The notes under the pieces were generated by a model. That model worked only from the letters and a program-made list of their open reading frames with translations. It was not told the DNA's origin and ran no database searches. Positions 1 through 64,000 of a DNA stretch of 64,000 bases are shown here, one piece after another. The DNA lies in NCBI GenBank assembly GCA_000720995.1, contig JOEL01000003.1, forward strand, positions 310,001 to 374,000. Direction: 5' to 3'. A program made the translations under genes and the position numbers. Source of the DNA: Streptomyces celluloflavus. GTDB lineage: Bacteria > Actinomycetota > Actinomycetes > Streptomycetales > Streptomycetaceae. Every line of letters starts with the position of its first letter. Position 1 is the stretch's first letter.

Positions 1-435
1 GACGAGCTGGACGCGACGATCCAGGAGATCAGGACGGCGATCATCGCGCTTCAGCAGGGGCCCTCGGAGGCGCCGCCCGGACTCCGTACCCGCGTTCTCC
101 AGCAGGTGGGCGCGGCGACCCCGGCGCTCGGTACCCGCCCGTCGGTGCAGTTCGTGGGCCCGGTGGACGCGCGGGTGGGCGAGGCAAGCGGCCACGAGCT
201 GGTGGCGGCGCTGGGCGAGGCACTGGCGGACCTGGCCGCGGCGGCGCCGGCGGCCCGGACCCGGGTCGAGGTCCTCGTGGACGCCACCGCCACCCTGCCC
301 GACGGCCGGGCGGGCGTCCGGCTGACGGTGTCGTGCGCGGCGGCCGGGGCGGAACCCGGCGGCGCGGCGGCCGCCGAGGGACCCGGGATGCCGGGCACGC
401 CCGAGGCGCACCTGGTCTGGGAACGGCCCCTGTAG
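1..435 (+). CDS. C-terminal end of a DevS/GAF-type sensor histidine kinase (5' truncated)
   Basis: This is the last 144 residues of a protein that begins before the window. It opens with DELDATIQEIRTAIIALQQ, which matches the helix after the phospho-acceptor His in GAF/HisKA_3 kinases of streptomycetes (normally ...EIRSAIFALQ...). A stretch equivalent to the HATPase domain follows. The expected N-box (EALSNVARHA-like) reads EALADLAAAAPAA with no Asn, and no DxGxG G1 box or G2 glycine loop can be found before the terminal LVWERPL. From family knowledge it would be a cytoplasmic or membrane-linked signalling protein. By inference this copy may not bind ATP normally. The next gene is convergent, 20 bp away. 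The DHp and sensor domains lie outside the window. Confidence 0.72.
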   Translation, partial: DELDATIQEIRTAIIALQQGPSEAPPGLRTRVLQQVGAATPALGTRPSVQFVGPVDARVGEASGHELVAALGEALADLAAAAPAARTRVEVLVDATATLPDGRAGVRLTVSCAAAGAEPGGAAAAEGPGMPGTPEAHLVWERPL

Positions 436-455
436 CCGTGGGGCGGGCCCGCCCG

Positions 456-1802
456 TCACGTACCGATGAGGTGCAGCCCCGCCCAGAGGCCGGTCGTGGC
501 GAGCACCAGCGTCGCCGGCACGGTCAGCAGGCCGAGGCGGGTGAAGGACGGCAGGTCGGGGGCGCTGCCATGGTCGTGCAGGATGCGCCGCCACAGGAGC
601 GTGGCCAGTGAGCCGACGTAGCTGAGGTTCGGGCCGATGTTCACCCCGATCAGCACCGCGAGGACCGGGCCCGCGCCGGACTGCGCCGCCACGGGCAGCA
701 GCGCGAGGACCGCGGGCAGGTTGTTGATCAGGTTCGCGAGGAGCGCGGCGCACGCGGCGAGTGCGAGCAGGGCGGGCAGCGACGGGCCGGCGGGGAGGAA
801 GCGGGCCACGGCGTCGCCCACGCCGTTGTCGACGACGGCTTCGACCACGATGCCCAGGGCCGGTACGAAGACGCAGAACAGCGGGTTCGCCGCCGAGACG
901 AGCTGTGCCGGGGTGGTCTCCTTGCGGCGCAGCGCGCGGGCCGCGAGGACGAGGGCACCGCCCAGCGCGGCCCATGCCGGGTTCACCCCGGCGAAGGAGG
1001 TCACCACGAACCCGGCGAGGGTGAGGGCGAGGACCACGAGCGCGAACACCGGGAGCGGGGGCGCGGGCGGCGGGGCGTCCGGTGCCGGTGCCGTGCCGCC
1101 CTCCCGTATTCGCTCCCCCGTCCCCTCCGGTGTGCCGGGATCCGGTATGAGGTCGCGGGCGAAGAAGCGGCGGAAGACGAGGTACTCGACGGCGACCGCG
1201 AGCGCCCAGGGCAGCGCCATCAGCGCCGCGAACCGGGTGAAGGAGAGTCCGGCGGCGCTCAGCGCCAGCAGGTTGGTGAGGTTGGAGACCGGCAGCAGCA
1301 GGGAGGCGGAGTTCGCCAGGTGGGCGCAGGCGTACAGATGCGGCCGGGCGGGGGCGCCCGCGCGCGCCGCGGTGGCCAGGATCACGGGGGTCAGCAGCAC
1401 CACCGTCGCGTCCAGGCTGAGCACCGCGGTCACCGCCGCCGCGAGCGCGAACACCCCCGCGAGCAGGCGGTCCGGCCGGCCGGTGCACACTCTGGCCAGC
1501 GCCGCGCCCGCCGCCTCGAACAGGCCCTCGCGCGCGCAGAGATGCGCCAGCGCCAGCACCGCGGCGAGAAAGCCGACGACCGGCAGCAGGCGGTGCACCT
1601 GGGACCACGCGGCGGCCGGTGCCACCGCGCCGGTCAGGACGAGGACCGCCGCCGCGGGGACCGCCGCCACCGCCTCTGGCGCGCCGCGCGGCCGCCGTAC
1701 GGCGAAGGCCAGCACACCCAGCAGCAGCAGGAGGGAGAGGATCTCGGCGACGGAACGGCTCACAGCCGAAAAAACTACCGGCCTGACCGCGCACCATGAC
1801 AT
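456..1802 (-). CDS. SLC13/ArsB-NhaD superfamily anion permease
   Basis: A 448-residue integral membrane protein with about ten to twelve hydrophobic segments. Landmarks of the ArsB/NhaD/CitMHS ion-transporter superfamily are present: DATVVLLTPVI near residue 135, the NSASLLLPVSNLTNLLAL loop, and the mirrored second-half loop NLINNLPAVLALLP followed by GVNIGPNLSYVGSLATLLW. A long Pro/Ala-rich cytoplasmic linker separates the two halves. The substrate could be arsenite, a dicarboxylate or another anion and cannot be decided from sequence; no arsC or arsR lies next to it. The ATG at 1802 is chosen because GGGGG stands 3 nt upstream; GTG at 1763 is possible but has no ribosome site. It is divergent from the GNAT gene across about 126 bp. 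Confidence 0.85.
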   Translation of the reverse strand: MSWCAVRPVVFSAVSRSVAEILSLLLLLGVLAFAVRRPRGAPEAVAAVPAAAVLVLTGAVAPAAAWSQVHRLLPVVGFLAAVLALAHLCAREGLFEAAGAALARVCTGRPDRLLAGVFALAAAVTAVLSLDATVVLLTPVILATAARAGAPARPHLYACAHLANSASLLLPVSNLTNLLALSAAGLSFTRFAALMALPWALAVAVEYLVFRRFFARDLIPDPGTPEGTGERIREGGTAPAPDAPPPAPPLPVFALVVLALTLAGFVVTSFAGVNPAWAALGGALVLAARALRRKETTPAQLVSAANPLFCVFVPALGIVVEAVVDNGVGDAVARFLPAGPSLPALLALAACAALLANLINNLPAVLALLPVAAQSGAGPVLAVLIGVNIGPNLSYVGSLATLLWRRILHDHGSAPDLPSFTRLGLLTVPATLVLATTGLWAGLHLIGT

Positions 1803-1833
1803 CGACCCCCTTAGGCTTCTTTTGTCCCTTTTG

Positions 1834-1857
1834 TGGAGCACATCTATGGAGCACATC
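1834..1857. repeat. 11-bp direct repeat in a divergent promoter region
   Basis: TGGAGCACATC occurs twice (1834-1844 and 1847-1857), centres 13 bp apart, in the gap between the permease (minus) and GNAT (plus) genes and just upstream of the permease ribosome site. It could be an operator for either gene. No binding family is recognised. Confidence 0.4.
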
Positions 1858-1928
1858 GAGTGAAGCGCCGTACCTGCGCGCAGCAGCCCGAGTGCCCGAA
1901 GAACCGGCAGTGAGGAATGCGACCGGCC

Positions 1929-2477
1929 ATGTCCGCACCGGCAGCGAACACCCCCGACATCACCCTGCACACCCTGGAGAACCACCATCTGCCGGCCGTC
2001 CTCGAACTGGGCTCCCGGGTCTACGACACCGACGCCAAGCCGTACACCGGCTGGTCGCTGACCGCCGTCGCCACACATCTGGACGCCTCCGTCTCCGCGT
2101 GCCGGGTCGCCATGGCGGGCGACCGGCTGGCCGGGTTCGTCCTCGGGTCGATGACCTTCGAGCAGCGGGAGGACTGGGGGTACCTGGAGTGGATCGCGGT
2201 CGATCCAGCGTTCCAGGGGCGCGGGGTGGCCGGCCGGCTGGTGCAGGAGTGCTGCACCGTGCTGACCGAGGCGGGCGCGTCGTCGGTGGTCACCGATGTC
2301 GAGGCGAGCAACACCGCGTCGGCGACGCTGATGCGCCGCAATGGTTTCACCGAGGGCGTCACCGTCACCCTGTTCGTCCGGCCGGGCACCGGCACGCCGG
2401 CGGCGGGCGGCGGCATCTCGCTGCGGCACTTCGCCCGGACCGGCCGCCCCCGCCCGACACACCGGGACGGCCGCTGA
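1929..2477 (+). CDS. GNAT-family N-acetyltransferase
   Basis: A 182-residue protein with a complete Acetyltransf_1 fold: beta strand YLEWIAVDPAFQGRGVAGRL carries the acetyl-CoA pyrophosphate loop Q/RxxGxG/A (QGRGVAG), followed by the C-terminal SNTASATLMRRNGF motif. It transfers an acetyl group from acetyl-CoA to an unidentified amine. The C-terminal tail (about 20 residues, Gly/Pro/Arg-rich) is outside the domain. The start is uncertain: ATG 1917 lies only 1 nt after GAGG, whereas ATG 1929 is 13 nt away; 1929 gives the usual family N-terminus. It is divergent from the permease gene, so a functional link with it is possible but not shown. Confidence 0.84.
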   Translation: MSAPAANTPDITLHTLENHHLPAVLELGSRVYDTDAKPYTGWSLTAVATHLDASVSACRVAMAGDRLAGFVLGSMTFEQREDWGYLEWIAVDPAFQGRGVAGRLVQECCTVLTEAGASSVVTDVEASNTASATLMRRNGFTEGVTVTLFVRPGTGTPAAGGGISLRHFARTGRPRPTHRDGR

Positions 2478-2567
2478 CGGCAGTCTTTGACGGCGTCCGC
2501 GGGCGGCGGGTGTACGGGCCGGCGGGCGGTACGGCCTTACCCGGGTGGGTGAGCCGAGGGCATTCCC

Positions 2568-2598
2568 TTGACCTCAATATTGGTTGAGGTCATAGGTT
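2568..2598 (+). promoter_or_regulatory. SoxR-type (MerR-family) promoter with sox box
   Basis: Perfect 9-bp arms TGACCTCAA (2569-2577) and TTGAGGTCA (2584-2592) flank a 6-bp centre. The inner CCTCAA-N6-TTGAGG has the geometry of the known SoxR box. It sits in a promoter with -35 TTGACC (2568-2573), a 19-bp spacer and -10 TAGGTT (2593-2598). The overlong spacer is diagnostic of MerR-family activation by DNA distortion. The ABC exporter starts 59 bp downstream. No soxR gene is in the window, so the regulator must act in trans. Confidence 0.82.
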
Positions 2599-2656
2599 CC
2601 TGTCAGGTCGCCGGGCAGCCACGGCGGCCCCCGCCCACGACGCCCTGGAGAGCACG

Positions 2657-4549
2657 ATGGACATGGAAGTCACCGCCTGGCACTCGCTGCACAGCTCGCT
2701 GACCGCGCAGCAGGACCGGCGGCCGTTCTCCCGCCGGACGCTGCGCCGGATCGCGGCCTTCGCCCGCCCGCACCGCCGTCAGCTGCTCTGCTTCCTGGCC
2801 CTGAGCACGGTGACCGCGATGCTCGCGGTGGCGACCCCGCTGCTCGCGGGCCGGGTGGTCGACGCGATCGTGCACCGCGACTCGGCCGGCCTCGTCCTGG
2901 GTCTGTCCGGGCTGATCGCCGTCATCGCGGTCGCGGAGGCCGGTCTGGGCCTGCTGACCCGCTGGCTGTCGGCGAGCATCGGCGAGGGCCTGATCCTGGA
3001 CCTGCGCACCACCGTCTACGACCATGTGCAGCGGATGCCCGTCGCGTTCTTCACCCGGACCCGCACCGGCGCCCTGGTCAGCCGTCTCAACAACGATGTG
3101 ATCGGCGCCCAGCGGGCGTTCAGCGACACCCTGTCCGGGGTCGTCAGCAATATCGTGACGCTGCTGCTCACCCTCGTGGTGATGCTCAGCCTGTCCTGGC
3201 AGATCACCCTGATCGCGCTGGTACTGCTGCCGGTGTTCGTCCTGCCCGCCCGCCGGGTCGGCCGGCGGCTGGCGGCGCTGCGGCGCGAGGGCGCCGACCA
3301 CAACGCCGCGATGGGCACGCAGATGACCGAACGGTTCTCCGCGCCGGGCGCCACCCTCGTCAAGCTGATGGGCCGCCCGGCCCGCGAGTCCGCCGAGTTC
3401 GCCGCCCGCGCCCGGCGGGTGCGCGACATCGGGGTCCGCTCGGCGATGGTGCAGACGTACTTCGTCACCGCGCTCACCCTGGTCTCCGCCCTGGCGCTGG
3501 CCGTGGTCTACGGGCTGGGCGGCTTCCTGGCGCTGCGCGGATCGCTCGACGCGGGCTCGATCGTCTCGCTCGCCCTGCTGCTCACCCGGCTCTACGCCCC
3601 GCTGACCGCCCTGTCCGGCGCGCATATCGAGGTGATGAGCGCACTGGTCAGCTTCGAGCGGGTCTTCGAGGTGCTGGATCTCAAGCCGCTGATCGCCGAG
3701 AAGCCGGACGCCCGTGCGGTGCCCGACGGCCCGGTGTCGGTCGAGTTCGACTCCGTACACTTCGGCTACCCGTCCGCCGACAAGGTCTCCCTCGCCTCCC
3801 TGGAGGAGGTCGCCACCCTCGACACCCGGGGCGGCGCCGAGGTGCTGCACGACATCTCGTTCCACGTGAAACCAGGCCAGATGGTCGCCCTGGTGGGCTC
3901 CTCGGGCGCCGGCAAGTCGACCATCGCGCAGTTGCTGCCGCGGCTGTACGACACGGACTCCGGAGCGGTCCGGCTGGCCGGGACGGACGTCCGCGAGCTG
4001 ACCGCCGCCTCGCTCCGCGACACCCTGGGCATGGTCACCCAGGACGGGCACCTCTTCCACGACTCGATCCGCGAGAACCTGCTGCTGGCCAAGCCGGAGG
4101 CGGACGACCAGGAACTGTGGGACGCGCTGGGCCGCGCCCGGCTGGCGGAGCTGGTCGACTCGCTCCCCGACGGCCTGGAGACCGTCGTCGGCGAGCGCGG
4201 CTACCGCCTGTCCGGCGGCGAACGGCAGCGGCTGACCATCGCCCGGCTGCTGCTGGCGCACCCCCGGGTGGTGATCCTGGACGAGGCCACCGCCCACCTG
4301 GACAACACCTCGGAGGCGGCGGTGCAGGAGGCGCTCACCGAGGCGCTGGAGGGCAGGACCTCGTTGGTGATCGCCCACCGGCTGTCGACCGTACGGGCCG
4401 CCGATCTGATCCTCGTCGTCGAGGCCGGCCGGATCGTGGAGCGCGGCACGCACGAGTCGCTGCTGACGGCCGGGGGGCGGTACGCGGAGCTGTACCGCAC
4501 GCAGTTCGCCCCGGCGGACGGAGCGGGCGCGACGGTGCCGGCGCACTGA
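2657..4549 (+). CDS. ABC exporter half-transporter (fused TMD-NBD), SoxR-controlled
   Basis: A 630-residue half-transporter expected to work as a dimer in the cell membrane. An ABC_membrane domain with about six helices occupies roughly residues 40-330. The ATPase domain has Walker A GSSGAGKST (near 415), Q-loop VTQDGHLF, signature LSGGERQR, Walker B VVILDEATAHLD and the switch His in IAHRLS. An insertion of about 20 residues between the first strand and the Walker A strand (ADKVSLASLEEVATLDTRGG) is unusual. GGAG lies 9 nt before the ATG. The SoxR-type promoter upstream implies induction by redox-active compounds such as quinones or phenazines, so it may export such compounds (inference). A strong hairpin follows the stop. 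Confidence 0.94.
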   Translation: MDMEVTAWHSLHSSLTAQQDRRPFSRRTLRRIAAFARPHRRQLLCFLALSTVTAMLAVATPLLAGRVVDAIVHRDSAGLVLGLSGLIAVIAVAEAGLGLLTRWLSASIGEGLILDLRTTVYDHVQRMPVAFFTRTRTGALVSRLNNDVIGAQRAFSDTLSGVVSNIVTLLLTLVVMLSLSWQITLIALVLLPVFVLPARRVGRRLAALRREGADHNAAMGTQMTERFSAPGATLVKLMGRPARESAEFAARARRVRDIGVRSAMVQTYFVTALTLVSALALAVVYGLGGFLALRGSLDAGSIVSLALLLTRLYAPLTALSGAHIEVMSALVSFERVFEVLDLKPLIAEKPDARAVPDGPVSVEFDSVHFGYPSADKVSLASLEEVATLDTRGGAEVLHDISFHVKPGQMVALVGSSGAGKSTIAQLLPRLYDTDSGAVRLAGTDVRELTAASLRDTLGMVTQDGHLFHDSIRENLLLAKPEADDQELWDALGRARLAELVDSLPDGLETVVGERGYRLSGGERQRLTIARLLLAHPRVVILDEATAHLDNTSEAAVQEALTEALEGRTSLVIAHRLSTVRAADLILVVEAGRIVERGTHESLLTAGGRYAELYRTQFAPADGAGATVPAH

Positions 4550-4558
4550 TCCCGCGCC

Positions 4559-4590
4559 CGCGGGTCCCCGCCCCTTGGCGGGGACCCGCG
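4559..4590 (+). terminator. Perfect 14-bp GC hairpin after the ABC exporter gene
   Basis: Left arm CGCGGGTCCCCGCC (4559-4572), loop CCTT, right arm GGCGGGGACCCGCG (4577-4590), with no mismatch. It begins 9 bp after the exporter stop and has no U-tract, as is common in streptomycetes. It ends only 2 nt before a possible ATG (4592) of the next gene, which argues for a later start there. Confidence 0.8.
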
Positions 4591-4609
4591 CATGCCGAAA
4601 ACTGAGGTG

Positions 4610-5110
4610 ATGACGCAGCGCGCGGAACACACGACTGTCATGGACCGCCTCGCGATCGACGATCTGATCACCGACTACGCCATCGCCGTGGACGACGGCG
4701 ACTGGCCGGGCTACCGGGCCCTGTTCACCGGCGACGGCCGCGCCGACTACCGCTCCGCGGGCGGCATCGAGGGCGGCGCCGGGGAGATCTCGGCCTGGCT
4801 GCGCACCACACTGGGGCGGTTCGCCGTCCGCCAGCATCTGATCGTCAACCGCCGCATCCGCGTCGTCTCGCACGACGGCGCGCCCGGCGACACGGCCACC
4901 GTCCGGGCCGACTACCTCAACCCGATGCGGCCGGCCGGTCCGGCGGCGGGACCCGGTGATGAGCCCGCCGACCCCGCCGGCCCCGCCGGTCCGCACTTCA
5001 CCTTCGCCGGGCGCTACGACTTCGCCGCCCGCCGCACCCCGGAGGGCTGGCGGCTGACCGGGGTGGTCGTCCAGGAGAAGTGGCGGCAGATGCCGCCCGC
5101 CGCCGGGTGA
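4610..5110 (+). CDS. SnoaL/NTF2-like domain protein
   Basis: A 166-residue protein of the SnoaL_4 type: an N-terminal helix (MDRLAIDDLITDYAIAVDDGDW) followed by LFTGDGRADYRSAGG and beta strands ending in GWRLTGVVVQEKWRQ. These alpha+beta barrel proteins are small hydrolases, cyclases, dehydratases or ligand binders; the family alone does not give the reaction. A Pro/Gly/Ala-rich insertion near residues 105-125 interrupts the sheet region. Start choice is weak: ATG 4592 abuts the terminator hairpin, ATG 4610 follows GAGG too closely, and ATG 4640 is also possible. It stands alone between the ABC exporter and lnt. Confidence 0.74.
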   Translation: MTQRAEHTTVMDRLAIDDLITDYAIAVDDGDWPGYRALFTGDGRADYRSAGGIEGGAGEISAWLRTTLGRFAVRQHLIVNRRIRVVSHDGAPGDTATVRADYLNPMRPAGPAAGPGDEPADPAGPAGPHFTFAGRYDFAARRTPEGWRLTGVVVQEKWRQMPPAAG

Positions 5111-5244
5111 CCGGCCCACCGCCGCGCCCCGGCGGAGCAGTCGGCCCAACCCCCTTCCGCCGACCGGCCCGGCCTCGCCCACCGGCCGTCCGGCCAACGG
5201 AAACTGAACAGTGAGCAGCGGCAACCGGCAGGAGGGAAGACGGT

Positions 5245-6774
5245 ATGCGCGGACCGTTCGGCCACTGGGCACGCCTGCTGGACTCCCCCTGGTCGCGGGG
5301 ACCGGCCGCGGCGCTGGCCGGTGCGCTCCCCGTACTCACCTTTCCCGCGCCGTCCTGGTGGTGGCTGGCGTACGGCGCGCTCGTCCCGTGGCTGCTGCTG
5401 GTGCGCTCGGCGCCGACGAACCGGCGGGCGGCACTGGACGGCTGGCTGGGCGGCACCGGCTTCATGCTGGCGGTCCACCACTGGCTGCTGCCGAGCCTGC
5501 ATGTCTTCATCCTGGTGCTGGCCCTGCTGCTCGGTGCGCTGTGGGCGCCGTGGGGGCTGCTGGTGCGCGCGCTGCTGGGCGGTGCGCCCGGTGCGAGGCG
5601 CCTCGCCGCCGCGCTGGTACTGGTGCCGTCCGGCTGGCTGATGGTCGAACTGGTCCGGTCCTGGCAGTACTTGGGCGGCCCGTGGGGGCTGCTGGGCGCC
5701 AGTCAGTGGCAGGTGCCGCCCGCCCTGCGGCTGGCCTCGATCGGCGGGGTGTGGCTGCTGAGTCTGCTGATCGTGGCGGTGAACACCGCGCTGACCGAGC
5801 TGATCGCCCGTCCCGCGGTGCGGCGGCCGGCCGTCGGCGGACTGCTGGTGTGCGCCGTGGCCGCCACCGTCGTCTGGTTCTGGGCGCCGGTCCCCCGGCC
5901 CGCGGGCACGGTACGGATGGCGGTGGTCCAGCCCGGCATCATCGACGGCCCCGCGGCCCGGCTGGCCCGCGGCGAGGCGCTGACGCGCACCCTGGCGGGG
6001 CGCGGGGTGCGGCTCGTCGTCTGGGGCGAGAGCAGCCTCGGCCAGGACCCGGCGGAGCATCCGGCGCTCGCCGCCCGCCTCGCCGCGCTGTCCCGCGAGA
6101 CGGGCGCGGAGCTGCTGGTCAATGCGGACGCACCGGCCAGGCACGGGGCGGGCATCTACAAGACCGCGGTACTGATCGGTCCGCACGGGCCGACCGGTGA
6201 CCGCTACGCCAAGATGCGGCTGGTGCCCTTCGGCGAGTACGTCCCGTTCCGCTCCGTGCTGGGCTGGGCGACCCGGGTGGGCAAGGCCGCCCCGGTCGAC
6301 CGCAGGCGCGGTACCCATCAGGTGCTGATGCCGATCGCCACGGCCGGCGGACTGCGCATCGGCCCGCTGATCTGTTTCGAGACGGCGTTCCCGGACATGA
6401 GCCGCCGGCTGGCGCAGGACGGGGCGCGGGTGCTGGTCGCGCAGTCCTCGACCTCGACGTTCCAGCACAGCTGGGCGCCGGCCCAGCACGCCTCACTGGC
6501 CGCGCTGCGGGCCGCGGAGACCTGGCGGCCGATGGTGCACGCCACCCTCACCGGCATCAGCGCGGCGTACGGCCCGCGGGGCGAACCGGTCGGCGGCCGG
6601 CTGGGCACCGGCAGCAGCGCGACGGCCGTCTACGATCTGCCGCTGGCCGAGGGCACCAGTCCGTACACCCGCTTCGGCGACTGGCCGGTGTACGGCGCGG
6701 CGGCGGCCCTCGCCGCGTACGTCGGGTGGGCGGGGCTGCGGGCGGTCAGCCGGTCTGCGCGAGCGCGTCGGTGA
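5245..6774 (+). CDS. lnt: Apolipoprotein N-acyltransferase
   Basis: A 509-residue membrane enzyme that adds the third acyl chain to the N-terminal Cys of diacylglyceryl-lipoproteins. The N-terminal half carries about six to seven membrane helices. The C-terminal nitrilase-fold domain starts near residue 225 (VRMAVVQPGI) and contains the catalytic triad in context: Glu in WGESSLG, Lys in YAKMRLVPFGEYVPF and Cys in GPLICFETAFP. A final helix (YGAAAALAAYVGWAGL) closes the protein. AGGAGGG stands 9 nt before the ATG. Streptomycetes often carry two Lnt copies with different importance; which one this is cannot be told here. Its 3' end overlaps the convergent oxidoreductase gene by 29 bp. Confidence 0.94.
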   Translation: MRGPFGHWARLLDSPWSRGPAAALAGALPVLTFPAPSWWWLAYGALVPWLLLVRSAPTNRRAALDGWLGGTGFMLAVHHWLLPSLHVFILVLALLLGALWAPWGLLVRALLGGAPGARRLAAALVLVPSGWLMVELVRSWQYLGGPWGLLGASQWQVPPALRLASIGGVWLLSLLIVAVNTALTELIARPAVRRPAVGGLLVCAVAATVVWFWAPVPRPAGTVRMAVVQPGIIDGPAARLARGEALTRTLAGRGVRLVVWGESSLGQDPAEHPALAARLAALSRETGAELLVNADAPARHGAGIYKTAVLIGPHGPTGDRYAKMRLVPFGEYVPFRSVLGWATRVGKAAPVDRRRGTHQVLMPIATAGGLRIGPLICFETAFPDMSRRLAQDGARVLVAQSSTSTFQHSWAPAQHASLAALRAAETWRPMVHATLTGISAAYGPRGEPVGGRLGTGSSATAVYDLPLAEGTSPYTRFGDWPVYGAAAALAAYVGWAGLRAVSRSARARR

Positions 6775-7651
6775 CCACGCGTTCGCACAGTTCGTGGGTG
6801 CGCAGCGCGTCCCGGGCGGACGGCTGCTCGCCCGCCCGGACGGCGTCCAGGAACGCGAGCACGATCTGCTCGATACCGCGCTGGCGGGCGACCGGCACCC
6901 AGTCGCCGCGGCGGCGCAGAGTCGGCTGCCCCTGGTGGTCGATGACATCGGCGAGGTTGACGATCTGGCGCCTGGTGTCCTGGCCGGAGACGTCGAGGAT
7001 CTCCTCCGTGGAACCGCTGACCCGGTTCATGGTGCCGATGGCGGTGAAGCCGTCGCCGGAGAGCTGGAGCACGACATGCTGCATCAGTCCGTCGCGGACC
7101 CTGGCGCGTACGTCGATGTGCTCGATCTCGCCGGGGGCCAGGAAGCGGAGCGTGTCCACGACATGGATGAAGTCGTCCAGCACCAGGGTGCGGGGGTCCT
7201 CGGGGAGGCCGACGCGGTTCTTCTGCATGAGGATCAGTTCGCGGGCGTGGTCCAGGCACTGGGCGTAGCCGGGCGCGAAGCGGCGGTTGAAGCCGACGGT
7301 CAGCCCCACCCCGCGGTCCTCGGCGAGCCGCACGATGCGCTCGGTCTCCGCGAGCCGGTAGGAGATCGGTTTGTCGACATAGGTGGGCACACCGGACTCG
7401 ATGAGCCGGGTCACGATCTCGGGGTGGACTGCGGTCGGCGCGTGCACGAAGGCCGCGTCCAGGCCCGCGGAGAGCAGGGAGTCCAGGTCGGTGTGGCGCC
7501 GCCGGGCGGCCAGCCGATGGGCGTCGCCGACCTGGTGGAGGGTGGCCGGGGTGCGGGTCTGGAGATGCAGCTCCACACCGGGCTGTGCGCCCAGTACGGG
7601 GAGATACGCCTTCCGGGCGATGTCGCCGAGTCCGATGCAGCCGACCTTCAC
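6746..7651 (-). CDS. Gfo/Idh/MocA-family NAD(P)-dependent oxidoreductase
   Basis: A 301-residue enzyme with an N-terminal Rossmann fold (VGCIGLGDIARKAYLPVL, the usual GxGxxA variant) and the hallmark EKP-like motif as YVDKPIS near residue 95, followed by VGFNRRFAPGY. The C-terminal alpha/beta domain carries DDFIHVVDTLRFL, with Asp and His at the usual substrate sites. Family members oxidise or reduce sugars, inositols and similar polyols; the substrate here is unknown. The GTG start is preceded by GAGGAG and overlaps the stop of the upstream monooxygenase gene in GTGA, so the two are translationally coupled and probably act in one pathway. Confidence 0.9.
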   Translation of the reverse strand: MKVGCIGLGDIARKAYLPVLGAQPGVELHLQTRTPATLHQVGDAHRLAARRRHTDLDSLLSAGLDAAFVHAPTAVHPEIVTRLIESGVPTYVDKPISYRLAETERIVRLAEDRGVGLTVGFNRRFAPGYAQCLDHARELILMQKNRVGLPEDPRTLVLDDFIHVVDTLRFLAPGEIEHIDVRARVRDGLMQHVVLQLSGDGFTAIGTMNRVSGSTEEILDVSGQDTRRQIVNLADVIDHQGQPTLRRRGDWVPVARQRGIEQIVLAFLDAVRAGEQPSARDALRTHELCERVVTDALAQTG

Positions 7652-8883
7652 CTGTGCTCCTCGCGTTGTGCCGCGGTCCGGGTGCCCCGCGTGCCGGAAG
7701 CATACGTGGCGGCCGGCGGGCGCCAGTCGGCGATGCCGTCCAGGGTGCGCAGGGCGAGATCGGGCGTGAGGCGGGCGTGCGTGGCCAGCACGGCGGTGCG
7801 CAGCGCGCAGGCCGGCCGGGACCGCCAGGTGGTGAACCGCCCGATCCGCTCGGCCCGGCGCACCACCTCCATGGTGCGCGGCAGCCGCTGCCGGGTGTAG
7901 GCGGCGAGCGCGGCGGCCGGATCGGCGTCCGGCGCGGCCTCGTGGGCGAGGACGACGGCGTCCTCGATGGCCTGGCACCCGCCCTGGCCGAGGTTGGGGG
8001 TCATCGGGTGGACGGCGTCGCCGAGCAGCGCGACCCGGCCCCGGTGGAAGGCGGGCGGCGGGGCGGCCGCGGTGTACACGTCGTTGCGGAGCACGGCCGT
8101 CGGGCCGGCGGCGGCGAGGAGGGCGGGGACGGGATGGTGCCAGTGGCCGAAGCGGCGCAGCAGTTCGGCCCGTTCGTCATCGACGGCCCGCCCCGCCGGC
8201 GGTACGGCCGCGGTGGCATACGCGTAGACGCGCCCGTCGTGCAACGGCAGGGAGCCCCACAGGCCGCCCCGGCCCCAGGTCTCGTGCGCCACGAACGGGC
8301 GGTCGGGCGCGGGGACGACCAGGCGCCAGGTGGTGAATCCGGCGTAGCGGGGTCCGGGGTGGCCGGGGAAGAGCGTGCGGCGGACGGCGGAGTGGATGCC
8401 GTCGGCGGCCACGACGAGGTCCGCGGACAGCTCCTCGCCGTCCGCGAGCCGCACCCGCGCCGGCCGGCCGGCCGCGCCCGTTTCCCCCATGTCGACGAGT
8501 TCGGCCGCGGCGTCGGTGCGGACGGCGCCCGCGGGCAGCCGGGCGGCGAGGAGGCCGACGAGTTCGGCGCGGTGCACGACGAGGACCGGGCCGCCGAAGC
8601 GCCGGACGGCCGCGGCATTGTCCGTACGGGCCAGCCGGCGGCCGCCGGGGAGGCGGATTTCGCCGGCGGCCTGCCGGGCGGCCCCCGCGCGGACGGCGTC
8701 GCCCGCGCCGATGGCGTCCAGGGCGCGCTGGGCGTTGGGGGCGAGGCCGATGCCCGCACCCACCGGCTCCAGCGCGGCGGCCCGCTCCAGGACGGTGACC
8801 TCCCAGCCGCGACATTCCAGTGCCACCGCCGCGGTGAGCCCGCCTATGCCGCCGCCGATCACGATCGCCGTCCGGTGCCGCAT
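7648..8883 (-). CDS. FAD-dependent aromatic-ring-type monooxygenase
   Basis: A 411-residue class A flavoprotein monooxygenase (FAD_binding_3, salicylate-hydroxylase-like). It has the dinucleotide motif GGGIGGLTAA at the N-terminus, the internal DG motif in VVAADGIHSAVR near residue 165, and the GD motif GDAVHPMTPNLGQGG near residue 290. It would use NAD(P)H and O2 to hydroxylate a small, probably aromatic substrate in the cytoplasm. The first of a two-gene unit, coupled to the Gfo/Idh/MocA gene. Its start is 24 bp from a doubled palindrome in the gap to the divergent TetR gene, which probably represses it. Confidence 0.92.
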   Translation of the reverse strand: MRHRTAIVIGGGIGGLTAAVALECRGWEVTVLERAAALEPVGAGIGLAPNAQRALDAIGAGDAVRAGAARQAAGEIRLPGGRRLARTDNAAAVRRFGGPVLVVHRAELVGLLAARLPAGAVRTDAAAELVDMGETGAAGRPARVRLADGEELSADLVVAADGIHSAVRRTLFPGHPGPRYAGFTTWRLVVPAPDRPFVAHETWGRGGLWGSLPLHDGRVYAYATAAVPPAGRAVDDERAELLRRFGHWHHPVPALLAAAGPTAVLRNDVYTAAAPPPAFHRGRVALLGDAVHPMTPNLGQGGCQAIEDAVVLAHEAAPDADPAAALAAYTRQRLPRTMEVVRRAERIGRFTTWRSRPACALRTAVLATHARLTPDLALRTLDGIADWRPPAATYASGTRGTRTAAQREEHR

Positions 8884-8906
8884 ACCGCCACCCGCCCCTC
8901 TCGTTA

Positions 8907-8942
8907 ACTACATCTGTAGTGACAGAGTACTACATCTGTAGT
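8907..8942. promoter_or_regulatory. Double palindromic operator between TetR and monooxygenase genes
   Basis: The 14-mer ACTACATCTGTAGT (arms ACTACA/TGTAGT, 2-bp centre) occurs twice, at 8907-8920 and 8929-8942, centres 22 bp apart, or about two helical turns on the same face. The position in the divergent gap suggests autorepression by the adjacent TetR and control of the monooxygenase operon. The half-site also fits the TACAnnTGTA core of BlaI/CopY-family repressors, so the binding protein is not certain. Confidence 0.82.
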
Positions 8943-8963
8943 CGGCGCGTTAGGCTCCCTGCC

Positions 8964-9575
8964 ATGAACGCCCGCAACGCGCCCCGCCATGAACTGATCG
9001 CCGATACGGCCCTGACCCTGCTCGCCGAGCGCGGGATGCGAGGGCTGACCCACCGGGCCGTCGACGAGGCGGCCGGACTGCCGCAGGGCTCCACCTCGAA
9101 CCTCGCGCGCACCCGCGCGGCCCTGCTGGAGAGCGCGGTACGGCGGCTGGCCGAGCGCGAGGCCGCGGTGCTCACCCCGCACACGGTGCCGGGTGCCGCG
9201 GGCGGCATCGCACAGCCGGCCGCCGGCGCCACCACGGCCGCGGTCGCCGACGCGCTCGCGCGGGCCCTGCACCGCTATCTGTCCGGGCACCGCCAACTCC
9301 TCGTCGCCCGTTACGAGCTCGCGCTGGAGGCCACCCGCCGCCCCGAACTGCGGGCGGTCTACGACCGGGCCGGCCGGCGCTTCCGGGAGCCGGTGACCGC
9401 GATGCTCTCGGCGGCCGGCTCCGCCGAGCCCGAGCGCCATGCGCTCAGCCTGGTCGCCTGGTGCGACGGGGTGCTGTTCTCCTGCACCGCGGGCCAGTTC
9501 CACGCCGCGCTCCCCACCCACGACGCGCTCCGCACCTCCTGCGCGGAACTGCTCGACGGCATGCTCGGCCGCTGA
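8964..9575 (+). CDS. TetR-family transcriptional regulator
   Basis: A 203-residue regulator. The N-terminal HTH covers roughly residues 8-52 (LIADTALTLLAERGMRGLTHRAVDEAAGLPQGSTSNLARTR in two adjoining stretches), with the GSTSNL recognition element of the RutR/PaaR-like group in place of the more usual LYYHF. The remaining helical domain would bind an effector. The ATG is used because the in-frame GTG at 8919 lies inside the operator; no clear ribosome site is seen, so translation may start close to the transcript 5' end. It is divergent from the monooxygenase/oxidoreductase pair and likely represses both itself and that pair. Confidence 0.88.
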   Translation: MNARNAPRHELIADTALTLLAERGMRGLTHRAVDEAAGLPQGSTSNLARTRAALLESAVRRLAEREAAVLTPHTVPGAAGGIAQPAAGATTAAVADALARALHRYLSGHRQLLVARYELALEATRRPELRAVYDRAGRRFREPVTAMLSAAGSAEPERHALSLVAWCDGVLFSCTAGQFHAALPTHDALRTSCAELLDGMLGR

Positions 9576-9732
9576 CCCGGGGCCGGCGGCCCGCCCGCAC
9601 CAGCGTCGGTGATCGACCGCCGTCCGCGCGGCGCGCCGTCCTGCCGGGGCGTCCCGTCCGCGACGCGCCGGTCACCCCTGCGGGGCCTTCCCAAAGACAT
9701 ATACGGCCGGAAAAGTTGCGGAGGTGCACAGA

Positions 9733-10194
9733 TTGCCCACATTCACGGTCCTGGCGGTGATGGCCGCGGCGACCGCCACCGGCTGTATGACCGTCGCCAC
9801 TCCGCCGGCCGTCGAGGCCACGCCCCGTCCCGCACCGCCCGCCCCTTCCGTGGAGCCGCTGGGTCCCGCCGCCCGGTCCCCCGGCGGCGACCGGGCCACC
9901 GCGGCGCCCCCGCCGTCGCCGGGCCACGACCGCACGGATCCGGGATCTTCCCGGCCGGATGGCGGCGGGCAGCACCGGAGGTCCGGTGCCCAGGGCGGCC
10001 ACCCGGCACCGGCCGGACACAGCCACCGGGATCCGGGCCCGGCGCACCACCACGGCCCGCTCCGCATCCCGCGCATCGGGGGCCTGCCCGCCGGCCCGTC
10101 CGGTACGGACGTCTGCGCACTGGGCCGGGCGTACGGGCACTGGCGGCAGGGCAGTGCGCAGCAGCGGCTCTGCGGCGCGTTCTACGACGACTGA
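9733..10194 (+). CDS. Small Pro-rich secreted lipoprotein, function unknown
   Basis: A 153-residue protein starting at TTG, 8 nt after GCGGAGG; a GTG at 9724 overlaps that site. A short hydrophobic signal (FTVLAVMAAATATGC) ends in a lipobox-like ATGC with Ala rather than Leu at -3. About 85 residues of Pro, His, Gly and Ser follow, resembling a wall-spanning linker, and then a compact C-terminal segment DVCALGRAYGHW ... QRLCGAFYDD with two Cys that could form a disulfide. I do not recognise the family. An Lnt gene lies 3 kb away, but no direct link is shown. Its 3' end overlaps the convergent TPR-like gene by 13 bp. Confidence 0.64.
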   Translation: MPTFTVLAVMAAATATGCMTVATPPAVEATPRPAPPAPSVEPLGPAARSPGGDRATAAPPPSPGHDRTDPGSSRPDGGGQHRRSGAQGGHPAPAGHSHRDPGPAHHHGPLRIPRIGGLPAGPSGTDVCALGRAYGHWRQGSAQQRLCGAFYDD

Positions 10195-10724
10195 CCCGCG
10201 GCCCCGTCGATCCGCAGCGCCAGCCGGTCGATTGCCTCGCCGAACCCCCGGCGCTCCGCGTCGTCGGCGAGGGCGCCGACCGAGGCCCGTGCCCGCAGCA
10301 GCTGGGCGCGGGCCTCGGCCGGCCGGCCGAGTGCGGCGTAGTCGGCCGCGAGGCTGAGATGCAGGGCGGGGAAGAACGCGCGCAGGGCGACGACGGGGTG
10401 ACGGCGGCCCGGCTCCCCGGCGTCGCGCGCTTCCCCGAGGGGCCCGGCGGTGCTCCCGGCCCGCTCCGCGACGAAGCCCTCGGCCACCTCCAAGGCCCTG
10501 AGGTCCCAGTCGAGTTCGTCCCAGGGGTCGTCCTGGGTGTCGGCCAGGTAGTGGGCGAGGGTGCAGCGGTGGAGAGCGTCTCCCCCGGGCCCGATCTCGT
10601 CCCACAGCAGCGCGAGACGGTTGCGCGCCTCCTCCCGGTCCCCGGCGCGGTGCAGCATGATCGCCTGGGCTATCCGGGTCGGGACACCGCCCTCGGGCGC
10701 CTGGGCCCGCTGTGTCTCCGCCAT
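10182..10724 (-). CDS. Helical TPR-like protein, function unknown
   Basis: A 180-residue protein rich in Ala, Leu, Arg and Glu, with helical pairs that resemble tetratricopeptide repeats: IAQAIMLHRAGDREEARNRL, ALHRCTLAHYLADTQDDPWDEL and LHLSLAADYAALGRPAEARAQL. The spacing suits two to three TPR units, which usually mediate protein contacts. No catalytic motif is visible. ATG 10724 is preferred over longer frames because conserved-looking sequence starts there; the AAGGCGG ahead of it is weak. It lies just downstream of ung on the same strand but about 100 bp away. Confidence 0.74.
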   Translation of the reverse strand: MAETQRAQAPEGGVPTRIAQAIMLHRAGDREEARNRLALLWDEIGPGGDALHRCTLAHYLADTQDDPWDELDWDLRALEVAEGFVAERAGSTAGPLGEARDAGEPGRRHPVVALRAFFPALHLSLAADYAALGRPAEARAQLLRARASVGALADDAERRGFGEAIDRLALRIDGAAGQSS

Positions 10725-10826
10725 CGCCTGTGCACCGCCTTCGCTCGCCGCCCCCGCTGCTCTCCCCGACGCTAACCGCCGGGGAGAGGCACCGCGCGCC
10801 GTGCGCGACGCGCGGGACCGCATGGC

Positions 10827-11504
10827 TCAGCCGAGGTCCGGGATGCGCCAGTCGATCGGGGTGTGCCCCTGCGCGGCGACCGCCTCGTTGATCTGGGTGA
10901 AGGGGCGGGACCCGAAGAACTTCTTCGCCGACAGCGGGGACGGGTGCGCGCCCTGCACCACGGTATGCCGCTCCTCGTCGATCAGCGGCAGCTTCTTCTT
11001 GGCGTAGTTCCCCCACAGGACGAAGACCGCCGGGTCGGGCCGGGCGGCCACCGCGCGGATCACCGCGTCGGTGACCTTCTCCCACCCCTTGCCCTTGTGC
11101 GAATTGGCCTCGCCCTCGCGGACCGTCAGCACGGCGTTCAGCAGCAGCACGCCCTGGCGGGCCCAGGGCATCAGATAGCCGTTGTCCGGAACCGGCAGGC
11201 CCAGCTCGTCCTTCATCTCCTTGTAGATGTTCCGCAGCGACGGCGGTGTCCGCACGCCGGGCCGCACCGAGAAGCACAGACCGTGCCCCTGGCCCGCGCC
11301 GTGATAGGGGTCCTGGCCGAGGATCAGCACCTTCACCTGGTCGTAGGGGGTCGCCTCCAGCGCCGCGAAGACCTCCTCACGGGGCGGGTAGACCGGGCCC
11401 CGGGCCCGCTCCTGCTCGACGAAGTCGACCAGCTCCTTGACATAGGGCTTCGCCAGCTCCTCGCCGAGGACCCCGCGCCAGGACTCGGGCAGCATGTCGG
11501 CCAT
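10827..11504 (-). CDS. ung: Uracil-DNA glycosylase (family 1)
   Basis: A 225-residue base-excision repair enzyme that removes uracil from DNA. The water-activating loop GQDPYHGAGQGHGL is complete, the uracil-binding LLLNAVLTVREGEANSH is present, the Asn/His binding strand reads VFVLWGNYA, and the leucine-loop motif HPSPLSAKKFFGSRPF is intact. Length and motifs match streptomycete family-1 Ung. GGAGG lies upstream at a distance suiting either GTG 11507 or ATG 11504; I use the ATG, which starts the conserved MADMLPESWRGVL. No SOS-type box was seen upstream. Confidence 0.96.
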   Translation of the reverse strand: MADMLPESWRGVLGEELAKPYVKELVDFVEQERARGPVYPPREEVFAALEATPYDQVKVLILGQDPYHGAGQGHGLCFSVRPGVRTPPSLRNIYKEMKDELGLPVPDNGYLMPWARQGVLLLNAVLTVREGEANSHKGKGWEKVTDAVIRAVAARPDPAVFVLWGNYAKKKLPLIDEERHTVVQGAHPSPLSAKKFFGSRPFTQINEAVAAQGHTPIDWRIPDLG

Positions 11505-11580
11505 CACGTCAACAACCTCCGGTGTACGTTCCGTTCTCGTTCTCCGAACCTACCGGCGACCACTGACAATGCCGTCCGCG

Positions 11581-11617
11581 GGCCGGGAGCACGGCACCGG
11601 AGGGCGGGCTCCCGGCC
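11581..11617 (-). terminator. 10-bp stem hairpin downstream of the SDR pair
   Basis: GGCCGGGAGC (11581-11590) and GCTCCCGGCC (11608-11617) pair perfectly around a 17-nt loop. It lies between the end of the second SDR gene (11681) and the start of ung (11504), so it probably ends the SDR transcript. There is no U-tract. Confidence 0.58.
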
Positions 11618-11680
11618 CGCGCGGCGCGGCCGGGACCGGACCGGGCGGAACCGGACCGGCCCCGCCGTCGGGCGCGGTGG

Positions 11681-12451
11681 TCAGACGCCGGCGTTGAGGA
11701 ACAGCCCGCCGTCGACGACCAGCGTCTGGCCGGTGATCCAGCCCGCGCCGTCGGACAGCAGGAAGGCCGCGGCCCCGCCGATGTCCTCCGGGACGCCGAG
11801 CCGCCCCATGGGGTAGCCGGCCGCCGCCTCCTCCTCACGGTTCTCGAACAGCGCGGCGGCGAACTTGGTCTTCACCACGCCGGGGGCGATGGCGTTGACC
11901 CGCACCACCGGCGCGAACTCATGCGCCAGCTGCAGCGACAGGTTGACCATCGCGGCCTTGCTCATGCCGTACGCGGCGACGAAGGGCGAGGCGTTGAGGC
12001 CGGCGATCGAGGCGATGTTGACGATCGCCCCGCCGTTCTCCTTCTGCCAGGCGTGCCAGGTGCGCTGCGCGAAGCCGAGTGCCGAGATCACGTTGGTCTC
12101 GTAGACCTTGCGCACGACATTGAGGTCGAGATCGGCGAGCGGGCCGAACACCGGGTTCGTACCGGCGTTGTTCACGAGGTAGTCGACGCGGCCGAACTCC
12201 TCCATCGCGCGCTGGACGGCGACCGCCTGGTGGGCCTCGTCGTGCGCCTTGCCCGCGACGCCGATCACCCGGTCCGCGCCGAGCCGGTCGACGGCCTCCT
12301 TGAGGGCGTCCTCGTTGCGGCCGGTGATGCAGACCCGGTCGCCGCGCGCGACCAGCGCCTGGGCGATGCCGTAGCCGATGCCCCGGCTGGCGCCCGTGAT
12401 CAGCGCCGTCCTGCCGGAGGGGGCGGGGAGCGCGCTGTGCTGCTCGGTCAT
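11681..12451 (-). CDS. SDR-family oxidoreductase (FabG-like)
   Basis: A 256-residue classical short-chain dehydrogenase. The cofactor loop TGASRGIGYGI, NNAG, the catalytic Ser in NIASIAG, the YxxxK pair in YGMSKAA and the PG motif NAIAPGVVKT are all present, and the protein ends in VDGGLFLNAGV as usual for FabG-type enzymes. It is likely an NAD(P)(H)-dependent ketoreductase or alcohol dehydrogenase; annotation as 3-oxoacyl-ACP reductase is a family guess. AGGAG lies 8 nt before the ATG. It follows the other SDR gene by 29 bp on the same strand, so the two form an operon. Confidence 0.93.
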   Translation of the reverse strand: MTEQHSALPAPSGRTALITGASRGIGYGIAQALVARGDRVCITGRNEDALKEAVDRLGADRVIGVAGKAHDEAHQAVAVQRAMEEFGRVDYLVNNAGTNPVFGPLADLDLNVVRKVYETNVISALGFAQRTWHAWQKENGGAIVNIASIAGLNASPFVAAYGMSKAAMVNLSLQLAHEFAPVVRVNAIAPGVVKTKFAAALFENREEEAAAGYPMGRLGVPEDIGGAAAFLLSDGAGWITGQTLVVDGGLFLNAGV

Positions 12452-12480
12452 GTCGTGTACTCCTGAGGTCGGTGGGGCGG

Positions 12481-13242
12481 TCAGTTGAGCGGGCCGCCGG
12501 CGACGTACATGACCTGGCCGGAGACGAAACCGGCCGCCTCGCCGGTGAAGAAGGCGATGGCGTTGGCGATGTCCTCGGGGCGGCCGACGCGCTGCACCGG
12601 GATCTGGGTGGCGGCCGCGGCCTGGAACTCCTCGAAGCCCATGCCGACGCGTTCGGCGGTGGCGGCCGTCATGTCGGTGACGATGAAACCGGGGGCCACC
12701 GCGTTGGCCGTGACGCCGAACTTGCCGAGCTCGATGGCGAGGGTCTTGGTGAAGCCCTGGAGTCCGGCCTTGGCCGCCGCGTAGTTGGCCTGGCCGCGGT
12801 TGCCGAGCGCGGAGCTGGAGGAGAGGTTGACGATCCGCCCGAACTTGGCGTCCACCATGTGCTTCTGGCAGGCCCGCGACATCAGGAACGCGCCCCGCAG
12901 GTGCACGTTCATGACCGTGTCCCAGTCGGTGTCGCTCATCTTGAACAGCAGGTTGTCGCGGAGCACGCCCGCGTTGTTGACGAGTACGGTCGGCGCGCCG
13001 AGCTCGGCCGCGACCCGGGCGACCGCCGCCTCCACCTGCGCCGCGTCCGAGACGTCGCAGCCGACGGCGAGGGCCTTGCCGCCGGCCGCGGTGATCTTCT
13101 CGACGGTGTCCGCGCAGGCCGCCTCGTCAAGGTCGAGTACGGCGACGGCGCGTCCTTCGGCGGCCAGGCGGACGGCGGTGGCCGCGCCGATGCCACGGGC
13201 CGCGCCCGTCACGATGGCGACGCGCTGCTCGGTGGTGGACAT
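12481..13242 (-). CDS. 3-oxoacyl-ACP reductase-like SDR (FabG-like)
   Basis: A 253-residue SDR with TGAARGIGAAT, the acidic strand VLDLDE that favours NAD(H), NNAGVLRDNLLFKM, catalytic Ser in NLSSSSALGNRG, and Tyr/Lys in NYAAAKAGLQGF. The FKMSDTDWDTVMNVHLRG segment is typical of FabG paralogues in actinobacteria that work in fatty-acid or CoA-ester reduction. GAGGAG lies 7 nt before the chosen ATG; a longer frame upstream has no ribosome site. It is the first gene of the two-SDR operon. From memory, S. coelicolor has a comparable adjacent FabG-like pair next to ung. Confidence 0.94.
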   Translation of the reverse strand: MSTTEQRVAIVTGAARGIGAATAVRLAAEGRAVAVLDLDEAACADTVEKITAAGGKALAVGCDVSDAAQVEAAVARVAAELGAPTVLVNNAGVLRDNLLFKMSDTDWDTVMNVHLRGAFLMSRACQKHMVDAKFGRIVNLSSSSALGNRGQANYAAAKAGLQGFTKTLAIELGKFGVTANAVAPGFIVTDMTAATAERVGMGFEEFQAAAATQIPVQRVGRPEDIANAIAFFTGEAAGFVSGQVMYVAGGPLN

Positions 13243-13272
13243 GCGGGTTCTCCTCACCCTCGAAACCTCGAC

Positions 13273-13313
13273 AAGCGGTCCGCCGCACCGGCCTCGCAGG
13301 TGAGCAACCGCTT
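13273..13313 (-). promoter_or_regulatory. Inverted repeat upstream of the SDR operon
   Basis: AAGCGGT (13273-13279) and ACCGCTT (13307-13313) form separated arms 31-71 bp before the SDR start. On the minus strand the second arm reads TAAGCGGTTGCTCAC, which resembles half-sites seen before streptomycete lipid- and CoA-metabolism operons controlled by TetR proteins. The match is suggestive only. Confidence 0.33.
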
Positions 13314-13509
13314 AGTATCTTCAGCAGGGCTGACGCTAGAAGCCCGGCCACCGACTGTCAACGCCCCTTCGCCGCACCAACGCCCACCTCATCCGCGGTG
13401 CGAGCCCGGCCGTGGGGCGATCCCGCCGCACGGCCCGGCGCCGGCGCCCCGGTACGTCCACCGGGCACCGCCGCCGGGCCGTTCACCCGCCGCATCCGCC
13501 GCACCGGCC

Positions 13510-13905
13510 TCAGCGCACCAGCAGCTCCAGCAGCCGCTCGGCCTCGGCGGTGGGGTCGGCCGTCAGTCCGGTGTGCACCGGACCCGGCTGGACGATCGTG
13601 CTGCGCGGCGCGATCAGCCAGCGGAAGCGGCGCCCCGCGTCGTCCCCCGCCGCCTGCCCGGCCTGTTCGCCGCCATGGCAGATGCCCTCGACGGCGCCGA
13701 GTGCGGCCCGTACACCGCCGACGTCCACCGTGGGGTCCAGCGCCAGCAGCCGGGCCTCGTCCAGATACGTCCGGGCCTCGACGAAGCCCTTCGCGTGGCA
13801 GTACACGACCACCCCGGCATTGATCATCTCGCCGCGTTCGACGCGCGGCACGACCTTCAGCACCGCGTACTCGAAGACATCGCGCCCGTTGTGCAGACCG
13901 CTCAT
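13510..13905 (-). CDS. DUF3037 protein
   Basis: A 131-residue cytoplasmic protein of the DUF3037 family, recognised from FEYAVLKVVPRVERGEMINAGVVVYC at its N-terminus (two strands and a helix) and EARTYLDEARLLALDP after it. No enzymatic motif is obvious and no function is established. Its ATG overlaps the stop of the HipA-like kinase gene in ATGA, with GGAGG 9 nt upstream inside that gene, so the two products are made together. The pairing recurs in streptomycetes (family knowledge), which suggests the proteins act together. Confidence 0.88.
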   Translation of the reverse strand: MSGLHNGRDVFEYAVLKVVPRVERGEMINAGVVVYCHAKGFVEARTYLDEARLLALDPTVDVGGVRAALGAVEGICHGGEQAGQAAGDDAGRRFRWLIAPRSTIVQPGPVHTGLTADPTAEAERLLELLVR

Positions 13906-14726
13906 TTCACTGTCCTCCGCGGCGGCTTGCCCGCCAGCCACTCCGGTGCCTGCGAGGGCTTGTCCTTGCTGCGCTCGCCGAGGGTGATGTGGTCACCGAT
14001 CGTCCGGGCACGGGCCAGCAGCGTGGTCACGTACACCCGGCGCAACGCGTCCGGGGAGTCGAAGCCGGGCTCGTCGGCCAGCCATTCGTCCGGGACATCG
14101 GCCGCGATCGCGGTCAGCAACTCCTCGGTGATCCGCGGCGCCAACTCGGCGGCGGCCGCGGCGATGTCCGGGCCGAAACCGGCCAGCACATGGTCGGAGG
14201 CGTCGTAGGGCTTGGCAACGGCCTTCTCCGCGCTGGGCCAGTTGTGGTGCCAGATCATCGTGGCGCCGTGGTCGATCAGCCACAGTTCACCGTGCCAGAC
14301 CAGCAGGTTGGGGTTGCGCCAGGACCGGTCGACGTTGTTGATCAGCGCGTCGAACCACACCACACGGCCCGCCTCACACGCCCCCACCTCGAACGCGAGC
14401 GGGTCGAAACCGAGCGACCCGGGGAGGTAGTCCATCCCCAGGTTCAGTCCGCCGCTCGCCCTCAGGAGCTGCTGCACCTCCTGGTCGGGCTCGCTCAGAC
14501 CGATCACCGGGTCGAGCTGTATCCGGACCAGATCGGGCACCCGCAGGCCGAGCCGACGGCCCAGCTCCCCGCAGATGATCTCGGCGACCAGCGTCTTACG
14601 ACCCTGTCCCGCACCCGTGAACTTCATGACATATGTCCCGAGATCGTCGGCCTCGACGATCCCCGGGAGCGATCCGCCCTCACGCAAGGGCGTGACATAG
14701 CGGGTCGCGATGACCTCTTTCAGCAT
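13902..14726 (-). CDS. HipA-like kinase (HipA_2 family)
   Basis: A 274-residue kinase-fold protein. It has a short glycine-containing N-terminal lobe (GTYVMKFTGAGQGRKTL, where the Lys in VMKF is the probable ATP-binding Lys), the catalytic-loop equivalent WFDALINNVDRSWRNPN with Asp and Asn, and the metal-binding IDHGATMIW. Unlike HipA of E. coli it lacks the N-terminal HipB-binding subdomain, and no HipB-like antitoxin is adjacent; DUF3037 follows instead. It may phosphorylate a protein or small molecule; the substrate is unknown. The start at 14726 has only a weak GGGA ahead. An integrase remnant lies immediately upstream. Confidence 0.89.
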   Translation of the reverse strand: MLKEVIATRYVTPLREGGSLPGIVEADDLGTYVMKFTGAGQGRKTLVAEIICGELGRRLGLRVPDLVRIQLDPVIGLSEPDQEVQQLLRASGGLNLGMDYLPGSLGFDPLAFEVGACEAGRVVWFDALINNVDRSWRNPNLLVWHGELWLIDHGATMIWHHNWPSAEKAVAKPYDASDHVLAGFGPDIAAAAAELAPRITEELLTAIAADVPDEWLADEPGFDSPDALRRVYVTTLLARARTIGDHITLGERSKDKPSQAPEWLAGKPPRRTVK

Positions 14727-14746
14727 TTCCCAGACAGCCTGTCTCT

Positions 14747-14975
14747 TCAGCCTTGCAGTCCACGACCGAACTCGGAGGGGAGCAGCAGCGAGAATCGTCC
14801 CTCAACGGCCCTGGGGAGAATCTGGGGAGTTCCGACCGGCATGCGGACTTCCCCGCCTCCCGGTAGTCCGTCGATGGCCGTTCGCCCGTTGCTTCCGGCC
14901 TCCGGCATGAAGTGTGCATAGTAACCGAGGGTGATCGCCGGCGAGGAGTGCCCGAGCCGAGCGGTCTTTCGGGGC
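14747..14975 (-). pseudogene. Remnant of a tyrosine recombinase (phage-type integrase) C-terminus
   Basis: The minus strand encodes ARLGHSSPAITLGYYAHF, followed by MPEAGSNGRTAIDGL. This is the characteristic end of actinobacterial tyrosine integrases (normally ...WLGHSSPAITLGYYAHFMPEAG...), and the Tyr before AHF is the catalytic nucleophile. The upstream Arg and HxxR boxes and the rest of the protein are missing, and the reading frame degenerates past 14975. I infer a decayed mobile element, with the surrounding 14.7-17.3 kb possibly acquired with it. No flanking direct repeats or tRNA target were found by eye. Confidence 0.62.
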
Positions 14976-15210
14976 CGCCGGCCACTGCCGGGGTTCCGCT
15001 CCCTCGGTGCACGGCGGAATTGCGGCGCCTCGGGCCACCCGCACGGGCTTCGCGTGCACGGGGTTCCTGGCAAGCCGCTCTGTGGTGCCGGGCGTACGGT
15101 GAAGACATGGTCCAGGTCAGCCTGGGCCTGCCCCGCGAGGGCGTTCGCGGATCAGCGCGGCCCGGCTCGCGGCGGGGCGCGGCACTGCGGATGCGATACC
15201 GCGCCAGTAC

Positions 15211-15516
15211 GTGGCGCAGCGCGTGGATCCGGCGGTCTGCCAGCGGCTCGGCGAGCTGTTCCGGGACGGGCACCGGCGGAGAGAGCTGCCGGCGCCGCCT
15301 GAGCTGCTCGGTGAGATCACCCGCGGCGCGTTGGAGCGGCCGCTCACCTCGCCGTTGGCGCATGAACTCAACCGCACCGTGGCCGATCTGGTGCGCGCGA
15401 CCGTCGACGCCGTGCTCCACGGGGCGATTCGCCCAGCACGTCCCGGTATCGACGATGAACAGCTCCGGGCGGTCATCCCTACGGCCCGCGATGACAAACA
15501 GGAGGTGGTCCCATGA
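15211..15516 (+). CDS. Unassigned small ORF, possibly the C-terminal remnant of a TetR-type regulator
   Basis: A 101-residue frame starting at GTG and ending in ATGA overlap with the next SDR gene, which suggests it is or was translated. The sequence CQRLGELFRDGHRRRELPAP and LNRTVADLVRATVDAVLHGAI is helical and resembles the ligand-binding half of TetR proteins, but no DNA-binding domain is encoded in frame upstream. It may be a truncated regulator or an unrelated small protein. No ribosome site supports the GTG, so the true 5' end may lie elsewhere. Confidence 0.42.
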   Translation: MAQRVDPAVCQRLGELFRDGHRRRELPAPPELLGEITRGALERPLTSPLAHELNRTVADLVRATVDAVLHGAIRPARPGIDDEQLRAVIPTARDDKQEVVP

Positions 15517-16271
15517 CCGGGGCAACCGACAGGGTGGCATTGGTGACCGGGGCCAGCAGCGGAATCGGAGCGGCCACCGCGCGCCTGCTGGCCACACGAG
15601 GGCTGCGCGTGGTGGTCAACTACCTGCACAGCGCCGAGGCGGCCGCGGAGGTCGTGGCCGGCATCGAGGCCGCAGGTGGTCAGGCCATGGCCGTGCAGGC
15701 CGATGTGCGCGAGGCGACGGCGGTCGCGAGCATGGTCGAGCAGGTCCGGGCGGCATGGGGCGGTATCGACGTGCTGGTGCACAACGCGCTCACCCCGTAT
15801 GCGGTCAAGCCCTTCCAGGAGATGACGTGGGAAGAACTGGGCGGCAAGCTCGACGACGAGATGCGTGCGGCGTTCGCGGTCACCAAAGCCGTCCTGCCCG
15901 CCATGGCCGAAACGGGCCGGGGACGCATCGTCTATCTCGGTACCGGTCTCAGCCGCCGGCCCCGGGAAGGCATGATCGCCCTGGGCACGGCCAAGGCCGC
16001 ACTGACGCAGTTCGCCCGGTACCTCGCCCAGGAACTGGGCCCGCGGGGCATCACGGTCAACGTCGTCGAGCCCGGCCCGGTGGACGACACCCGCATGGCG
16101 GCGGACGTGTTCGACGCGGAGCACAAGCGACGGCAAGTGGCCGCTACTCCCCTGGGCCGCCTGGCGCACCCGGACGACGTCGCCCAAGCCGTCGCCTTCT
16201 ACGCCGGCGAGGACAACGCCTTCATGACCGGTACCACGGCCGCGGTCAACGGCGGGATGTCCATGTACTGA
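15513..16271 (+). CDS. SDR-fold protein with the catalytic Tyr replaced by Leu
   Basis: A 252-residue SDR with intact cofactor loop TGASSGIGAAT, the NAD(P)-type strand VVVNYLHS, DVLVHNA and the terminal GTTAAVNGGMSMY. At the active site YxxxK is replaced by LGTAK (Leu157, Lys161), and the usual Ser position reads Thr in YLGTGLSRRP. Without Tyr the classical hydride-transfer mechanism is not expected, so it may be a non-redox or cofactor-binding member. AGGAGG lies 8 nt before the ATG, inside the preceding ORF. An NMT1-like protein follows in the same direction; the set forms a small accessory operon near an integrase remnant. Confidence 0.88.
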   Translation: MTGATDRVALVTGASSGIGAATARLLATRGLRVVVNYLHSAEAAAEVVAGIEAAGGQAMAVQADVREATAVASMVEQVRAAWGGIDVLVHNALTPYAVKPFQEMTWEELGGKLDDEMRAAFAVTKAVLPAMAETGRGRIVYLGTGLSRRPREGMIALGTAKAALTQFARYLAQELGPRGITVNVVEPGPVDDTRMAADVFDAEHKRRQVAATPLGRLAHPDDVAQAVAFYAGEDNAFMTGTTAAVNGGMSMY

Positions 16272-16427
16272 CGCCCCGCCGCCCTGCGCACACGGGGCCC
16301 TGCCGTCCCGGCCCGGCCGACGGCCGGACCACATCCGGCGCACCGTCACATGGGCACCATGAGCGTCAGCGGCCGAGCCCGCGGCACGGGCCGGCGCACA
16401 GCGGTGACACGATCAAGGAACACGTTC

Positions 16428-17309
16428 ATGTATACGATCGATCTCGCCTACGTCGGGCGGGGCCTGCATGAGGAACTGGTCGCCTATATCGCCGACCAGC
16501 AGGGCTACTACGCCGACGAGGGCGTCCACGTCGCACTGCGCGATGGCTGTTCCTGGGACGAGGAGCGGCTGCGCCACGGCGCCACCATCGGGCTCGGCCG
16601 GGCGCTGCAGTCCCGACTCGCCAACGGCATCCCCTGGGTCGCGCTCCATGTCAACACCCACCACCCGCTGTTCTGGTTCCTCGCCCGCCCCGGCCCGACC
16701 ACCCTGGCCGACCTGACCGGCCGACGGCTGGCGGTACACGCCGCCCACACCGCACCCGGGTGCTTCGCCCGGATCGTGCTGCGCCAGGCCGGCCTCGATC
16801 CGGACCGCGACATCCACACCGTCGTCCGCCCGCCCGGCGACTACGGCATGGACCTGCGCCGGCTGCACGACGGCGGGATCGACGCCGCACTGGTCGGCAG
16901 CACCATGGCACCGGAGGCGATAGCCGCCGAGCACGGCTGGCGGGTGCTGGCCTGGGTCGGCGACCACTTCCGGATCCCCACCGTAGGCGTGGCCGTCGAC
17001 CCCACTCACATCCGCCCGGACGACCCCGCGGTCCAGGCCGTCGTACGAGCCCACCGGCGCGCCCTACAGGTGATCCACAACGATTCCGGGACCGCGGTGC
17101 GGCACATCCGGACGTTCCTCGGCCGGCACACCGCAGACGAAGCCCGAGCCCACTACGAGGCGTTCATCGCACCGTATTTCACCACCGACGGCCAGGCCGA
17201 CCTCGGCATCGGCGCCACCGCGATCACCGCAGTAGCCGCCGAACTCGGCGTCCCCGCCACCGTCACCGCAGCCGAGTTCTACCGCACCGCGGCCACCTGT
17301 CCTCGCTGA
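16428..17309 (+). CDS. NMT1/THI5-like periplasmic-binding-fold protein without signal peptide
   Basis: A 293-residue protein with the type-II solute-binding fold of the NMT1/SsuA group: FMYTIDLAYVG at the N-terminus, then YIADQQGYYADEGVHV, LADLTGRRLAVHAAH, GGIDAALVGSTM and FRIPTVGVAVD. It starts directly with the first beta strand, with no signal peptide or lipobox, and no ABC permease or ATPase gene is adjacent. Cytoplasmic members of this fold include pyrimidine (HMP) synthases and substrate-sensing proteins, so an enzymatic or sensory role is possible. AAGGAA precedes the ATG. It lies 156 bp after the Tyr-less SDR gene, probably on the same transcript. Confidence 0.8.
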   Translation: MYTIDLAYVGRGLHEELVAYIADQQGYYADEGVHVALRDGCSWDEERLRHGATIGLGRALQSRLANGIPWVALHVNTHHPLFWFLARPGPTTLADLTGRRLAVHAAHTAPGCFARIVLRQAGLDPDRDIHTVVRPPGDYGMDLRRLHDGGIDAALVGSTMAPEAIAAEHGWRVLAWVGDHFRIPTVGVAVDPTHIRPDDPAVQAVVRAHRRALQVIHNDSGTAVRHIRTFLGRHTADEARAHYEAFIAPYFTTDGQADLGIGATAITAVAAELGVPATVTAAEFYRTAATCPR

Positions 17310-17439
17310 GGGCCCTTTTGCCCGCGGTCAGTCGGGGCAGCAGCCGGGTCGCGCCGGACTGCCGGTGGATCCACTCGACCGCGTCGCCCTCGGCCGTTGC
17401 ACCTGCTCCCCGGACTGCATCGGCCGAACCGGGCAAGGC

Positions 17440-17489
17440 CAGCCGGTCAAGGTCAGCCGGTCAAAATGAGTGGAACTGTTTACTCCACT
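17440..17489 (+). promoter_or_regulatory. Direct and inverted repeats upstream of the GH84 operon
   Basis: CAGCCGGTCAA occurs at 17440-17450 and 17454-17464 (period 14), followed by AGTGGA (17469-17474) and TCCACT (17484-17489) around a 9-bp A/T-rich centre. The block begins about 145 bp before the first gene of the operon, in a locally AT-richer stretch. It could be an operator for a sugar-responsive regulator; no perfect DasR consensus is present. Confidence 0.36.
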
Positions 17490-17583
17490 TTGGGCGTCAA
17501 TTAGTTGAATCGTCGTCCTTGAGGGCCTCCGAGTGCCCTTGGCCACGGGCGAACCGCCGAATGCTCGATCCCGAGGGAAGTTC

Positions 17584-18018
17584 ATGCACACCTCTCCTGA
17601 CCCCGCCTCCGGCCCCTTCGAACCGGTACCGGCCACGGGCGGCGGCACCCCGCCGTCCGCGTGTTCCGGCAACCGTTTCCGTGGTTGCTCATCCCGGCAG
17701 ACAACTGCCGTGCTGCTACTGGTCTTCGGGGGATTCCTGCTGCCCGTCGTCGGCTGGCTGCTCGGCCTGGCCCTGTGGATACCGGCCCGTGGATGGAGCG
17801 TGCGCGCCAAAATGGCAGGGGTCCTGGTATGGCCTGTCGCCGCCCTGGGCCTGACGGTCACCAGCGCCGCCACGTACTGGCTCGTCCTGCCCCTGGGCGA
17901 CCCGCTGTCGGCCATCGCCACCTCGCTGTTCCTCCTCGTCCCCAGCAGCTGGTTCCTGCTGCTGCTCCTGGCGGCCTGGGCACTTCTCGGCGCCTGCAAC
18001 AGGGGGGCGCGCCGATGA
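17584..18018 (+). CDS. Small membrane protein coupled to GH84 hexosaminidase
   Basis: A 144-residue protein with a hydrophilic N-terminal 38 residues (Pro/Ser/Gly-rich) and three to four hydrophobic segments (TAVLLLVFGGFLLPVVGWLL, MAGVLVWPVAALGLTV, LSAIATSLFLLVPSSWFLLL). No family is recognised. GAGGG stands ahead of the ATG. The stop overlaps the GH84 start in ATGA, so the two are translated together; it may help localise the lipoprotein enzyme or act in the same surface process. The ORF could be read further upstream, but without a ribosome site. Confidence 0.74.
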   Translation: MHTSPDPASGPFEPVPATGGGTPPSACSGNRFRGCSSRQTTAVLLLVFGGFLLPVVGWLLGLALWIPARGWSVRAKMAGVLVWPVAALGLTVTSAATYWLVLPLGDPLSAIATSLFLLVPSSWFLLLLLAAWALLGACNRGARR

Positions 18019-20015
18019 TCAGCCGCAGGATCGTCACCACGTTTCTCGGCGCGGGCCTGCTGCTCTCCGGCTGTGCGCCCGGGGACGCACCAGGCTCCGC
18101 CGGCCGTTCCGTCCCCCGCACTCCCAAGGCTCCGTCGATCGCTCTGGAGGCGGTTGCCGGCAAGGCTCTGCCGACGGTGTCACCGACCCCGCAGCAAATG
18201 CGCCGTACCGGCCCGGACCTGCCCGTGCCCCGCCTGGTGGACGTCCTCACCGCTGAAGGGGCGGACCCCCGCTGTGCGGATATCGTCGGCCGGGCGCTGC
18301 GACGCGCGGGCGCCGCCGACGTCCGCGTCAGCCCCGCCGGGTCGGCCCCGCGCTCCCCCCGCCCGCTGACCGTCGTCCTCGGCAACGCCGCGGCCCCGCC
18401 CATGGCCGGCATGCTCCAGCGCAGCAGAGCCTTCACCGCCGGGCCCTTGCCACCGGAGGGTTACCAGATCACCGCCGGCAGCCTCGGCGGCCGCACCGCG
18501 GTCCTGCTGGCCGGGGCCGACGATGACGGCGTCTTCTACGCCGCCCAGACCTTTGCCCAACTGGCCGGTGACCGCCGGATCGCGGGTGCCACGGTCGTCG
18601 ACCATCCCGCGATGCCCCTGCGTGGTGTCGTGGAGGGCTTCTACGGCAAACCCTGGACCCACCAGGAACGCATGGACCAGATCGCGTTCTTCGGTTCCGT
18701 CAAGCTCAACACCTACCTCTACGCGCCCAAGGACGATCCGTACGAACGGGATCGCTGGCGCGATCCGTATCCCGCCCGCCAGGCACGGGAGCTGGCCGAG
18801 CTCGCCCGCCACGCGGCCGCCCATCATGTGCGCTTCACGTACGTCCTCTCCCCGGGCAAGTCCATCGGCTACAACGATGCCGGTGACCGCAAGGCCCTGA
18901 CCGGCAAACTCCGGTTCCTGTACGACCTCGGGATCAAGGACTTCGCCCTCGCCTTCGACGACGTCCACCCCCTCCCCGTGTGGAACAGCGCCGCGGACCT
19001 GGCCCGCTACGGCACCGTCTCCGAACAGGCTGCCGCCGCCGCCCAGAGCGACCTGACCAACCGCGTCCAGCGCGAGTTCGCCGACCGCCATCCCGGCGTA
19101 CGGCCACTGCAGTTCGTCCCCACCCAGTACAGCGACCTCGCGGACTCCCCTTACAAGAAGACACTGCGCCGCACCCTGGACAGCCGGGTGAAGGTGTGGT
19201 GGACCGGCGCCGACGTGGTACCCACCTCCATCACCAGCGGCCAGGCACGCCGGGCGGCCGATGTGTGGGGCCACGACGTGCTGCTGTGGGACAACTACCC
19301 CACCAATGACTACGACCGCGCCGCAGGACGCCTCCTGCTCGCTCCCTACGACAAGCGCACCCCCGAGCTCGGCGAGCACCTCGGCGGCCTCGCCCTGAAC
19401 CCGATGAACCAGGCATCGGCCAGCAAGATCGCCGAATTCACCGGCGCCGACTACGCATGGAACCCCCGCGCCTACCGGCCCGCCGATTCCTGGCGCGCGG
19501 CCGCCGCGTATCTCACCGGGGGCAACCAGCAGACCACCCGGGCCCTGCTGGTGTTCCTCGACACCCAGCATCTGGCGCCCAGTTGGTCGGACGCCCCGTG
19601 GCAGCCACCCGCCCCGGCTCTCAAAGCCCGGCTCGACGCCGTCGAACGCTCCTGGCGAGCGGGCAGGAAGGACCGAGCGGTCGCCGCCCTGCGGGCACAG
19701 GTCGATGCGCTCGCGCAGGCCCCCGGCCGGATCCGCCAAGGAGTCACCGACCCCGGCTTCGTCACCGAGGCCAAGCCCTGGCTGGATGCCCTCACGCTGT
19801 GGGCCCAAGCGCTCCGGCACACTTGCAAAGCGCTCGAACTCCGCAGCAGCGGCCGCAGCACCCAAGCGACCCGCTCCTTCACCGCCGCCGCCGACGTCGC
19901 ACGCCAGGCATCCGCAATCCGCACCCTCCCCGGTGCCACCAGACCGCAGGGCACAATCAAGATCGCCGACGGCGTCCTCGACACCTTCATCCAGCGCGCC
20001 CCCCAACTCACCTGA
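18015..20015 (+). CDS. GH84 beta-N-acetylglucosaminidase lipoprotein
   Basis: A 666-residue secreted lipoprotein with signal peptide and lipobox LLLSGC (Cys about residue 19). An N-terminal GH20b-like domain (residues about 80-190) precedes the NAGidase catalytic domain, which opens with the hallmark RGVVEGFYGKPWTHQERM and contains the catalytic Asp pair in LAFDDVHP (Asp315, Asp316). WNPRAYRPADSW and a helical C-terminal region follow. Family enzymes cleave terminal beta-linked GlcNAc by substrate-assisted catalysis; likely substrates are chitin fragments, glycoproteins or glycans outside the cell. It is coupled to the upstream membrane protein. A second hexosaminidase (GH3) lies 10 kb away. 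Confidence 0.94.
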   Translation: MISRRIVTTFLGAGLLLSGCAPGDAPGSAGRSVPRTPKAPSIALEAVAGKALPTVSPTPQQMRRTGPDLPVPRLVDVLTAEGADPRCADIVGRALRRAGAADVRVSPAGSAPRSPRPLTVVLGNAAAPPMAGMLQRSRAFTAGPLPPEGYQITAGSLGGRTAVLLAGADDDGVFYAAQTFAQLAGDRRIAGATVVDHPAMPLRGVVEGFYGKPWTHQERMDQIAFFGSVKLNTYLYAPKDDPYERDRWRDPYPARQARELAELARHAAAHHVRFTYVLSPGKSIGYNDAGDRKALTGKLRFLYDLGIKDFALAFDDVHPLPVWNSAADLARYGTVSEQAAAAAQSDLTNRVQREFADRHPGVRPLQFVPTQYSDLADSPYKKTLRRTLDSRVKVWWTGADVVPTSITSGQARRAADVWGHDVLLWDNYPTNDYDRAAGRLLLAPYDKRTPELGEHLGGLALNPMNQASASKIAEFTGADYAWNPRAYRPADSWRAAAAYLTGGNQQTTRALLVFLDTQHLAPSWSDAPWQPPAPALKARLDAVERSWRAGRKDRAVAALRAQVDALAQAPGRIRQGVTDPGFVTEAKPWLDALTLWAQALRHTCKALELRSSGRSTQATRSFTAAADVARQASAIRTLPGATRPQGTIKIADGVLDTFIQRAPQLT

Positions 20016-20202
20016 AACACCGGGGAGTTCGCCGCCCCGCTCCCCGCGCGGCGCGGGCTGCCGACCGTCGCGCCGTCCACCGGCCCCGAGCCGGGGCGCT
20101 CCCGCAGACGTGGGTGCCGCCGCCGGAGCCGGTACGGACGGGTGTCCTGCGCCCGCGCCGGAAGGTCTTCGGCGTCCGGGGCAGGGCCGCGCGGGCCGCT
20201 GC

Positions 20203-20241
20203 TTGACCTTGACACAGTGACAAGGTCTTCACTGTGTCAAG
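20203..20241 (+). promoter_or_regulatory. MerR-type promoter with two nested inverted repeats
   Basis: -35 TTGACC (20203-20208), a 19-bp spacer and -10 TTCACT (20228-20233). The spacer contains the dyad GACCTTG (20205-20211)/CAAGGTC (20221-20227), the usual MerR arrangement. A second, longer dyad overlaps it: CTTGACACAGTGA (20208-20220) and TCACTGTGTCAAG (20229-20241), 13 bp without mismatch around an 8-nt loop, ending right at the GGAGG ribosome site. The MerR-HEAT protein two genes downstream is the likely regulator. Confidence 0.76.
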
Positions 20242-20253
20242 GAGGTGGTCCCG

Positions 20254-20925
20254 ATGACCGTGCCGAAAGAGGACACGAACACGATGCGAGCTCTGCAGGG
20301 GCTGGAGAACGACAGCTCGTCGGTCCGGCTGCAGGCGGCGCTGGCGGTCGGTACGGCCCCGGAGCCGGCGTTCATCGGCAAGCTCATCGAGCGCTGCGCG
20401 ATCGAGCCCGAGTTCTCCGTGCGCGAAATGCTGACCTGGGCACTCACCCGCCACGCGGCATCGATGACGCTCCCGGTGCTGCTCGACGAAGTCCGCTCGG
20501 AGCGTGCGCAGGCACGGAGCCAGGCGTTGCACACGCTGTCCAAGATCGGGGATCGGCGAGCGTGGCCGGCGATCACACCGGCGCTGGTGTCCGACGCCGA
20601 CGACGAGGTGGCCCGGAGCGCCTGGCGGGCAGCGGTCGTGCTCGTGCCCGAGGGTGCGGAGCACGAGTTGGCCGTAGTGTTGGCGACACAGCTCGGGCGC
20701 GGCGAACGTGCGACGCAGCTCAGCCTCAGCCGGGCGCTGATCGCGCTCGGGGAGGCGATGCTGCCGACGGTGGGCGCCGCGACGGCGGATCCCGACCCTC
20801 GTGTGCGCACGCACGCGATCGCCACGGAACGGCTGTGGCGCGACCCGGATGCCGGATTCGAGTTCGCGATCGAGGAGGCGAAGCGCATCGTCGCCCTCGG
20901 CAGGGCCGGCCAGAAGGAGCGGTAG
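20254..20925 (+). CDS. HEAT-repeat protein
   Basis: A 223-residue all-helical protein made of about five HEAT-type helical pairs: SSVRLQAALAVG, FSVREMLTWALTRH, ARSQALHTLSKIGDRRAWPAI, EVARSAWRAAVVL and ATQLSLSRALIALGEAMLP. Such superhelices bind proteins, nucleic acids or modified bases; the family also includes AlkD-like DNA glycosylases, but no catalytic residue can be assigned here. AGGAGG lies 8 nt before the ATG. It is followed after 3 bp by a MerR regulator that itself carries HEAT repeats, and both lie behind a MerR-type promoter, so it probably takes part in the response that regulator controls. Confidence 0.86.
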   Translation: MTVPKEDTNTMRALQGLENDSSSVRLQAALAVGTAPEPAFIGKLIERCAIEPEFSVREMLTWALTRHAASMTLPVLLDEVRSERAQARSQALHTLSKIGDRRAWPAITPALVSDADDEVARSAWRAAVVLVPEGAEHELAVVLATQLGRGERATQLSLSRALIALGEAMLPTVGAATADPDPRVRTHAIATERLWRDPDAGFEFAIEEAKRIVALGRAGQKER

Positions 20926-20928
20926 GCA

Positions 20929-21936
20929 TTGTTGATCGGTGATGTCGCGCGACGGTCCGGGGTCAGCGCCCGCATGCTCAGGCATTACGAATCGCTCGGC
21001 CTGGTGCGGCCAACGGGTCGCACCGATTCCGGCTATCGGGAGTACTCCGGCGAGGACATCCGGCGCATCTTCCACATCGAGAGCCTTCGGTCATTGGGGC
21101 TGTCGCTGCGCGACGTCGGGCGCGCGCTCGATGACCCCGGCTTCGCGCCCGCGGAGCTCGTCGACGGCCTCATCCGCCAGACGCGAGACCGCATCGCGGC
21201 GGAGACGGAGCTGCTCACGCGACTCCGCCGGATCGGTGCCGCGGAGCCCGCGGGCTGGGAGGAGGTCCTCCAGATCGTCACGCTCCTCCAGGCGTTGGGG
21301 TCGAAGAGCGCGGGGGCGCGGCAGCGCGCGGCCCTGTCCGCGGTCGAGGACGTTCCCGTGCCGGTCGAAGCACTGGTCGAGGCCGTGCTGAGCGAGCCGG
21401 ACCCGCACGTCGCCGGAGCCCTTCGGTGGGCTCTGGCGCAGACGGGCGAGGACGGGCCGGCACTGCTGGCGGAGGGCCTCGGCTCACCCGCGGCCGAGGT
21501 ACGGAAACGTGCTGTCCGGTCCATCGCCGAGATTCCGAACGGTGCGGCGACCGCACTGCTGCGGGACGCCCTCGCCCACCCCGACATCGTGGTCCGCGGG
21601 TACGCGGCTCTGGCGCTCGGGGCGCGTGGAGTGGCGGACGCGGTCCCGACGCTCATCGACATGATCGTCGAGGAGAGGAACGATGCCGACGCAGCCGATG
21701 CGTTGAGCACGCTGGCGAGTGATCCCGCGTGGGCGGATCAGATCGCCACCGGGCTCGTCGACTGCCTCGCCCGCGGCACCCTTGGCGCGCCTGCACGTCG
21801 ACGGCTGGCACAGGCGCTCGCGGACATCCCGGGGCTCACGACGTCACGTGCCCTCGCGGATCTGTCACATGACGAAGACCGTGCCGTCGCGCTCACCGCG
21901 ACATACGTTCTCACGCTGCGCGACGCACGACAGTGA
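20929..21936 (+). CDS. MerR-family regulator fused to a HEAT-repeat domain
   Basis: A 335-residue fusion. Residues 1-70 form a typical MerR winged helix (IGDVARRSGVSARMLRHYESLGL, then SGYREYSGEDIRRI), followed by the long dimerisation helix with RDRIAAETELLTRL. Instead of a short effector-binding tail it continues with about 200 residues of HEAT-like repeats (PHVAGALRWALAQTG, AEVRKRAVRSIAEIPN, IVVRGYAALALGARG). The start is taken as TTG 20929, 9 nt after AAGGAG; a second TTG follows. By inference it senses a ligand or protein through the HEAT domain and activates its own promoter upstream of the HEAT gene. Confidence 0.9.
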   Translation: MLIGDVARRSGVSARMLRHYESLGLVRPTGRTDSGYREYSGEDIRRIFHIESLRSLGLSLRDVGRALDDPGFAPAELVDGLIRQTRDRIAAETELLTRLRRIGAAEPAGWEEVLQIVTLLQALGSKSAGARQRAALSAVEDVPVPVEALVEAVLSEPDPHVAGALRWALAQTGEDGPALLAEGLGSPAAEVRKRAVRSIAEIPNGAATALLRDALAHPDIVVRGYAALALGARGVADAVPTLIDMIVEERNDADAADALSTLASDPAWADQIATGLVDCLARGTLGAPARRRLAQALADIPGLTTSRALADLSHDEDRAVALTATYVLTLRDARQ

Positions 21937-22000
21937 ATCTCTCCTGAGGTGCTGTGTACGGGGCCAGTTGTTGCTGGTCAGCGCCGACAGGCCCACGGAT

Positions 22001-22028
22001 GGACGTCCCAGCGAATGGTGGGGCGTCC
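22001..22028. terminator. Hairpin between the convergent MerR-HEAT and MFS genes
   Basis: GGACGTCCC (22001-22009) pairs with GGGGCGTCC (22020-22028) with one mismatch around a 10-nt loop, in the gap between two convergent genes. It has no U-tract. Confidence 0.36.
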
Positions 22029-22050
22029 ACCCGGGGGCGTCGGGTGTGGC

Positions 22051-23226
22051 TCATGAGATGTCCGCCGTTCGCGGGCTCGTCCAACGGATGCGGGTGCTGC
22101 ACAGGGCCACGACGAGCGCGGAGGCGGCGACGGCTCCCAGACCCCACACCAGGCTGCCGGCGTTCGCTATGAAGCCGATGACCGGCGGTCCGGCCAGCAG
22201 GCCCGTTGTGCCCATGGCGGCGACCAGGGTCAGCGCGTCCGAGCCCTGTCCCGCCGCGGCCACATAGACGCAGGGGGTCACGGCGGCGATGCCCAGCCCG
22301 ACGCAGGCGAACCCGATCAGGGCCGGTACCACGCCGCCGCTCAGCAGGGCGAGCGCCAGCCCCGCGCCGGCCAGTGCGCTGCCGACCAGGACGATGCGCC
22401 CGTCGCCCCAGCGGCTGCGCCAGCCGTCGGCGAAAAGGCGGGCCAATACCATCATTCCCGAGACGACGGCGATGCCCATGGGCGCCAGTTCCACCGATGC
22501 CTTGGCGATATCTTTCAGATAGAGGGCCGACCAGTCGTTCATGGCGCCTTCGGTCACGGTGCCGAACGCCATGGCGCAGCACATCCACAACGTCATACGG
22601 GACGGCATGGTCCAGCCGCGGCGGCTCTTCTTCTCCTTTTCCGCGGCCGGCTGGTCCTCCGTCAGCAGTCCCGGTCCGGCAGAGGCGACCAGCAGCAGAA
22701 GGAGAACGGCCGCCACGCCGAAATGCACGGCCACGGTCGAGGTCACCGTGTTCATGGCCGACGCGAGGACCGCGGCGCACAGGGACCCGCCGCTGAACGT
22801 CGCGTGCAGTTTCGCCATGGCGTTTCGCCGGTACTTGACTTCGAGCGCGGCTCCCTGGGCATTCATGGCGACATTCAGGCACCCCACCAGGATTCCGTCC
22901 ACGCACATGATCACCAGCGCGGTCGGATAGTTCGGGGCCGCGGCCAGGGCGAGGAGCAGTACGGCCAGGCAGAGCGCCGACGCGAACGCCAGGCGCCGGG
23001 AGCCCAGCCGTTTCATCAGCAACGCCACCAGCGGGAAGGACACCGCCGCACCCACACCGGCGGCCATCAGCAGCAGCCCCACTTCCCCCGCGGTGAGGCC
23101 GAGGTCCGTCTTGAGCGCGGGAATTCGCGACGCCCAGGTGGCGTACTGGAAACCGAGAGAACAGAACAGGGCGGCAATCGCCAACTGTGCTCTGCGGAAC
23201 GGATCGTGAACGCGGAACACATGCAT
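22051..23226 (-). CDS. MFS exporter, last gene of the five-gene biosynthetic-like operon
   Basis: A 391-residue major facilitator with twelve predicted helices in two halves around a charged central loop (EDQPAAEKEKKSRRGW). The N-terminal half has FQYATWASRIPALKTDLGLT and the loop motif KRLGSRRLAFA; NVAMNAQGAALE and GAMNDWSALYL are typical of the DHA/YbjJ-like MFS subgroup. It probably exports the product of the operon or confers self-protection. The ATG at 23226 overlaps the GNAT stop in TGATG; an ATG at 23241 would start inside that gene. It is convergent with the MerR-HEAT gene. Confidence 0.91.
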   Translation of the reverse strand: MHVFRVHDPFRRAQLAIAALFCSLGFQYATWASRIPALKTDLGLTAGEVGLLLMAAGVGAAVSFPLVALLMKRLGSRRLAFASALCLAVLLLALAAAPNYPTALVIMCVDGILVGCLNVAMNAQGAALEVKYRRNAMAKLHATFSGGSLCAAVLASAMNTVTSTVAVHFGVAAVLLLLLVASAGPGLLTEDQPAAEKEKKSRRGWTMPSRMTLWMCCAMAFGTVTEGAMNDWSALYLKDIAKASVELAPMGIAVVSGMMVLARLFADGWRSRWGDGRIVLVGSALAGAGLALALLSGGVVPALIGFACVGLGIAAVTPCVYVAAAGQGSDALTLVAAMGTTGLLAGPPVIGFIANAGSLVWGLGAVAASALVVALCSTRIRWTSPRTADIS

Positions 23227-23795
23227 CAGCCCACTTCGCATTGCGATGAGGAACCGCTCGGCACCATGCCGGCCGGCTCCGGATTCCCGGCCCGGCCGGT
23301 CCGCACCGGCCGGAACATGTACACGGCGTTCGCGCCGTAGCTCTCCGCGGGCACGGCCTCGTCATGGGCGATGAATCCGTTCGCCGCCCAGAAGGCCGCG
23401 CTGCCGGCGACGGCGACCAGGGAGATCTGCTCATATCCCTGTGCGCCCGCCGTCGCCGTGACCTGGTACAGGAGATGCTGCGCCAGCCCCCTGCCGCGGA
23501 GGTTCTCCGCGATGACGAGATCGTGCAGATGCAGATTGCGCGAGGGAAAGACGGTCTCTTCCGTCCGGGTCAGATCCGGATACCGGAACGCCGGATAGGG
23601 CAGGGCCAACAGGTAACCCGCCAACTGCTGCCCGAGTTCCAGCACGAAGCAGGTGGACGGCGACGCGTGAACTCGGGACTCCAGCGCGGCCCGTTCCTCC
23701 GACAGCCCGAGGGCGGCATAGGTACGGGATTCCAGCGCGACGATGCCGCCCCAGTCGCCGTCGGAGATATGCCGTATACGCACATCGTGGCTCAT
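23226..23795 (-). CDS. GNAT-family acetyltransferase of the five-gene operon
   Basis: A 189-residue GNAT. The motif LHLHDLVIAENLRGRGLAQH contains the acetyl-CoA loop RGRGLA, and ISLVAVAGSAAFWAANGF closes the fold; the N-terminal half (IRHISDGDWGGIVALESRTY) is also canonical. The extended tail after the domain is short and polar. It likely acetylates an amine made by the preceding decarboxylase, either as a pathway step or for self-resistance (inference). The start overlaps the decarboxylase stop in ATGA and the stop overlaps the MFS start, so it is translated as part of the operon. Confidence 0.88.
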   Translation of the reverse strand: MSHDVRIRHISDGDWGGIVALESRTYAALGLSEERAALESRVHASPSTCFVLELGQQLAGYLLALPYPAFRYPDLTRTEETVFPSRNLHLHDLVIAENLRGRGLAQHLLYQVTATAGAQGYEQISLVAVAGSAAFWAANGFIAHDEAVPAESYGANAVYMFRPVRTGRAGNPEPAGMVPSGSSSQCEVG

Positions 23796-25039
23796 TTACG
23801 GGTGCCTTCCCGGGAAGTGCCGGCACCGGGTGGCGGAACCTGGTGCCGCGGGCCGGGTGGCCCACCGCCCTCGCCCGGTACGCAGGTGTACGGAAGCGGG
23901 GTGAAGCCGTTGAAGCCCTGGGTCATATAGCTGGTGGCGTAGGCGCCGCAGGAGAGCACCCAGACCGGATCTCCCGAAGCGGCCGCTCGGGGCACCTGGA
24001 CGAGACCGTGCTCATGCGCATAGGCGTCGTCGCTGTCGCAGGTGGGGCCTGCGACCACGGCCGGCACCGATGCGGCATCCGGGTGCGAGGGAAAGACGAG
24101 CCGGTACTGCAACTCGTCCATCTCATACAGGCCGTTGAACTTTCCGCAGCTCAGGTACAGCCAGTACTGACGTTCACCGTTCAGTTTCTGCCGCGCGGAG
24201 AGCCGGGAGACATGCGTCCGGATGGCACCGTGGTCGGCGACGAGATAGCGCCCCGGTTCCACGATGAAGTCCAGCTGGTGCCCGGGTATCTCCCTGAGCT
24301 GCTGCATGCCCTCGCGGATCACGGCGAATATCTTGTCCGTCGGCGGGTCCAGCGGTCTGCCCCGTTTGTCGAGATAGCCGAGAGCCGGCAGGCCACCGCC
24401 GAGATTGACGTGATCCAGGGATATCCCTCGCCGGTCCAGGACTTCGAGAACGTCCGCGAGGCGTTCGACGGCACTGCGCCAGGCTTCGGCCGTCATCTGC
24501 TGCGAACCGACGTGCACGGAAAGCCCCGACGGTGTCAGCCCCGTTTCGCGGGCCGTTTCCAGCACGCGCACCGCGTCCGCGGGCGAGCAGCCGAATTTGT
24601 TGCCGAGTCCCCAGAGCGCCCCGTCCCCCTCGGTGGCCAGCCGGCAGAACACCCGGGCACCGGGGGCGTGGCGGGCGATCGCCGTCACGTCCTCCAGGCT
24701 GTCGGTCGCGAAATCCCGGATGCCGAGGCGATATGCCTCGATGATGTGCCGGTCGGACTTGATGGTATTGCCGTAGTGGATTCTCTCGACCGGCACTCCG
24801 GTCCGGAGCGCCTGCGCGATCTCGTGGGGGCTCGCCGCGTCGAACCCGGCGCCCTTGTCCGCCAGACAGGAGAGCACCTCGTCCACCGGGCAGGCTTTCA
24901 TCGCGAAGCGGACGGATAATCCCGGCAGCTCCCTCAGCAGGGTGTCGTAGGAGTCCTCGATTCCGGCGAGATCGAAGATGATCCGGTCCTCGGCGGCGGC
25001 CGCCAGCGCGGCGAACATGGACGTGTTCTCGTACGTCAT
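23792..25039 (-). CDS. Fold type III PLP-dependent amino-acid decarboxylase
   Basis: A 415-residue enzyme of the ornithine/diaminopimelate/arginine decarboxylase superfamily. The PLP Lys is Lys48 in VRFAMKACP, followed by GAGFDAASPHEI; HYGNTIKSDRHI, LSVHVGSQ, VNLGGGLP and EPGRYLVADHG form the alanine-racemase-like barrel, and the C-terminal beta domain has Cys334 in CDSDDAYA, the dimer-contributed catalytic Cys. The substrate could be ornithine, lysine or another basic or unusual amino acid. The ATG overlaps the stop of the DUF6271 gene. The enzyme would supply an amine building block in the operon. Confidence 0.93.
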   Translation of the reverse strand: MTYENTSMFAALAAAAEDRIIFDLAGIEDSYDTLLRELPGLSVRFAMKACPVDEVLSCLADKGAGFDAASPHEIAQALRTGVPVERIHYGNTIKSDRHIIEAYRLGIRDFATDSLEDVTAIARHAPGARVFCRLATEGDGALWGLGNKFGCSPADAVRVLETARETGLTPSGLSVHVGSQQMTAEAWRSAVERLADVLEVLDRRGISLDHVNLGGGLPALGYLDKRGRPLDPPTDKIFAVIREGMQQLREIPGHQLDFIVEPGRYLVADHGAIRTHVSRLSARQKLNGERQYWLYLSCGKFNGLYEMDELQYRLVFPSHPDAASVPAVVAGPTCDSDDAYAHEHGLVQVPRAAASGDPVWVLSCGAYATSYMTQGFNGFTPLPYTCVPGEGGGPPGPRHQVPPPGAGTSREGTRK

Positions 25040-26367
25040 CGACGGTCGCAGCCTCGCTGCCTCGGGATGTGGTGAAGGCCGGTGGCTCCGCTCGCGCTCA
25101 TCATCGCTTCCCACACCTCGATGAGCAGGGCGAAGTCCTCCATGTCATGCCGGGCCTCGTCGAGCAGCCGCTCGCGACGCGACGCCAGGAGATCGGCGAA
25201 CTCGGCATACCTGCCGCCCAGTTTCCGGTAGGAGACATCGAGGACATCCAGCCGCCGGACGTTCTCCGCCCGGTCCAGCCGGGTGCTTTCCCGGACCAGC
25301 TCGGCAACCACGGAGGCGCGCACCTGATACCGGTCGTCGAGCAGTGACTCGCCGGCCTGCGCCATCCTGTCGTAGAGGAAATTGAAGTAGAGCATGGAGA
25401 GGAAGAACTTCACGAACCGCATCTGGTACGCCAGGAATCCCGGACCGGTTCTGCGCTCCCCGGTGTAGAAATTCTCGATGTTGCGGTTGTGCAGCACACC
25501 GGGCAGCGCGGCGTCGTGGACGAGGTGCATGAGGAAGTAGTCGCTGCCGATGGTGTTGGTCGCGGGCGGCAGCGGCACACGTTCGTGCACCTGATGGAAG
25601 CTGATGTTGCACATGTCCACCCGCAGGGGATCGACGAGGGTCAGGATCGAATGGTCCCGGGTGAACGAATCGGAGCCGGCTCCCCGGAAGGACTCGTCGA
25701 CGAGCTGCTTCTTCTCCTCGTCGGACCAGTCGGCGGGCGCCCAGAGGCCGACCATGTCGGTATAGACGTCCGGGTCGAGCTGATAGATCTCGCCGATGTC
25801 CACGGAAAGCTCGCCCACGAAGGAACTGCCCGCCATCGTCACCGGTTTGTCCGCGTGCCGCGGATCCAGCGTGGTCTCGGATACGCCGTGCACCGCGTCG
25901 CTCGCGCGTTTTCCGAGCGATCCGAGCTCATGATGGATGGGAAAGACGGGCGCGCCGTTCACGACCTGGTAGCGGCTGTCCGAATCCCTGCGGTGGATGG
26001 AATGGCAGCCGAGCGCTCCACCGATCAGGAACGCACGATTGGTGCAGGCGCCGTAGGAGACATCGGCCGGGAGCATGAGATCAAGCACCAGTTCGGGCTT
26101 CATGACGTCGGCGCGGTGGATGACCCGTTGCAGAAAGTCCCGCTGCTCCGTTTCGCCGAGATGGTGCACGACCACCCCCGGCACCCTGGGCAATTCCCGG
26201 ACGGTTCGCGTGTGCCCGGCGAACGCGGATGCGTCGGAGGAGTCCAGGATCAGCAGATGGACCTCGACATCGAAATGCTCGGCCGCGTACACGGCCTCCT
26301 CGTTGACGGCCGCTATCGTCGCGGCGCATTCCCGGTTGGTGGGCAGCGTCAGGCAGATTTTGCGCAT
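25036..26367 (-). CDS. DUF6271 family protein, glycosyltransferase-like
   Basis: A 443-residue protein that I place in DUF6271 from memory of its conserved blocks: ICLTLPTNRECAATI at the N-terminus, CHSIHRRDSDSRYQ, PIHHELGSLG, DESFRGAGSDSFT, NISFHQVHERVPLPP, TIGSDYFLMHLVHDA and LHNRNIENFYTGERRT. The start resembles a GT-A nucleotide-binding fold, and RRDSDS could be the DxD-type metal and sugar-nucleotide site. Its activity is not known to me. It is cytoplasmic, with no signal peptide. Its start lies 19 bp inside the end of the dioxygenase gene and its end overlaps the decarboxylase start, so it is a core operon member. Confidence 0.85.
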   Translation of the reverse strand: MRKICLTLPTNRECAATIAAVNEEAVYAAEHFDVEVHLLILDSSDASAFAGHTRTVRELPRVPGVVVHHLGETEQRDFLQRVIHRADVMKPELVLDLMLPADVSYGACTNRAFLIGGALGCHSIHRRDSDSRYQVVNGAPVFPIHHELGSLGKRASDAVHGVSETTLDPRHADKPVTMAGSSFVGELSVDIGEIYQLDPDVYTDMVGLWAPADWSDEEKKQLVDESFRGAGSDSFTRDHSILTLVDPLRVDMCNISFHQVHERVPLPPATNTIGSDYFLMHLVHDAALPGVLHNRNIENFYTGERRTGPGFLAYQMRFVKFFLSMLYFNFLYDRMAQAGESLLDDRYQVRASVVAELVRESTRLDRAENVRRLDVLDVSYRKLGGRYAEFADLLASRRERLLDEARHDMEDFALLIEVWEAMMSASGATGLHHIPRQRGCDRR

Positions 26368-27413
26368 ACCCGTTCCCCGGTCGACTCTTCGCTTTCCCGC
26401 CCGCGCCACGGTTCGAGGCCCAGCAGTCTGGCACCCAGGCCGTTCAGCGCGGCGGTGCCGTACCTCAGGGATTCATGCCGCCTGGCGTCACCGAGCAGCG
26501 TCCTGTTCCAGTCCGGTGTACTGAGCCGGCGCCAGGACTCGACCCGGGAGCGCCGCAGTTCCTCATGCGATTCCAGCGCGGGCATCATGGAGAGGTACTG
26601 GACGGCCCGCACCCCGTTCTCCGAGGTGTTGGGCGCCACACCGTGCGCCAGCGCGCCATTCCAGATCAGCAGGTCGCCGGCCTGGAGTTCCGGCCGGACC
26701 ACGGGCATCTCCGCCCGGTCGAACGTGGGCCGGATCGGGTCCCGGTCCGCCGGCTGAAGGGCCTTCCACCGGTCGAACTGACGGAACAGCTCGGGCGCGC
26801 ACTGGAAGCCGCCGTGCTCCGGCGAGGTGGCATTCAGCGCGATGATCCCCTGAACCCGCTGCGGCAGCACACCGAGCGAGGTGTCGATATCCCAGTGGAG
26901 CTCGATGTCGAACCCGCGCTCCGTGGCCGGAATGAGGGCGCGGTCGCGGTTCTTGATGTTGGGCGGGTTCAGGTTGAGCCGGTCCAGGGTCACCCAGAGT
27001 TCTTCGCAGTCCCAGACATCGACGAATGCGTCGTAGACCCGCTGTGCCTGCCGGCTGTCCCAGAGGAGTTGGTGGTGGTACGCCTCGACGAACCCGTAGA
27101 TATGCAGTTCCCGGTCCAGATCCGACCGGAACTCGCGGTCCTCGTACCACGTGTCCGGCCGCGCCGGATCGAGCCCCTGGAAGTCCCAGGCGAACTCCAG
27201 CAGGCGCTTCGCCGCCGAGGCGGGTATCGCCTGCTTCACCACGACGTAACCGTAGGTTTGCCAGAAAGCGAAGTCCTCCTCGGACAGCACGCGAAGCCGC
27301 CGTGATTTCCGGAGGTCCCGCAGCGGTGTCTGCGCGAGATAGGTGTCACCGTCCGAGCTGAAATAGGGCACGTCCGAAGGGGCTCGGGACAGATGGCGTT
27401 CAGATGTCGGCAT
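26349..27413 (-). CDS. PhyH-type Fe(II)/2-oxoglutarate dioxygenase, first gene of the operon
   Basis: A 354-residue non-haem iron oxygenase. The double-stranded beta-helix carries the facial triad His173-x-Asp175 in ELHWDIDTS and His257 in LAHGVAPN, with Arg269 (GVRAVQYLSMMP) positioned to bind 2-oxoglutarate. The N-terminal helical region (LSEEDFAFWQTYGYVVVKQAI) is typical of PhyH. The family hydroxylates or desaturates unactivated carbons, often on amino acids or sugars in natural-product pathways; the substrate is unknown. GGAG lies 7 nt before ATG 27413; the frame continues upstream only into non-conserved sequence. It leads the five-gene unit. Confidence 0.89.
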   Translation of the reverse strand: MPTSERHLSRAPSDVPYFSSDGDTYLAQTPLRDLRKSRRLRVLSEEDFAFWQTYGYVVVKQAIPASAAKRLLEFAWDFQGLDPARPDTWYEDREFRSDLDRELHIYGFVEAYHHQLLWDSRQAQRVYDAFVDVWDCEELWVTLDRLNLNPPNIKNRDRALIPATERGFDIELHWDIDTSLGVLPQRVQGIIALNATSPEHGGFQCAPELFRQFDRWKALQPADRDPIRPTFDRAEMPVVRPELQAGDLLIWNGALAHGVAPNTSENGVRAVQYLSMMPALESHEELRRSRVESWRRLSTPDWNRTLLGDARRHESLRYGTAALNGLGARLLGLEPWRGRESEESTGERVCAKSA

Positions 27414-27498
27414 GCAGTCGCTCCAGAGCTCGAATTTTCCGTATGCCCGAGCAGATCGCTCCCGGACTGTTCGCGTACCGGGAATCGCCGGGTGGGTG

Positions 27499-27534
27499 GG
27501 GCATACGCAGTCGTATACGCGGTCGTATACGCGG
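27499..27534. repeat. 12-bp tandem repeat with CGTATACG palindrome upstream of the PhyH operon
   Basis: TCGTATACGCGG occurs twice in tandem (27511-27522 and 27523-27534), preceded by a third degenerate copy GGGCATACGCAG (27499-27510). Each exact copy contains the 8-bp palindrome CGTATACG. The block lies 86-121 bp before the first gene of the operon, a position suited to an operator or activator array. No known consensus is recognised. Confidence 0.52.
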
Positions 27535-27940
27535 TCGGCGTCGAGAACGGCCTCGGTACGGCCGTCGGCGCCCATGCCGCGGCGGCGCGCGGCGCGGCCG
27601 ACGCCGTTCACCGGCGCGGACGTTGACGCGTGCAGCGGCAGAAGTCGTTTCGAGGAGGAAAGGGCAGGGGGTGAAAGGGCAGGAGAGAAAGGAGCAGGGG
27701 GCAGAAAGGATCAGTGCGGCGAGACCCGGAAGGGGCGCACCACCGCGCCGACCGGCCGTTCCGCAGAAGTCGTGGTTCTCGGCGAAACAGCACCGGCTTC
27801 CCGCACCGTTACGCCGTGTACGTGGTGCCCTTCACGGGCCATGGACGAAGTGTCCGCATGATGTCGGCCGGCCACATTCCCCCGCTGCGCCAGGGCCGGC
27901 ACGCAACATCCATCACTTGCTGCGCTTGCGCCCCACTAAA

Positions 27941-27956
27941 ATGGACTAGACCAACT
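27941..27956. promoter_or_regulatory. DasR-like (dre) site in the shared upstream region
   Basis: TGGACTAGACCA (27942-27953) matches 11 of 12 positions of the core dre consensus TGGTCTAGACCA, the operator of the GntR-family N-acetylglucosamine regulator DasR. It lies 372 bp before the GH3 gene and 530 bp before the PhyH operon, so either could be the target. Confidence 0.56.
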
Positions 27957-28216
27957 TCCGGTGTCAATACCGAATTCCGGAGCGGCCGACGGCTTCCCCG
28001 CTCGAAACGACCATCGCTCGCACGGCGCCGGAGCAACCGGGGAAGCCGACCGGAGAGGCCACCCACGCACGACACTCACCCCCCGGCACCCCCACTCGAC
28101 GCTCCCCGCACGGCACTTCCCGCACCCCACCCGACACCCCTCCGCACCCCGCGCCCGTTCCGTCATGAGGCGGCCCAGCCCGGCCACCCGGCGCCGAAGC
28201 GGGGTGAACGGGACCC

Positions 28217-28262
28217 TTGACACTGCGGATTGGACTAGGCCAATATTCGTTGGCCTGTACCA
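28217..28262 (+). promoter_or_regulatory. Promoter of the GH3 gene overlapped by two DasR-like sites
   Basis: A -35 TTGACA (28217-28222) is followed 18 bp later by CAATAT (28241-28246), a weak -10. TGGACTAGGCCA (28231-28242, 10 of 12 to dre) covers the spacer and -10, and TGGCCTGTACCA (28251-28262, 9 of 12) lies just downstream, centres 20 bp apart. Binding would block RNA polymerase, so repression relieved by aminosugar phosphates is predicted, consistent with the hexosaminidase encoded 51 bp further on. Confidence 0.62.
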
Positions 28263-28312
28263 ATGCTCGTCGCTGTGATCCATGCGCGCGCACTACCCGG
28301 AAGGCCCAGCCG

Positions 28313-29824
28313 ATGTCCTCCAGCAAGCACAGCAAGGAGTTGCGGCGACTCGCGCTCTCCGTCCTGCAACCGGGTTTCGTGGGCACCGAGGCACCGGAGT
28401 GGGTACTGCGCGCCATTCGTGACGGGCTGTCGTCCGTCGTGCTCTTCACCCGTAACATCGCCTCCCCCGAACAACTCGCCCGGCTGACCGCGCAACTCCG
28501 CGCCGAGAACCCGGCGCTGATCATCGCGATCGACGAGGAGGCGGGCGATGTCACCCGGATCGAGTCCGCGACCGGCTCCACCCGCCCCGGCAACTTCGCC
28601 CTCGGCGCCGTCGACGACCCCGAGCTGACCGAGTCCGTCGCCCGCGACCTGGGCCGTCAGCTGCACGCCGCCGGGGTGAGCCTCGACTACGCGCCCAGCG
28701 TGGACGTCAACTCCAACCCCGACAACCCCATCATCGGCGTCAGGTCGTTCGGCATCGACTCCGCCGTGGTGTCCCGCCATACCACCGCATGGGTACGGGG
28801 ACTCCAGTCCGCCGGTGTCGCCGCCTGCGCCAAGCACTTCCCCGGCCACGGGGACGTCGCCGTCGACTCCCACCACGGCCTGCCCAGCTACGACGCCGGC
28901 CTCGACCAGATCGCCGCACAGGCGCTGCCCCCCTTCCGGGCCGCCCTGGACGCGGGCGTGCGCGCGGTCATGAGCGGCCACCTCCTGGTGCCCGCCTACG
29001 ACCCGGACCGGCCGGCCACCCTCAGCCACCGCATCCTCAACGGCCTGCTCCGCGAAGAACTCGGATTCGACGGCCTGATCGTCACCGACGCCATAGAGAT
29101 GGGCGCCGTCACCCACCGCTACGGCATCGACGGCGCCACGGTGAAGGCCATCGCCGCCGGCGCCGACGCCATCTGCGTCGGCGGGGAGAACGCCGAGGAG
29201 GCGACCGCCGAACTCCTCGCCGGTGCCCTTGTCGACGCCGTGTCCCGCGGAGAACTCGCCGAAGCGCGGCTGGCGGAGGCGGCCGACCGCGTCCGGGCGT
29301 TCGCCGACTGGTCGATCGACCTGGGCCGGGCCGTCCCGGTCAACCCCATCAGCGGCGACATCGGCTTCACCGCCGCCCGGCGCGCCGTCCGGCTGAGCGG
29401 CTCCGTGCACGACACCCTCCCCCTGGCCGCCCCGCCGCACGTGGTGGAGCTGGTGCCCACCACCAACCTGGCCATCGGCAAGGAGACGCCGTGGGGCGTC
29501 GCCGCGCCGCTGCGCGAGCGCCTGCCCGGCACCACCTTCGTGCGCGTCCACCACCAGGAGCTGACGGCTCGCTCCGCCGTCCTGGAGGACTACGCGCTGG
29601 CCCCCGCCGCGGGACGGCCGATGGTCATCGTCGTCCGGGACGCCTCCCGGCACGCCTGGATGGGCCGCGCCCTCGCCGACCTCGCCAAGGCGCGCCCCGA
29701 CGCGATCGTGGTGGAGATGGGCCTGCCCGGTGGCCCCGCCCTCGGCGCGGTCCAGATCTTCACCCACGGTGCCACCGCGGCCGCCGGCGTCGCCGCCGCG
29801 GAGGTCCTGGCCGGCGCCCGATAG
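28313..29824 (+). CDS. GH3 beta-N-acetylglucosaminidase
   Basis: A 503-residue glycoside hydrolase of the NagZ/N-acetylhexosaminidase branch of GH3. The GlcNAc-binding signature KHFPGHGD begins at Lys174, DSHHGLPSYD carries the mobile-loop His used as acid/base, and the nucleophile is Asp259 in VTDAIEMGAV. A second alpha/beta domain (VHDTLPL onward) follows the barrel. No signal peptide is visible, so it probably works in the cytoplasm on imported chitobiose or muropeptide-derived sugars. GGAAGG lies ahead of the ATG. The dre-like sites in its promoter fit control by DasR, as for other GlcNAc genes. Confidence 0.93.
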   Translation: MSSSKHSKELRRLALSVLQPGFVGTEAPEWVLRAIRDGLSSVVLFTRNIASPEQLARLTAQLRAENPALIIAIDEEAGDVTRIESATGSTRPGNFALGAVDDPELTESVARDLGRQLHAAGVSLDYAPSVDVNSNPDNPIIGVRSFGIDSAVVSRHTTAWVRGLQSAGVAACAKHFPGHGDVAVDSHHGLPSYDAGLDQIAAQALPPFRAALDAGVRAVMSGHLLVPAYDPDRPATLSHRILNGLLREELGFDGLIVTDAIEMGAVTHRYGIDGATVKAIAAGADAICVGGENAEEATAELLAGALVDAVSRGELAEARLAEAADRVRAFADWSIDLGRAVPVNPISGDIGFTAARRAVRLSGSVHDTLPLAAPPHVVELVPTTNLAIGKETPWGVAAPLRERLPGTTFVRVHHQELTARSAVLEDYALAPAAGRPMVIVVRDASRHAWMGRALADLAKARPDAIVVEMGLPGGPALGAVQIFTHGATAAAGVAAAEVLAGAR

Positions 29825-30478
29825 GCCGTCACCTCGCCCCGGTGTCCACGTCGGCACCGACGGTCCCGCGCCGGCGGATCACGTAAGCGGATCACGACGA
29901 CTGCCGGCAGACCTCGGCGAGGTCCAGGCGGCGTACATCACGCCGTTGCCCTCGGAGAGAAGACCGCCTCGCGCAGGCCGTCGCCCGATCGCGGCGGCGG
30001 CCTCGCGGGCGTCGGCCGCCAGTTCGGCGGCACCGGCCATGCCCCGCCCAGCAACTCCCGTTCCGCTGCCGGCCCGGCACAAGCGCCCGGCCACCGCGCC
30101 GCACGGTCCCGCTCCACGTACCTGGCCGTATACCAGCCATGACCGCATGTCAGCCGTGACCAAATGCCGCCCCCGGGCCCCGCTCACCGCCCGTCGAATG
30201 CCCCGCTCGGCGACCCCGGCCCCGGCCCGTTCATGATAATAAGTACGCAGGTTCGTCGGCCCCGACGATTCCGGGAGCGATCCACTCTCATCCGAGGCGT
30301 GCCGGAGCGCGCCACGGGGACCGGTCCGGCAGTCCCGGACGACGCGGTGGCGGCCACTTTCCCGATCGTTTTCACCCGGTCATGTATCAGCCTTTGTCCC
30401 GGTCACGTACCGGCCCTTCGTGCTGCCCGCGTACCGTACGGGCGGCCGCTGGACGACAACATTCTGGAGGACAGCGCC
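29825..30478. other. 654-bp gap without a supported gene
   Basis: Several frames are open on both strands, but none has a ribosome site or a recognisable domain. A minus-strand frame (29879-30187) contains AELAADAREAAAAIGRRPARG, which looks helical but is low-complexity. An AT-richer patch around 30225-30260 (TGATAATAAGTACG) may hold a promoter for the S9 peptidase gene. Confidence 0.5.
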
Positions 30479-32641
30479 ATGGACCACTCGACGCACCACC
30501 CGACCGACCACCCCACGGACCACCACTCCGTCAACGCGGCGGACTTCCCCCGCCAGTTCGCGCGCACCCGCCGCTTCTCCCTCGGGGCGCCGCGGCACTT
30601 CACCGTCTCTCCGGACGGCCACCGGATTCTCTTCACCCGTACCGGATCGGGCACCGACCCGGTGGGCCGGCTCTGGCAGTACGCGGACGGTGCCGAACAT
30701 CTGCTGGCCGACCCTGCGCTCCTGGTGGGGGACGGTCCCGCGGCCGTTCCGGAGGAGGAGCGACTGCGCCGGGAGCGGGCCCGCGAGCGGTCCGTGGGCG
30801 TGGTGAGCTACGCGACCGACACCGCCGCCCGCCTCGTCGCCTTCACCTTGTCCGGTGCCCTGTGGGCGGTCCGTACGGACGGCGGTGCGCCGTTCTCCGT
30901 CCCGGCGGCCGGGCCGGTCGTCGACCCCCGCCCCTCCCCCGACGGCCGGCACATCGCCTACGTCAGCCGCCGTTGCCTGCACGTCGTCGAGCCGGCCGGG
31001 GCCGACCGGCAGCTGGCCCGCGCCGAAGGACCCGAGATCTCCTACGGGCTCGCCGAGTACACGGCCGCCGAGTCGATGGGCCGGCCGCGCGGCTACTGGT
31101 GGGCGCCGGACAGCCGCCGCCTCCTGGTGGCCCGGGTCGACACCTCCCCCGTGGCACGGCGCTACCTGAGCGATCCGGCCGACCCGGCGCAGCCGCCGCG
31201 GGTCATCCGCTATCCGGCGGCGGGCACCGCCAACGCCGAGGTCACCTTGCAACTGCTGTCCCTGGAGGGGGAACGCACCGAGGTGACCTGGGACCGGCAG
31301 GCGTTCGAGTACCTGGTCGACGCCGGCTGGGACGCGCACGGGCCCCTCATCGCCGTACAGAGCCGCGACCAGCGCACCCTGCGCACACTCGCGGTCGACC
31401 CGGCGACCGGCGCCACCGAGGTGCTGCACGAGCGGACCGATCCCGCGTGGGTGGAGATCGTGCCCGGCACGCCGGCCCGTACCGCCTCCGGCGCTCTCGT
31501 ACTGCCCGAGGACGCGGGCGACACCCGGTATCTGACCGTCGGCGGGCGGCGGGTCACACCGGACGGGCTCCAGTTGCGCGAGGTCCTGGGGGTCGAGGGT
31601 GAGAGGGTGCTGTTCACGGCGAGCGAGGACCCGACGCAGACGCATGTGTGGCGTCACGACCCCGCCCTGGGCAACCGCCGGCTGACCCGCGATCCCGGTG
31701 TGTACGGGGCGACTTCGCGCGGCGGCACGGCCGTCCTGGCCGGGCTGACGCCGCGGGGCGCCGAGGTGAGCGTGGTGCGGGACACCGGGGCGGACACGGG
31801 GCCCGGTGACCCCGCGCCGTACGGTGTCATCGCCTCACACGCCGAGGAGCCGCTTGTCGCGCCGCGCCCCCGCCATCTCACGCTGGGCGAACGGGAGTTG
31901 CGCGGTGCGCTTTACCTTCCGTCGTGGTACGAGGAGGGCACCGGTCCGCTGCCCGTGCTGCTCGATCCGTACGGGGGCCCGTCCATGCAGCTCGCGGTGC
32001 GGGCCCGCGGCTGGTTCGCGTGCGTGTCGCAGTGGTTCGCGGAGCAGGGGTTCGCGGTGCTCGTGGTGGACGGGCGCGGGACACCGGGGCGCGGCCCGGC
32101 CTGGGAGAAGGCCATTCTGGGCGATCAGCTCGGGCCGGCGCTGGCGGACCAGGTGGACGCGCTGCACGCGGCCGCGGAGCGGTTCCCCGACCTGGACCTG
32201 ACGCGGGTGGCGATCCGCGGCTGGTCGTTCGGCGGGTTCCTGGCGGCGGCCGCGGTGCTGCACCGGCCGGACGTCTTCCACGCCGCGGTGGCCGGCGCCC
32301 CGCCCACCGACCAGCGGCTGTACGACACCCACTGGAAGGAGCGTTTTCTGGGCCACCCGGAGGAGCGGCCGGAGAACTACGCGCGCTCCTCCCTGGCCGG
32401 GCACGGCCATCTGCTGCGCCGTCCGCTGCTGCTCGTCCACGGGCTGGCGGACGACAACGTGGCGGTCGCGCACACCCTGCGCTTCTCGGCGGAACTGCTC
32501 GCGGCGGGCAGACCGCACACCGTGCTGCCGCTGCCCGGCGCCACACATATGCCGGCCGACGACAGGGTCAACGAGAACCTGCTGCGCTTCCAGCGCGACT
32601 TCCTGCTCGACGCCTTGAGGGAGCGCGCCGCCGAGGGGTGA
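30479..32641 (+). CDS. S9 prolyl oligopeptidase family, dipeptidyl-peptidase IV-like
   Basis: A 720-residue serine peptidase. An N-terminal beta-propeller (DPPIV_N, residues about 40-440; HIAYVSRRCLHVVE and GYWWAPDSRRLLVARVD) gates an alpha/beta-hydrolase domain with the triad Ser583 in GWSFGGF, Asp658 in LADDNV and His690 in ATHMPADD. YAESMGRPRGYWW-like EYTAAESMGR supplies the Glu-containing N-terminus anchor of DPP4 enzymes. It is expected to remove X-Pro dipeptides from peptides; with no signal peptide it is probably cytoplasmic. The His/Thr-rich N-terminal 20 residues are unusual. GGAGG lies 8 nt before the ATG. Confidence 0.93.
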   Translation: MDHSTHHPTDHPTDHHSVNAADFPRQFARTRRFSLGAPRHFTVSPDGHRILFTRTGSGTDPVGRLWQYADGAEHLLADPALLVGDGPAAVPEEERLRRERARERSVGVVSYATDTAARLVAFTLSGALWAVRTDGGAPFSVPAAGPVVDPRPSPDGRHIAYVSRRCLHVVEPAGADRQLARAEGPEISYGLAEYTAAESMGRPRGYWWAPDSRRLLVARVDTSPVARRYLSDPADPAQPPRVIRYPAAGTANAEVTLQLLSLEGERTEVTWDRQAFEYLVDAGWDAHGPLIAVQSRDQRTLRTLAVDPATGATEVLHERTDPAWVEIVPGTPARTASGALVLPEDAGDTRYLTVGGRRVTPDGLQLREVLGVEGERVLFTASEDPTQTHVWRHDPALGNRRLTRDPGVYGATSRGGTAVLAGLTPRGAEVSVVRDTGADTGPGDPAPYGVIASHAEEPLVAPRPRHLTLGERELRGALYLPSWYEEGTGPLPVLLDPYGGPSMQLAVRARGWFACVSQWFAEQGFAVLVVDGRGTPGRGPAWEKAILGDQLGPALADQVDALHAAAERFPDLDLTRVAIRGWSFGGFLAAAAVLHRPDVFHAAVAGAPPTDQRLYDTHWKERFLGHPEERPENYARSSLAGHGHLLRRPLLLVHGLADDNVAVAHTLRFSAELLAAGRPHTVLPLPGATHMPADDRVNENLLRFQRDFLLDALRERAAEG

Positions 32642-32706
32642 GGCGTACCCGGAGCGGCGGGCGGGGCCCGGCCGGGTGCGTCCCGTCCGGCCGGGTCCGG
32701 CCCCGG

Positions 32707-33351
32707 TCAGCGGGTGCCGGGCGGCTCTCGCCAGCAGGCCAGGACGTCATCGGTGCGGGTGACGGTGGCGACCAGGGCGAGCGTGTGGCGGACCAGCGCC
32801 GGGGTGTAGTCGGCGGGCACCCCGGCGATGGCGTCCGCGGGCACCACGGCCGTATAGCCGAGGTTGACCGCGTCGAACACGGCGTTGGGGATGGCCACAT
32901 TCGCCGACACCCCGGTGACGACGAGCGTCCGGCAGCCGAAGTTGCGCAGCAGCGCGTCCACTTCGGTGCCCGCGATCGGCGAGAGACCGTGGAGGCGGCG
33001 CACCACCAGGTCGTCCGCCGAGACCGGTATCGGGTCGGCGATCCGTACGGCGGGGGATCCGGTGGTCTGCCGGACCGGCAGGCGCTCGGCCGCCCTGAAG
33101 AGGCGGGCGTTGCGGCTGGCGCCGCGGCCGTCGGGGCGGCGCTCGGCGACCGCGTGCAGCACCTGGACCCCGGCGTGTTGGGCGGCCGCGACGAGCCGGG
33201 CGACGTTCGCCAGCGCGCCCGATCCGCGGGCCTCCTCGGCGAGTTCGGGCAGTGCGCTGTCCGGGCCGACCACACCGCGCTGGCACTCGACGGTGAGCAG
33301 CACCGTCGACGCCGGGTCCAGTTGCCCGGCCAGTCGGGCGTCCGAAGGCAT
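32707..33351 (-). CDS. Isochorismatase-fold protein lacking the catalytic Cys
   Basis: A 214-residue protein with the cysteine-hydrolase Rossmann-like fold. The nucleophile region aligns as VVTGVSANVAIPNAVFDA, where Ala153 replaces the Cys of the usual TGVxTxxCV; the first acidic residue is Glu22 (TVECQRG) rather than Asp, and the expected Lys position reads Arg (VVRRLHGLS). It is therefore unlikely to hydrolyse isochorismate, nicotinamide or N-carbamoyl substrates by the usual route. I recall similar streptomycete proteins with this change, so it may be a stable non-catalytic subfamily. GAGGGGG precedes the ATG. It is divergent from a PNPOx-fold gene. Confidence 0.87.
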   Translation of the reverse strand: MPSDARLAGQLDPASTVLLTVECQRGVVGPDSALPELAEEARGSGALANVARLVAAAQHAGVQVLHAVAERRPDGRGASRNARLFRAAERLPVRQTTGSPAVRIADPIPVSADDLVVRRLHGLSPIAGTEVDALLRNFGCRTLVVTGVSANVAIPNAVFDAVNLGYTAVVPADAIAGVPADYTPALVRHTLALVATVTRTDDVLACWREPPGTR

Positions 33352-33464
33352 CGCATCCCCCTCTGTGGCGCGTTCGCGACCCCGTTCCGGGCCGGTGCAC
33401 GGAGCTGCCGGAAGTGCGCGAGGCTATCGGCCATTGCGCCCGGCAGGAAGAGCCCGCATGCTTT

Positions 33465-33479
33465 CTGACACTTAGTCAG
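33465..33479. promoter_or_regulatory. Short inverted repeat in a divergent promoter gap
   Basis: CTGAC-ACTTA-GTCAG (33465-33479) lies between the isochorismatase-fold gene and the PNPOx-fold gene, in a small AT-rich island. Such 5-bp dyads are common TetR half-sites, but the evidence is thin. Confidence 0.3.
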
Positions 33480-33574
33480 GTCGGGTGGTGAGGGCGGCCG
33501 GTGGTCGAGTGGGAGCCCGCGGGAGTCGTTCCCGGGCCGGCCGGCGGTCCCCGTACAGCGGGAGGCGATGACGG

Positions 33575-34057
33575 ATGGCCGGTACACGGCCCGAGGCCGG
33601 CGCACAGCGGCGCGGGCGCCGGATCATGATGACGCGGGACGAGCGCGACGCGTTCCTGACGGCGCAGCGGACCTGCCGGATCGCGACGGTCGGCAGGGAC
33701 GGCGCGCCCCACATCGGGGCGCTCTGGTTCGCCTGGGACGGGACGGCGCTGTGGCTGTACTCGATCACCCGCAGCAAGCGGTGGGCCCAGGTACGCGCGG
33801 ACCCGCGGGTCGCGGTGGTCGTCGATGGCGGGCACGCGTACGGGGAACTGCGCGGGGTCGAACTGACCGGCCGCGCCGCCCTCGTCGGCGAGGCGCCGCG
33901 GACCGGCGAGCCATGCCCCGAACTGGCCGTTCCGGAGCGGCTGTTCGCGGCGAAGTACTTCGGCACGGCCGAGATGCCGCACGACGGCCGGCACGCGTGG
34001 CTGCGGCTGACCCCGGAGTCCGCGGTCTCCTGGGACTTCCGCAAGCTCCCGGGGTGA
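33575..34057 (+). CDS. PNPOx-fold flavin/F420-type protein
   Basis: A 160-residue split-barrel protein: MMTRDERDAFLTAQRTCRIATVGRDGAPHIGALWFAW in adjoining segments, then LWLYSITRSKRWAQVRADPRVAVVVD, the Ser/Arg-rich phosphate-binding edge of FMN- or F420-binding members. The C-terminus WLRLTPESAVSWDFRKL is typical of the streptomycete PPOX-class group. It is probably a small reductase or cofactor-binding protein; which cofactor it uses cannot be decided. GGGAGG lies 9 nt before ATG 33575; a shorter start at MMTRDE is possible. It is monocistronic. Confidence 0.87.
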   Translation: MAGTRPEAGAQRRGRRIMMTRDERDAFLTAQRTCRIATVGRDGAPHIGALWFAWDGTALWLYSITRSKRWAQVRADPRVAVVVDGGHAYGELRGVELTGRAALVGEAPRTGEPCPELAVPERLFAAKYFGTAEMPHDGRHAWLRLTPESAVSWDFRKLPG

Positions 34058-34429
34058 GGGGCGGGCCGGCCCGGGGTGAGCATGCCGCTGGGCCGGATGG
34101 AGCTCCGCCGACCGCCGAGGCTGGCGGCAGCCGGGCCGATACCGGAGGCGGGGCTTCCGGGCACAGGCAGCTGTCTGCGCCGGGTGGTAATGGTGCCCGG
34201 CTCCCTCGCACCCGGCGCCTCGACGCCGGATAACCGGGCGGCCGCCTGCGACCGGTCGCTCGCACTGATCGATGAGGCCGGCACCCCGGCCTCGTTGAAC
34301 CCGTACGGCGGTCCGGCAGGGTCAGCAGTTCGCCGCTGACGACCCGTTACGCCGGAGCGGATCCCCCGGGCCGCTTCGACCCGCCGGGACCGCGCGGGCA
34401 TCCCGGTCCACCCGTCCCCGGAGGGCGGG
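34058..34429. other. 372-bp gap without a supported gene
   Basis: The gap separates the convergent ends of the PNPOx-fold and TetR genes. Short frames are open but none has a ribosome site or a recognisable sequence, and I see no strong hairpin. Local base composition is normal. Confidence 0.5.
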
Positions 34430-35041
34430 TCAGCCGTCGGGATGGAGGGCGGCCCAGCCGTGTTCGAGCAGGGCGAAGGACTCCTCGGCGGCGCGCCGCG
34501 GATCGGTGTGCCGCCGGACGAGGACACGGGCTTCCAGCGCGAACCGGGCCAGGGCGGCGCAGGCGACGTCACCTTCGGGCGCACCGGCCTCCGTGGCGAT
34601 GGCCCGCGCCAGGGCCGCTTCGTGGCGCGTCCACATGCGGTGGGCGTGATCGCGCAGCGCCGGAGTGTCCTCCACCATGCGTGTGAAGGCGGCGAACCGA
34701 GGGTCCGCGGTGTGGACGGCGAGCCGGCTCTGCCCCAGCAGGATGTGCTCACGCAGTGCCTGCGGGATCGACCGGCCGGGGGTGCGTTCCCGCACGGCGG
34801 CGACGAGTGCTGCCTCGATGTCGTCGTCCTGGTCGAAGACCAGCGCTTCCTTGCTGGGGAAGTACTTGAACAGGGTGGTCACCGACACGTCGGCGGCGTC
34901 GGCGACGTCCTTGACGCCGACCTGGTCGTAGCCGCGGTCGAGGAAGAGCCGGAGTGCGGCATCGGCCAGGGACTGGCGGGTCTGTGCCTTCTTGCGCTCG
35001 CGGCGCCCGGTCGGTTCGGTCACCGGCACACCGTACCTCAT
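34430..35041 (-). CDS. TetR-family regulator divergent from a TetX-like flavoprotein
   Basis: A 203-residue regulator. The HTH is clear: RQSLADAALRLFLDRGYDQVGVKDVADAADVSVTTLFKYFPSKEALVF (residues about 20-65 in adjoining segments). The C-terminal half (TRMVEDTPALRDHAHRMW) is typical of TetR proteins with MftR-like ligand domains. The start is uncertain: ATG 35041 has no clear ribosome site, while GTG 35029 and GTG 35023 follow GAGG. It is divergent from the flavoprotein gene, and their shared 110-bp gap should contain its operator, although I could not define one. Confidence 0.86.
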   Translation of the reverse strand: MRYGVPVTEPTGRRERKKAQTRQSLADAALRLFLDRGYDQVGVKDVADAADVSVTTLFKYFPSKEALVFDQDDDIEAALVAAVRERTPGRSIPQALREHILLGQSRLAVHTADPRFAAFTRMVEDTPALRDHAHRMWTRHEAALARAIATEAGAPEGDVACAALARFALEARVLVRRHTDPRRAAEESFALLEHGWAALHPDG

Positions 35042-35152
35042 GGTGAACCCAGTACGAAAATGTAGTCGTTGAACTTTTTTGGTGACTGTGCTTTCTTGGT
35101 CGTGCGCCACGGACCTCCTGGCAACTCACCCGCCCTTCGAGGAGACAGCCCC

Positions 35153-36262
35153 ATGAACTCCACGCACGCCCCCCGCATCGCGGTCGTCGGCGCCGGCCTC
35201 GGCGGCCTTGCCTGCGCCCGCGTCCTCCAGCTTCACGGGCGCTCCGTCACCGTCTTCGAACGTGAGGCTTCCACCGGCGCCCGCTCCCAGGGCGGCAGCC
35301 TCGACATACACGCCGACACCGGTCAGACCGCCCTGCGCGCGGCGGGCCTGCTCGACCGGTTCCGCGCCCTGTCCCGCCCCGAAGGGCAGGAGTGGCGCGT
35401 GCTCGACCCCGCCACCGCCACCGCTCTGCCCTTCCCGGGGCCCGTCCACGACGAGGACAGCCCGGAGATCGACCGCGGCCAGTTGCGCGGCCTGCTCCTG
35501 GAATCCCTCGCCGAGGGCACCGTCCGGTGGGGCCGCACCGTCACCGGGGCCACCCCGCTCGGGGACGGCACCTGGCGCCTGCTCCTCGACGACGGCACCG
35601 CCGAGGACGCCGACCTGGTGGTCGGCGCCGACGGCGCCTGGTCGCGCATCCGGCCGGCCCTGTCGGACGCCACACCCGGCTACACCGGTGTCACCTTCAT
35701 CGAGGCCGGCTTCGACGACTGCGACACCCGCCATCCCGCCCTCGCCCGACTCGTCGGCAACGGCACCCTGCTGGCGAAGGGCGACGGCAATGCCCTGTTC
35801 GCCCAGCGCAACAGCAACGGCCACATCCGCGCCTACCTCGCCTTCCGCGCCCCGCAGGACTGGCATCTGGCCGCCGGCGTGGAACTCGACGACACGGCGG
35901 CCGTGCGCACCCACCTGCTGAAGACGTTCGACGGCTGGGACGAGAGCCTGCGCTACGTCCTACGGCACCACGACGGCGGTTTCGTCAACCGGCCCCTGTT
36001 CGTGCTGCCCGCCCCGCACACCTGGGAACACGTCCCCGGCATCACCCTGCTGGGCGACGCCGCGCACCTGATGCCCCCGGTCGGGCTGGGTGCCAACCTC
36101 GCCATGCTCGACGGCGCCGACCTCGCCCACGCCCTCATCACCGAATCCGGCATCGAAGAGGCCGTCCGCGCCTACGAGAACCTCATGCTGCCGCGCTCGG
36201 CCGAGGCCGCCCTGGGGTGTGCCGAAGCACTCGACAACCTCCTTCCCCCGACCGGCTCCTGA
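35153..36262 (+). CDS. TetX-like FAD-dependent monooxygenase
   Basis: A 369-residue class A flavoprotein. The N-terminal FAD motif is GAGLGGLACA, and the next conserved block GGSLDIHADTGQTALRAAGL corresponds to the GGxLDLHxxxGQ segment of the tetracycline-inactivating TetX group. The DG motif is in VVGADGAWSRIR, and GDAAHLMPPVGLGANLAM is the GD motif with the run typical of this group. It would use NADPH and O2; possible roles are inactivation of a polycyclic antibiotic or hydroxylation in a pathway. GAGGAG lies 9 nt before the ATG. The divergent TetR gene probably controls it, as in inducible resistance pairs. Confidence 0.9.
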   Translation: MNSTHAPRIAVVGAGLGGLACARVLQLHGRSVTVFEREASTGARSQGGSLDIHADTGQTALRAAGLLDRFRALSRPEGQEWRVLDPATATALPFPGPVHDEDSPEIDRGQLRGLLLESLAEGTVRWGRTVTGATPLGDGTWRLLLDDGTAEDADLVVGADGAWSRIRPALSDATPGYTGVTFIEAGFDDCDTRHPALARLVGNGTLLAKGDGNALFAQRNSNGHIRAYLAFRAPQDWHLAAGVELDDTAAVRTHLLKTFDGWDESLRYVLRHHDGGFVNRPLFVLPAPHTWEHVPGITLLGDAAHLMPPVGLGANLAMLDGADLAHALITESGIEEAVRAYENLMLPRSAEAALGCAEALDNLLPPTGS

Positions 36263-36335
36263 GCGGACGCCACCCCTTCCACCGGTCCGCGATCACGCCA
36301 TCGCACCGGCCATCAAGCCGACACGGCCCGGGGCT

Positions 36336-36372
36336 CGGTGCGGGACCGTCTCCGGAAACCGGTCCCGCACCG
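36336..36372 (+). terminator. Perfect 13-bp hairpin after the TetX-like gene
   Basis: CGGTGCGGGACCG (36336-36348) pairs without mismatch with CGGTCCCGCACCG (36360-36372) around an 11-nt loop, 74 bp after the flavoprotein stop. It has no U-tract. Confidence 0.7.
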
Positions 36373-36503
36373 GCCCGGCCACGACGGCGGACGCGCTCCA
36401 ACCACCAGGCGCAATCGGCCAACTGGAGCGGAACGTCTCAAGCGAGCACGATCAGTCCGCTGACCAGCGAGGAGAGAGCCGACGCGGTCTCTCCTCGGCC
36501 GTC

Positions 36504-36533
36504 GGTGCCGGTGCCGGTGCCGGTGCCGGTGCC
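36504..36533. repeat. Five tandem copies of GGTGCC
   Basis: A perfect hexanucleotide array (5 x 6 bp) in a non-coding gap, the only short tandem repeat of this kind noticed in the window outside coding linkers. Copy number may vary between strains by slippage. Confidence 0.85.
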
Positions 36534-36919
36534 GACAAGAGCGACCGTCCGGTCTCCACCGTCGCGGCCGGAACAGTGCTGCTGCCCTGGTCGGCCCGGG
36601 TAGCAGGCGTCGCCGGTCCCGACCGGTCGCAGCTGCCCGCCGACCGAAACGCTCCGCCCCGCCGACTCAGGTACTCCCACCAAGTGGGGCTCCGTCGAAT
36701 CAACAGCCGCCGTGCATCCGGCCGGTGGCCGATATCCTGCCCCGGTGACGACCGTCCCGACCCCTCGCAGATGGCACGGCGATGATGATGCGGCGGTGGC
36801 GCTGTCAGTGGCCTCTGCGACAGTGGTGTGGGTCAGCCCGTTCTCCACCGCCACGGGTGCGGGAGCGGGACGGCTCCGGTCTTGACGGGCCGGGTGCCGA
36901 CGAGGACGAAGGAGATCCG

Positions 36920-38380
36920 GTGAACGTACTCTTCCCCGCGCTGCGCGACGCTCCGTCCGCGCCCGCACTGCGCTTCGGCGACCGCGCGCTCAGCTATCGC
37001 CAACTGGCGGCGGTGGCGGGCCCGCTCGCCGACCGGATCGGCGGTGCGAGCCGCGTCGCACTCTGGGCGACCCCGACCCTGGAGACCGCGGTCGGCGCCG
37101 TCGCCGCGCTGCTCGCCGGAGTGCCCGCCGTACCGGTGAACCCGAAGATCGGCGAGAGCGAGCTGGCGCACATCGTGGCCGACAGCGCACCGTCGCTCGT
37201 CCTGGCCGCGCCGGACGCCGTGCTGCCGGACGCGCTCGCCGCCCTCCCCCGCGTCGCCGTCGTGGCGGACGCACCACCGGAGGGGGCGCAGCCGCCCCCG
37301 TTCCCGGCCGAACCGGGCGACGAGGCACCGGCCCTGATCGTCTACACCTCCGGCACGACCGGTCCGCCCAAGGGCGTCGTACTCCCCCGGCGCGCCATCG
37401 CCCGCACCCTCGACGCGCTGGCGGACGCCTGGCAGTGGACCTCCGGCGACGTCCTCGTGCACGGCCTGCCGCTCTTCCATGTGCACGGGCTCATCCTCGG
37501 CATCCTGGGCCCGCTGCGCCGCGGCGGCAGCGTCCACCACCTGGGGCGCTTCACCACGGAGGCGGTCGCCCGTGAACTGTCCGCGGACGGCACGATGCTC
37601 TTCGGGGTGCCGACGATGTACCACCGGCTGGCCACCGAGGCCGAGCGCGACCCGGCCCTCGCCAAGGCGCTCGCCCGCGCCCGGCTGCTGGTCTCCGGTT
37701 CGGCCGCGCTGCCGCTGACCGTTCAGGAACGGATCGCGGCGGCCTCCGGCCGGCGGGTGATCGAGCGCTATGGCATGACCGAGACGCTGATGAACACGAG
37801 CGTGCGGGCGGACGGCCCGGATGCCGCGGGGACGGTCGGCGTGCCGCTGCCCGGGGTCTCCGTCCGGCTGGTGGACGAGGCGGGCCGGGTCGTCGAGGCG
37901 AGCGACGGCGAGACGGTGGGCGAGATCCAGGTCCATGGCCCGAACCTCTTCACCGCATACCTCAACCGTCCCGACGCGACCGCGGCCGCCTTCGACGGGG
38001 AGTGGTTCCGGACCGGCGACATGGCCCTGCGCGACACCACCGGGAACTACCGCATCGTCGGCCGCAAGGCCACCGATCTGATCAAGAGCGGTGGCTACAA
38101 GATCGGCGCGGGCGAGATCGAGAACGCGCTGCTGGCCCACCCCGGGGTTGCCGAGGCGGCGGTCACCGGCGCACCGGACGAGGATCTGGGCGAGCGGATC
38201 GTCGCCTGGATCGTGGCCGAGACCGGCCCGGACGCCGGGCCGCCGCCCACCGCCGAGCAGCTCGCCGACCATGTCGCGAGCCAGCTCGCCCCGCACAAAC
38301 GGCCGCGTACCATCCACTTCCTGGACGCGCTGCCGCGCAACGACATGGGCAAGATCCTGAAACGGGCACTCCGTGCGTGA
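36920..38380 (+). CDS. matB: Malonyl-CoA synthetase (MatB-type acyl-CoA ligase)
   Basis: A 486-residue ANL-family enzyme that activates malonate, and often methylmalonate, to the CoA thioester with ATP. The P-loop YTSGTTGPPKG, LPLFHVHGLILGILGPLRRGG, MLFGVPTMYHRL, RYGMTETLMNTS, FRTGDMA and the C-terminal hinge and Lys region GRKATDLIKSGGYKIGAGEI and PRNDMGKILKRAL all match the Streptomyces MatB type. AAGGAG lies 5 nt before the GTG. The next gene, a carboxyltransferase, overlaps its end by 8 bp. The pair probably supplies malonyl-CoA-type extender units outside the main acetyl-CoA carboxylase. Confidence 0.94.
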   Translation: MNVLFPALRDAPSAPALRFGDRALSYRQLAAVAGPLADRIGGASRVALWATPTLETAVGAVAALLAGVPAVPVNPKIGESELAHIVADSAPSLVLAAPDAVLPDALAALPRVAVVADAPPEGAQPPPFPAEPGDEAPALIVYTSGTTGPPKGVVLPRRAIARTLDALADAWQWTSGDVLVHGLPLFHVHGLILGILGPLRRGGSVHHLGRFTTEAVARELSADGTMLFGVPTMYHRLATEAERDPALAKALARARLLVSGSAALPLTVQERIAAASGRRVIERYGMTETLMNTSVRADGPDAAGTVGVPLPGVSVRLVDEAGRVVEASDGETVGEIQVHGPNLFTAYLNRPDATAAAFDGEWFRTGDMALRDTTGNYRIVGRKATDLIKSGGYKIGAGEIENALLAHPGVAEAAVTGAPDEDLGERIVAWIVAETGPDAGPPPTAEQLADHVASQLAPHKRPRTIHFLDALPRNDMGKILKRALRA

Positions 38381-39923
38381 CGGCGGCGACGGCACCGGTA
38401 GCGCGGCGGGGGCCGCGGACGGCGACGCCGCAGCGGCGGATGCCGCCACCCCGCCCGGTGCCACGCCCCGTCCCGTGCCGGGCCGGACGGCCGCCGGGGG
38501 ACGGCCCCCGGCGGCGGCCCGGCTCACGGCTCGTCAGGCCATCGCGGCGGTGGCCGACTCCTACGACGAAACGGCCCTGTACGCCGGACCGGCCGCGCCC
38601 GGTGCCCCTCCTTCCCAAGGTGTCCCCGGCGAGGCCGAGGAGCCGGACGGCCCCCTCGGCTGGCTCGGCTACGACGCCTCCCGGGCGCGCGCCCGAGCCC
38701 GGACCGGGGAGGACGAGTCGGTGATCACCGCCCTCGCCTCGATAGGCGGCACCGAAGTCGTCCTGATCGCCTTCGAGTTCGGCTATCTCGGCGGCTCCCT
38801 CGGCGAACGCACCGGTGACCGTCTGGAGGCCGCGTACGCCCAGGCCCGCGCGCGGGGCCTGCCGGTCGTATCGCTGATCGCCACGGGCGGCAGCCGGATG
38901 CAGGAAGGGATGCGCGCGCTGAGCCAGCTCCAGCGGGTGGCGGGGCAGTCGGCGCTGAACCGCGCCGCGGGGCTGCCGCAGATCGCCGTGGTGCGCGATC
39001 CGACGACCGGGGGCGGCTGGGCGACGCTCGGTGCGGGGGCCGATGTGATCCTCGGGCTGCCCGGCGCCCAGATCGGCTTCGCGGGCTCCCGGGTACGCCC
39101 CGGGGACGCCGATCCCTACGCCTACTCCGCCGAGGGGCAGTTCGCGGCCGGGCAGCTCGACGCCGTCGTCCCGCCCGACCGTCTGCGGGCCACCCTGCGG
39201 CGCTGGCTGCGGCTGCTCGCCGGCCCCCGGGAGCCGGCGGCGGTCCCCGAGGCGGCCCCGCCGCCGTACGCGCTCGGCGTGCGCGATCTGCCGGAGAGCG
39301 GCTGGGATGCGGTGGTCCGCGCCCGCGCCGCCGGCCGGCCGCGCGCCGAGGCGTATCTGCGCGCGTACTTCGACGACCGGGAGGAGATCAGCGGCGACCG
39401 CTGCGGCGGCGTCGACACCGGTATGCGCTGCGGATTCGGCCGTCGCGACGGCCGGACGATCGCCTTCGCGGCCCAGTGCGGCACGGCCACCCGCCCGGCC
39501 GGGTTCCGCACCGCCGCCCGTCTGGTGCGCCTCGCGGACCGGCTCGGCATCCCGGTCCTCACCCTCGTGGACACCCCGGGCGCCGCCAATGACGCGGCGG
39601 CGGAGCGGGCCGGTGCCGGCGCGGCCATCGCCGACACCTTCGCCGCACTGGCCTCGGCCCGTGCCCCCGTCACCTCGCTGCTCATCGGCGAGGGCGGATC
39701 GGGCGGCGCCCTGGCCCTCGCCGCGCCCGGCCGGCTCTGGGCGACGCCGGACAGCTACTTCTCCGTGATCGCCCCGGAACTCGCCGCGGCCATCCTCAAG
39801 CGCGACCCTCGGCAGATCCGGCAGACGGCCGGCCAACTCCGCATCCGGCCACAGGACTTGCTGGAGCTGGGAGTCATCCGGGGCATCGTCCCACCGGCCC
39901 GGCCGACACCGTCCCGCCCCTGA
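38373..39923 (+). CDS. Fused beta/alpha acetyl-CoA carboxylase-type carboxyltransferase
   Basis: A 516-residue protein joining an AccD-like half (GGTEVVLIAFEFGYLGGSLGE, ATGGSRMQEGMRAL, PTTGGGWATLG) and an AccA-like half (TLVDTPGAANDAAAERAG, IGEGGSGGALAL, YFSVIAPELAAAILKR). The AccD zinc-ribbon Cys cluster is absent; instead the first 60 residues are Ala/Gly/Pro-rich. It should transfer a carboxyl group from carboxybiotin to an acyl-CoA, but no biotin carboxylase or biotin carrier is encoded nearby. The GTG start lies inside the end of matB, so the two are coupled; malonyl-CoA supply or salvage is the likely shared role. From memory, matB loci in streptomycetes often carry such a neighbour. 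Confidence 0.88.
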   Translation: MRDGGDGTGSAAGAADGDAAAADAATPPGATPRPVPGRTAAGGRPPAAARLTARQAIAAVADSYDETALYAGPAAPGAPPSQGVPGEAEEPDGPLGWLGYDASRARARARTGEDESVITALASIGGTEVVLIAFEFGYLGGSLGERTGDRLEAAYAQARARGLPVVSLIATGGSRMQEGMRALSQLQRVAGQSALNRAAGLPQIAVVRDPTTGGGWATLGAGADVILGLPGAQIGFAGSRVRPGDADPYAYSAEGQFAAGQLDAVVPPDRLRATLRRWLRLLAGPREPAAVPEAAPPPYALGVRDLPESGWDAVVRARAAGRPRAEAYLRAYFDDREEISGDRCGGVDTGMRCGFGRRDGRTIAFAAQCGTATRPAGFRTAARLVRLADRLGIPVLTLVDTPGAANDAAAERAGAGAAIADTFAALASARAPVTSLLIGEGGSGGALALAAPGRLWATPDSYFSVIAPELAAAILKRDPRQIRQTAGQLRIRPQDLLELGVIRGIVPPARPTPSRP

Positions 39924-39941
39924 CGGCCGGCCCGGCCGTCA
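39921..39941. terminator. Palindrome formed by the two convergent stop codons
   Basis: TGACGGCCGG and CCGGCCGTCA flank a single central C. The first three bases are the stop of the carboxyltransferase gene and the last three (on the minus strand) the stop of the LysR gene, so one symmetric element ends both transcripts. Confidence 0.62.
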
Positions 39942-40847
39942 GCAGTCCGCGACCCTCCGCCCCGCGGCCCGGAGGGCATCGGCGGCGGCACGGATCGACG
40001 GTCTGCGGTCGGCGTCCACGCGCCAGATGGCGTAGACATGGCGGCACATCCGGTGCCCCACGGGCACCACGCTCACCCCGTCCGGTACGGGCCCGCGGCC
40101 GAGGCGCGGGGCCACCGCGACGCCCAGCCCGGCCGCGATGAGGGCGAGTTGGGTGTGGTGCTCCTCCGCCATATGCGCGATACGCGGCTCGAAACCCCTG
40201 CTGCGCAGCGTGAAGGTCAGCCAGTCGTGGCAGAACTCGCCTTGCGGCCAGGAGATCCACTCGTCGTCGGCGAAGTCCTCCAGTTCCACGGACCGACGGC
40301 CGGCGAGCGGATGGTCCGACGGCATCGCCACATCCGCCGGATCGTCGAGCAGCGGGGTCTTGGCCAGCCCCTCGGCCAGCGGCAGGGGCCGGTTGTACCA
40401 GTCCAGGACGACGGCCAGATCGAGGTCACCGCGCACCACCCCCCGCACGGATGCGTCCGGGTCCAGTTCGGTGAGCCGGGTGCGGAGTTGGGGGTACGCG
40501 GCGCGGAGGGTGGCGAGCGCGGCCGGGAAGAGGCCGCGCGCCGCGGTGGGAAACGCGCCCAGCCGCAGTTCGCCCATCGCCTGGCCGCGGTGCGCTTCCA
40601 GTTCGGCCTGCGCCAGCTCGACCTGGGAGAGGATGCGTGTCGCGTGGTCGGCGAGCAGCCGTCCCGCGTCCGTCAGCCGTACGCCCCGTCCGTTCTTCGC
40701 CAGAAGCTGCTGCCCGGTCTCCCGCTCCAGTTTGGCGATCTGCTGCGAGACGGCCGAGGTCGTCACATGGAGTCCGTCGGCGGCCGCGCTCACCGAGCCA
40801 TGGCGGGCGATCGCGCCCAGCGTGCGCAGACGATCAAGGTTCAACAT
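39939..40847 (-). CDS. LysR-family transcriptional regulator
   Basis: A 302-residue LTTR with the N-terminal HTH (LDRLRTLGAIARHGSVSAAADGLHVTTSAVSQQIAKLERETG in adjoining parts, residues 4-46) and the linker helix, then a substrate-binding domain (GELRLGAFPTAARGLFP). It is divergent from an EamA transporter across 74 bp, the standard arrangement in which the LysR protein controls the transporter and itself. Conserved streptomycete LysR/EamA pairs often handle amino acids or metabolites. No good ribosome site precedes the ATG, so it may be translated from a short leader. Confidence 0.93.
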   Translation of the reverse strand: MLNLDRLRTLGAIARHGSVSAAADGLHVTTSAVSQQIAKLERETGQQLLAKNGRGVRLTDAGRLLADHATRILSQVELAQAELEAHRGQAMGELRLGAFPTAARGLFPAALATLRAAYPQLRTRLTELDPDASVRGVVRGDLDLAVVLDWYNRPLPLAEGLAKTPLLDDPADVAMPSDHPLAGRRSVELEDFADDEWISWPQGEFCHDWLTFTLRSRGFEPRIAHMAEEHHTQLALIAAGLGVAVAPRLGRGPVPDGVSVVPVGHRMCRHVYAIWRVDADRRPSIRAAADALRAAGRRVADC

Positions 40848-40921
40848 GTAAGCAATGCTAATCGGTACGTGCCAGATATTCTCGCTTGTGCTACGGAATG
40901 ACGCACCGCATCGTAGTGGTC

Positions 40922-41980
40922 ATGAGCACCACCGCCGACGGATCCACCGCCTCCGCTCCCCCCATGAGTTCTTCGACCGCGACCACCACAGCCGCGTCCG
41001 CCGCCGCGACGACCGCTGCAGACCCCGCGGCGACCGCGGCCACCGGAGCAGCCGGCCCGGACTCCCCCGGCTCCGCCGCCGGACCCCGTCGCGCCATGGG
41101 CTGGCGGCTGCGCTTCGCCGTTCTCTGCCTGGTCTGGGGCTTCAGCTTTCTCTTCATCAAGGTGGGCAACCGCGGCTTCGCGCCGTTGCAGGTCACGCTG
41201 GGCCGCGTGGGCTTCGGCGCGCTGGTGCTGGTGGTGATGCTGCTGGTCACACGCGAGCGGCTGCCGCGCTCCGCCAGAGTCTGGGGCCATCTGGCGGTCG
41301 CCGCCCTGCTGCTCAATGTGCTCCCCTTCTCGCTCTTCGCCTACTCCGAGCTGACGATCCCCTCCACCCTGGCCGGTATCTGCAATGCCACCTCACCGTT
41401 GTGGGGCATGCTGCTGTCGCTCGTCGCGCTCTCCGAGGACCGCCCCACCCGACGCCGGGTCGCGGGGCTTGGCGTCGGGTTCCTGGGGGTGCTCACCGTG
41501 CTCGGCGCCTGGCAGGGGTTCTCCGGCACGGATCTCACCGGCACCGCGATGGCCCTCGGCGCCTCGCTCAGCTACCCCATCGGCTGGATCTATGTCCGCC
41601 GCACCCTGGCGGGCACCGGACAATCCCACCTCTCCATGACCAGCGCCCAACTGCTCCTCGCCACCGCTCAACTCGCCGTTCTGACGCCACTGTTCTCCCC
41701 CATGCCGACCTCCTTCCCGGTCGTGCCGCTGCTCGCCGTCTTCGCGCTCGGCGCGCTGGGCACCGGTTTCGCCTTCCTGCTCCAGTACGGCCTGGTCGCG
41801 GAGGTCGGCCCCACCACCGCCCAGATGGTCACCTACTTCATCCCGGTGATCGGCACGGCGGCCGGTGTGACGCTGCTGGACGAACAGCTGAGCTGGAACA
41901 CACCGGTCGGCGCCCTCATCGTGCTCGCCGGTGCCGCCCTCACCCAGAGCCGGCCTCGGCGCACCACCCCCTCGCCCTGA
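40922..41980 (+). CDS. EamA-family drug/metabolite transporter
   Basis: A 352-residue DMT protein with ten hydrophobic helices in two EamA repeats (LVWGFSFLFIKVGNRGFAPL and ALGASLSYPIGWIYVRR begin the two halves). An N-terminal extension of about 55 residues, almost entirely Thr/Ala/Ser/Gly, is unusual and may be disordered in the cytoplasm. The start may therefore be downstream at MGWRLRF, but ATG 40922 follows the spacing from the divergent promoter. It probably exports a small metabolite. It is controlled with or by the divergent LysR gene and converges with the MocR gene, 42 bp away. Confidence 0.89.
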   Translation: MSTTADGSTASAPPMSSSTATTTAASAAATTAADPAATAATGAAGPDSPGSAAGPRRAMGWRLRFAVLCLVWGFSFLFIKVGNRGFAPLQVTLGRVGFGALVLVVMLLVTRERLPRSARVWGHLAVAALLLNVLPFSLFAYSELTIPSTLAGICNATSPLWGMLLSLVALSEDRPTRRRVAGLGVGFLGVLTVLGAWQGFSGTDLTGTAMALGASLSYPIGWIYVRRTLAGTGQSHLSMTSAQLLLATAQLAVLTPLFSPMPTSFPVVPLLAVFALGALGTGFAFLLQYGLVAEVGPTTAQMVTYFIPVIGTAAGVTLLDEQLSWNTPVGALIVLAGAALTQSRPRRTTPSP

Positions 41981-42022
41981 CACGCATCCCTCCCTCCCCG
42001 CACCACTCCCGGCCCGCGCCCC

Positions 42023-43360
42023 TCACTCGTACCGCCGAGTCTCACCCGGCCCCGTGGCCGATGCGACAGCGTCCGCCACGGGGCCGATGTCGTCGTCGGA
42101 CAGTCCGGACACGGTGATCCGGACGCCCGGCGGGGACTGCATCCGAAAGCGTGCCCCGGGGGCCACCGCCCACCCGGCGTGCAGCAGGCGGGCCACCGCG
42201 GCGGTCTCGTCCGGGACCGGCACCCAGACGTTCATCCCGCTGCGACCGCGCGCCGGCACGCCCCGCTCGGCCAGTGCCCGTATCAGCGCCTCCCGCCGCC
42301 GGTCGTACGCTCCGGCGACCACCGTCGGCTCGATCGCGGACGTCCGCCACAGATGCGCGACGGCGTCCTGGAGCAGATGGCTGACCCAGCCCGGCCCCAG
42401 CCGCTGACGGCCGCGCACCCGGTCCACGGTCACGGCGTCCCCGGTGAGCACCGCCAGCCGCAGGTCCGGCCCGTACGCCTTGGCTGTCGACCGCACCAGC
42501 ACCCAGTGATCGGTGACGCCGGAGAGCGGATGCAGCGGGAGATCGACGATGCCGTGGCCGTGATCGTCCTCGATGAGCAGCACATCGGGGTGGTCCGCCA
42601 GCAGGGCCCGGAGCTCCACGGCGCGCTCCCGGCCGATCACGGCTCCCGTGGGGTTCTGCGCCCGGTCCGTGAGGACGACGGCGCGGGCGCCGCCCGCCAG
42701 CGCCCGCGCCAACTGCTCGGGCAGCGGCCCTTCGTCGTCCAGCCCGACCGGCGCCGCCCGCAATCCGAGCGCCGGAATGAGATCCAGCAGGCTCCCCCAT
42801 CCCGGATCCTCCACCGCCACGGCGTCGCCGGGCCGCAGATGCGCGGCCAGTACCCGCTCCATGGCGTCGAGTGAGCCGCTGGTGACGGCGACGGGCCCCT
42901 CGGTCACGCCGTCACGGCTGAACGCCGAGCGGGCCAGCGCCGCGAGGTCCGCGTCGACGGCCGGGGCGCCGTAGAGCACCGGCCGCCGTGCGCTGCGCGC
43001 CGCGGCCTCGGCCAGCGCACGCTCCAGCGGCGGCAGCAGGGCCGGATCGGGATTGCCGTCCGAGGCGTCCCGGACGCCCGGCGGGACCGCCACCCGCAGC
43101 GCCTCCCGCGCGGTGCTGGCCGGGCGCGGGCGCACCCGGCTGCCGCGCCGGCCCGCGGTCTCGATCACTCCTCGGTCACGCAGTGTGCGGTACGCGGCCG
43201 CGACCGTATTCGGATTGACCTCCAGGAAGACGGCCAACTCCCTTAGCGGGGGCAGTACTTCGCCCGGTTGGAGCGAGCCCGCACCGACGGCCCGCTCGAC
43301 ACTGGCGGCAATCTCCGATGCGCGCCGCCCTTCGATCCGATACTCTCCTAGCACAAACAT
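42023..43360 (-). CDS. MocR-type GntR/aminotransferase regulator
   Basis: A 445-residue chimera: an N-terminal GntR winged helix (ASVERAVGAGSLQPGEVLPPLRELAVFLEVNPNTVAAAYRTL in adjoining parts) joined to a fold-type I PLP aminotransferase-like domain with VVLTDRAQNPTGAV, LIEDDHGHGI and the PLP Lys in VRSTAKAYGPDLRLAVLTGD. Such proteins sense PLP or an amino acid and rarely catalyse transamination. It is divergent from two flavin-barrel genes that share a fold with PNPOx, which suggests it controls vitamin B6-related or nitro-reductive functions. The ATG is used; a GTG 6 bp inward is possible. Confidence 0.93.
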   Translation of the reverse strand: MFVLGEYRIEGRRASEIAASVERAVGAGSLQPGEVLPPLRELAVFLEVNPNTVAAAYRTLRDRGVIETAGRRGSRVRPRPASTAREALRVAVPPGVRDASDGNPDPALLPPLERALAEAAARSARRPVLYGAPAVDADLAALARSAFSRDGVTEGPVAVTSGSLDAMERVLAAHLRPGDAVAVEDPGWGSLLDLIPALGLRAAPVGLDDEGPLPEQLARALAGGARAVVLTDRAQNPTGAVIGRERAVELRALLADHPDVLLIEDDHGHGIVDLPLHPLSGVTDHWVLVRSTAKAYGPDLRLAVLTGDAVTVDRVRGRQRLGPGWVSHLLQDAVAHLWRTSAIEPTVVAGAYDRRREALIRALAERGVPARGRSGMNVWVPVPDETAAVARLLHAGWAVAPGARFRMQSPPGVRITVSGLSDDDIGPVADAVASATGPGETRRYE

Positions 43361-43365
43361 GATTA

Positions 43366-43377
43366 TGCACTAGTGCA
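43366..43377. promoter_or_regulatory. 12-bp perfect palindrome between MocR and the flavoprotein operon
   Basis: TGCACTAGTGCA occupies nearly all of the 29-bp gap between the MocR start (43360) and the next start (43390). It is well placed as a MocR operator controlling both directions, and leaves little room for separate promoters. Confidence 0.6.
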
Positions 43378-43389
43378 ATGGAGATGGCA

Positions 43390-44052
43390 ATGTCCCTGGC
43401 CGAGCGGTACGAACCGACCGAACGCACCACCCTCACCCGCGCCCGCGAGCGCGCCACCTACGACCAGGAGACCGTGCACGCGATCCTCGACTCGGCCTAC
43501 CTCTGCCACCTGGGCTACGTACGCGACGGCGCACCCGTCGTCCTCCCCACGCTCTACGGCCGCGTCGGGGACCGCCTCTACCTCCACGGCTCCACCGGCT
43601 CCCGTCCGCTGCGGATGGCCGGCGAGCCGGACCCGGGCCTGCCGGTCTGCGTCACCGTCACCCATGTGGACGGCCTGGTGCTGGCCAGATCCGCCTTCCA
43701 CCACTCCATCAACTACCGCTGCGTCGTGGTCCACGGCACCGCACATCCGGTCACCGACCCGGCCGAGAAGTCGGCCGCCCTCGACGCACTCGTCGACCAC
43801 GTCCTGCCCGGCCGGGCCGCGGACTCCCGGCCGGGCAACGCCAAGGAACTGGCGGCCACCGCGGTGATACGCCTCGATCTGCGCGAGGTCTCCGCCAAGA
43901 TCCGCACCGGCGGCCCGAACGACGAGCCCGAGGACCTCGCGCTCCCCCACTGGAGCGGTGTCCTTCCGGTGGCACCGGTGTACGGCGCCCCCGTACCCTC
44001 CGACGATCTGGCAGCGGATATCCCGCAGCCCGCGTACCTCTCCGCCCGCTGA
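43390..44052 (+). CDS. NimA-like flavin split-barrel protein
   Basis: A 220-residue pyridoxamine-phosphate-oxidase-like protein. AILDSAYLCHLGYVRDGAPVVLPTLYGRVGDRLYLHGSTGSRPL in adjoining stretches matches the nitroimidazole-resistance NimA-related family, which binds FMN or haem. It may reduce a nitro group or another electrophile, but resistance cannot be inferred from sequence. ATG 43390 follows GGAG by 6 nt; earlier ATGs at 43378 and 43384 overlap the operator and are less likely. It forms an operon with the PaiB-like gene 10 bp downstream. Confidence 0.87.
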   Translation: MSLAERYEPTERTTLTRARERATYDQETVHAILDSAYLCHLGYVRDGAPVVLPTLYGRVGDRLYLHGSTGSRPLRMAGEPDPGLPVCVTVTHVDGLVLARSAFHHSINYRCVVVHGTAHPVTDPAEKSAALDALVDHVLPGRAADSRPGNAKELAATAVIRLDLREVSAKIRTGGPNDEPEDLALPHWSGVLPVAPVYGAPVPSDDLAADIPQPAYLSAR

Positions 44053-44062
44053 GGAGGCCCCG

Positions 44063-44719
44063 ATGCTGATCCACCCCTGGGACGCCCCCACCGACGACAC
44101 CGAGTGGCAGCAGTGGCTGGCCGCCCACGACTTCGGCCAGCTGGCCGCCAACGGCCCGGCCGGCGAGGCGCCCTTGGTGCAACCGCTGCACTTCGCGTAC
44201 GACCCGGCCCGCCGCGAGGCCGTCACCCATCTCGCCCGGCCCCACCCCATCTGGCGCGCGCTGGCGGACAACCCGACGGTCCTGCTGAGCGTGGTGGACG
44301 ACTACACCTTCATCCCCGGCCCCTGGCAGGCGGCCGAGGACCAGCCGCCCGAGCACGGCGTCCCCACCAGCTTCTACGCCGCCGTGCAGCTGACCTGCAC
44401 CGCCCACATCGTGGACGAGCCCACCGCCAAGGCCGCGCTGCTGGCGCGCCAGATGGCCCACTTCCAGCCGGAGGGCGGTTCGGCCCCGGTCGCCGCGGGC
44501 GAGGAACCGTACGGCAGGCAGCTGTCCGGCATCCGCGGTCTGCGCCTCGAAGTGCGCGAGGTCCGCGCCAAGTTCAAGTACGGCGGCAAGCGGACCACCG
44601 CCGTCCAGCAGCGGATCTCCGAGCGCCTCGCCGTGCGGGACGCGCCCGGCGACGCGGCGGCCCGCGTCCACCAGCAGCGGCGTCTGGCCGCCGCCCCCAC
44701 CACCCCGCCCGGCCCCTGA
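44063..44719 (+). CDS. PaiB-family FMN-binding protein
   Basis: A 218-residue protein of the FMN-binding negative regulator (PaiB/YdhI-like) family: MLIHPWDAPTDDTEWQQWL at the N-terminus, LVQPLHFAYDP, HLARPHPIWRAL, the family strand SVVDDYTFIPG, TSFYAAVQLTCTAHIVDE and ending RAKFKYGGKRTTAVQQRISERL. In Bacillus PaiB works with an acetyltransferase in polyamine control, but here it lies with a NimA-like flavoprotein under a MocR regulator. GGAGG precedes the ATG. A 12-bp hairpin follows downstream. Confidence 0.9.
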   Translation: MLIHPWDAPTDDTEWQQWLAAHDFGQLAANGPAGEAPLVQPLHFAYDPARREAVTHLARPHPIWRALADNPTVLLSVVDDYTFIPGPWQAAEDQPPEHGVPTSFYAAVQLTCTAHIVDEPTAKAALLARQMAHFQPEGGSAPVAAGEEPYGRQLSGIRGLRLEVREVRAKFKYGGKRTTAVQQRISERLAVRDAPGDAAARVHQQRRLAAAPTTPPGP

Positions 44720-44778
44720 CGGGACCAAGCCGCCCCACCGCGGCCCCGCCTCGCGCACCGGCGGGCGGCACGCCCCGT

Positions 44779-44815
44779 CGTCGTACGGCCGCGGCGCCCC
44801 TCGGGCCGTACGACG
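44779..44815. terminator. 12-bp hairpin between convergent PaiB and EamA genes
   Basis: CGTCGTACGGCC (44779-44790) and GGCCGTACGACG (44804-44815) pair perfectly around a 13-nt loop in the gap between two convergent genes. No U-tract is present on either strand. Confidence 0.66.
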
Positions 44816-44977
44816 GCATCGCCACGACGGCGTACCCACGCCGATGGCCCCATGGCGGCATACGCACGACGACGGACCCGCGGCCGCGTCAGCGGACGAC
44901 CCGCCACGGGACGGCGTCCGTACGGCGGCACCGCCCGCCCGGCGTACCGCACCGGGCGGGCGCCTCAGCCCACCGCC

Positions 44978-45955
44978 TCAGCCCACCGCCGCCGCGGACC
45001 GGGCCGCGACCGCGCCGCGGGCCTCGGTCATCGCCAGGGCGGCAACGGCCGCCAACAGCACGCCGGTTCCGATCGCCGTCGCCGCCGTGAGCCGCTCCCC
45101 GAGGAAGAGCAGCGCGATGGCCGCGGCGGACACCGGCTCGATCAGCGAGATCACCGACGCCGTCGCCGCGCGTACGGCCGCCAGCCCCGCGAAGTACAGC
45201 CCGTACCCGAGCGCCGTCGGCACGGCCGCGATATAGCCCAGCAGCCAGAGGCTGCGTCCCAGGTCGTGTGCGTGCGGCCACAGACCCTCCACCGCCGCGA
45301 GCGGCAGCAGACACAGCGCGCCGACGGCCAGCGCGCTGATCGTCGAGGCGTACGGATCGCTGCCGCCGCCCTTGCCCAGCCACCGCGTGGTGAGCGTCAT
45401 CGTGGCGCATCCGGCCGCGGACAGCAGGGCGTAGCCGATGCCGGCGGGACGCACCGCATCGACGCCGGACCCGCCGAGGACCAGGATCAGCAGCCCGGCC
45501 AGCGCACCGGCCACGGCCAGGACACCGCCCACGCCGAGCCGTTCGCCGAGTGTCACGCGCCCGCCGATCGCGATCAGGACGGGCCCCGCCCCCATCGTGA
45601 CGACGGTGGCCACGGCCAGTCCGGTGGCTTCCACGGCGGCGAAGTAGGCGGCCTGGAAGACGGCCAGGGCGATACCGGTCACCGCGGTCCGCAGCACCCG
45701 GCGGCGCATCGGCTCGGCCGGACGCCGGGTCGTGCCGGTACCGGTACCGGCACGACGGCGCAGCACCCCCCGTACGGCGAGCAGCAGCACCAGGCCGCCG
45801 CAGGTGCGCCAGAAGGTGAGGGAGACCGGACCGAGTCCGCTGCCGCGGTAGAGGAGCGCGGCGGCCGCGCCCGCCGTGCCCCAGGCGGTCGCGGCGATGG
45901 TCACGTACAGGAGCCCCCGGCCCACGGGCAGGGAGGAGGAAGGGGAGGTATGCAT
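44978..45955 (-). CDS. EamA-family drug/metabolite transporter
   Basis: A 325-residue transporter with ten helices in two EamA halves ([21 protein letters not shown] and [20 protein letters not shown] begin them). The cytoplasmic loop after helix 2 is [20 protein letters not shown], where the GT run is encoded by a 28-bp DNA palindrome. It exports an unknown metabolite. GGAG lies about 10 nt before the ATG. A second EamA gene lies about 320 bp upstream on the same strand; the two may be independent or part of one unit. It converges with the PaiB-like gene. Confidence 0.9.
45729..45756. repeat. Perfect 28-bp palindrome inside an EamA gene
   Basis: Positions 45729-45756 form a 28-bp sequence identical to its reverse complement (half GTCGTGCCGGTACC, followed by its mirror). 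It encodes the Gly-Thr loop of the EamA transporter. It could form a cruciform and is a long perfect palindrome for chance. Confidence 0.9.
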
Positions 45956-46274
45956 AGGAGGTGCACTCCGGGAAAGCCGATACGGCGCGGTGCGCCGTGG
46001 AATGGTCGCGTGGTCCCGTGTGCGGGCAGCGACGGTCGGCCCGGGAGCTCACCCGAGCCGGGTTTCCTTCGGAGGCCGCCGCCCGCGCTAGGCGGCGGGA
46101 GGGGGCAGCACGGTCGAATGCATGATCGTCACCCTATGCGGGAGGCGGCCCGGCCGACAAGCCACCCCGGGGCGTTCCGCGGCCGTCGCGCCGGACGCAG
46201 CCCCTCCCGTACCGCTGGCAGCCCCCGCACCGGCAGCGTCCCGTCACCGCGGCCTCCGCCACCCCGTCCGGCGG
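45956..46274. other. 319-bp gap between two EamA genes
   Basis: It holds the upstream region of the first EamA gene and the tail region of the second. I see a short purine-rich ribosome site, no tandem or inverted repeat of note, and no supported gene. Confidence 0.5.
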
Positions 46275-47336
46275 CTATGCCGCCCGTGCCGACGCGTCCC
46301 GCTCCGCCACTTCCTCCGCCACCGTCTTCGGCTTCGCCGACTGCGCGATGAAGGCGCCGACCAGTACGACCGCGCCCCCCACGAGCTGCGGCGCGGCGAG
46401 ATGTTCGCCGAGCAGCACCCAGGCCAGGACGGTCGCGATCACCGCCTCCAGACACGACACCACCCCGGCCACCTGCGGCGAGAGACGGCGGATCGACACC
46501 ACGCCGGTCAGATAGGCGAGCACCGTCGCGATCAGCACGATCCAGCCGAGCAGCAGCGCGGCGGGCACCTGGGTGCCGTTCAGCTCCGCGCTGCTACCCA
46601 GCACCGACCAGTCCATGCCCCACGGGCGGGCGAGCACCGTGAGCACCACGGCGCCGATCAGCAGGCCGTACGCGATCACCCCCAGCGGGTCCACCGGGTC
46701 GTCGCCGTCGGTGCCGTGGTCGGACAGCACGAAGTAGCCGACCTGGCAGCAGGCCGCGCCGAGCGCGAGGACGAGACCGAGGGCGTCGAAGGTCAGCCCG
46801 GACCACACCTGGACGACGCAGGCCAGACCACCGAGCGCGAGCACCACACCGACCGCCGCGGAACGGCTGACCGGCCGTTTCTGGACGAAGCGCACCCAGC
46901 CCAGCACGAGGGCGGGGGCCAGGTACTCGACGAGCAGCGCGACGCCGACGGGGATACGGGAGAGCGAGGCGAAGTAGCAGCCCTGCACACCGGCGACGGC
47001 GAGCAGACCGAAGCCCATCAGCAGGCCGGGGCGGCGGCGCACCAGATCGCGGTGGCGCCAGGCGAGCGGCAGCAGCACCAGGGCGGCGCCGGTCACGCGC
47101 AGCCAGGTGACATGCAGCGGTTCGAGGCCCGCTTGGATCAGAGGTTTGGCGGCGACACCCGAGCCGCCGAAGGCGCAGGCGGAGAGCAGCGCGATGCCGA
47201 GTCCGGCGCGCCGTCCCCGTGCGCCGCCGGGGTCCGCCCCGGCGTTCCGCCGCGCCGGCCCGGTACCGCCGGCCCCTGAAGTCCCGCTGCTCGAACCCGT
47301 CGTGGAAACGGCCGGGCTCCCCGAAGACGCATGCAT
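46275..47336 (-). CDS. EamA-family drug/metabolite transporter
   Basis: A 353-residue DMT protein with two five-helix EamA repeats (LGIALLSACAFGGSGVAAKPLIQ; GLVLALGAACCQVGYFVLSDHG). The N-terminal 45 residues are Ser/Gly/Ala-rich and polar, and the central loop is Asp/Gly-rich (HGTDGDDPVDP). The last helix is followed by a short charged tail. The ATG at 47336 has no clear ribosome site; the start may be shorter. A Clp-N gene lies just upstream. The substrate is unknown; similar proteins export amino acids or drugs. Confidence 0.88.
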   Translation of the reverse strand: MHASSGSPAVSTTGSSSGTSGAGGTGPARRNAGADPGGARGRRAGLGIALLSACAFGGSGVAAKPLIQAGLEPLHVTWLRVTGAALVLLPLAWRHRDLVRRRPGLLMGFGLLAVAGVQGCYFASLSRIPVGVALLVEYLAPALVLGWVRFVQKRPVSRSAAVGVVLALGGLACVVQVWSGLTFDALGLVLALGAACCQVGYFVLSDHGTDGDDPVDPLGVIAYGLLIGAVVLTVLARPWGMDWSVLGSSAELNGTQVPAALLLGWIVLIATVLAYLTGVVSIRRLSPQVAGVVSCLEAVIATVLAWVLLGEHLAAPQLVGGAVVLVGAFIAQSAKPKTVAEEVAERDASARAA

Positions 47337-47385
47337 CCGATCATCATGGCAGCCGCCGTCAGCAGCGTCACCCCCCACATTCCTG

Positions 47386-47916
47386 TCATTCCTGGCCGGA
47401 GCGGTCCCCGTCCAGGCGGGCGGCGAGCCGGTCGGTGTCGACGGCGGCCCGGCGCAGCACTTCGACGGCGCGCGACTCGGGATCGTCCACCAGGGCGGCG
47501 AGCAGATCGAGACAGTGGGCGCGTACGGCGTAACGGGCGTGGGCGCGGTCGAGGGCGCCGTCCATGGCGGCGGCCGCGGCGGGCGACCAGCCGGGGACGC
47601 CGCCCTCGGCGACGACGGGGACCGCGCCGGAGTCCTCGACGGTGCCGTGCCACTGGAGTCCGTAGCCGATGCTGCGCTGCACGAGGTAGCCGAGCAGCCG
47701 GGCGATCTGCGGCTCGCCGTCGAAGGCGGCGCGTACCGCGGGATCCGATTCCAGGAGGCCGTGCAGCAGATGCGCGGTGTCGACATGCCGGTCGCCGTCC
47801 CGGGTGGCCCGTCTGCGGGCAGCGGAGACCACCGACGCGAGCTCTACGGAGAGCTGCGCGTCGAGATCCTCTTGGGCGGGTCCGTCGCCACCGCTGTACG
47901 CGGTACGGTTTTGCAC
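47386..47916 (-). CDS. Clp N-terminal domain protein
   Basis: A 176-residue protein whose first half reads as one Clp_N repeat: SVELASVVSAARRRATRDGDRHVDTAHLLHGLLESDPAVRAAF in adjoining parts. The second Clp_N-like helices (HARYAVRAHCLDLLAALVDDPESRAVEVLRRAAVDTDRLAARLD) follow, so it has about two repeats but no ATPase domain. Such proteins bind Clp substrates or adaptors and may modulate Clp proteolysis, but no function is established. GTG 47916 follows GGGGAG at a short distance. It lies between the EamA gene and a large non-coding gap. Confidence 0.78.
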   Translation of the reverse strand: MQNRTAYSGGDGPAQEDLDAQLSVELASVVSAARRRATRDGDRHVDTAHLLHGLLESDPAVRAAFDGEPQIARLLGYLVQRSIGYGLQWHGTVEDSGAVPVVAEGGVPGWSPAAAAAMDGALDRAHARYAVRAHCLDLLAALVDDPESRAVEVLRRAAVDTDRLAARLDGDRSGQE

Positions 47917-48414
47917 ACTCCCCACCCCACCAGCCCGCCGCGGCCGGAGCATCCCCGGCGGGAAGCATTTGCGCGTCCCCCCGTGGTTGGGCACGCCCGC
48001 GCGCGATCTCATCCTTACGGAGGAGAGAGTGCGGAACGATGAGGGCGGGCACGGGCGGCATCCGGGCCCCGGGCACCCGCCCGCGCCACACCCTCGCCGA
48101 CGCGGTTTCACCACACGCCGAGCCGCTCCACCACCCCGCGCGGCTCTCCGCAGAGCATGCCGGCCGGCTGCGTGAACGAGCGGCTGCCGGCGTACCGCGG
48201 CGACGGCGCCCGTACGGCACAGCCACCGGCGACGCGACCGGCGGCAGCTGCCGGTCGGCTCGGCACGCGGACCGCGCCCGCCATGGCGCGGACCGGCCGT
48301 CCGCCCCGTACCCGCCCTCGCAAGAATCTGACGGCTCATCAGCATTGAACCTTCGCCCGCGCGCGGCTACCTTCCGCGGCAGCAGCCAGGGACAGTCACC
48401 GAAGGGGTGGTCGC
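47917..48414. other. 498-bp divergent gap without a supported gene
   Basis: It separates Clp-N (minus) from SRPBCC (plus). A GTG at 48029 follows GGAGGAG and opens a 48-codon frame of Pro/Arg/His-rich sequence that resembles nothing known. No repeat or operator is evident. Confidence 0.5.
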
Positions 48415-48843
48415 ATGGCCGACGTCACCGCGCAGGCCCGTATCGAGGCACCGGCCGGGCGGATCTGGGACCTGCTCGCCGACTTCGACTCGTACGGCCG
48501 GTGGAACGCCACCCATACCGCCTTCCCCAAGGGCGGTCCGGAAACGCTTGAGGTGGGCGCCGGGTACGAGGAGAACATGAAGCTGATGGGCTTCCCGGCC
48601 GAGGTGAAGTGGACCGTACGGGCCCTGGAGCCGGGCCGGCTGCTCGACCTCACGGGGCGCGGCCCGATGGGCGTCACCCTGGGGATGCGCTACGCGCTCA
48701 CACCGGACGGCGCGGCGACGACGGTCCGGATCGACGGGGTGTTCACCGGCGCCGCGGTCTCACTGATGGCGGGCAAGCTGCGGGAGTCGGCGGGCGCCGC
48801 CCTCCACGAATCGCTGCGCAAACTCGGCGACCTGGTGACCTGA
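48415..48843 (+). CDS. SRPBCC (START/polyketide-cyclase-like) protein
   Basis: A 142-residue protein with the helix-grip fold: VTAQARIEAPAGRIWDLLADFDSYGRWN at the N-terminus, then GAGYEENMKLMGFPAEVKWTVRALEPGRLLDLTGRGPMGV, and the long C-terminal helix AVSLMAGKLRESAGAALHESLRKLGDLV lining the cavity. It binds a hydrophobic ligand or acts as a cyclase or dehydratase; no catalytic residue can be assigned. GAAGGGG lies ahead of the ATG. It converges with the PadR gene, with a strong hairpin between them. Confidence 0.9.
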   Translation: MADVTAQARIEAPAGRIWDLLADFDSYGRWNATHTAFPKGGPETLEVGAGYEENMKLMGFPAEVKWTVRALEPGRLLDLTGRGPMGVTLGMRYALTPDGAATTVRIDGVFTGAAVSLMAGKLRESAGAALHESLRKLGDLVT

Positions 48844-48920
48844 GACGGGCGGACGGCTCGCCCCCACGCGCGGCGCCCCTGCCGGGCAGCAGCACGATGC
48901 GCGGGGTCACGACAGACGGA

Positions 48921-48950
48921 GGCCGTGGCCGGAACGCTCCGGCCACGGCC
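48921..48950. terminator. Perfect 13-bp hairpin between SRPBCC and PadR genes
   Basis: GGCCGTGGCCGGA (48921-48933), loop ACGC, TCCGGCCACGGCC (48938-48950). It stands between convergent genes and can act on both transcripts. No U-tract. Confidence 0.82.
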
Positions 48951-49006
48951 CCGTTGACCGGTGGACGGCCCTTGCCGGCGCCACCCACCGCCCCCTCCGG
49001 CGGCGC

Positions 49007-49621
49007 TCAGTCCTCCTCGGCGAGGATCAGATACAGCTCCTTGCGGGCCTTGTTGACCACTGCCATGGCCTTCTCCCGCTGTTCGGGGCTGCCGGTCGCC
49101 CACACCTGGCGGAATGCCTCAACCAGACCGCCGCCCGCCTTGCGGACCTCGTTCATGGCCTCCCAGTCGATGCCGCGGCCGGCGTCCTCCCAGGGCGCGT
49201 CCGAACCGCTCTCGGCTTCGGTCCGCCCGGCGTCGGTCAGCGAGAAGAGCTTCTTGCCGCCCTCACTGGCGTTGCTGATGAGGCCCTCGTCCTCCAGGAG
49301 CTGGAGGGTCGGGTAGACCGAGCCGGGGCTGGGCTTCCACGCCCCGCCGCTGCGCTCGGCGATCTCCTGGATCATTTCGTAGCCGTGCATCGGCCGGTCC
49401 CGGAGCAGCGCCAGGATCGAGGCGCGCACATCGCCGCGGCGCGCCCGCCCGCGCGGTCCGCCGCGGCCCCGGCCGCCGAAGGGCGGCCCGCCGAACGGTG
49501 GCCCGAAGGGCCCGAAGGCCCGACGGCCCTCGCCCCGGCCCTCGAAGTCGCCCCGGCCGCCGTGGCGTCCGGGCCCGCAGCGCTCGTGCCCGAATTCATG
49601 TCCGTGTTCATGGGGATGCAT
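49007..49621 (-). CDS. PadR-family regulator with His/Gly-rich N-terminus
   Basis: A 204-residue regulator. Residues 1-60 are a His- and Gly-rich stretch (HPHEHGHEFGHERCGPGRHG, then FGPPFGGPPFGG) that could bind metal or stay disordered. The PadR winged helix follows (VRASILALLRDRPMHGYEMIQEIAERSGGAWKPSPGSVYPTLQLLEDEGLI in adjoining parts), and then a C-terminal helical dimerisation region. GGAAGG precedes the ATG. A palindrome 40 bp upstream is a likely autoregulatory site. It is divergent from a PhzF-like gene, which it may control. Confidence 0.92.
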   Translation of the reverse strand: MHPHEHGHEFGHERCGPGRHGGRGDFEGRGEGRRAFGPFGPPFGGPPFGGRGRGGPRGRARRGDVRASILALLRDRPMHGYEMIQEIAERSGGAWKPSPGSVYPTLQLLEDEGLISNASEGGKKLFSLTDAGRTEAESGSDAPWEDAGRGIDWEAMNEVRKAGGGLVEAFRQVWATGSPEQREKAMAVVNKARKELYLILAEED

Positions 49622-49650
49622 GATGACGTCCTTCCATCGTTGATCAGTCG

Positions 49651-49671
49651 CGATACCTCAACGATATATCG
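49651..49671. promoter_or_regulatory. Palindromic site between PadR and PhzF-like genes
   Basis: CGATATATCG (49662-49671) is a 10-bp perfect palindrome with a half-copy CGATA 11 bp to its left (49651-49655). AT-rich dyads of this kind are usual PadR operators, and the position suits autoregulation and control of the divergent gene. Confidence 0.52.
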
Positions 49672-49759
49672 GGACTGTTCTTCTAGCAATCCCTTCCGGG
49701 TCCAATTTCCCGAGATTGGCCTTGGCCTGCGCCTTTACCGCGCCACTACGCTCCGGGCC

Positions 49760-50581
49760 ATGAGGATTCGCATCGTGGACGCCTTCAGTGAGCGTCCGTT
49801 CGCCGGCAACCCGGCCGGAGTCGTGCTCCTCGACTCCGGCACCTTCCCCGACGACGCCTGGCTCCAGCAGGTCGCCACCGAGGTCAACCTCTCCGAGACC
49901 GCGTTCGCGCATCCGCTGCCCGAGGGCGGCGACGCCGACTGGGCGCTGCGCTGGCTGACCCCGGCCGCCGAGGTGAACATGTGCGGTCACGCCACCCTGG
50001 CCACCGCGCACGTCCTGCACAGCACCGGGACGGCCACCGGAACGGTCCGCTTCAGCACCCGCAGCGGCGTGCTCACCACGACGGCGGACGACCGCGGGTC
50101 GATCACCATGGACTTCCCCACCGCCCCGCTGACGCCCGTCGAGGTGCCCCGGGTCGTCGCCGAGGCCCTGGGCACCGACATCCTCTCCGCCCACGACACC
50201 GGCCCCTCGGTCGGCGATCTGCTGGTCGAACTGGCCGACGAGCGGTCCGTACGGTCCCTGTCACCGGACTTCCGGGCGCTGGCCGGGCACGGCGGGCGGG
50301 GTGTGATCGCCACCGCCCGCGCCGAGAACCCGGACGGCGGCTACGACTTCGCCTCGCGCGGTTTCTTCCCCTCCGTGGGCATCGAGGAGGACCCCGTGAC
50401 GGGCAGCGCGCACACCGCGCTGGCCCCCTTCTGGTCGGCGCGCCTGGGCCGCACCGCGCTGGTCGGCTTCCAGGGCGGCGCACGTACCGGCCTCGTACGG
50501 ACCGAGCTGCGCGGCGACCGCACCCTGCTGACCGGTACGGCGGTCACCGTCATCGACGGCGAACTGCTCGCCACCGGGTGA
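49760..50581 (+). CDS. PhzF-family isomerase-like protein
   Basis: A 273-residue protein of two similar hot-dog-like domains. The N-terminal RIVDAFSERPFAGNPAGVVLLD and the catalytic region NLSETAF (with Glu), then MCGHATLATAHVL and EDPVTGSAHTAL near residue 210 are the PhzF marks. The family catalyses isomerisations, as in phenazine biosynthesis, but most members, including this one, have no assigned substrate; no phenazine genes are near. No good ribosome site precedes the ATG. It is divergent from the PadR gene and separated from it by the palindrome. Confidence 0.92.
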   Translation: MRIRIVDAFSERPFAGNPAGVVLLDSGTFPDDAWLQQVATEVNLSETAFAHPLPEGGDADWALRWLTPAAEVNMCGHATLATAHVLHSTGTATGTVRFSTRSGVLTTTADDRGSITMDFPTAPLTPVEVPRVVAEALGTDILSAHDTGPSVGDLLVELADERSVRSLSPDFRALAGHGGRGVIATARAENPDGGYDFASRGFFPSVGIEEDPVTGSAHTALAPFWSARLGRTALVGFQGGARTGLVRTELRGDRTLLTGTAVTVIDGELLATG

Positions 50582-50707
50582 GCCGGGGCCGCCGCGCCAT
50601 CGGGTGACCCCGGGACCGGCTCGCCGGACGTGGTGGTGACGAGGGGGCGCACCTCGGGGGCGCCCCGGGGGTTCACGGAGCCGCCGGAGCCCCACGCCCC
50701 GCCCGCC

Positions 50708-51586
50708 TCACGCCGTCGGCAGCCACCCCACCCGGCCCGCGAGCAGCGCGTAGCCGACGAACGCCACGATGTCGATCAGGGCATGGGCGGCCACCAGCGG
50801 CCCGACCCGCCCCCACCGCCGGTACAGCAGCACGAAGATCACGCCCATCACCAGGTTGCCGAAGAAGCCGCCGATGCCCTGGTAGAGGTGGTACGAACCG
50901 CGCAGCACCGAACTCGCCGCCAGTGCCGCCATCGGCCCCCAGCCCAGCTGCCCCAGCCTGCGCAGCAGATAGCCGACGACGATGACCTCCTCCAGCACGG
51001 CGTTCTGCACCGCGGAGGCGATCAGTACCGGGATCTTCCACCACACATCGGGCAGCGCTTCCGGGACCACCGTCAGATTGAATCCGGCCGCCCGCGCGCC
51101 CAGGTAGAGCAGCAGCCCGCTGCCGCCGATGGCCGCCGCCACCAGGGCGCCCCGGCCCAGGTCGGCGCCGGGCCGACGCCGGTCGAAACCGAGCGCACGC
51201 AGTCCGCCGGCCCGTTCCCGCAGCAGCAGATGCGCGACCAGCACGACGGGCACCAGCGCGGTCGCGATACCGAACAGTTGCCAGGCCAGGTCCAGCCACG
51301 GGCGGCCCGGCGCATGGGATCCGTTGAGCGTCGCGGCCTGGGCCTTGAGGCCGCCCGCCTTGGTCACCGAACCGATGAAGCTGATGAGCGCCGACACGCC
51401 GCTGGCGCCGAGCGAGAGGGCCAGCACGATCAGCGTCTCGCTCCGCAGGACACCTCGGGCGGGCCCCTCGACCGCCCCTTCGCGCCGCCGTGTGCCGGAC
51501 CCCCGGCCCGGCTCGTCATCGGTCACGGGACCTGCGTCCGACTGCACAGCTGCCTCCACTTCCGCGCCACCGCGCTCCGCCACCAC
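50708..51586 (-). CDS. CPBP-family intramembrane metalloprotease-like protein
   Basis: A 292-residue membrane protein with about seven helices. The CPBP (Abi) marks are LEEVIVVGYLLRRLGQLGW, where EE opens the active-site motif, and SSVLRGSYHLYQG and AHALIDIVAFVGY with the two metal-binding His. The Arg of the usual EExxxR position is replaced (EEVIVVGY), a variant seen in related streptomycete proteins. It may process membrane peptides. An N-terminal polar stretch of about 45 residues precedes helix 1. The GTG start has only a weak ribosome site. Confidence 0.86.
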   Translation of the reverse strand: MVAERGGAEVEAAVQSDAGPVTDDEPGRGSGTRRREGAVEGPARGVLRSETLIVLALSLGASGVSALISFIGSVTKAGGLKAQAATLNGSHAPGRPWLDLAWQLFGIATALVPVVLVAHLLLRERAGGLRALGFDRRRPGADLGRGALVAAAIGGSGLLLYLGARAAGFNLTVVPEALPDVWWKIPVLIASAVQNAVLEEVIVVGYLLRRLGQLGWGPMAALAASSVLRGSYHLYQGIGGFFGNLVMGVIFVLLYRRWGRVGPLVAAHALIDIVAFVGYALLAGRVGWLPTA

Positions 51587-51808
51587 CGCCCCGCCGGGTT
51601 CCCGGCAACGGGTCCGCGGATCGCGCGCGACCGGCCGGGTACGGGCGCCCTCCGCAGGGCGCGCTCCCCGTCACCTCCCGACCGGGCGACGGACCTGCCG
51701 CGCCATGGACACCCGGAGAAGCACACCGCGATGGAACGTCACACTTTGCCCCACGGCTCCGGACCGCGGAGCACGGGGGCCCGCCGCGTCGCCGGCCGGG
51801 CCGGGTGG

Positions 51809-53347
51809 CTAGGCCGACCGGCGCACGCCCGGTACCCCCGGCTCCGCGACCGCCCAGGTGACCGGCCAGGTGTGCACCGGCTCCCCGGTGTGCATCAGCT
51901 CGCTGTAGCGCCGGGTCATCGCGGCGAGCGCGGCCTCCCGGTCCAGGCCCTGCCGCAGCGCGTGGCGATAGGCGGCGGCCTGCCAGGACGCCCCGTTCGC
52001 GCGGCGCGCACAACGCTCTTCGATGATGCCCAGATAGTGGTCCCGGTCGGTCGGTTCGACGCCCCAGGCGTCCAGCCCCGCCGCCGCCAACGGCAGCAGT
52101 TCCTGGCGTACGAGCCGGACCACCGGAATCTCGGCGACGCCCCCGCCCCGCCCGGACCGCGGCCAGTTGAGGGTGGCGTCGATGCCGTGCCGGCAGGCCG
52201 TGTCGAAGTTCTCGGCCGCGGTGGCGAACGGCAGCCGCGACCAGACGGGACGCGGCTCCTCGGCCAGCGCCCGCACCAGCCCGTAGTAGAAGGCCGTGTT
52301 GGCGATGACATCGGCGACCGTGGGGCCGGCCGGCAGGACGCGGTTCTCGACCCGCAGATGGGCGACACCGTCGGCCACCGCGTAGACCGGCCGGTTCCAG
52401 CGGTAGACGGTGCCGTTGTGCAGCACGAGTTCGGCCAGGTCGGGCACACCGCCCTCGTCCAGGACCCGCAGCGGCTCCTGGGGGCCGTAGATCGGCAGCA
52501 GTGGCGGGAAGTAGCGCAGGTTCTCCTCGAACAGGTCGTACGCGGAGTCCACCCAGCGTTCGCCGAACCAGGTGCGGGGGCGCACTCCTTGGGCCTGGAG
52601 TTCGGGTGCCCGGGTGTCGGTGGCCTGCTGGAAGACCGGCGGCCGCGACTCGCGCCACAGCTCGCGCCCGAAGACGAACGGCGAGTTGGCGCCGACGGCC
52701 ACCTGTACCGCGGCGATGGCCTGCGCGGCGTTCCAGACGGCGGCGAAACGGCCGGGCGTCACCTGGAGGTGCAGCTGAACCGACGTACAGGCGGCCTCCG
52801 GCGCGATCGAGGACGAGCGGGAGACCAGCCGCTCGATGCCCTGGATGTCGATCGCGAAGTCCTCGCCGCGGGCCGCCCGCATCTGGTCGTTGAGCAGCAC
52901 ATAGCGGTCGATCTCGGAGAGGCTGGCGGTCGTGAGGTCCGCGGCGTTCAGGGTCGGCAGAATGCCGATCATCACGATCCGGGCGGCGACCTCCCCCGCC
53001 TGTCTGTCGGCGTAGGCGAGCCCGGTACGGAGTTCCTCCGCGAGCTGGTCCAGAACGCGGCCGCGCAATCGGTGCGGCAGGATGTTGACTTCCAGATTGC
53101 ACTGGGCGAGTTCGGTCTGGAAATCACGGCTCGCGATACGTTCGAGAACCTGCGAGTTCATCATGCGCGGCAGTCCGTCGGCGTCGGCGAGATTCAGTTC
53201 TATCTCCAGCCCGATGAGATTCTTCGGCCGGTCGAACCGCTTCTCCTTCAGGAGTCTCGCCAGTCCCTCAAGACACCTGTGAAGCTTTCTTCGATAACGC
53301 TCCCGGTCCGCCAGGCCGATCCCGTCCGCGGCGACCTTCTCCCCCAT
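51809..53347 (-). CDS. Glutamate-cysteine ligase family 2 (GCS2) protein
   Basis: A 512-residue ATP-grasp-like ligase of the carboxylate-amine group. It has NLIGLEIELNLADADGLPRMMN at the N-terminus, the Glu/Asn metal and ATP contacts in FQTELAQCNLEVNILPHRL, ACTSVQLHLQVTP, VGANSPFVFGRELW, and the C-terminal LRVENRVLPAGPTVADV. The family makes gamma-glutamyl-cysteine or similar dipeptides. Streptomycetes use mycothiol and ergothioneine, so the product here may be another amide; no partner genes (egtB-E or gshB) are adjacent. AAGGA lies 8 nt before the ATG. Confidence 0.9.
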   Translation of the reverse strand: MGEKVAADGIGLADRERYRRKLHRCLEGLARLLKEKRFDRPKNLIGLEIELNLADADGLPRMMNSQVLERIASRDFQTELAQCNLEVNILPHRLRGRVLDQLAEELRTGLAYADRQAGEVAARIVMIGILPTLNAADLTTASLSEIDRYVLLNDQMRAARGEDFAIDIQGIERLVSRSSSIAPEAACTSVQLHLQVTPGRFAAVWNAAQAIAAVQVAVGANSPFVFGRELWRESRPPVFQQATDTRAPELQAQGVRPRTWFGERWVDSAYDLFEENLRYFPPLLPIYGPQEPLRVLDEGGVPDLAELVLHNGTVYRWNRPVYAVADGVAHLRVENRVLPAGPTVADVIANTAFYYGLVRALAEEPRPVWSRLPFATAAENFDTACRHGIDATLNWPRSGRGGGVAEIPVVRLVRQELLPLAAAGLDAWGVEPTDRDHYLGIIEERCARRANGASWQAAAYRHALRQGLDREAALAAMTRRYSELMHTGEPVHTWPVTWAVAEPGVPGVRRSA

Positions 53348-53913
53348 CGAAGGGTCCTTCCCTGAGTGAACGGCCCGCGGCCACGGGCTGCTTGGGGCCG
53401 CCCCGGCGCCGCCGGGGCACACGCTACGGTCGATGATGCCCCAGCAATCTGATCGATAACGCCTCAGGGGCGTGCCGGTACCGATAAGCTCGAAGGGACG
53501 GAGAATCCGGCACGTTCCACGGACATACGCCGCAGGCTCTCTCCGTAGGCATTTCTCTCGTGGAAATCGCCGACGAGATCCGGCCTACCGCACCGGCGAG
53601 GGAATATGAGGTGGCGCCGCAAAGGCCCGGCACAAAAAGGCGGAAACCACCTCCGGCACGGGTCCGGAATCCGTCTTGCCGGAAATCCGCAAGGCCGCTA
53701 GCCGAAACACCACCAGAACATATGTCGTATAAACTTCGGTGACGAGGCAGAGAGTTGGCCCCCAGTGTTGTGGTGTTCTCACCGGTGCTGAGGCACAGCG
53801 GCTGACCCCATCGGGCCGCAGCCCCGGTCGGCCGACCTCTGACCCCGCACGCAGACAGCGTCGTTTGCACCTTCCCAGCTCCACCGTGTCTCCGAAGTGA
53901 GAGGCGACCCACC
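53348..53913. other. 566-bp divergent gap, AT-richer, no supported gene
   Basis: Composition drops below that of the genes around it, notably at 53700-53760, where AACATATGTCGTATAAAC may hold a promoter for the next plus-strand gene. Small frames occur, one of 60 codons, but without ribosome sites or recognised sequence. It could hide a small RNA. Confidence 0.5.
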
Positions 53914-54525
53914 ATGCCGCTGCATGTCCCCCCCGCTCCCGCGCCCGCCCTGCGCAGCGTCCTCACCGCCCTCGGCTCGCCCACCGCCGTCCGCGAGGCA
54001 CCCACCTCCGCCTTGCGCGACCACCAGGGCCCGTTGAGCCCCGACCACCCGCTGCCCGTCCATGTCTGGGACGACGTCAGCCGTGCGGGCGGTCCGCTGC
54101 GCACCCGGCCGACCGGCTGGCGCTTCCTGGTCCGCGGTGGGGAGCGGGCGGTGGCGGCCGCCGAGGCGAGGCTGACCGCCGACGGCTGGACGTTCTCCCA
54201 CTTCTGCGGCGGCCCCTACGTCAACGCGACCGAACAGGCCCTGCACCAGGCCGAGTTGCTCACCACCCCCTACCAACCGCGACTGCTGTCCGTCCCCGAG
54301 CTGTACATGCTCACACTGTGGCTGCACCACGACCTCACCTCGGACGGCGCCGACGGCACGCCCGCCCCCGGCGACCTGCTGCTGCCCCTGGCGCCCGCCC
54401 CGCCGGGCATCGCCGCCCACCGCCCGCAGCGCGTCGCCGATCTGCTCCCCCGGCTCGCGCTGCGCCTGACGGCCACACCGCTGCTCGGTCCGACGGCCCG
54501 GTCCGCGCCGGCCCCGGCCCCGTAG
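53914..54525 (+). CDS. Streptomyces protein of unknown function
   Basis: A 203-residue protein that I do not recognise. It has a fold-like core (GWRFLVRGGERAVAAAEARLTADGWTFSHFCGGPYVNATEQAL in adjoining parts) with conserved-looking Trp and His residues, followed by PRLLSVPELYMLTLWLHHDL and a Pro/Ala-rich tail. No signal peptide is visible. GTGAGAGG stands about 10 nt before the ATG. It is single, with non-coding sequence on both sides and DUF5999 downstream. Confidence 0.74.
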   Translation: MPLHVPPAPAPALRSVLTALGSPTAVREAPTSALRDHQGPLSPDHPLPVHVWDDVSRAGGPLRTRPTGWRFLVRGGERAVAAAEARLTADGWTFSHFCGGPYVNATEQALHQAELLTTPYQPRLLSVPELYMLTLWLHHDLTSDGADGTPAPGDLLLPLAPAPPGIAAHRPQRVADLLPRLALRLTATPLLGPTARSAPAPAP

Positions 54526-54837
54526 CACCACCGCGGCGCACGCCGTCGCACCGCCGAGCGCCCCGCGACCCCCTCCGGACGCGGGGCGCTCCGCCGCGCG
54601 CACCCACCGGCGCTCCTCGCCGCCGGCACCCCCAACCCCCTCCCGGAGTGGTGCATTTGGGAGCAACCGCCCGCATGGGTGACGCGTCCCTATCGAGTGC
54701 GTACCGCTGCTGCGAAATCCCTGCGGAATGCCGTCCGTAGGGCAACACTGGGACCGACAGGAAACGGGGGAGCGGCCATGACCACCTCATCGAGCCGTAT
54801 ACCGACATTCACCACATCGCAGCGAAAGACAACTTCC
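54526..54837. other. 312-bp gap upstream of the DUF5999 gene
   Basis: It holds the DUF5999 leader, with a strong GGGGGAG site at about 54767 in front of an ATG at 54778 that opens a 20-codon Ser/Thr-rich lead-in in frame with DUF5999. No other feature was seen. Confidence 0.5.
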
Positions 54838-55044
54838 ATGTGTCAGCACCAGCCGCCATGCCCGTCAGCAGACTCCAGCGACCGGGAAGCCGCGCACCCT
54901 GTGGCCCACCACCCGGAGCAGGGCTGGAGCCTGCTGTGCAACGGCGTCCTCCTCTTCGAGGACACCGGTGAGCTCCTGCCGGATGGGCAGGTCATCGCCC
55001 CACACCGGCCGCTCGGCGCCGTACGGGTAGGGAGCGCCGCCTGA
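54838..55044 (+). CDS. DUF5999 family protein
   Basis: A 68-residue protein beginning MCQHQPPCPSADSSDREAA and continuing HHPEQGWSLLCNGVLLFEDTGELLP, both typical of the small streptomycete family DUF5999. It has a Cys-rich N-terminus that might bind metal. Function is unknown. ATG 54838 gives the family N-terminus but has a weak ribosome site; ATG 54778, behind GGGGGAG, would add 20 Ser/Thr-rich residues with poorer codon bias. It converges with gcvP, with a strong hairpin between. Confidence 0.8.
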   Translation: MCQHQPPCPSADSSDREAAHPVAHHPEQGWSLLCNGVLLFEDTGELLPDGQVIAPHRPLGAVRVGSAA

Positions 55045-55075
55045 CCGCGACGCCACGTACGACAACCATGACAAC

Positions 55076-55105
55076 AGGGCCCCCGGCACATGTGCCGAGG
55101 GCCCT
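55076..55105. terminator. 14-bp hairpin between DUF5999 and gcvP
   Basis: AGGGCCCCCGGCAC (55076-55089) pairs with GTGCCGAGGGCCCT (55092-55105) with one mismatch and a 2-nt centre. It lies between the convergent ends and probably terminates both transcripts. Confidence 0.8.
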
Positions 55106-55122
55106 CGATATGTGACGGTACG

Positions 55123-58008
<2,886 letters not shown>

Positions 58009-58090
58009 CTGCGGGGGCCTCCTGGTCAATGCGACCTACGAGGGGCACCAAGGCGCTGGTGCCCGGACGGCCTCCCCCTCTGTCATCTCA

Positions 58091-58292
58091 ACCTGAGAGC
58101 TTCACCGGACCGCCCGCGGCGACCCGGCTTTCACCGTCGGTGAGGAAGGGTTCCGGCATGGTGTCCGCCCGTGGCCCGCCCTGCTTTCCAGAGTGACCTC
58201 GTCCATGCGGTACGTGTGCCTGAGAGATTCCGGGGAGGATTTGCTCCTTCGGCGTCCCCCTGTCGCTGCCGACGGAGGACTCTCCCGCATGG
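58091..58292 (-). ncRNA. Tandem glycine riboswitch of gcvP
   Basis: Read on the minus strand, the first aptamer has GCGGGAGAG, CGCCGAAGGAGCAA and CTCTCAGGCA, the classic gcvT element marks. The second, after a short linker, has CTCTGGAAAGCAGGGC, CACCGACGGTGAAAGCC and GCTCTCAGG. Both aptamers lie directly upstream of gcvP (start 58008), with about 80 nt between for an expression platform. In this class glycine binding switches gene expression on. Confidence 0.88.
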
Positions 58293-58411
58293 GGTCTACA
58301 GCCATTCGCCAGCCTACCAGCGCCCCATCTGGGGGATCCCTCGAGTGGCCGGGGCATGAAATGTGCCGTTTGGTAGTTGTCACACGGCAGTTGCGACCAG
58401 TTGGAGGGACC

Positions 58412-58795
58412 GTGCAAACCGATATCGATCCACGGAGCCTGATCGGCCGCAAGGCATTCGACCGGAACGGCGCCAAGATCGGCACCGTGGACGAGGTCTA
58501 TCTCGACGACGCCACCGGGGAACCGGAGTGGGCGGCGGTACGCACCGGCCTCTTCAGCCGGGACGCGTTCGTCCCCCTGGAGCCGAGCGAACTGGCCGTC
58601 GAGGGCCTGCGCGTCCCGTACGACCGCAAGCTGATCAAGGACGCCCCGGACTTCGGCGTGGGCCGGCATCTCTCGCCGGAGCAGGAGCTCCAGCTCTACC
58701 ACCACTACCGGCTGGATATCTCCGCCCCGGTGTCCGACGCCCGCTCCCCCTCCCCCGGCGAGGATCTCGGCCGGGTCGCCGGGTCGCCGGACTGA
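58412..58795 (+). CDS. PRC-barrel domain protein
   Basis: A 127-residue protein with one PRC-barrel: LIGRKAFDRNGAKIGTVDEVYLDDATGEPEWAAVRTGLF in adjoining parts, then FVPLEPSELAVEGLRVPYDRKLIKDAPDF. PRC barrels bind RNA or protein partners, as in RimM and photosystem subunit H, and the streptomycete versions are often stress-related, but no role is shown here. GGAGGG lies just before the GTG. Its 3' end overlaps dinB (opposite strand) by 91 bp, so the two transcripts are antisense there. Confidence 0.85.
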   Translation: MQTDIDPRSLIGRKAFDRNGAKIGTVDEVYLDDATGEPEWAAVRTGLFSRDAFVPLEPSELAVEGLRVPYDRKLIKDAPDFGVGRHLSPEQELQLYHHYRLDISAPVSDARSPSPGEDLGRVAGSPD

Positions 58796-60153
58796 CCCTC
58801 CGACGGCGCCCCGCCCACCAGCGGCAGCGGCTCCCCCGGCCGCAGCGCCGGATCCTCGACGGCGAAGGTCCGCACCCGCCCCGGCGCCGACCACGGCTGT
58901 TCGAAACGCACGGTCACCCGCCCCACCCCGCTCCCCTGCACCCACCCGGCGCCATAGTCGTCGTGCACGACATCCGCTCCCGGATACCAGTGCCGCGGCC
59001 GCTCCTCCCCGGCCCGCTCGCCCCCGCTCCCGGCGACCGGCACCGGCGGCGCCTTCGCCGTCTCCTCGGCCTCCCGCTCGGTCGCCAGCTGGGCGAACAG
59101 GTCCTCCTGCGTGTAGTCGGCCAGCCCGCTCACCCCGACCCCCAGCAGCCGCACCCCGCCGGTGGTGTCCACCGTCTCCAGCAGCCGGGCGGCGGCCTCC
59201 CGCACCACCGCGGGGTCGTCGGTGGGCCCGCGCAGCGTCTCGGAGCGCGTCAGCGTCGAGAAATCGTAGTTACGGACCTTGATCACCACCGTGCGTCCGG
59301 AGCGCCCGGCCGCCCGCAGCCGCTCCACGCACCGGTCGGCCAGCCGCACCACCTCGGTCCGTACCCGCGTCCGGTCGGTCAGATCGACCTCGAAGGTGTC
59401 CTCGACGGAGACGGATTTCGCGTCCCGGTCGGCCACCACCGGGCGGTCGTCCCGGCCCAGCGCCATCGCGTACAGCCCTGCGCCGTGCGATCTGCCCAGC
59501 AGCCGCACCAGCTCGGCCTCGCCGGCCTCCGCCGTCTCCGCGACCGTCGTGATCCCGGCCCGGCGCAGCGCCTCGGCCGTCGCGGGCCCCACCCCGGGCA
59601 GCGTCCGCGTCGGCATCGGCCCCAGCAGCTCCCGTTCGGTACCGGGCTCGATCACCACCAGCCCGTCCGGCTTGGCCGCCTCCGACGCGATCTTCGCCAG
59701 CATCTTGGCCCCCGCGAGCCCCACCGACCCCGTCAGGCCCGTGGACCGCCGGATATCGCGCCGCAACTGCTCCCCCACTGCCCGTACCGCCGCGGTCTCG
59801 GCCTCGACCCCGCCGGCCTCCAGGTCCACGAACGCCTCGTCCAGGCTCAGCGGCTCCACCAGCGGCGACAGCGCGTGCAGCAGCTCCATCACGGTCTCGC
59901 TCACCTTGCGGTAGACGGTGAAGCGTGGACTGAGGTAGGCGGCGTTCGGACACAGCCGGCGCGCCTGGGCCGTCGGCATGGCCGACCGGACACCGAAGAC
60001 CCGCGCCTCGTACGACGCCGTGGAGACCACCCCGCGCGGCCCGATGCCGCCGACCACCACGGGCTTCCCGCGCAGGCTCGGCTTGGCCGCCTGCTCGGCG
60101 GCCGCGAAGAACGCATCCATGTCCAGATGCAGGATCGTCGGCGCACGTCTCAC
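58705..60153 (-). CDS. dinB: DNA polymerase IV (Y-family)
   Basis: A 482-residue translesion polymerase. ILHLDMDAFFAAAEQAAKP carries the first catalytic Asp, YEARVFGVRSAMP the finger contact and EPLSLDEAFVDL the second catalytic acidic pair. The thumb HhH region is LPGVGPATAEALRRAGI. The last 120 residues (HDDYGAGWVQGSGVGRVTVRFEQ) form an extra C-terminal module usual in actinobacterial DinB1, without a clear beta-clamp motif. GTG 60153 is chosen because the family N-terminus starts there; a TTG at 60183 would add a short lead. No SOS box was seen. It overlaps the PRC-barrel gene at its 3' end. Confidence 0.93.
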   Translation of the reverse strand: MRRAPTILHLDMDAFFAAAEQAAKPSLRGKPVVVGGIGPRGVVSTASYEARVFGVRSAMPTAQARRLCPNAAYLSPRFTVYRKVSETVMELLHALSPLVEPLSLDEAFVDLEAGGVEAETAAVRAVGEQLRRDIRRSTGLTGSVGLAGAKMLAKIASEAAKPDGLVVIEPGTERELLGPMPTRTLPGVGPATAEALRRAGITTVAETAEAGEAELVRLLGRSHGAGLYAMALGRDDRPVVADRDAKSVSVEDTFEVDLTDRTRVRTEVVRLADRCVERLRAAGRSGRTVVIKVRNYDFSTLTRSETLRGPTDDPAVVREAAARLLETVDTTGGVRLLGVGVSGLADYTQEDLFAQLATEREAEETAKAPPVPVAGSGGERAGEERPRHWYPGADVVHDDYGAGWVQGSGVGRVTVRFEQPWSAPGRVRTFAVEDPALRPGEPLPLVGGAPSEGQSGDPATRPRSSPGEGERASDTGAEISSR

Positions 60154-60221
60154 ACCACCGATGCTGCCGCATACCACTGACAACGGGCCCGGTGCCGGGC
60201 CGCGGACCGCTTCGGAGGCGC

Positions 60222-60827
60222 TCAGACCGCCCGGTTGCGCCGCCGCGCCAGCTCGTCGTGCGGGTTCTTCCCGATCAGCGTCTCACCGGTGTCCACGCGC
60301 TCACCGTGCAGCTGTGACAGGGCGTTCTCCACGTCCCGCCACACCACGCCGACGGCGATCCCGAAGACGCCCTGGCCCCCCTGGAGCAGATTCACGACCT
60401 GGTCCGGCGAGGTGCACTCGTAGACCGTCGCGCCATCGCTCATCAGCGTCATCCGCGTCAGATCGGCGAGCTCGCGGGTGCGCAGGTGCTGCACGGCGGT
60501 GCGGATGTTCTGCAACGACACCCCGGTGTCCAGCAGCCGCTTGACGATCTTCAGGACGACGACGTCCCGGAAGCTGTAGAGCCGCTGGGTTCCGGAGCCG
60601 TACGCCGGCCGGACGCTCGGCTCCACCAGGCCCGTACGCGCCCAGTAGTCGAGCTGCCGGTAGGTGATGCCCGCCGCCGCGCACGCGGTCGGACCGCGGT
60701 AGCCGATGGTCTGCGTCTCGCGATCCCCCGACACCGCGGCGACCTGCGCCGGTGTACGGTTCGCCGCCGCACCCGAGTGGAACGGCAACGCCTCTTCCGC
60801 CGCCCTGCCGTCGCCGGTGATTGCCAC
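60222..60827 (-). CDS. MerR-family regulator of the conserved ftsR block
   Basis: A 201-residue MerR-like regulator. After a variable N-terminal region of about 40 residues comes the winged helix (GPTACAAAGITYRQLDYWARTGLVEPSVRPAYGSGTQRLYSFRDVVVLKIVKRLLD in adjoining parts) and a long helix and small domain (GATVYECTSPDQVVNLLQGGQGVFGIAVGVVW). It corresponds to the MerR next to the bifunctional nuclease in mycobacteria and streptomycetes. GTG 60827 lies 9 nt after a GGAGG; a longer form from TTG 60899 is possible. A BldD-like box lies further upstream. Confidence 0.88.
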   Translation of the reverse strand: MAITGDGRAAEEALPFHSGAAANRTPAQVAAVSGDRETQTIGYRGPTACAAAGITYRQLDYWARTGLVEPSVRPAYGSGTQRLYSFRDVVVLKIVKRLLDTGVSLQNIRTAVQHLRTRELADLTRMTLMSDGATVYECTSPDQVVNLLQGGQGVFGIAVGVVWRDVENALSQLHGERVDTGETLIGKNPHDELARRRNRAV

Positions 60828-60922
60828 GCCGCCCTCCGTCCTCCACGTCCCGGACGGGACCTGCCTATCGAAGGTATGCAGTGGCTCGGAGTGCGTCAAC
60901 GATCGCCGCGCTCGCCACGCCG

Positions 60923-60936
60923 AGTGATAATCACCC
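60923..60936. promoter_or_regulatory. BldD-like box upstream of the MerR gene
   Basis: AGTGATAATCACC contains the perfect dyad GTGATAATCAC (60924-60934) and fits the BldD consensus AGTGA-Nm-TCACC. It lies about 100 bp before the MerR start and may link this block to development. The match is to a short, degenerate consensus. Confidence 0.42.
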
Positions 60937-61012
60937 TACGAGTGGTTTCTCGTGACCTGGCGCGGGGAAGGTGTAGCAGGTTGGCCGGAACCAGACGCTC
61001 CGCTGGCCGGAG

Positions 61013-61486
61013 TCACTGACTGTTGGTCCCGAAGTCCTCGGGCGAGATCTGGTCGAGGAACTCACGGAACTTCTCCACCTCGTCCTCCTGCTCGTCCGGG
61101 ATCGCGATTCCCGCGTCGTCCAGCACACCGTCCGTACCGAAGATCGGCGTTCCGGTACGCAGCGCCAGCGCTATGGCGTCGGACGGCCGCGCACTGACCT
61201 CCACACCGCTGGCGAAGACCAGCTCGGCATAGAACACCCCCTCGCGCAGATCCGTGATGCGGACCTGCGTCAGCTCCTGGCCCACCGCCTCCAGCACATC
61301 CTTGAAAAGGTCATGCGTCAGCGGCCTGGCAGGGACCATGCCCTGCTGGGCGAAGGCGATGGCGGTGGCCTCCCCCGGCCCGATCCAAATGGGCAAGTAA
61401 CGATCGCCTCCCACCTCCCGCAGGAGCACGATCGGTTGGCTGGAAGGCATTTCCACCCGGACACCCACGACGTCGAGCTCGTTCAC
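61013..61486 (-). CDS. Bifunctional nuclease family protein (DUF151)
   Basis: A 157-residue protein of the bifunctional nuclease (BFN/DUF151) family. VVLREVGGDRYLPIWIGPGEATAIAFAQQG, LTHDLFKDVLEAVGQEL, ITDLREGVFYAELVF and VSARPSDAIALALRTGTPIF are present across the chain. Plant homologues cleave RNA and DNA; bacterial members are conserved but their role is unsettled. Its acidic tail (QEDEVEKFREFLDQISPEDFG) is long. GTG is preceded by AGGG. It lies between the two MerR genes, as in the mycobacterial homologue of this block. Confidence 0.93.
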   Translation of the reverse strand: MNELDVVGVRVEMPSSQPIVLLREVGGDRYLPIWIGPGEATAIAFAQQGMVPARPLTHDLFKDVLEAVGQELTQVRITDLREGVFYAELVFASGVEVSARPSDAIALALRTGTPIFGTDGVLDDAGIAIPDEQEDEVEKFREFLDQISPEDFGTNSQ

Positions 61487-61539
61487 ACAGCAACCCTAGG
61501 ACGTGCCCGGCCGGTTTGGGTAGTCGGGCACTCGTTTGC

Positions 61540-62289
61540 TCATGGGAGGCGGACCCGCAATGCGGTCTGGAGCAGTGCCGCATGGAGCCGTACGGACAGC
61601 GTGGCCAGCTCCCTGGCGGTGGCCTCGGCATGGGCCCTGGTCTGCGGATTACGGTGCCGCCGAAGGGGTGCCACAACCTGTTCGACCAGGCCGGCCTCAC
61701 GCTCCGCGGCCGCTTTCACGGCGCGCAGATGCCGGGGTTCGAGCCCGAAACGGCCCAGATCCGTGACGAGCCGGGCGATCGTGACGGCCTCGATGTCGTA
61801 CGAGCCGTCCGCATCGGGGACGATGAGACCGTACGACTCCCAGTCGGCGAGTGCCGCCTCTTCCACCTCGGCGGCGGCCAGCAGCTCCGCCCGGCCGATC
61901 CGTGCCGCCGTGGGCCGCTCCTCGTCCGGTCCGTGCATGCCCTCGACGAGATCCCGGGAGGGTGCGGCGGGAGCCGGCAGCTGCACCTGCTCACCGCGCG
62001 CCAGGGCGTCCAGATGCTCCCGGATGACCTTGAGCGGCAGATAGTGGTCCCGCTGCATCCGCAGGACGTTCGCCAGCCGCTCGACGTCCTCCGCGGTGAA
62101 TTTGCGGTACCCGGCGGGCGTGCGCTTCGGCTCGACGAGTCCCTCGGCCTCCAGGAACCGGATCTTGGAGATGGTGACCTCGGGGAATTCCTCACGCAGC
62201 TGGGTGAGCACCGTACCGATGCTCACCGGCTTGCCGCCCGAGGAGGCGGCGCCGGTGGAACCGGCACCGCCTGTCGGTGTGTGGCGCAT
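61540..62289 (-). CDS. ftsR: FtsR-like MerR-family regulator
   Basis: A 249-residue regulator with a MerR winged helix near residues 22-90: VSIGTVLTQLREEFPEVTISKIRFLEAEGLVEPKRTPAGYRKFTAEDVERL in adjoining parts. A central Pro/Ala linker and a C-terminal helical domain (LADWESYGLIVPD, DLGRFGLEPRHLRAVKAAAERE) follow. It matches the actinobacterial protein shown in Corynebacterium to activate ftsZ and called FtsR, whose gene also lies next to the FHA gene. GGAAGG is close before the ATG. The FHA gene is 16 bp upstream, so they form one operon. Confidence 0.92.
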   Translation of the reverse strand: MRHTPTGGAGSTGAASSGGKPVSIGTVLTQLREEFPEVTISKIRFLEAEGLVEPKRTPAGYRKFTAEDVERLANVLRMQRDHYLPLKVIREHLDALARGEQVQLPAPAAPSRDLVEGMHGPDEERPTAARIGRAELLAAAEVEEAALADWESYGLIVPDADGSYDIEAVTIARLVTDLGRFGLEPRHLRAVKAAAEREAGLVEQVVAPLRRHRNPQTRAHAEATARELATLSVRLHAALLQTALRVRLP

Positions 62290-62305
62290 AAGCCTTCCCT
62301 GCCGG

Positions 62306-63094
62306 TCAGATACCGACGCCTCGCTGGCTCGCGTAGAAGACCAGCCGGTACTTGCCGATCTGGACCTCGTCCCCGTTGGCGAGCGCGACCGAGTCGATCC
62401 GCTCACGGTTGACGTAGGTGCCGTTGAGGCTGCCGACGTCGGCGACCGTGAAGAGACCGTCCTGACCGCGGCGGAACTCCACATGGCGCCGCGAGACCGT
62501 CACATCGTCGAGGAAGATGTCGCTCTGCGGATGACGGCCCGCCGTCGTCAGCTCCCCGTCCAGCAGGAAACGGCTGCCGGAGTTCGGACCCCGGCGGACG
62601 ACCAGCAGCGCCGAACCCAGCGGGAGGGCGTCGACGGCCGCCTGCGCCTCGGGCGACAGCGACGGCGTCAGATTCTGCCCCGTCGTCTCCGCGTCATAGG
62701 CTTCCAGCCCCGAAATGGAGATGGTCGAGGTCGTCTCGGACGCGCGCTCCGCCTGGACACCCGGACGCAGCGGCGCACCACAATTGGAGCAGAACCGGCT
62801 CGCCTCAGGGTTCCGGTGCCCACACCTCGTACAAACCGGCAAGGCCGATCCTCCGCCCATGCGTGCGGTTGATGGTGCCTCGGAACCTATGCGGCCGGAG
62901 CCGGAGGGGTCAACAGAACCCGCGCCGCGTCCCCCGGAAAGATCACCGGACGGACCTCCGACCTCGTCGCGGAAGAGCGGACGCTCCTCGCTCGAACCGC
63001 TCTCCTCGGGCTGGCGCGAGGCGCGGTGCCGCGCCGAGCCGCTGCCGCCCTCCTGGCGTGCGCTCTTGCCGAACAGCTTTGCAAACAACTTCAC
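62306..63094 (-). CDS. FHA-domain protein with zinc ribbon (GarA/OdhI-like)
   Basis: A 262-residue protein. An N-terminal low-complexity region (residues 1-80) is followed by a zinc ribbon with two CxxC pairs (CTRCGH ... CSNCG), a phospho-acceptor motif ETTSTIS that resembles the TETTS site of mycobacterial GarA and corynebacterial OdhI, and a C-terminal FHA domain (GRHPQSDIFLDDVTVSRRHVEF, then VGSLNGTYVN). GarA and OdhI inhibit 2-oxoglutarate dehydrogenase when unphosphorylated and are controlled by Ser/Thr kinases. The zinc ribbon and long N-terminus distinguish the streptomycete form. GTG follows AAGGGG. It lies upstream of the ftsR-like gene. Confidence 0.9.
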   Translation of the reverse strand: MKLFAKLFGKSARQEGGSGSARHRASRQPEESGSSEERPLFRDEVGGPSGDLSGGRGAGSVDPSGSGRIGSEAPSTARMGGGSALPVCTRCGHRNPEASRFCSNCGAPLRPGVQAERASETTSTISISGLEAYDAETTGQNLTPSLSPEAQAAVDALPLGSALLVVRRGPNSGSRFLLDGELTTAGRHPQSDIFLDDVTVSRRHVEFRRGQDGLFTVADVGSLNGTYVNRERIDSVALANGDEVQIGKYRLVFYASQRGVGI

Positions 63095-63284
63095 GGGCGA
63101 TTCCCCTTGAACGAAACAGACCCGCCCGTGGGGCAGGACGAACCCTCGATACACACACCGGCCCACCCGGACATCCTGTGAACGTCCGTGGCCTCCAGAC
63201 AGTTTCCACCACGCACCACACGCACGATGCGACGACCCCCCGCTACCTCATGCCCTACCTGGGACTTCGCCATACGTTTACGCC

Positions 63285-64000
63285 TCACTGCGATGACGAC
63301 CGAGCGTAGTCAGGCCGCTTCGCCTCTCGCAAGGCATTCACGATGATCTTCCCCTCACGGGTCACAGACACCTTGGCCTGCTCCTTTTCCAGTGTCTGAA
63401 CCACCCCGCCGGGGATGTTCAGCGCCGGCTCCAGATCCTCCGGCTTACCGATGACCTTGAAACGGTACGGCTGGCCGACCCGCTTGCCGTCGATCTCCAC
63501 CCCGTTCCCGGAATCCGAGAGGTAGGTGTTGGCGACGATACGTACGTCATTGACCTGAATCGCCTCGGCGCCGGCCGCTCGCAGCTCCTGAATGGTGTCC
63601 AGGAGCTTGTCCGCCTCGACGGAATGCGCGCTGTCGTCGATGGTCAGGTTGATACCGGGCCCTTGGGCCGCGACGGTCCCGGCCAGCACGCCCAGCTGCT
63701 GTTCCTTCTCCACGGTCTGTTTACGGGCCTCCTCGGCCTGGTCCGAGCTGTTCTCCAGCTCGGTCTTCTGCCCTTCCAGGCGCCGCTCTTCGTCCGTCAA
63801 CCGCTGCGAACGGTTGTCCAGCTCGTCCAGAATGCGCACCAGGTCCTCCTGGCGCGCACCCCGCAGCGCACTGCTGTCACTCGTGGAACGTACCTGAATC
63901 GCCAGGCCGAGGCCGAGAATGAACAGGAGCAACGCAACGATCAGTTGGGCCCGGGTCAGCCGCGGCGGCCACAGACTCGCCACCAGCCGCTGCCGCCCCG
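63285..64000 (-). CDS. DUF881 membrane-anchored protein (5' end outside window)
   Basis: At least 238 residues of a DUF881 protein. A membrane helix (LIVALLLFILGLGLAIQV) is followed by a coiled coil (LVRILDELDNRSQRLTDEERRLEGQKTELENSSDQAEEARKQ in adjoining parts) and the conserved extracellular domain (GPGINLTIDD, IQELRAAGAEAIQVND, YRFKVIGKPEDLEPALNIPGG). In actinobacteria such genes lie next to a small basic protein and the FHA gene. The frame stays open to the window edge without a convincing start (GTG 63983 follows only partial sequence), so the N-terminus is truncated. Confidence 0.91.
   Translation of the reverse strand, partial: GRQRLVASLWPPRLTRAQLIVALLLFILGLGLAIQVRSTSDSSALRGARQEDLVRILDELDNRSQRLTDEERRLEGQKTELENSSDQAEEARKQTVEKEQQLGVLAGTVAAQGPGINLTIDDSAHSVEADKLLDTIQELRAAGAEAIQVNDVRIVANTYLSDSGNGVEIDGKRVGQPYRFKVIGKPEDLEPALNIPGGVVQTLEKEQAKVSVTREGKIIVNALREAKRPDYARSSSQ

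Follow-up and report, generated by a model that had tools for sequence, protein, structure and literature searches.

The 64,000-nucleotide stretch of Streptomyces celluloflavus DNA analysed here (hereafter, the window) contains a compact gene set, including a gene for a DUF6271 protein, that is a common biosynthetic unit of Streptomyces and, to judge from operator-like sites, is probably controlled by GlcNAc. Our tentative reading, held at somewhat less than even confidence, is that the set is a GlcNAc-switched mini-cluster in which DUF6271 would glycosylate a PhyH-hydroxylated, probably amino-acid-derived acceptor, with decarboxylation, acetylation and export to follow and a GH3 enzyme trimming the sugar. 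DUF6271 (PF19787) is widespread, being found in 123 of the 392 searched genomes of the genus, yet uncharacterised, and could represent a new transferase family. The unit also offers a testable link from chitin feeding to a small molecule and, with it, a culture condition, namely chitin or GlcNAc.

The first-pass annotation of this DNA knew of no described product from such a combination of genes. The open-access literature searched is in agreement: among the matches listed, there is no account of the gene set, and DUF6271 is mentioned nowhere. Two candidate descriptions were rejected, the glucosamine-kinase cluster of PMC6520443, the main text of which contains neither 'phytanoyl' nor 'decarboxylase', and the S. 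venezuelae chitin study PMC12370203, where 'dioxygenase' does not occur in the main text.

The five-gene unit and its distribution

Five genes of the unit lie on the minus strand. The first encodes a PhyH-family Fe(II)/2-oxoglutarate dioxygenase (26349-27413; PF05721, 37.7 bits) and is followed by genes for the DUF6271 protein, a proposed glycosyltransferase (25036-26367; Pfam, 791 bits), a type III PLP decarboxylase of the ornithine/DAP-like kind, hereafter DEC (23792-25039; PF02784, Orn_Arg_deC_N, 155.5 bits), a GNAT N-acetyltransferase (23226-23795; PF00583, Acetyltransf_1, 45.2 bits) and an MFS transporter, the presumed exporter of the product (22051-23226; PF07690, MFS_1, 95.1 bits). The overlaps originally described, of 19 bp between PhyH and DUF6271, ATGA at the DUF6271/DEC and DEC/GNAT junctions and TGATG between GNAT and MFS, were recovered together with the reading frames themselves, each of which is assigned by Pfam. 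Thus, all five genes are real, but the limit of five proved too narrow, an adjoining GH3 gene having been overlooked. Relative to the first-pass annotation, three elements are new: this divergent gene (28313-29824), a pair of dre-like sites (27942 and 28231) and a second architecture, type B, found in other genomes. The G+C content of the operon stretch, calculated in 2-kb steps, is 0.66-0.69, below most of the window.

Within the class, DUF6271 was detected in 13 of 394 sampled genomes, 12 of them from the same genus as the window. A peptide-pattern scan, with patterns that favour close relatives, yielded 55 named-genome loci, in which tblastn located PhyH in 46, DEC in 46, GNAT in 54 and the MFS gene in 46; counted from the tblastn rows, all five genes are present together in 44. 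One of the loci missing the full set (L077) is truncated by the end of its contig. With the window and 67 extra stretches, mostly lower-scoring but including some top-scoring matches, and after four duplicates were dropped, the final set comprised 119 loci: 71 of type A (PhyH present, condensation gene absent), 34 of type B and 14 others, proportions that are not population estimates because the extra stretches were picked by score. A Pfam scan of the five operon proteins and GH3 found no PKS or NRPS domains in these six. Because type A loci have no assembly-line genes, they may escape standard cluster detection.

Of 96 adjacent PhyH/DUF6271 pairs, 65 overlap by exactly 19 bp, which, together with the presence of all five genes in 44 of the 55 loci, indicates linkage far beyond chance. 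The co-occurrence of neighbours anticipated by the first-pass annotation is therefore conserved, and the genes are not scattered among relatives. Mere synteny was rejected as an explanation, given that the outer neighbours vary while the core persists. In seven of the 55 named loci, DUF6271 is accompanied by GNAT alone and can evidently do without PhyH and the decarboxylase nearby.

DUF6271 and its partner enzymes

The structure of DUF6271 was predicted with confidence and displays a GT-A fold with a helical C-terminal domain, as in GT75; comparison of the model with known folds supports the GT-A-like start previously proposed. The nearest fold is that of the GT75 NDP-pyranose mutases (MtdL, plant UAM/RGP), clearly above transferases, and the metal site appears to be kept in the model. 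Despite this likeness of fold, DUF6271 is only 14% identical to these mutases, is about 70 residues longer and has no match to Pfam RGP (PF03214), its own family being the only one matched up to E 0.01. An hhalign comparison with one RGP protein was not significant (probability 0.5). Searches of PDB sequences returned nothing up to E 1 for the single sequence and, for a profile up to E 10, three weak unrelated rows only. Within the phylum, RGP itself was detected in only 2 of 396 genomes.

Similarity of a predicted fold to GT75 does not establish function, and the nearest fold being that of mutases leads to an alternative in which DUF6271 is no transferase but a different kind of NDP-sugar enzyme, such as a nucleotide-sugar pyranose/furanose mutase, and the sugar is used by a transferase encoded elsewhere. 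We consider this quite improbable. The self-glycosylated arginine of GT75 was not found by motif in DUF6271: with MtdL Arg159 mapped by motif, the best arginine column within residues 133-227 of 36 sequences (column 153) reaches 58% and none reaches 60%, and Arg257 seems to be replaced by Ile or Leu, again as mapped by motif rather than superposition. Moreover, with the operon genes and GH3 set aside, no gene family, be it of transferases or not, is common to more than 7 of the 55 named loci, and some DUF6271 relatives, unlike the GT75 mutases, are fused to acyl- or acetyl-transfer enzymes (DEC/GNAT or condensation enzymes). Under the glycosyltransferase reading that we prefer, DUF6271, a GT75-like GT-A protein that has seemingly lost the self-glycosylated arginine, would use a nucleotide-sugar donor to glycosylate the PhyH-hydroxylated acceptor, the sugar moved being most likely an N-acetylhexosamine.

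That acceptor would be a small molecule, probably an amino acid, hydroxylated by PhyH. The HxD...H iron triad of the dioxygenase (H173-x-D175, H257) and R269 are invariant in 30 aligned sequences; its structure model (pLDDT 46.2) was left out of the analysis.

The best solved relative of DEC is the lysine/ornithine decarboxylase 2plj. Across 18 aligned sequences, K48, H176, E261-P-G-R264, C334-D335 and Y367 are invariant, among which we take the lysine to be the PLP lysine, the Cys-Asp pair to be catalytic and the tyrosine to have its usual role. DEC thus shares catalytic residues with the lysine/ornithine and DAP decarboxylases but differs from them in scoring 138.6 bits against NCBIfam lysA, under the cut-off of 297.9, and in a non-standard substrate segment. 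The 2plj segment LDDGIYGS, the aspartate of which presumably binds the side-chain amine of the substrate, aligns with LSCGK (LSCGKFNG), conserved across the 18 sequences; in the alignment to 2plj, the amine-binding aspartate of ornithine/lysine decarboxylases is absent from DEC. An altered, perhaps glycosylated, substrate would fit this replacement. DEC would then convert the amino acid to an amine, GNAT would acetylate the amine, and the MFS protein would export the acetylated product, export being the direction of transport that we infer. A PDB sequence search up to E 0.01 found no solved-structure relative of GNAT.

Type B loci, gene fusions and plasmids

Type B loci keep PhyH (74% and 72% identical to the window protein in L093 and L094, respectively) and DUF6271, whereas DEC, GNAT and GH3 are replaced by a stand-alone condensation enzyme (PF00668, 72.7 bits) and another MFS protein. 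A divergent gene set encodes a PPTase, an ACP-like protein below the Pfam cut-off and an amino acid:carrier-protein ligase related to 3mey (phmmer E 1.3e-21). The type B ligase resembles known amino acid:[carrier protein] ligases in that its gene lies beside those for a small ACP-like protein and a PPTase; it differs in that type B, an arrangement found outside the window, pairs it with PhyH, DUF6271 and a condensation enzyme. The decarboxylase and GNAT are, then, replaceable by an aminoacyl-carrier-protein and condensation module, and the two variants mark the PhyH-DUF6271 pair as the usual heart of the gene set. The product of this pair would be either decarboxylated and acetylated or, in type B, acylated with a carrier-protein-bound amino acid. 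Since type B loci have no adjacent GH3, the connection with N-acetylhexosamine does not hold throughout.

Gene fusions occur in some relatives. DUF6271, DEC and GNAT form a single fusion in L097, DEC is fused to GNAT in 6 loci and DUF6271 to the condensation enzyme in 7, and L145 carries a shortened PhyH-DUF6271 frame. Some sets reside on large plasmids. In S. clavuligerus, a 707-kb plasmid of one strain holds a type B set, and a 182-kb plasmid of another holds PhyH-DUF6271 as a lone pair. In S. cattleyicolor (Streptantibioticus cattleyicolor), pSCAT bears a type A set that includes GH3 but no called GNAT.

DasR operator-like sites, das genes and the GH3 neighbour

In Streptomyces, the das locus consists of DasR, DasABC and DasD, with functions as outlined in PMC6167110, and the DasR operator (dre) consensus is given in PMC4398421 as A(G/C)TGGTCTAGACCA(G/C)T. 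We called a site dre-like if it was within 2 mismatches of the 12-base consensus core. One such site in the window lies at 27942-27953 (1 mismatch from TGGTCTAGACCA), and a second, near the GH3 start, at 28231-28242 (2 mismatches). Taken alone, the window is weak evidence, with 3 dre-like matches against a shuffle mean of 0.75 and 5 of 100 shuffles reaching 3. The exact sequence TGGTCTAGWCCA occurs twice in the 8.68-Mb genome, at the 27942 site and about 4 kb beyond dasD; set against a reversed-pattern control, the operator search gave 2 matches versus 0 for the control in this genome, 1 versus 0 in G002 and 1 versus 4 in G001.

Across loci, the unit has a dre-like site ahead of it in 65 of the 71 type A loci, in every one of the 34 type B loci and in 7 of the 14 others, these 7 being the DUF6271-GNAT-only loci (7/7); no such site was present in the remaining seven (L082, L087 and five distant homologues) or upstream in six type A loci (L062, at a contig edge, L096, L100, L106, L115 and L131). 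In L096, L100, L106 and L115, GH3 follows a das permease gene. Target gaps hold 3.01 dre-like sites per kb, as against 0.29 for the remaining gaps and 0.02 for coding DNA. Of 105 loci, 89 have the core in the gap immediately ahead of PhyH, where 29 scrambled palindromes occur in a mean of 1.2% and a maximum of 4.8% of loci. These sites suggest that the unit probably sits in the DasR/GlcNAc regulon.

The das genes themselves recur beside the operon. Four loci have the operon inside the canonical das-nagB region (DasR 90-92% identical to own DasR), ten have a full second das set and four a DasR paralogue alone; in the fourteen paralogue-bearing genomes, canonical DasR is encoded elsewhere in 11 of 11 tested. 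With a threshold chosen after the list was seen, 22 genomes have a paralogue match of at least 417 bits, located within 10 kb of DUF6271 in 17 and on another contig in 1, the other 4 genomes being without DUF6271. Several DasR-like rows below 417 bits (such as G160, G131, G334 and G306) are also operon-borne copies. The operon thus shares with the das locus dre-like operators, a GH3 neighbour and, in those ten loci, the whole das set, but differs in adding biosynthetic genes and a presumed exporter. GlcNAc-phosphates, from chitin-derived GlcNAc, would release DasR or the cluster-borne paralogue from the dre sites, and the unit would be expressed.

The divergent gene at 28313-29824 on the plus strand encodes a NagZ/DasD-like GH3 beta-N-acetylglucosaminidase (PF00933, 244.6 bits), the best solved relative of which is the GH3 beta-N-acetylglucosaminidase 6k5j (E 4.8e-77). 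The protein keeps a KHFPGHGD..DSH-type motif (KHFPGHGDVAVDSHHGLP at 174), which we take to be the NagZ-type catalytic motif of GH3, and VTDAIEM, with the Asp nucleophile, at 257. A GH3 gene is present in 32 of the 55 named loci, compared to 7 for the next shared neighbour family, and adjoins PhyH in 52 of 71 type A loci, divergently in 27 and codirectionally in 25; among the 19 without an adjacent GH3, 2 are at contig edges. GH3 thus usually belongs to the operon neighbourhood. Its proposed role is to remove a beta-linked N-acetylhexosamine, either from the product itself or from material taken back up by the cell.

In a tree of 59 GH3 proteins, a split with support of 1.0 separates 17 DasD-like proteins (own DasD, das-locus copies and 10 PhyH-adjoining copies) from 42 others, all PhyH-adjoining. 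The window GH3 falls in the clade apart from DasD; its own genome has a separate canonical das locus with a DasD 57% identical to it, and residues that differ between the two are seen in a sequence alignment. After de-duplication, the 52 adjacent GH3 proteins comprise 41 of the non-DasD clade (hence 41 of 71 type A loci, a further difference from the das locus), 10 DasD-like and 1 partial sequence outside the tree. Both kinds are present in L116, L120, L124 and L146. The operon seems to have gained GH3 genes of at least two lineages. When six stand-alone GH3 genes were included in the tree, all joined the non-DasD clade, five as sisters to codirectional copies and one among divergent copies. 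The idea of GH3 as an operon-dedicated gene is weakened by these six and by the 10 DasD-like and 1 partial among the 52.

An extra, housekeeping-like GH3 beside the operon of a genome that also has canonical DasD might instead be a resistant duplicate of the target, protecting the producer of an inhibitor of beta-N-acetylhexosaminidase or chitinase. Such an inhibitor would be an N-acetylated sugar mimic, the acetamido group of which GNAT could provide, and the dre-like sites do connect the unit with chitin use. We nevertheless regard this reading as unlikely, because the window GH3 retains the usual catalytic motifs, the adjacent GH3 is itself DasD-like in 10 loci and type B does without it; the open-access literature gave no support from known hexosaminidase inhibitors, including nagstatin biosynthesis.

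Using a 600-bit threshold, likewise chosen after the list was seen, 49 genomes have a GH3 of at least that score, within 6 kb of DUF6271 in 40 and elsewhere in 4, with DUF6271 lacking in 5 (Fisher p 7e-20, uncorrected for relatedness). The GH3 genes outside the operon, in those 4 and 5 genomes, and the placement of stand-alone copies in the same clade as operon copies are compatible with a product unrelated to GlcNAc, GH3, das genes and dre sites adjoining the unit only through common DasR control of secondary metabolism and das-like insertion sites. DasR controls antibiotic and siderophore genes besides chitin genes, according to PMC4398421, and type B combines dre sites with the absence of GH3. 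This explanation is possible but not very probable: insertion alone can hardly explain why the GH3 neighbours belong to more than one clade, point either way and recur in unrelated contexts, and a further specific tie is provided by the DasR paralogue carried within the cluster.

The GlcNAc-switched mini-cluster that we favour can be extended to a chitin-triggered loop of synthesis, export and recapture, although we hold this extension to be rather doubtful. An exported GlcNAc-bearing compound would be re-imported, through a DasR-like sensor and a DasABC-like importer, and unmasked by GH3, acting as a sugar-masked signal or prodrug in competition for chitin; DUF6271 would then be a GT75-fold-derived transferase family in which a small-molecule acceptor replaces the self-glycosylated arginine. 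The five genomes that have a GH3 of at least 600 bits and lack DUF6271 show no operon gene next to that GH3; one of these GH3 genes comes after a GH18 gene that itself has dre-like sites ahead of it.

DUF6271 genes outside the operon setting

A lone PhyH-DUF6271 pair, without a dre-like site (a sequence resembling the DasR operator), lies on a Streptomyces clavuligerus plasmid (L170, 8937-11332), where it adjoins genes for an MBL-fold hydrolase and an N-acetyltransferase. Distant DUF6271 homologues, with 25-26% identity, are found at two further loci (L089, 8433-9797; L090, 8047-9408), where the adjacent genes appear to encode ABC transporters; neither PhyH nor an upstream dre-like site is present at these two loci. 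Three other homologues are similarly distant (23-24% identity), namely, L088 (8098-9387), which is encoded on contig C24 of the window's own genome, L091 and L092. The cluster at L091 includes asparagine-synthase-like, DegT, LOG-family, GT2 and kinase-phosphatase genes, and the clusters of these three homologues are another cluster type.

GH3 relatives in other settings

Relatives of the window GH3 occur in different contexts. At one locus (L162, 6385-9787), a GH18 gene preceded by tandem dre-like sites is followed by a GH3 gene with 78% identity to that of the window, in a genome with no DUF6271 match. At another (L167, 8014-15115), a GH3 with 65% identity to the window's adjoins a different PhyH protein, a DegT aminotransferase and two proteins without a Pfam match.

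The other flank of the operon

Across the operon, at its far side, the window encodes a GH84-type beta-N-acetylglucosaminidase (18198-20015, plus strand; PF07555, 355 bits), an enzyme absent from the neighbour families listed as shared among the compared loci. The operon 3' end is itself adjoined by plus-strand genes for a HEAT-repeat protein (20245-20925) and a MerR regulator with HEAT repeats (20929-21936).
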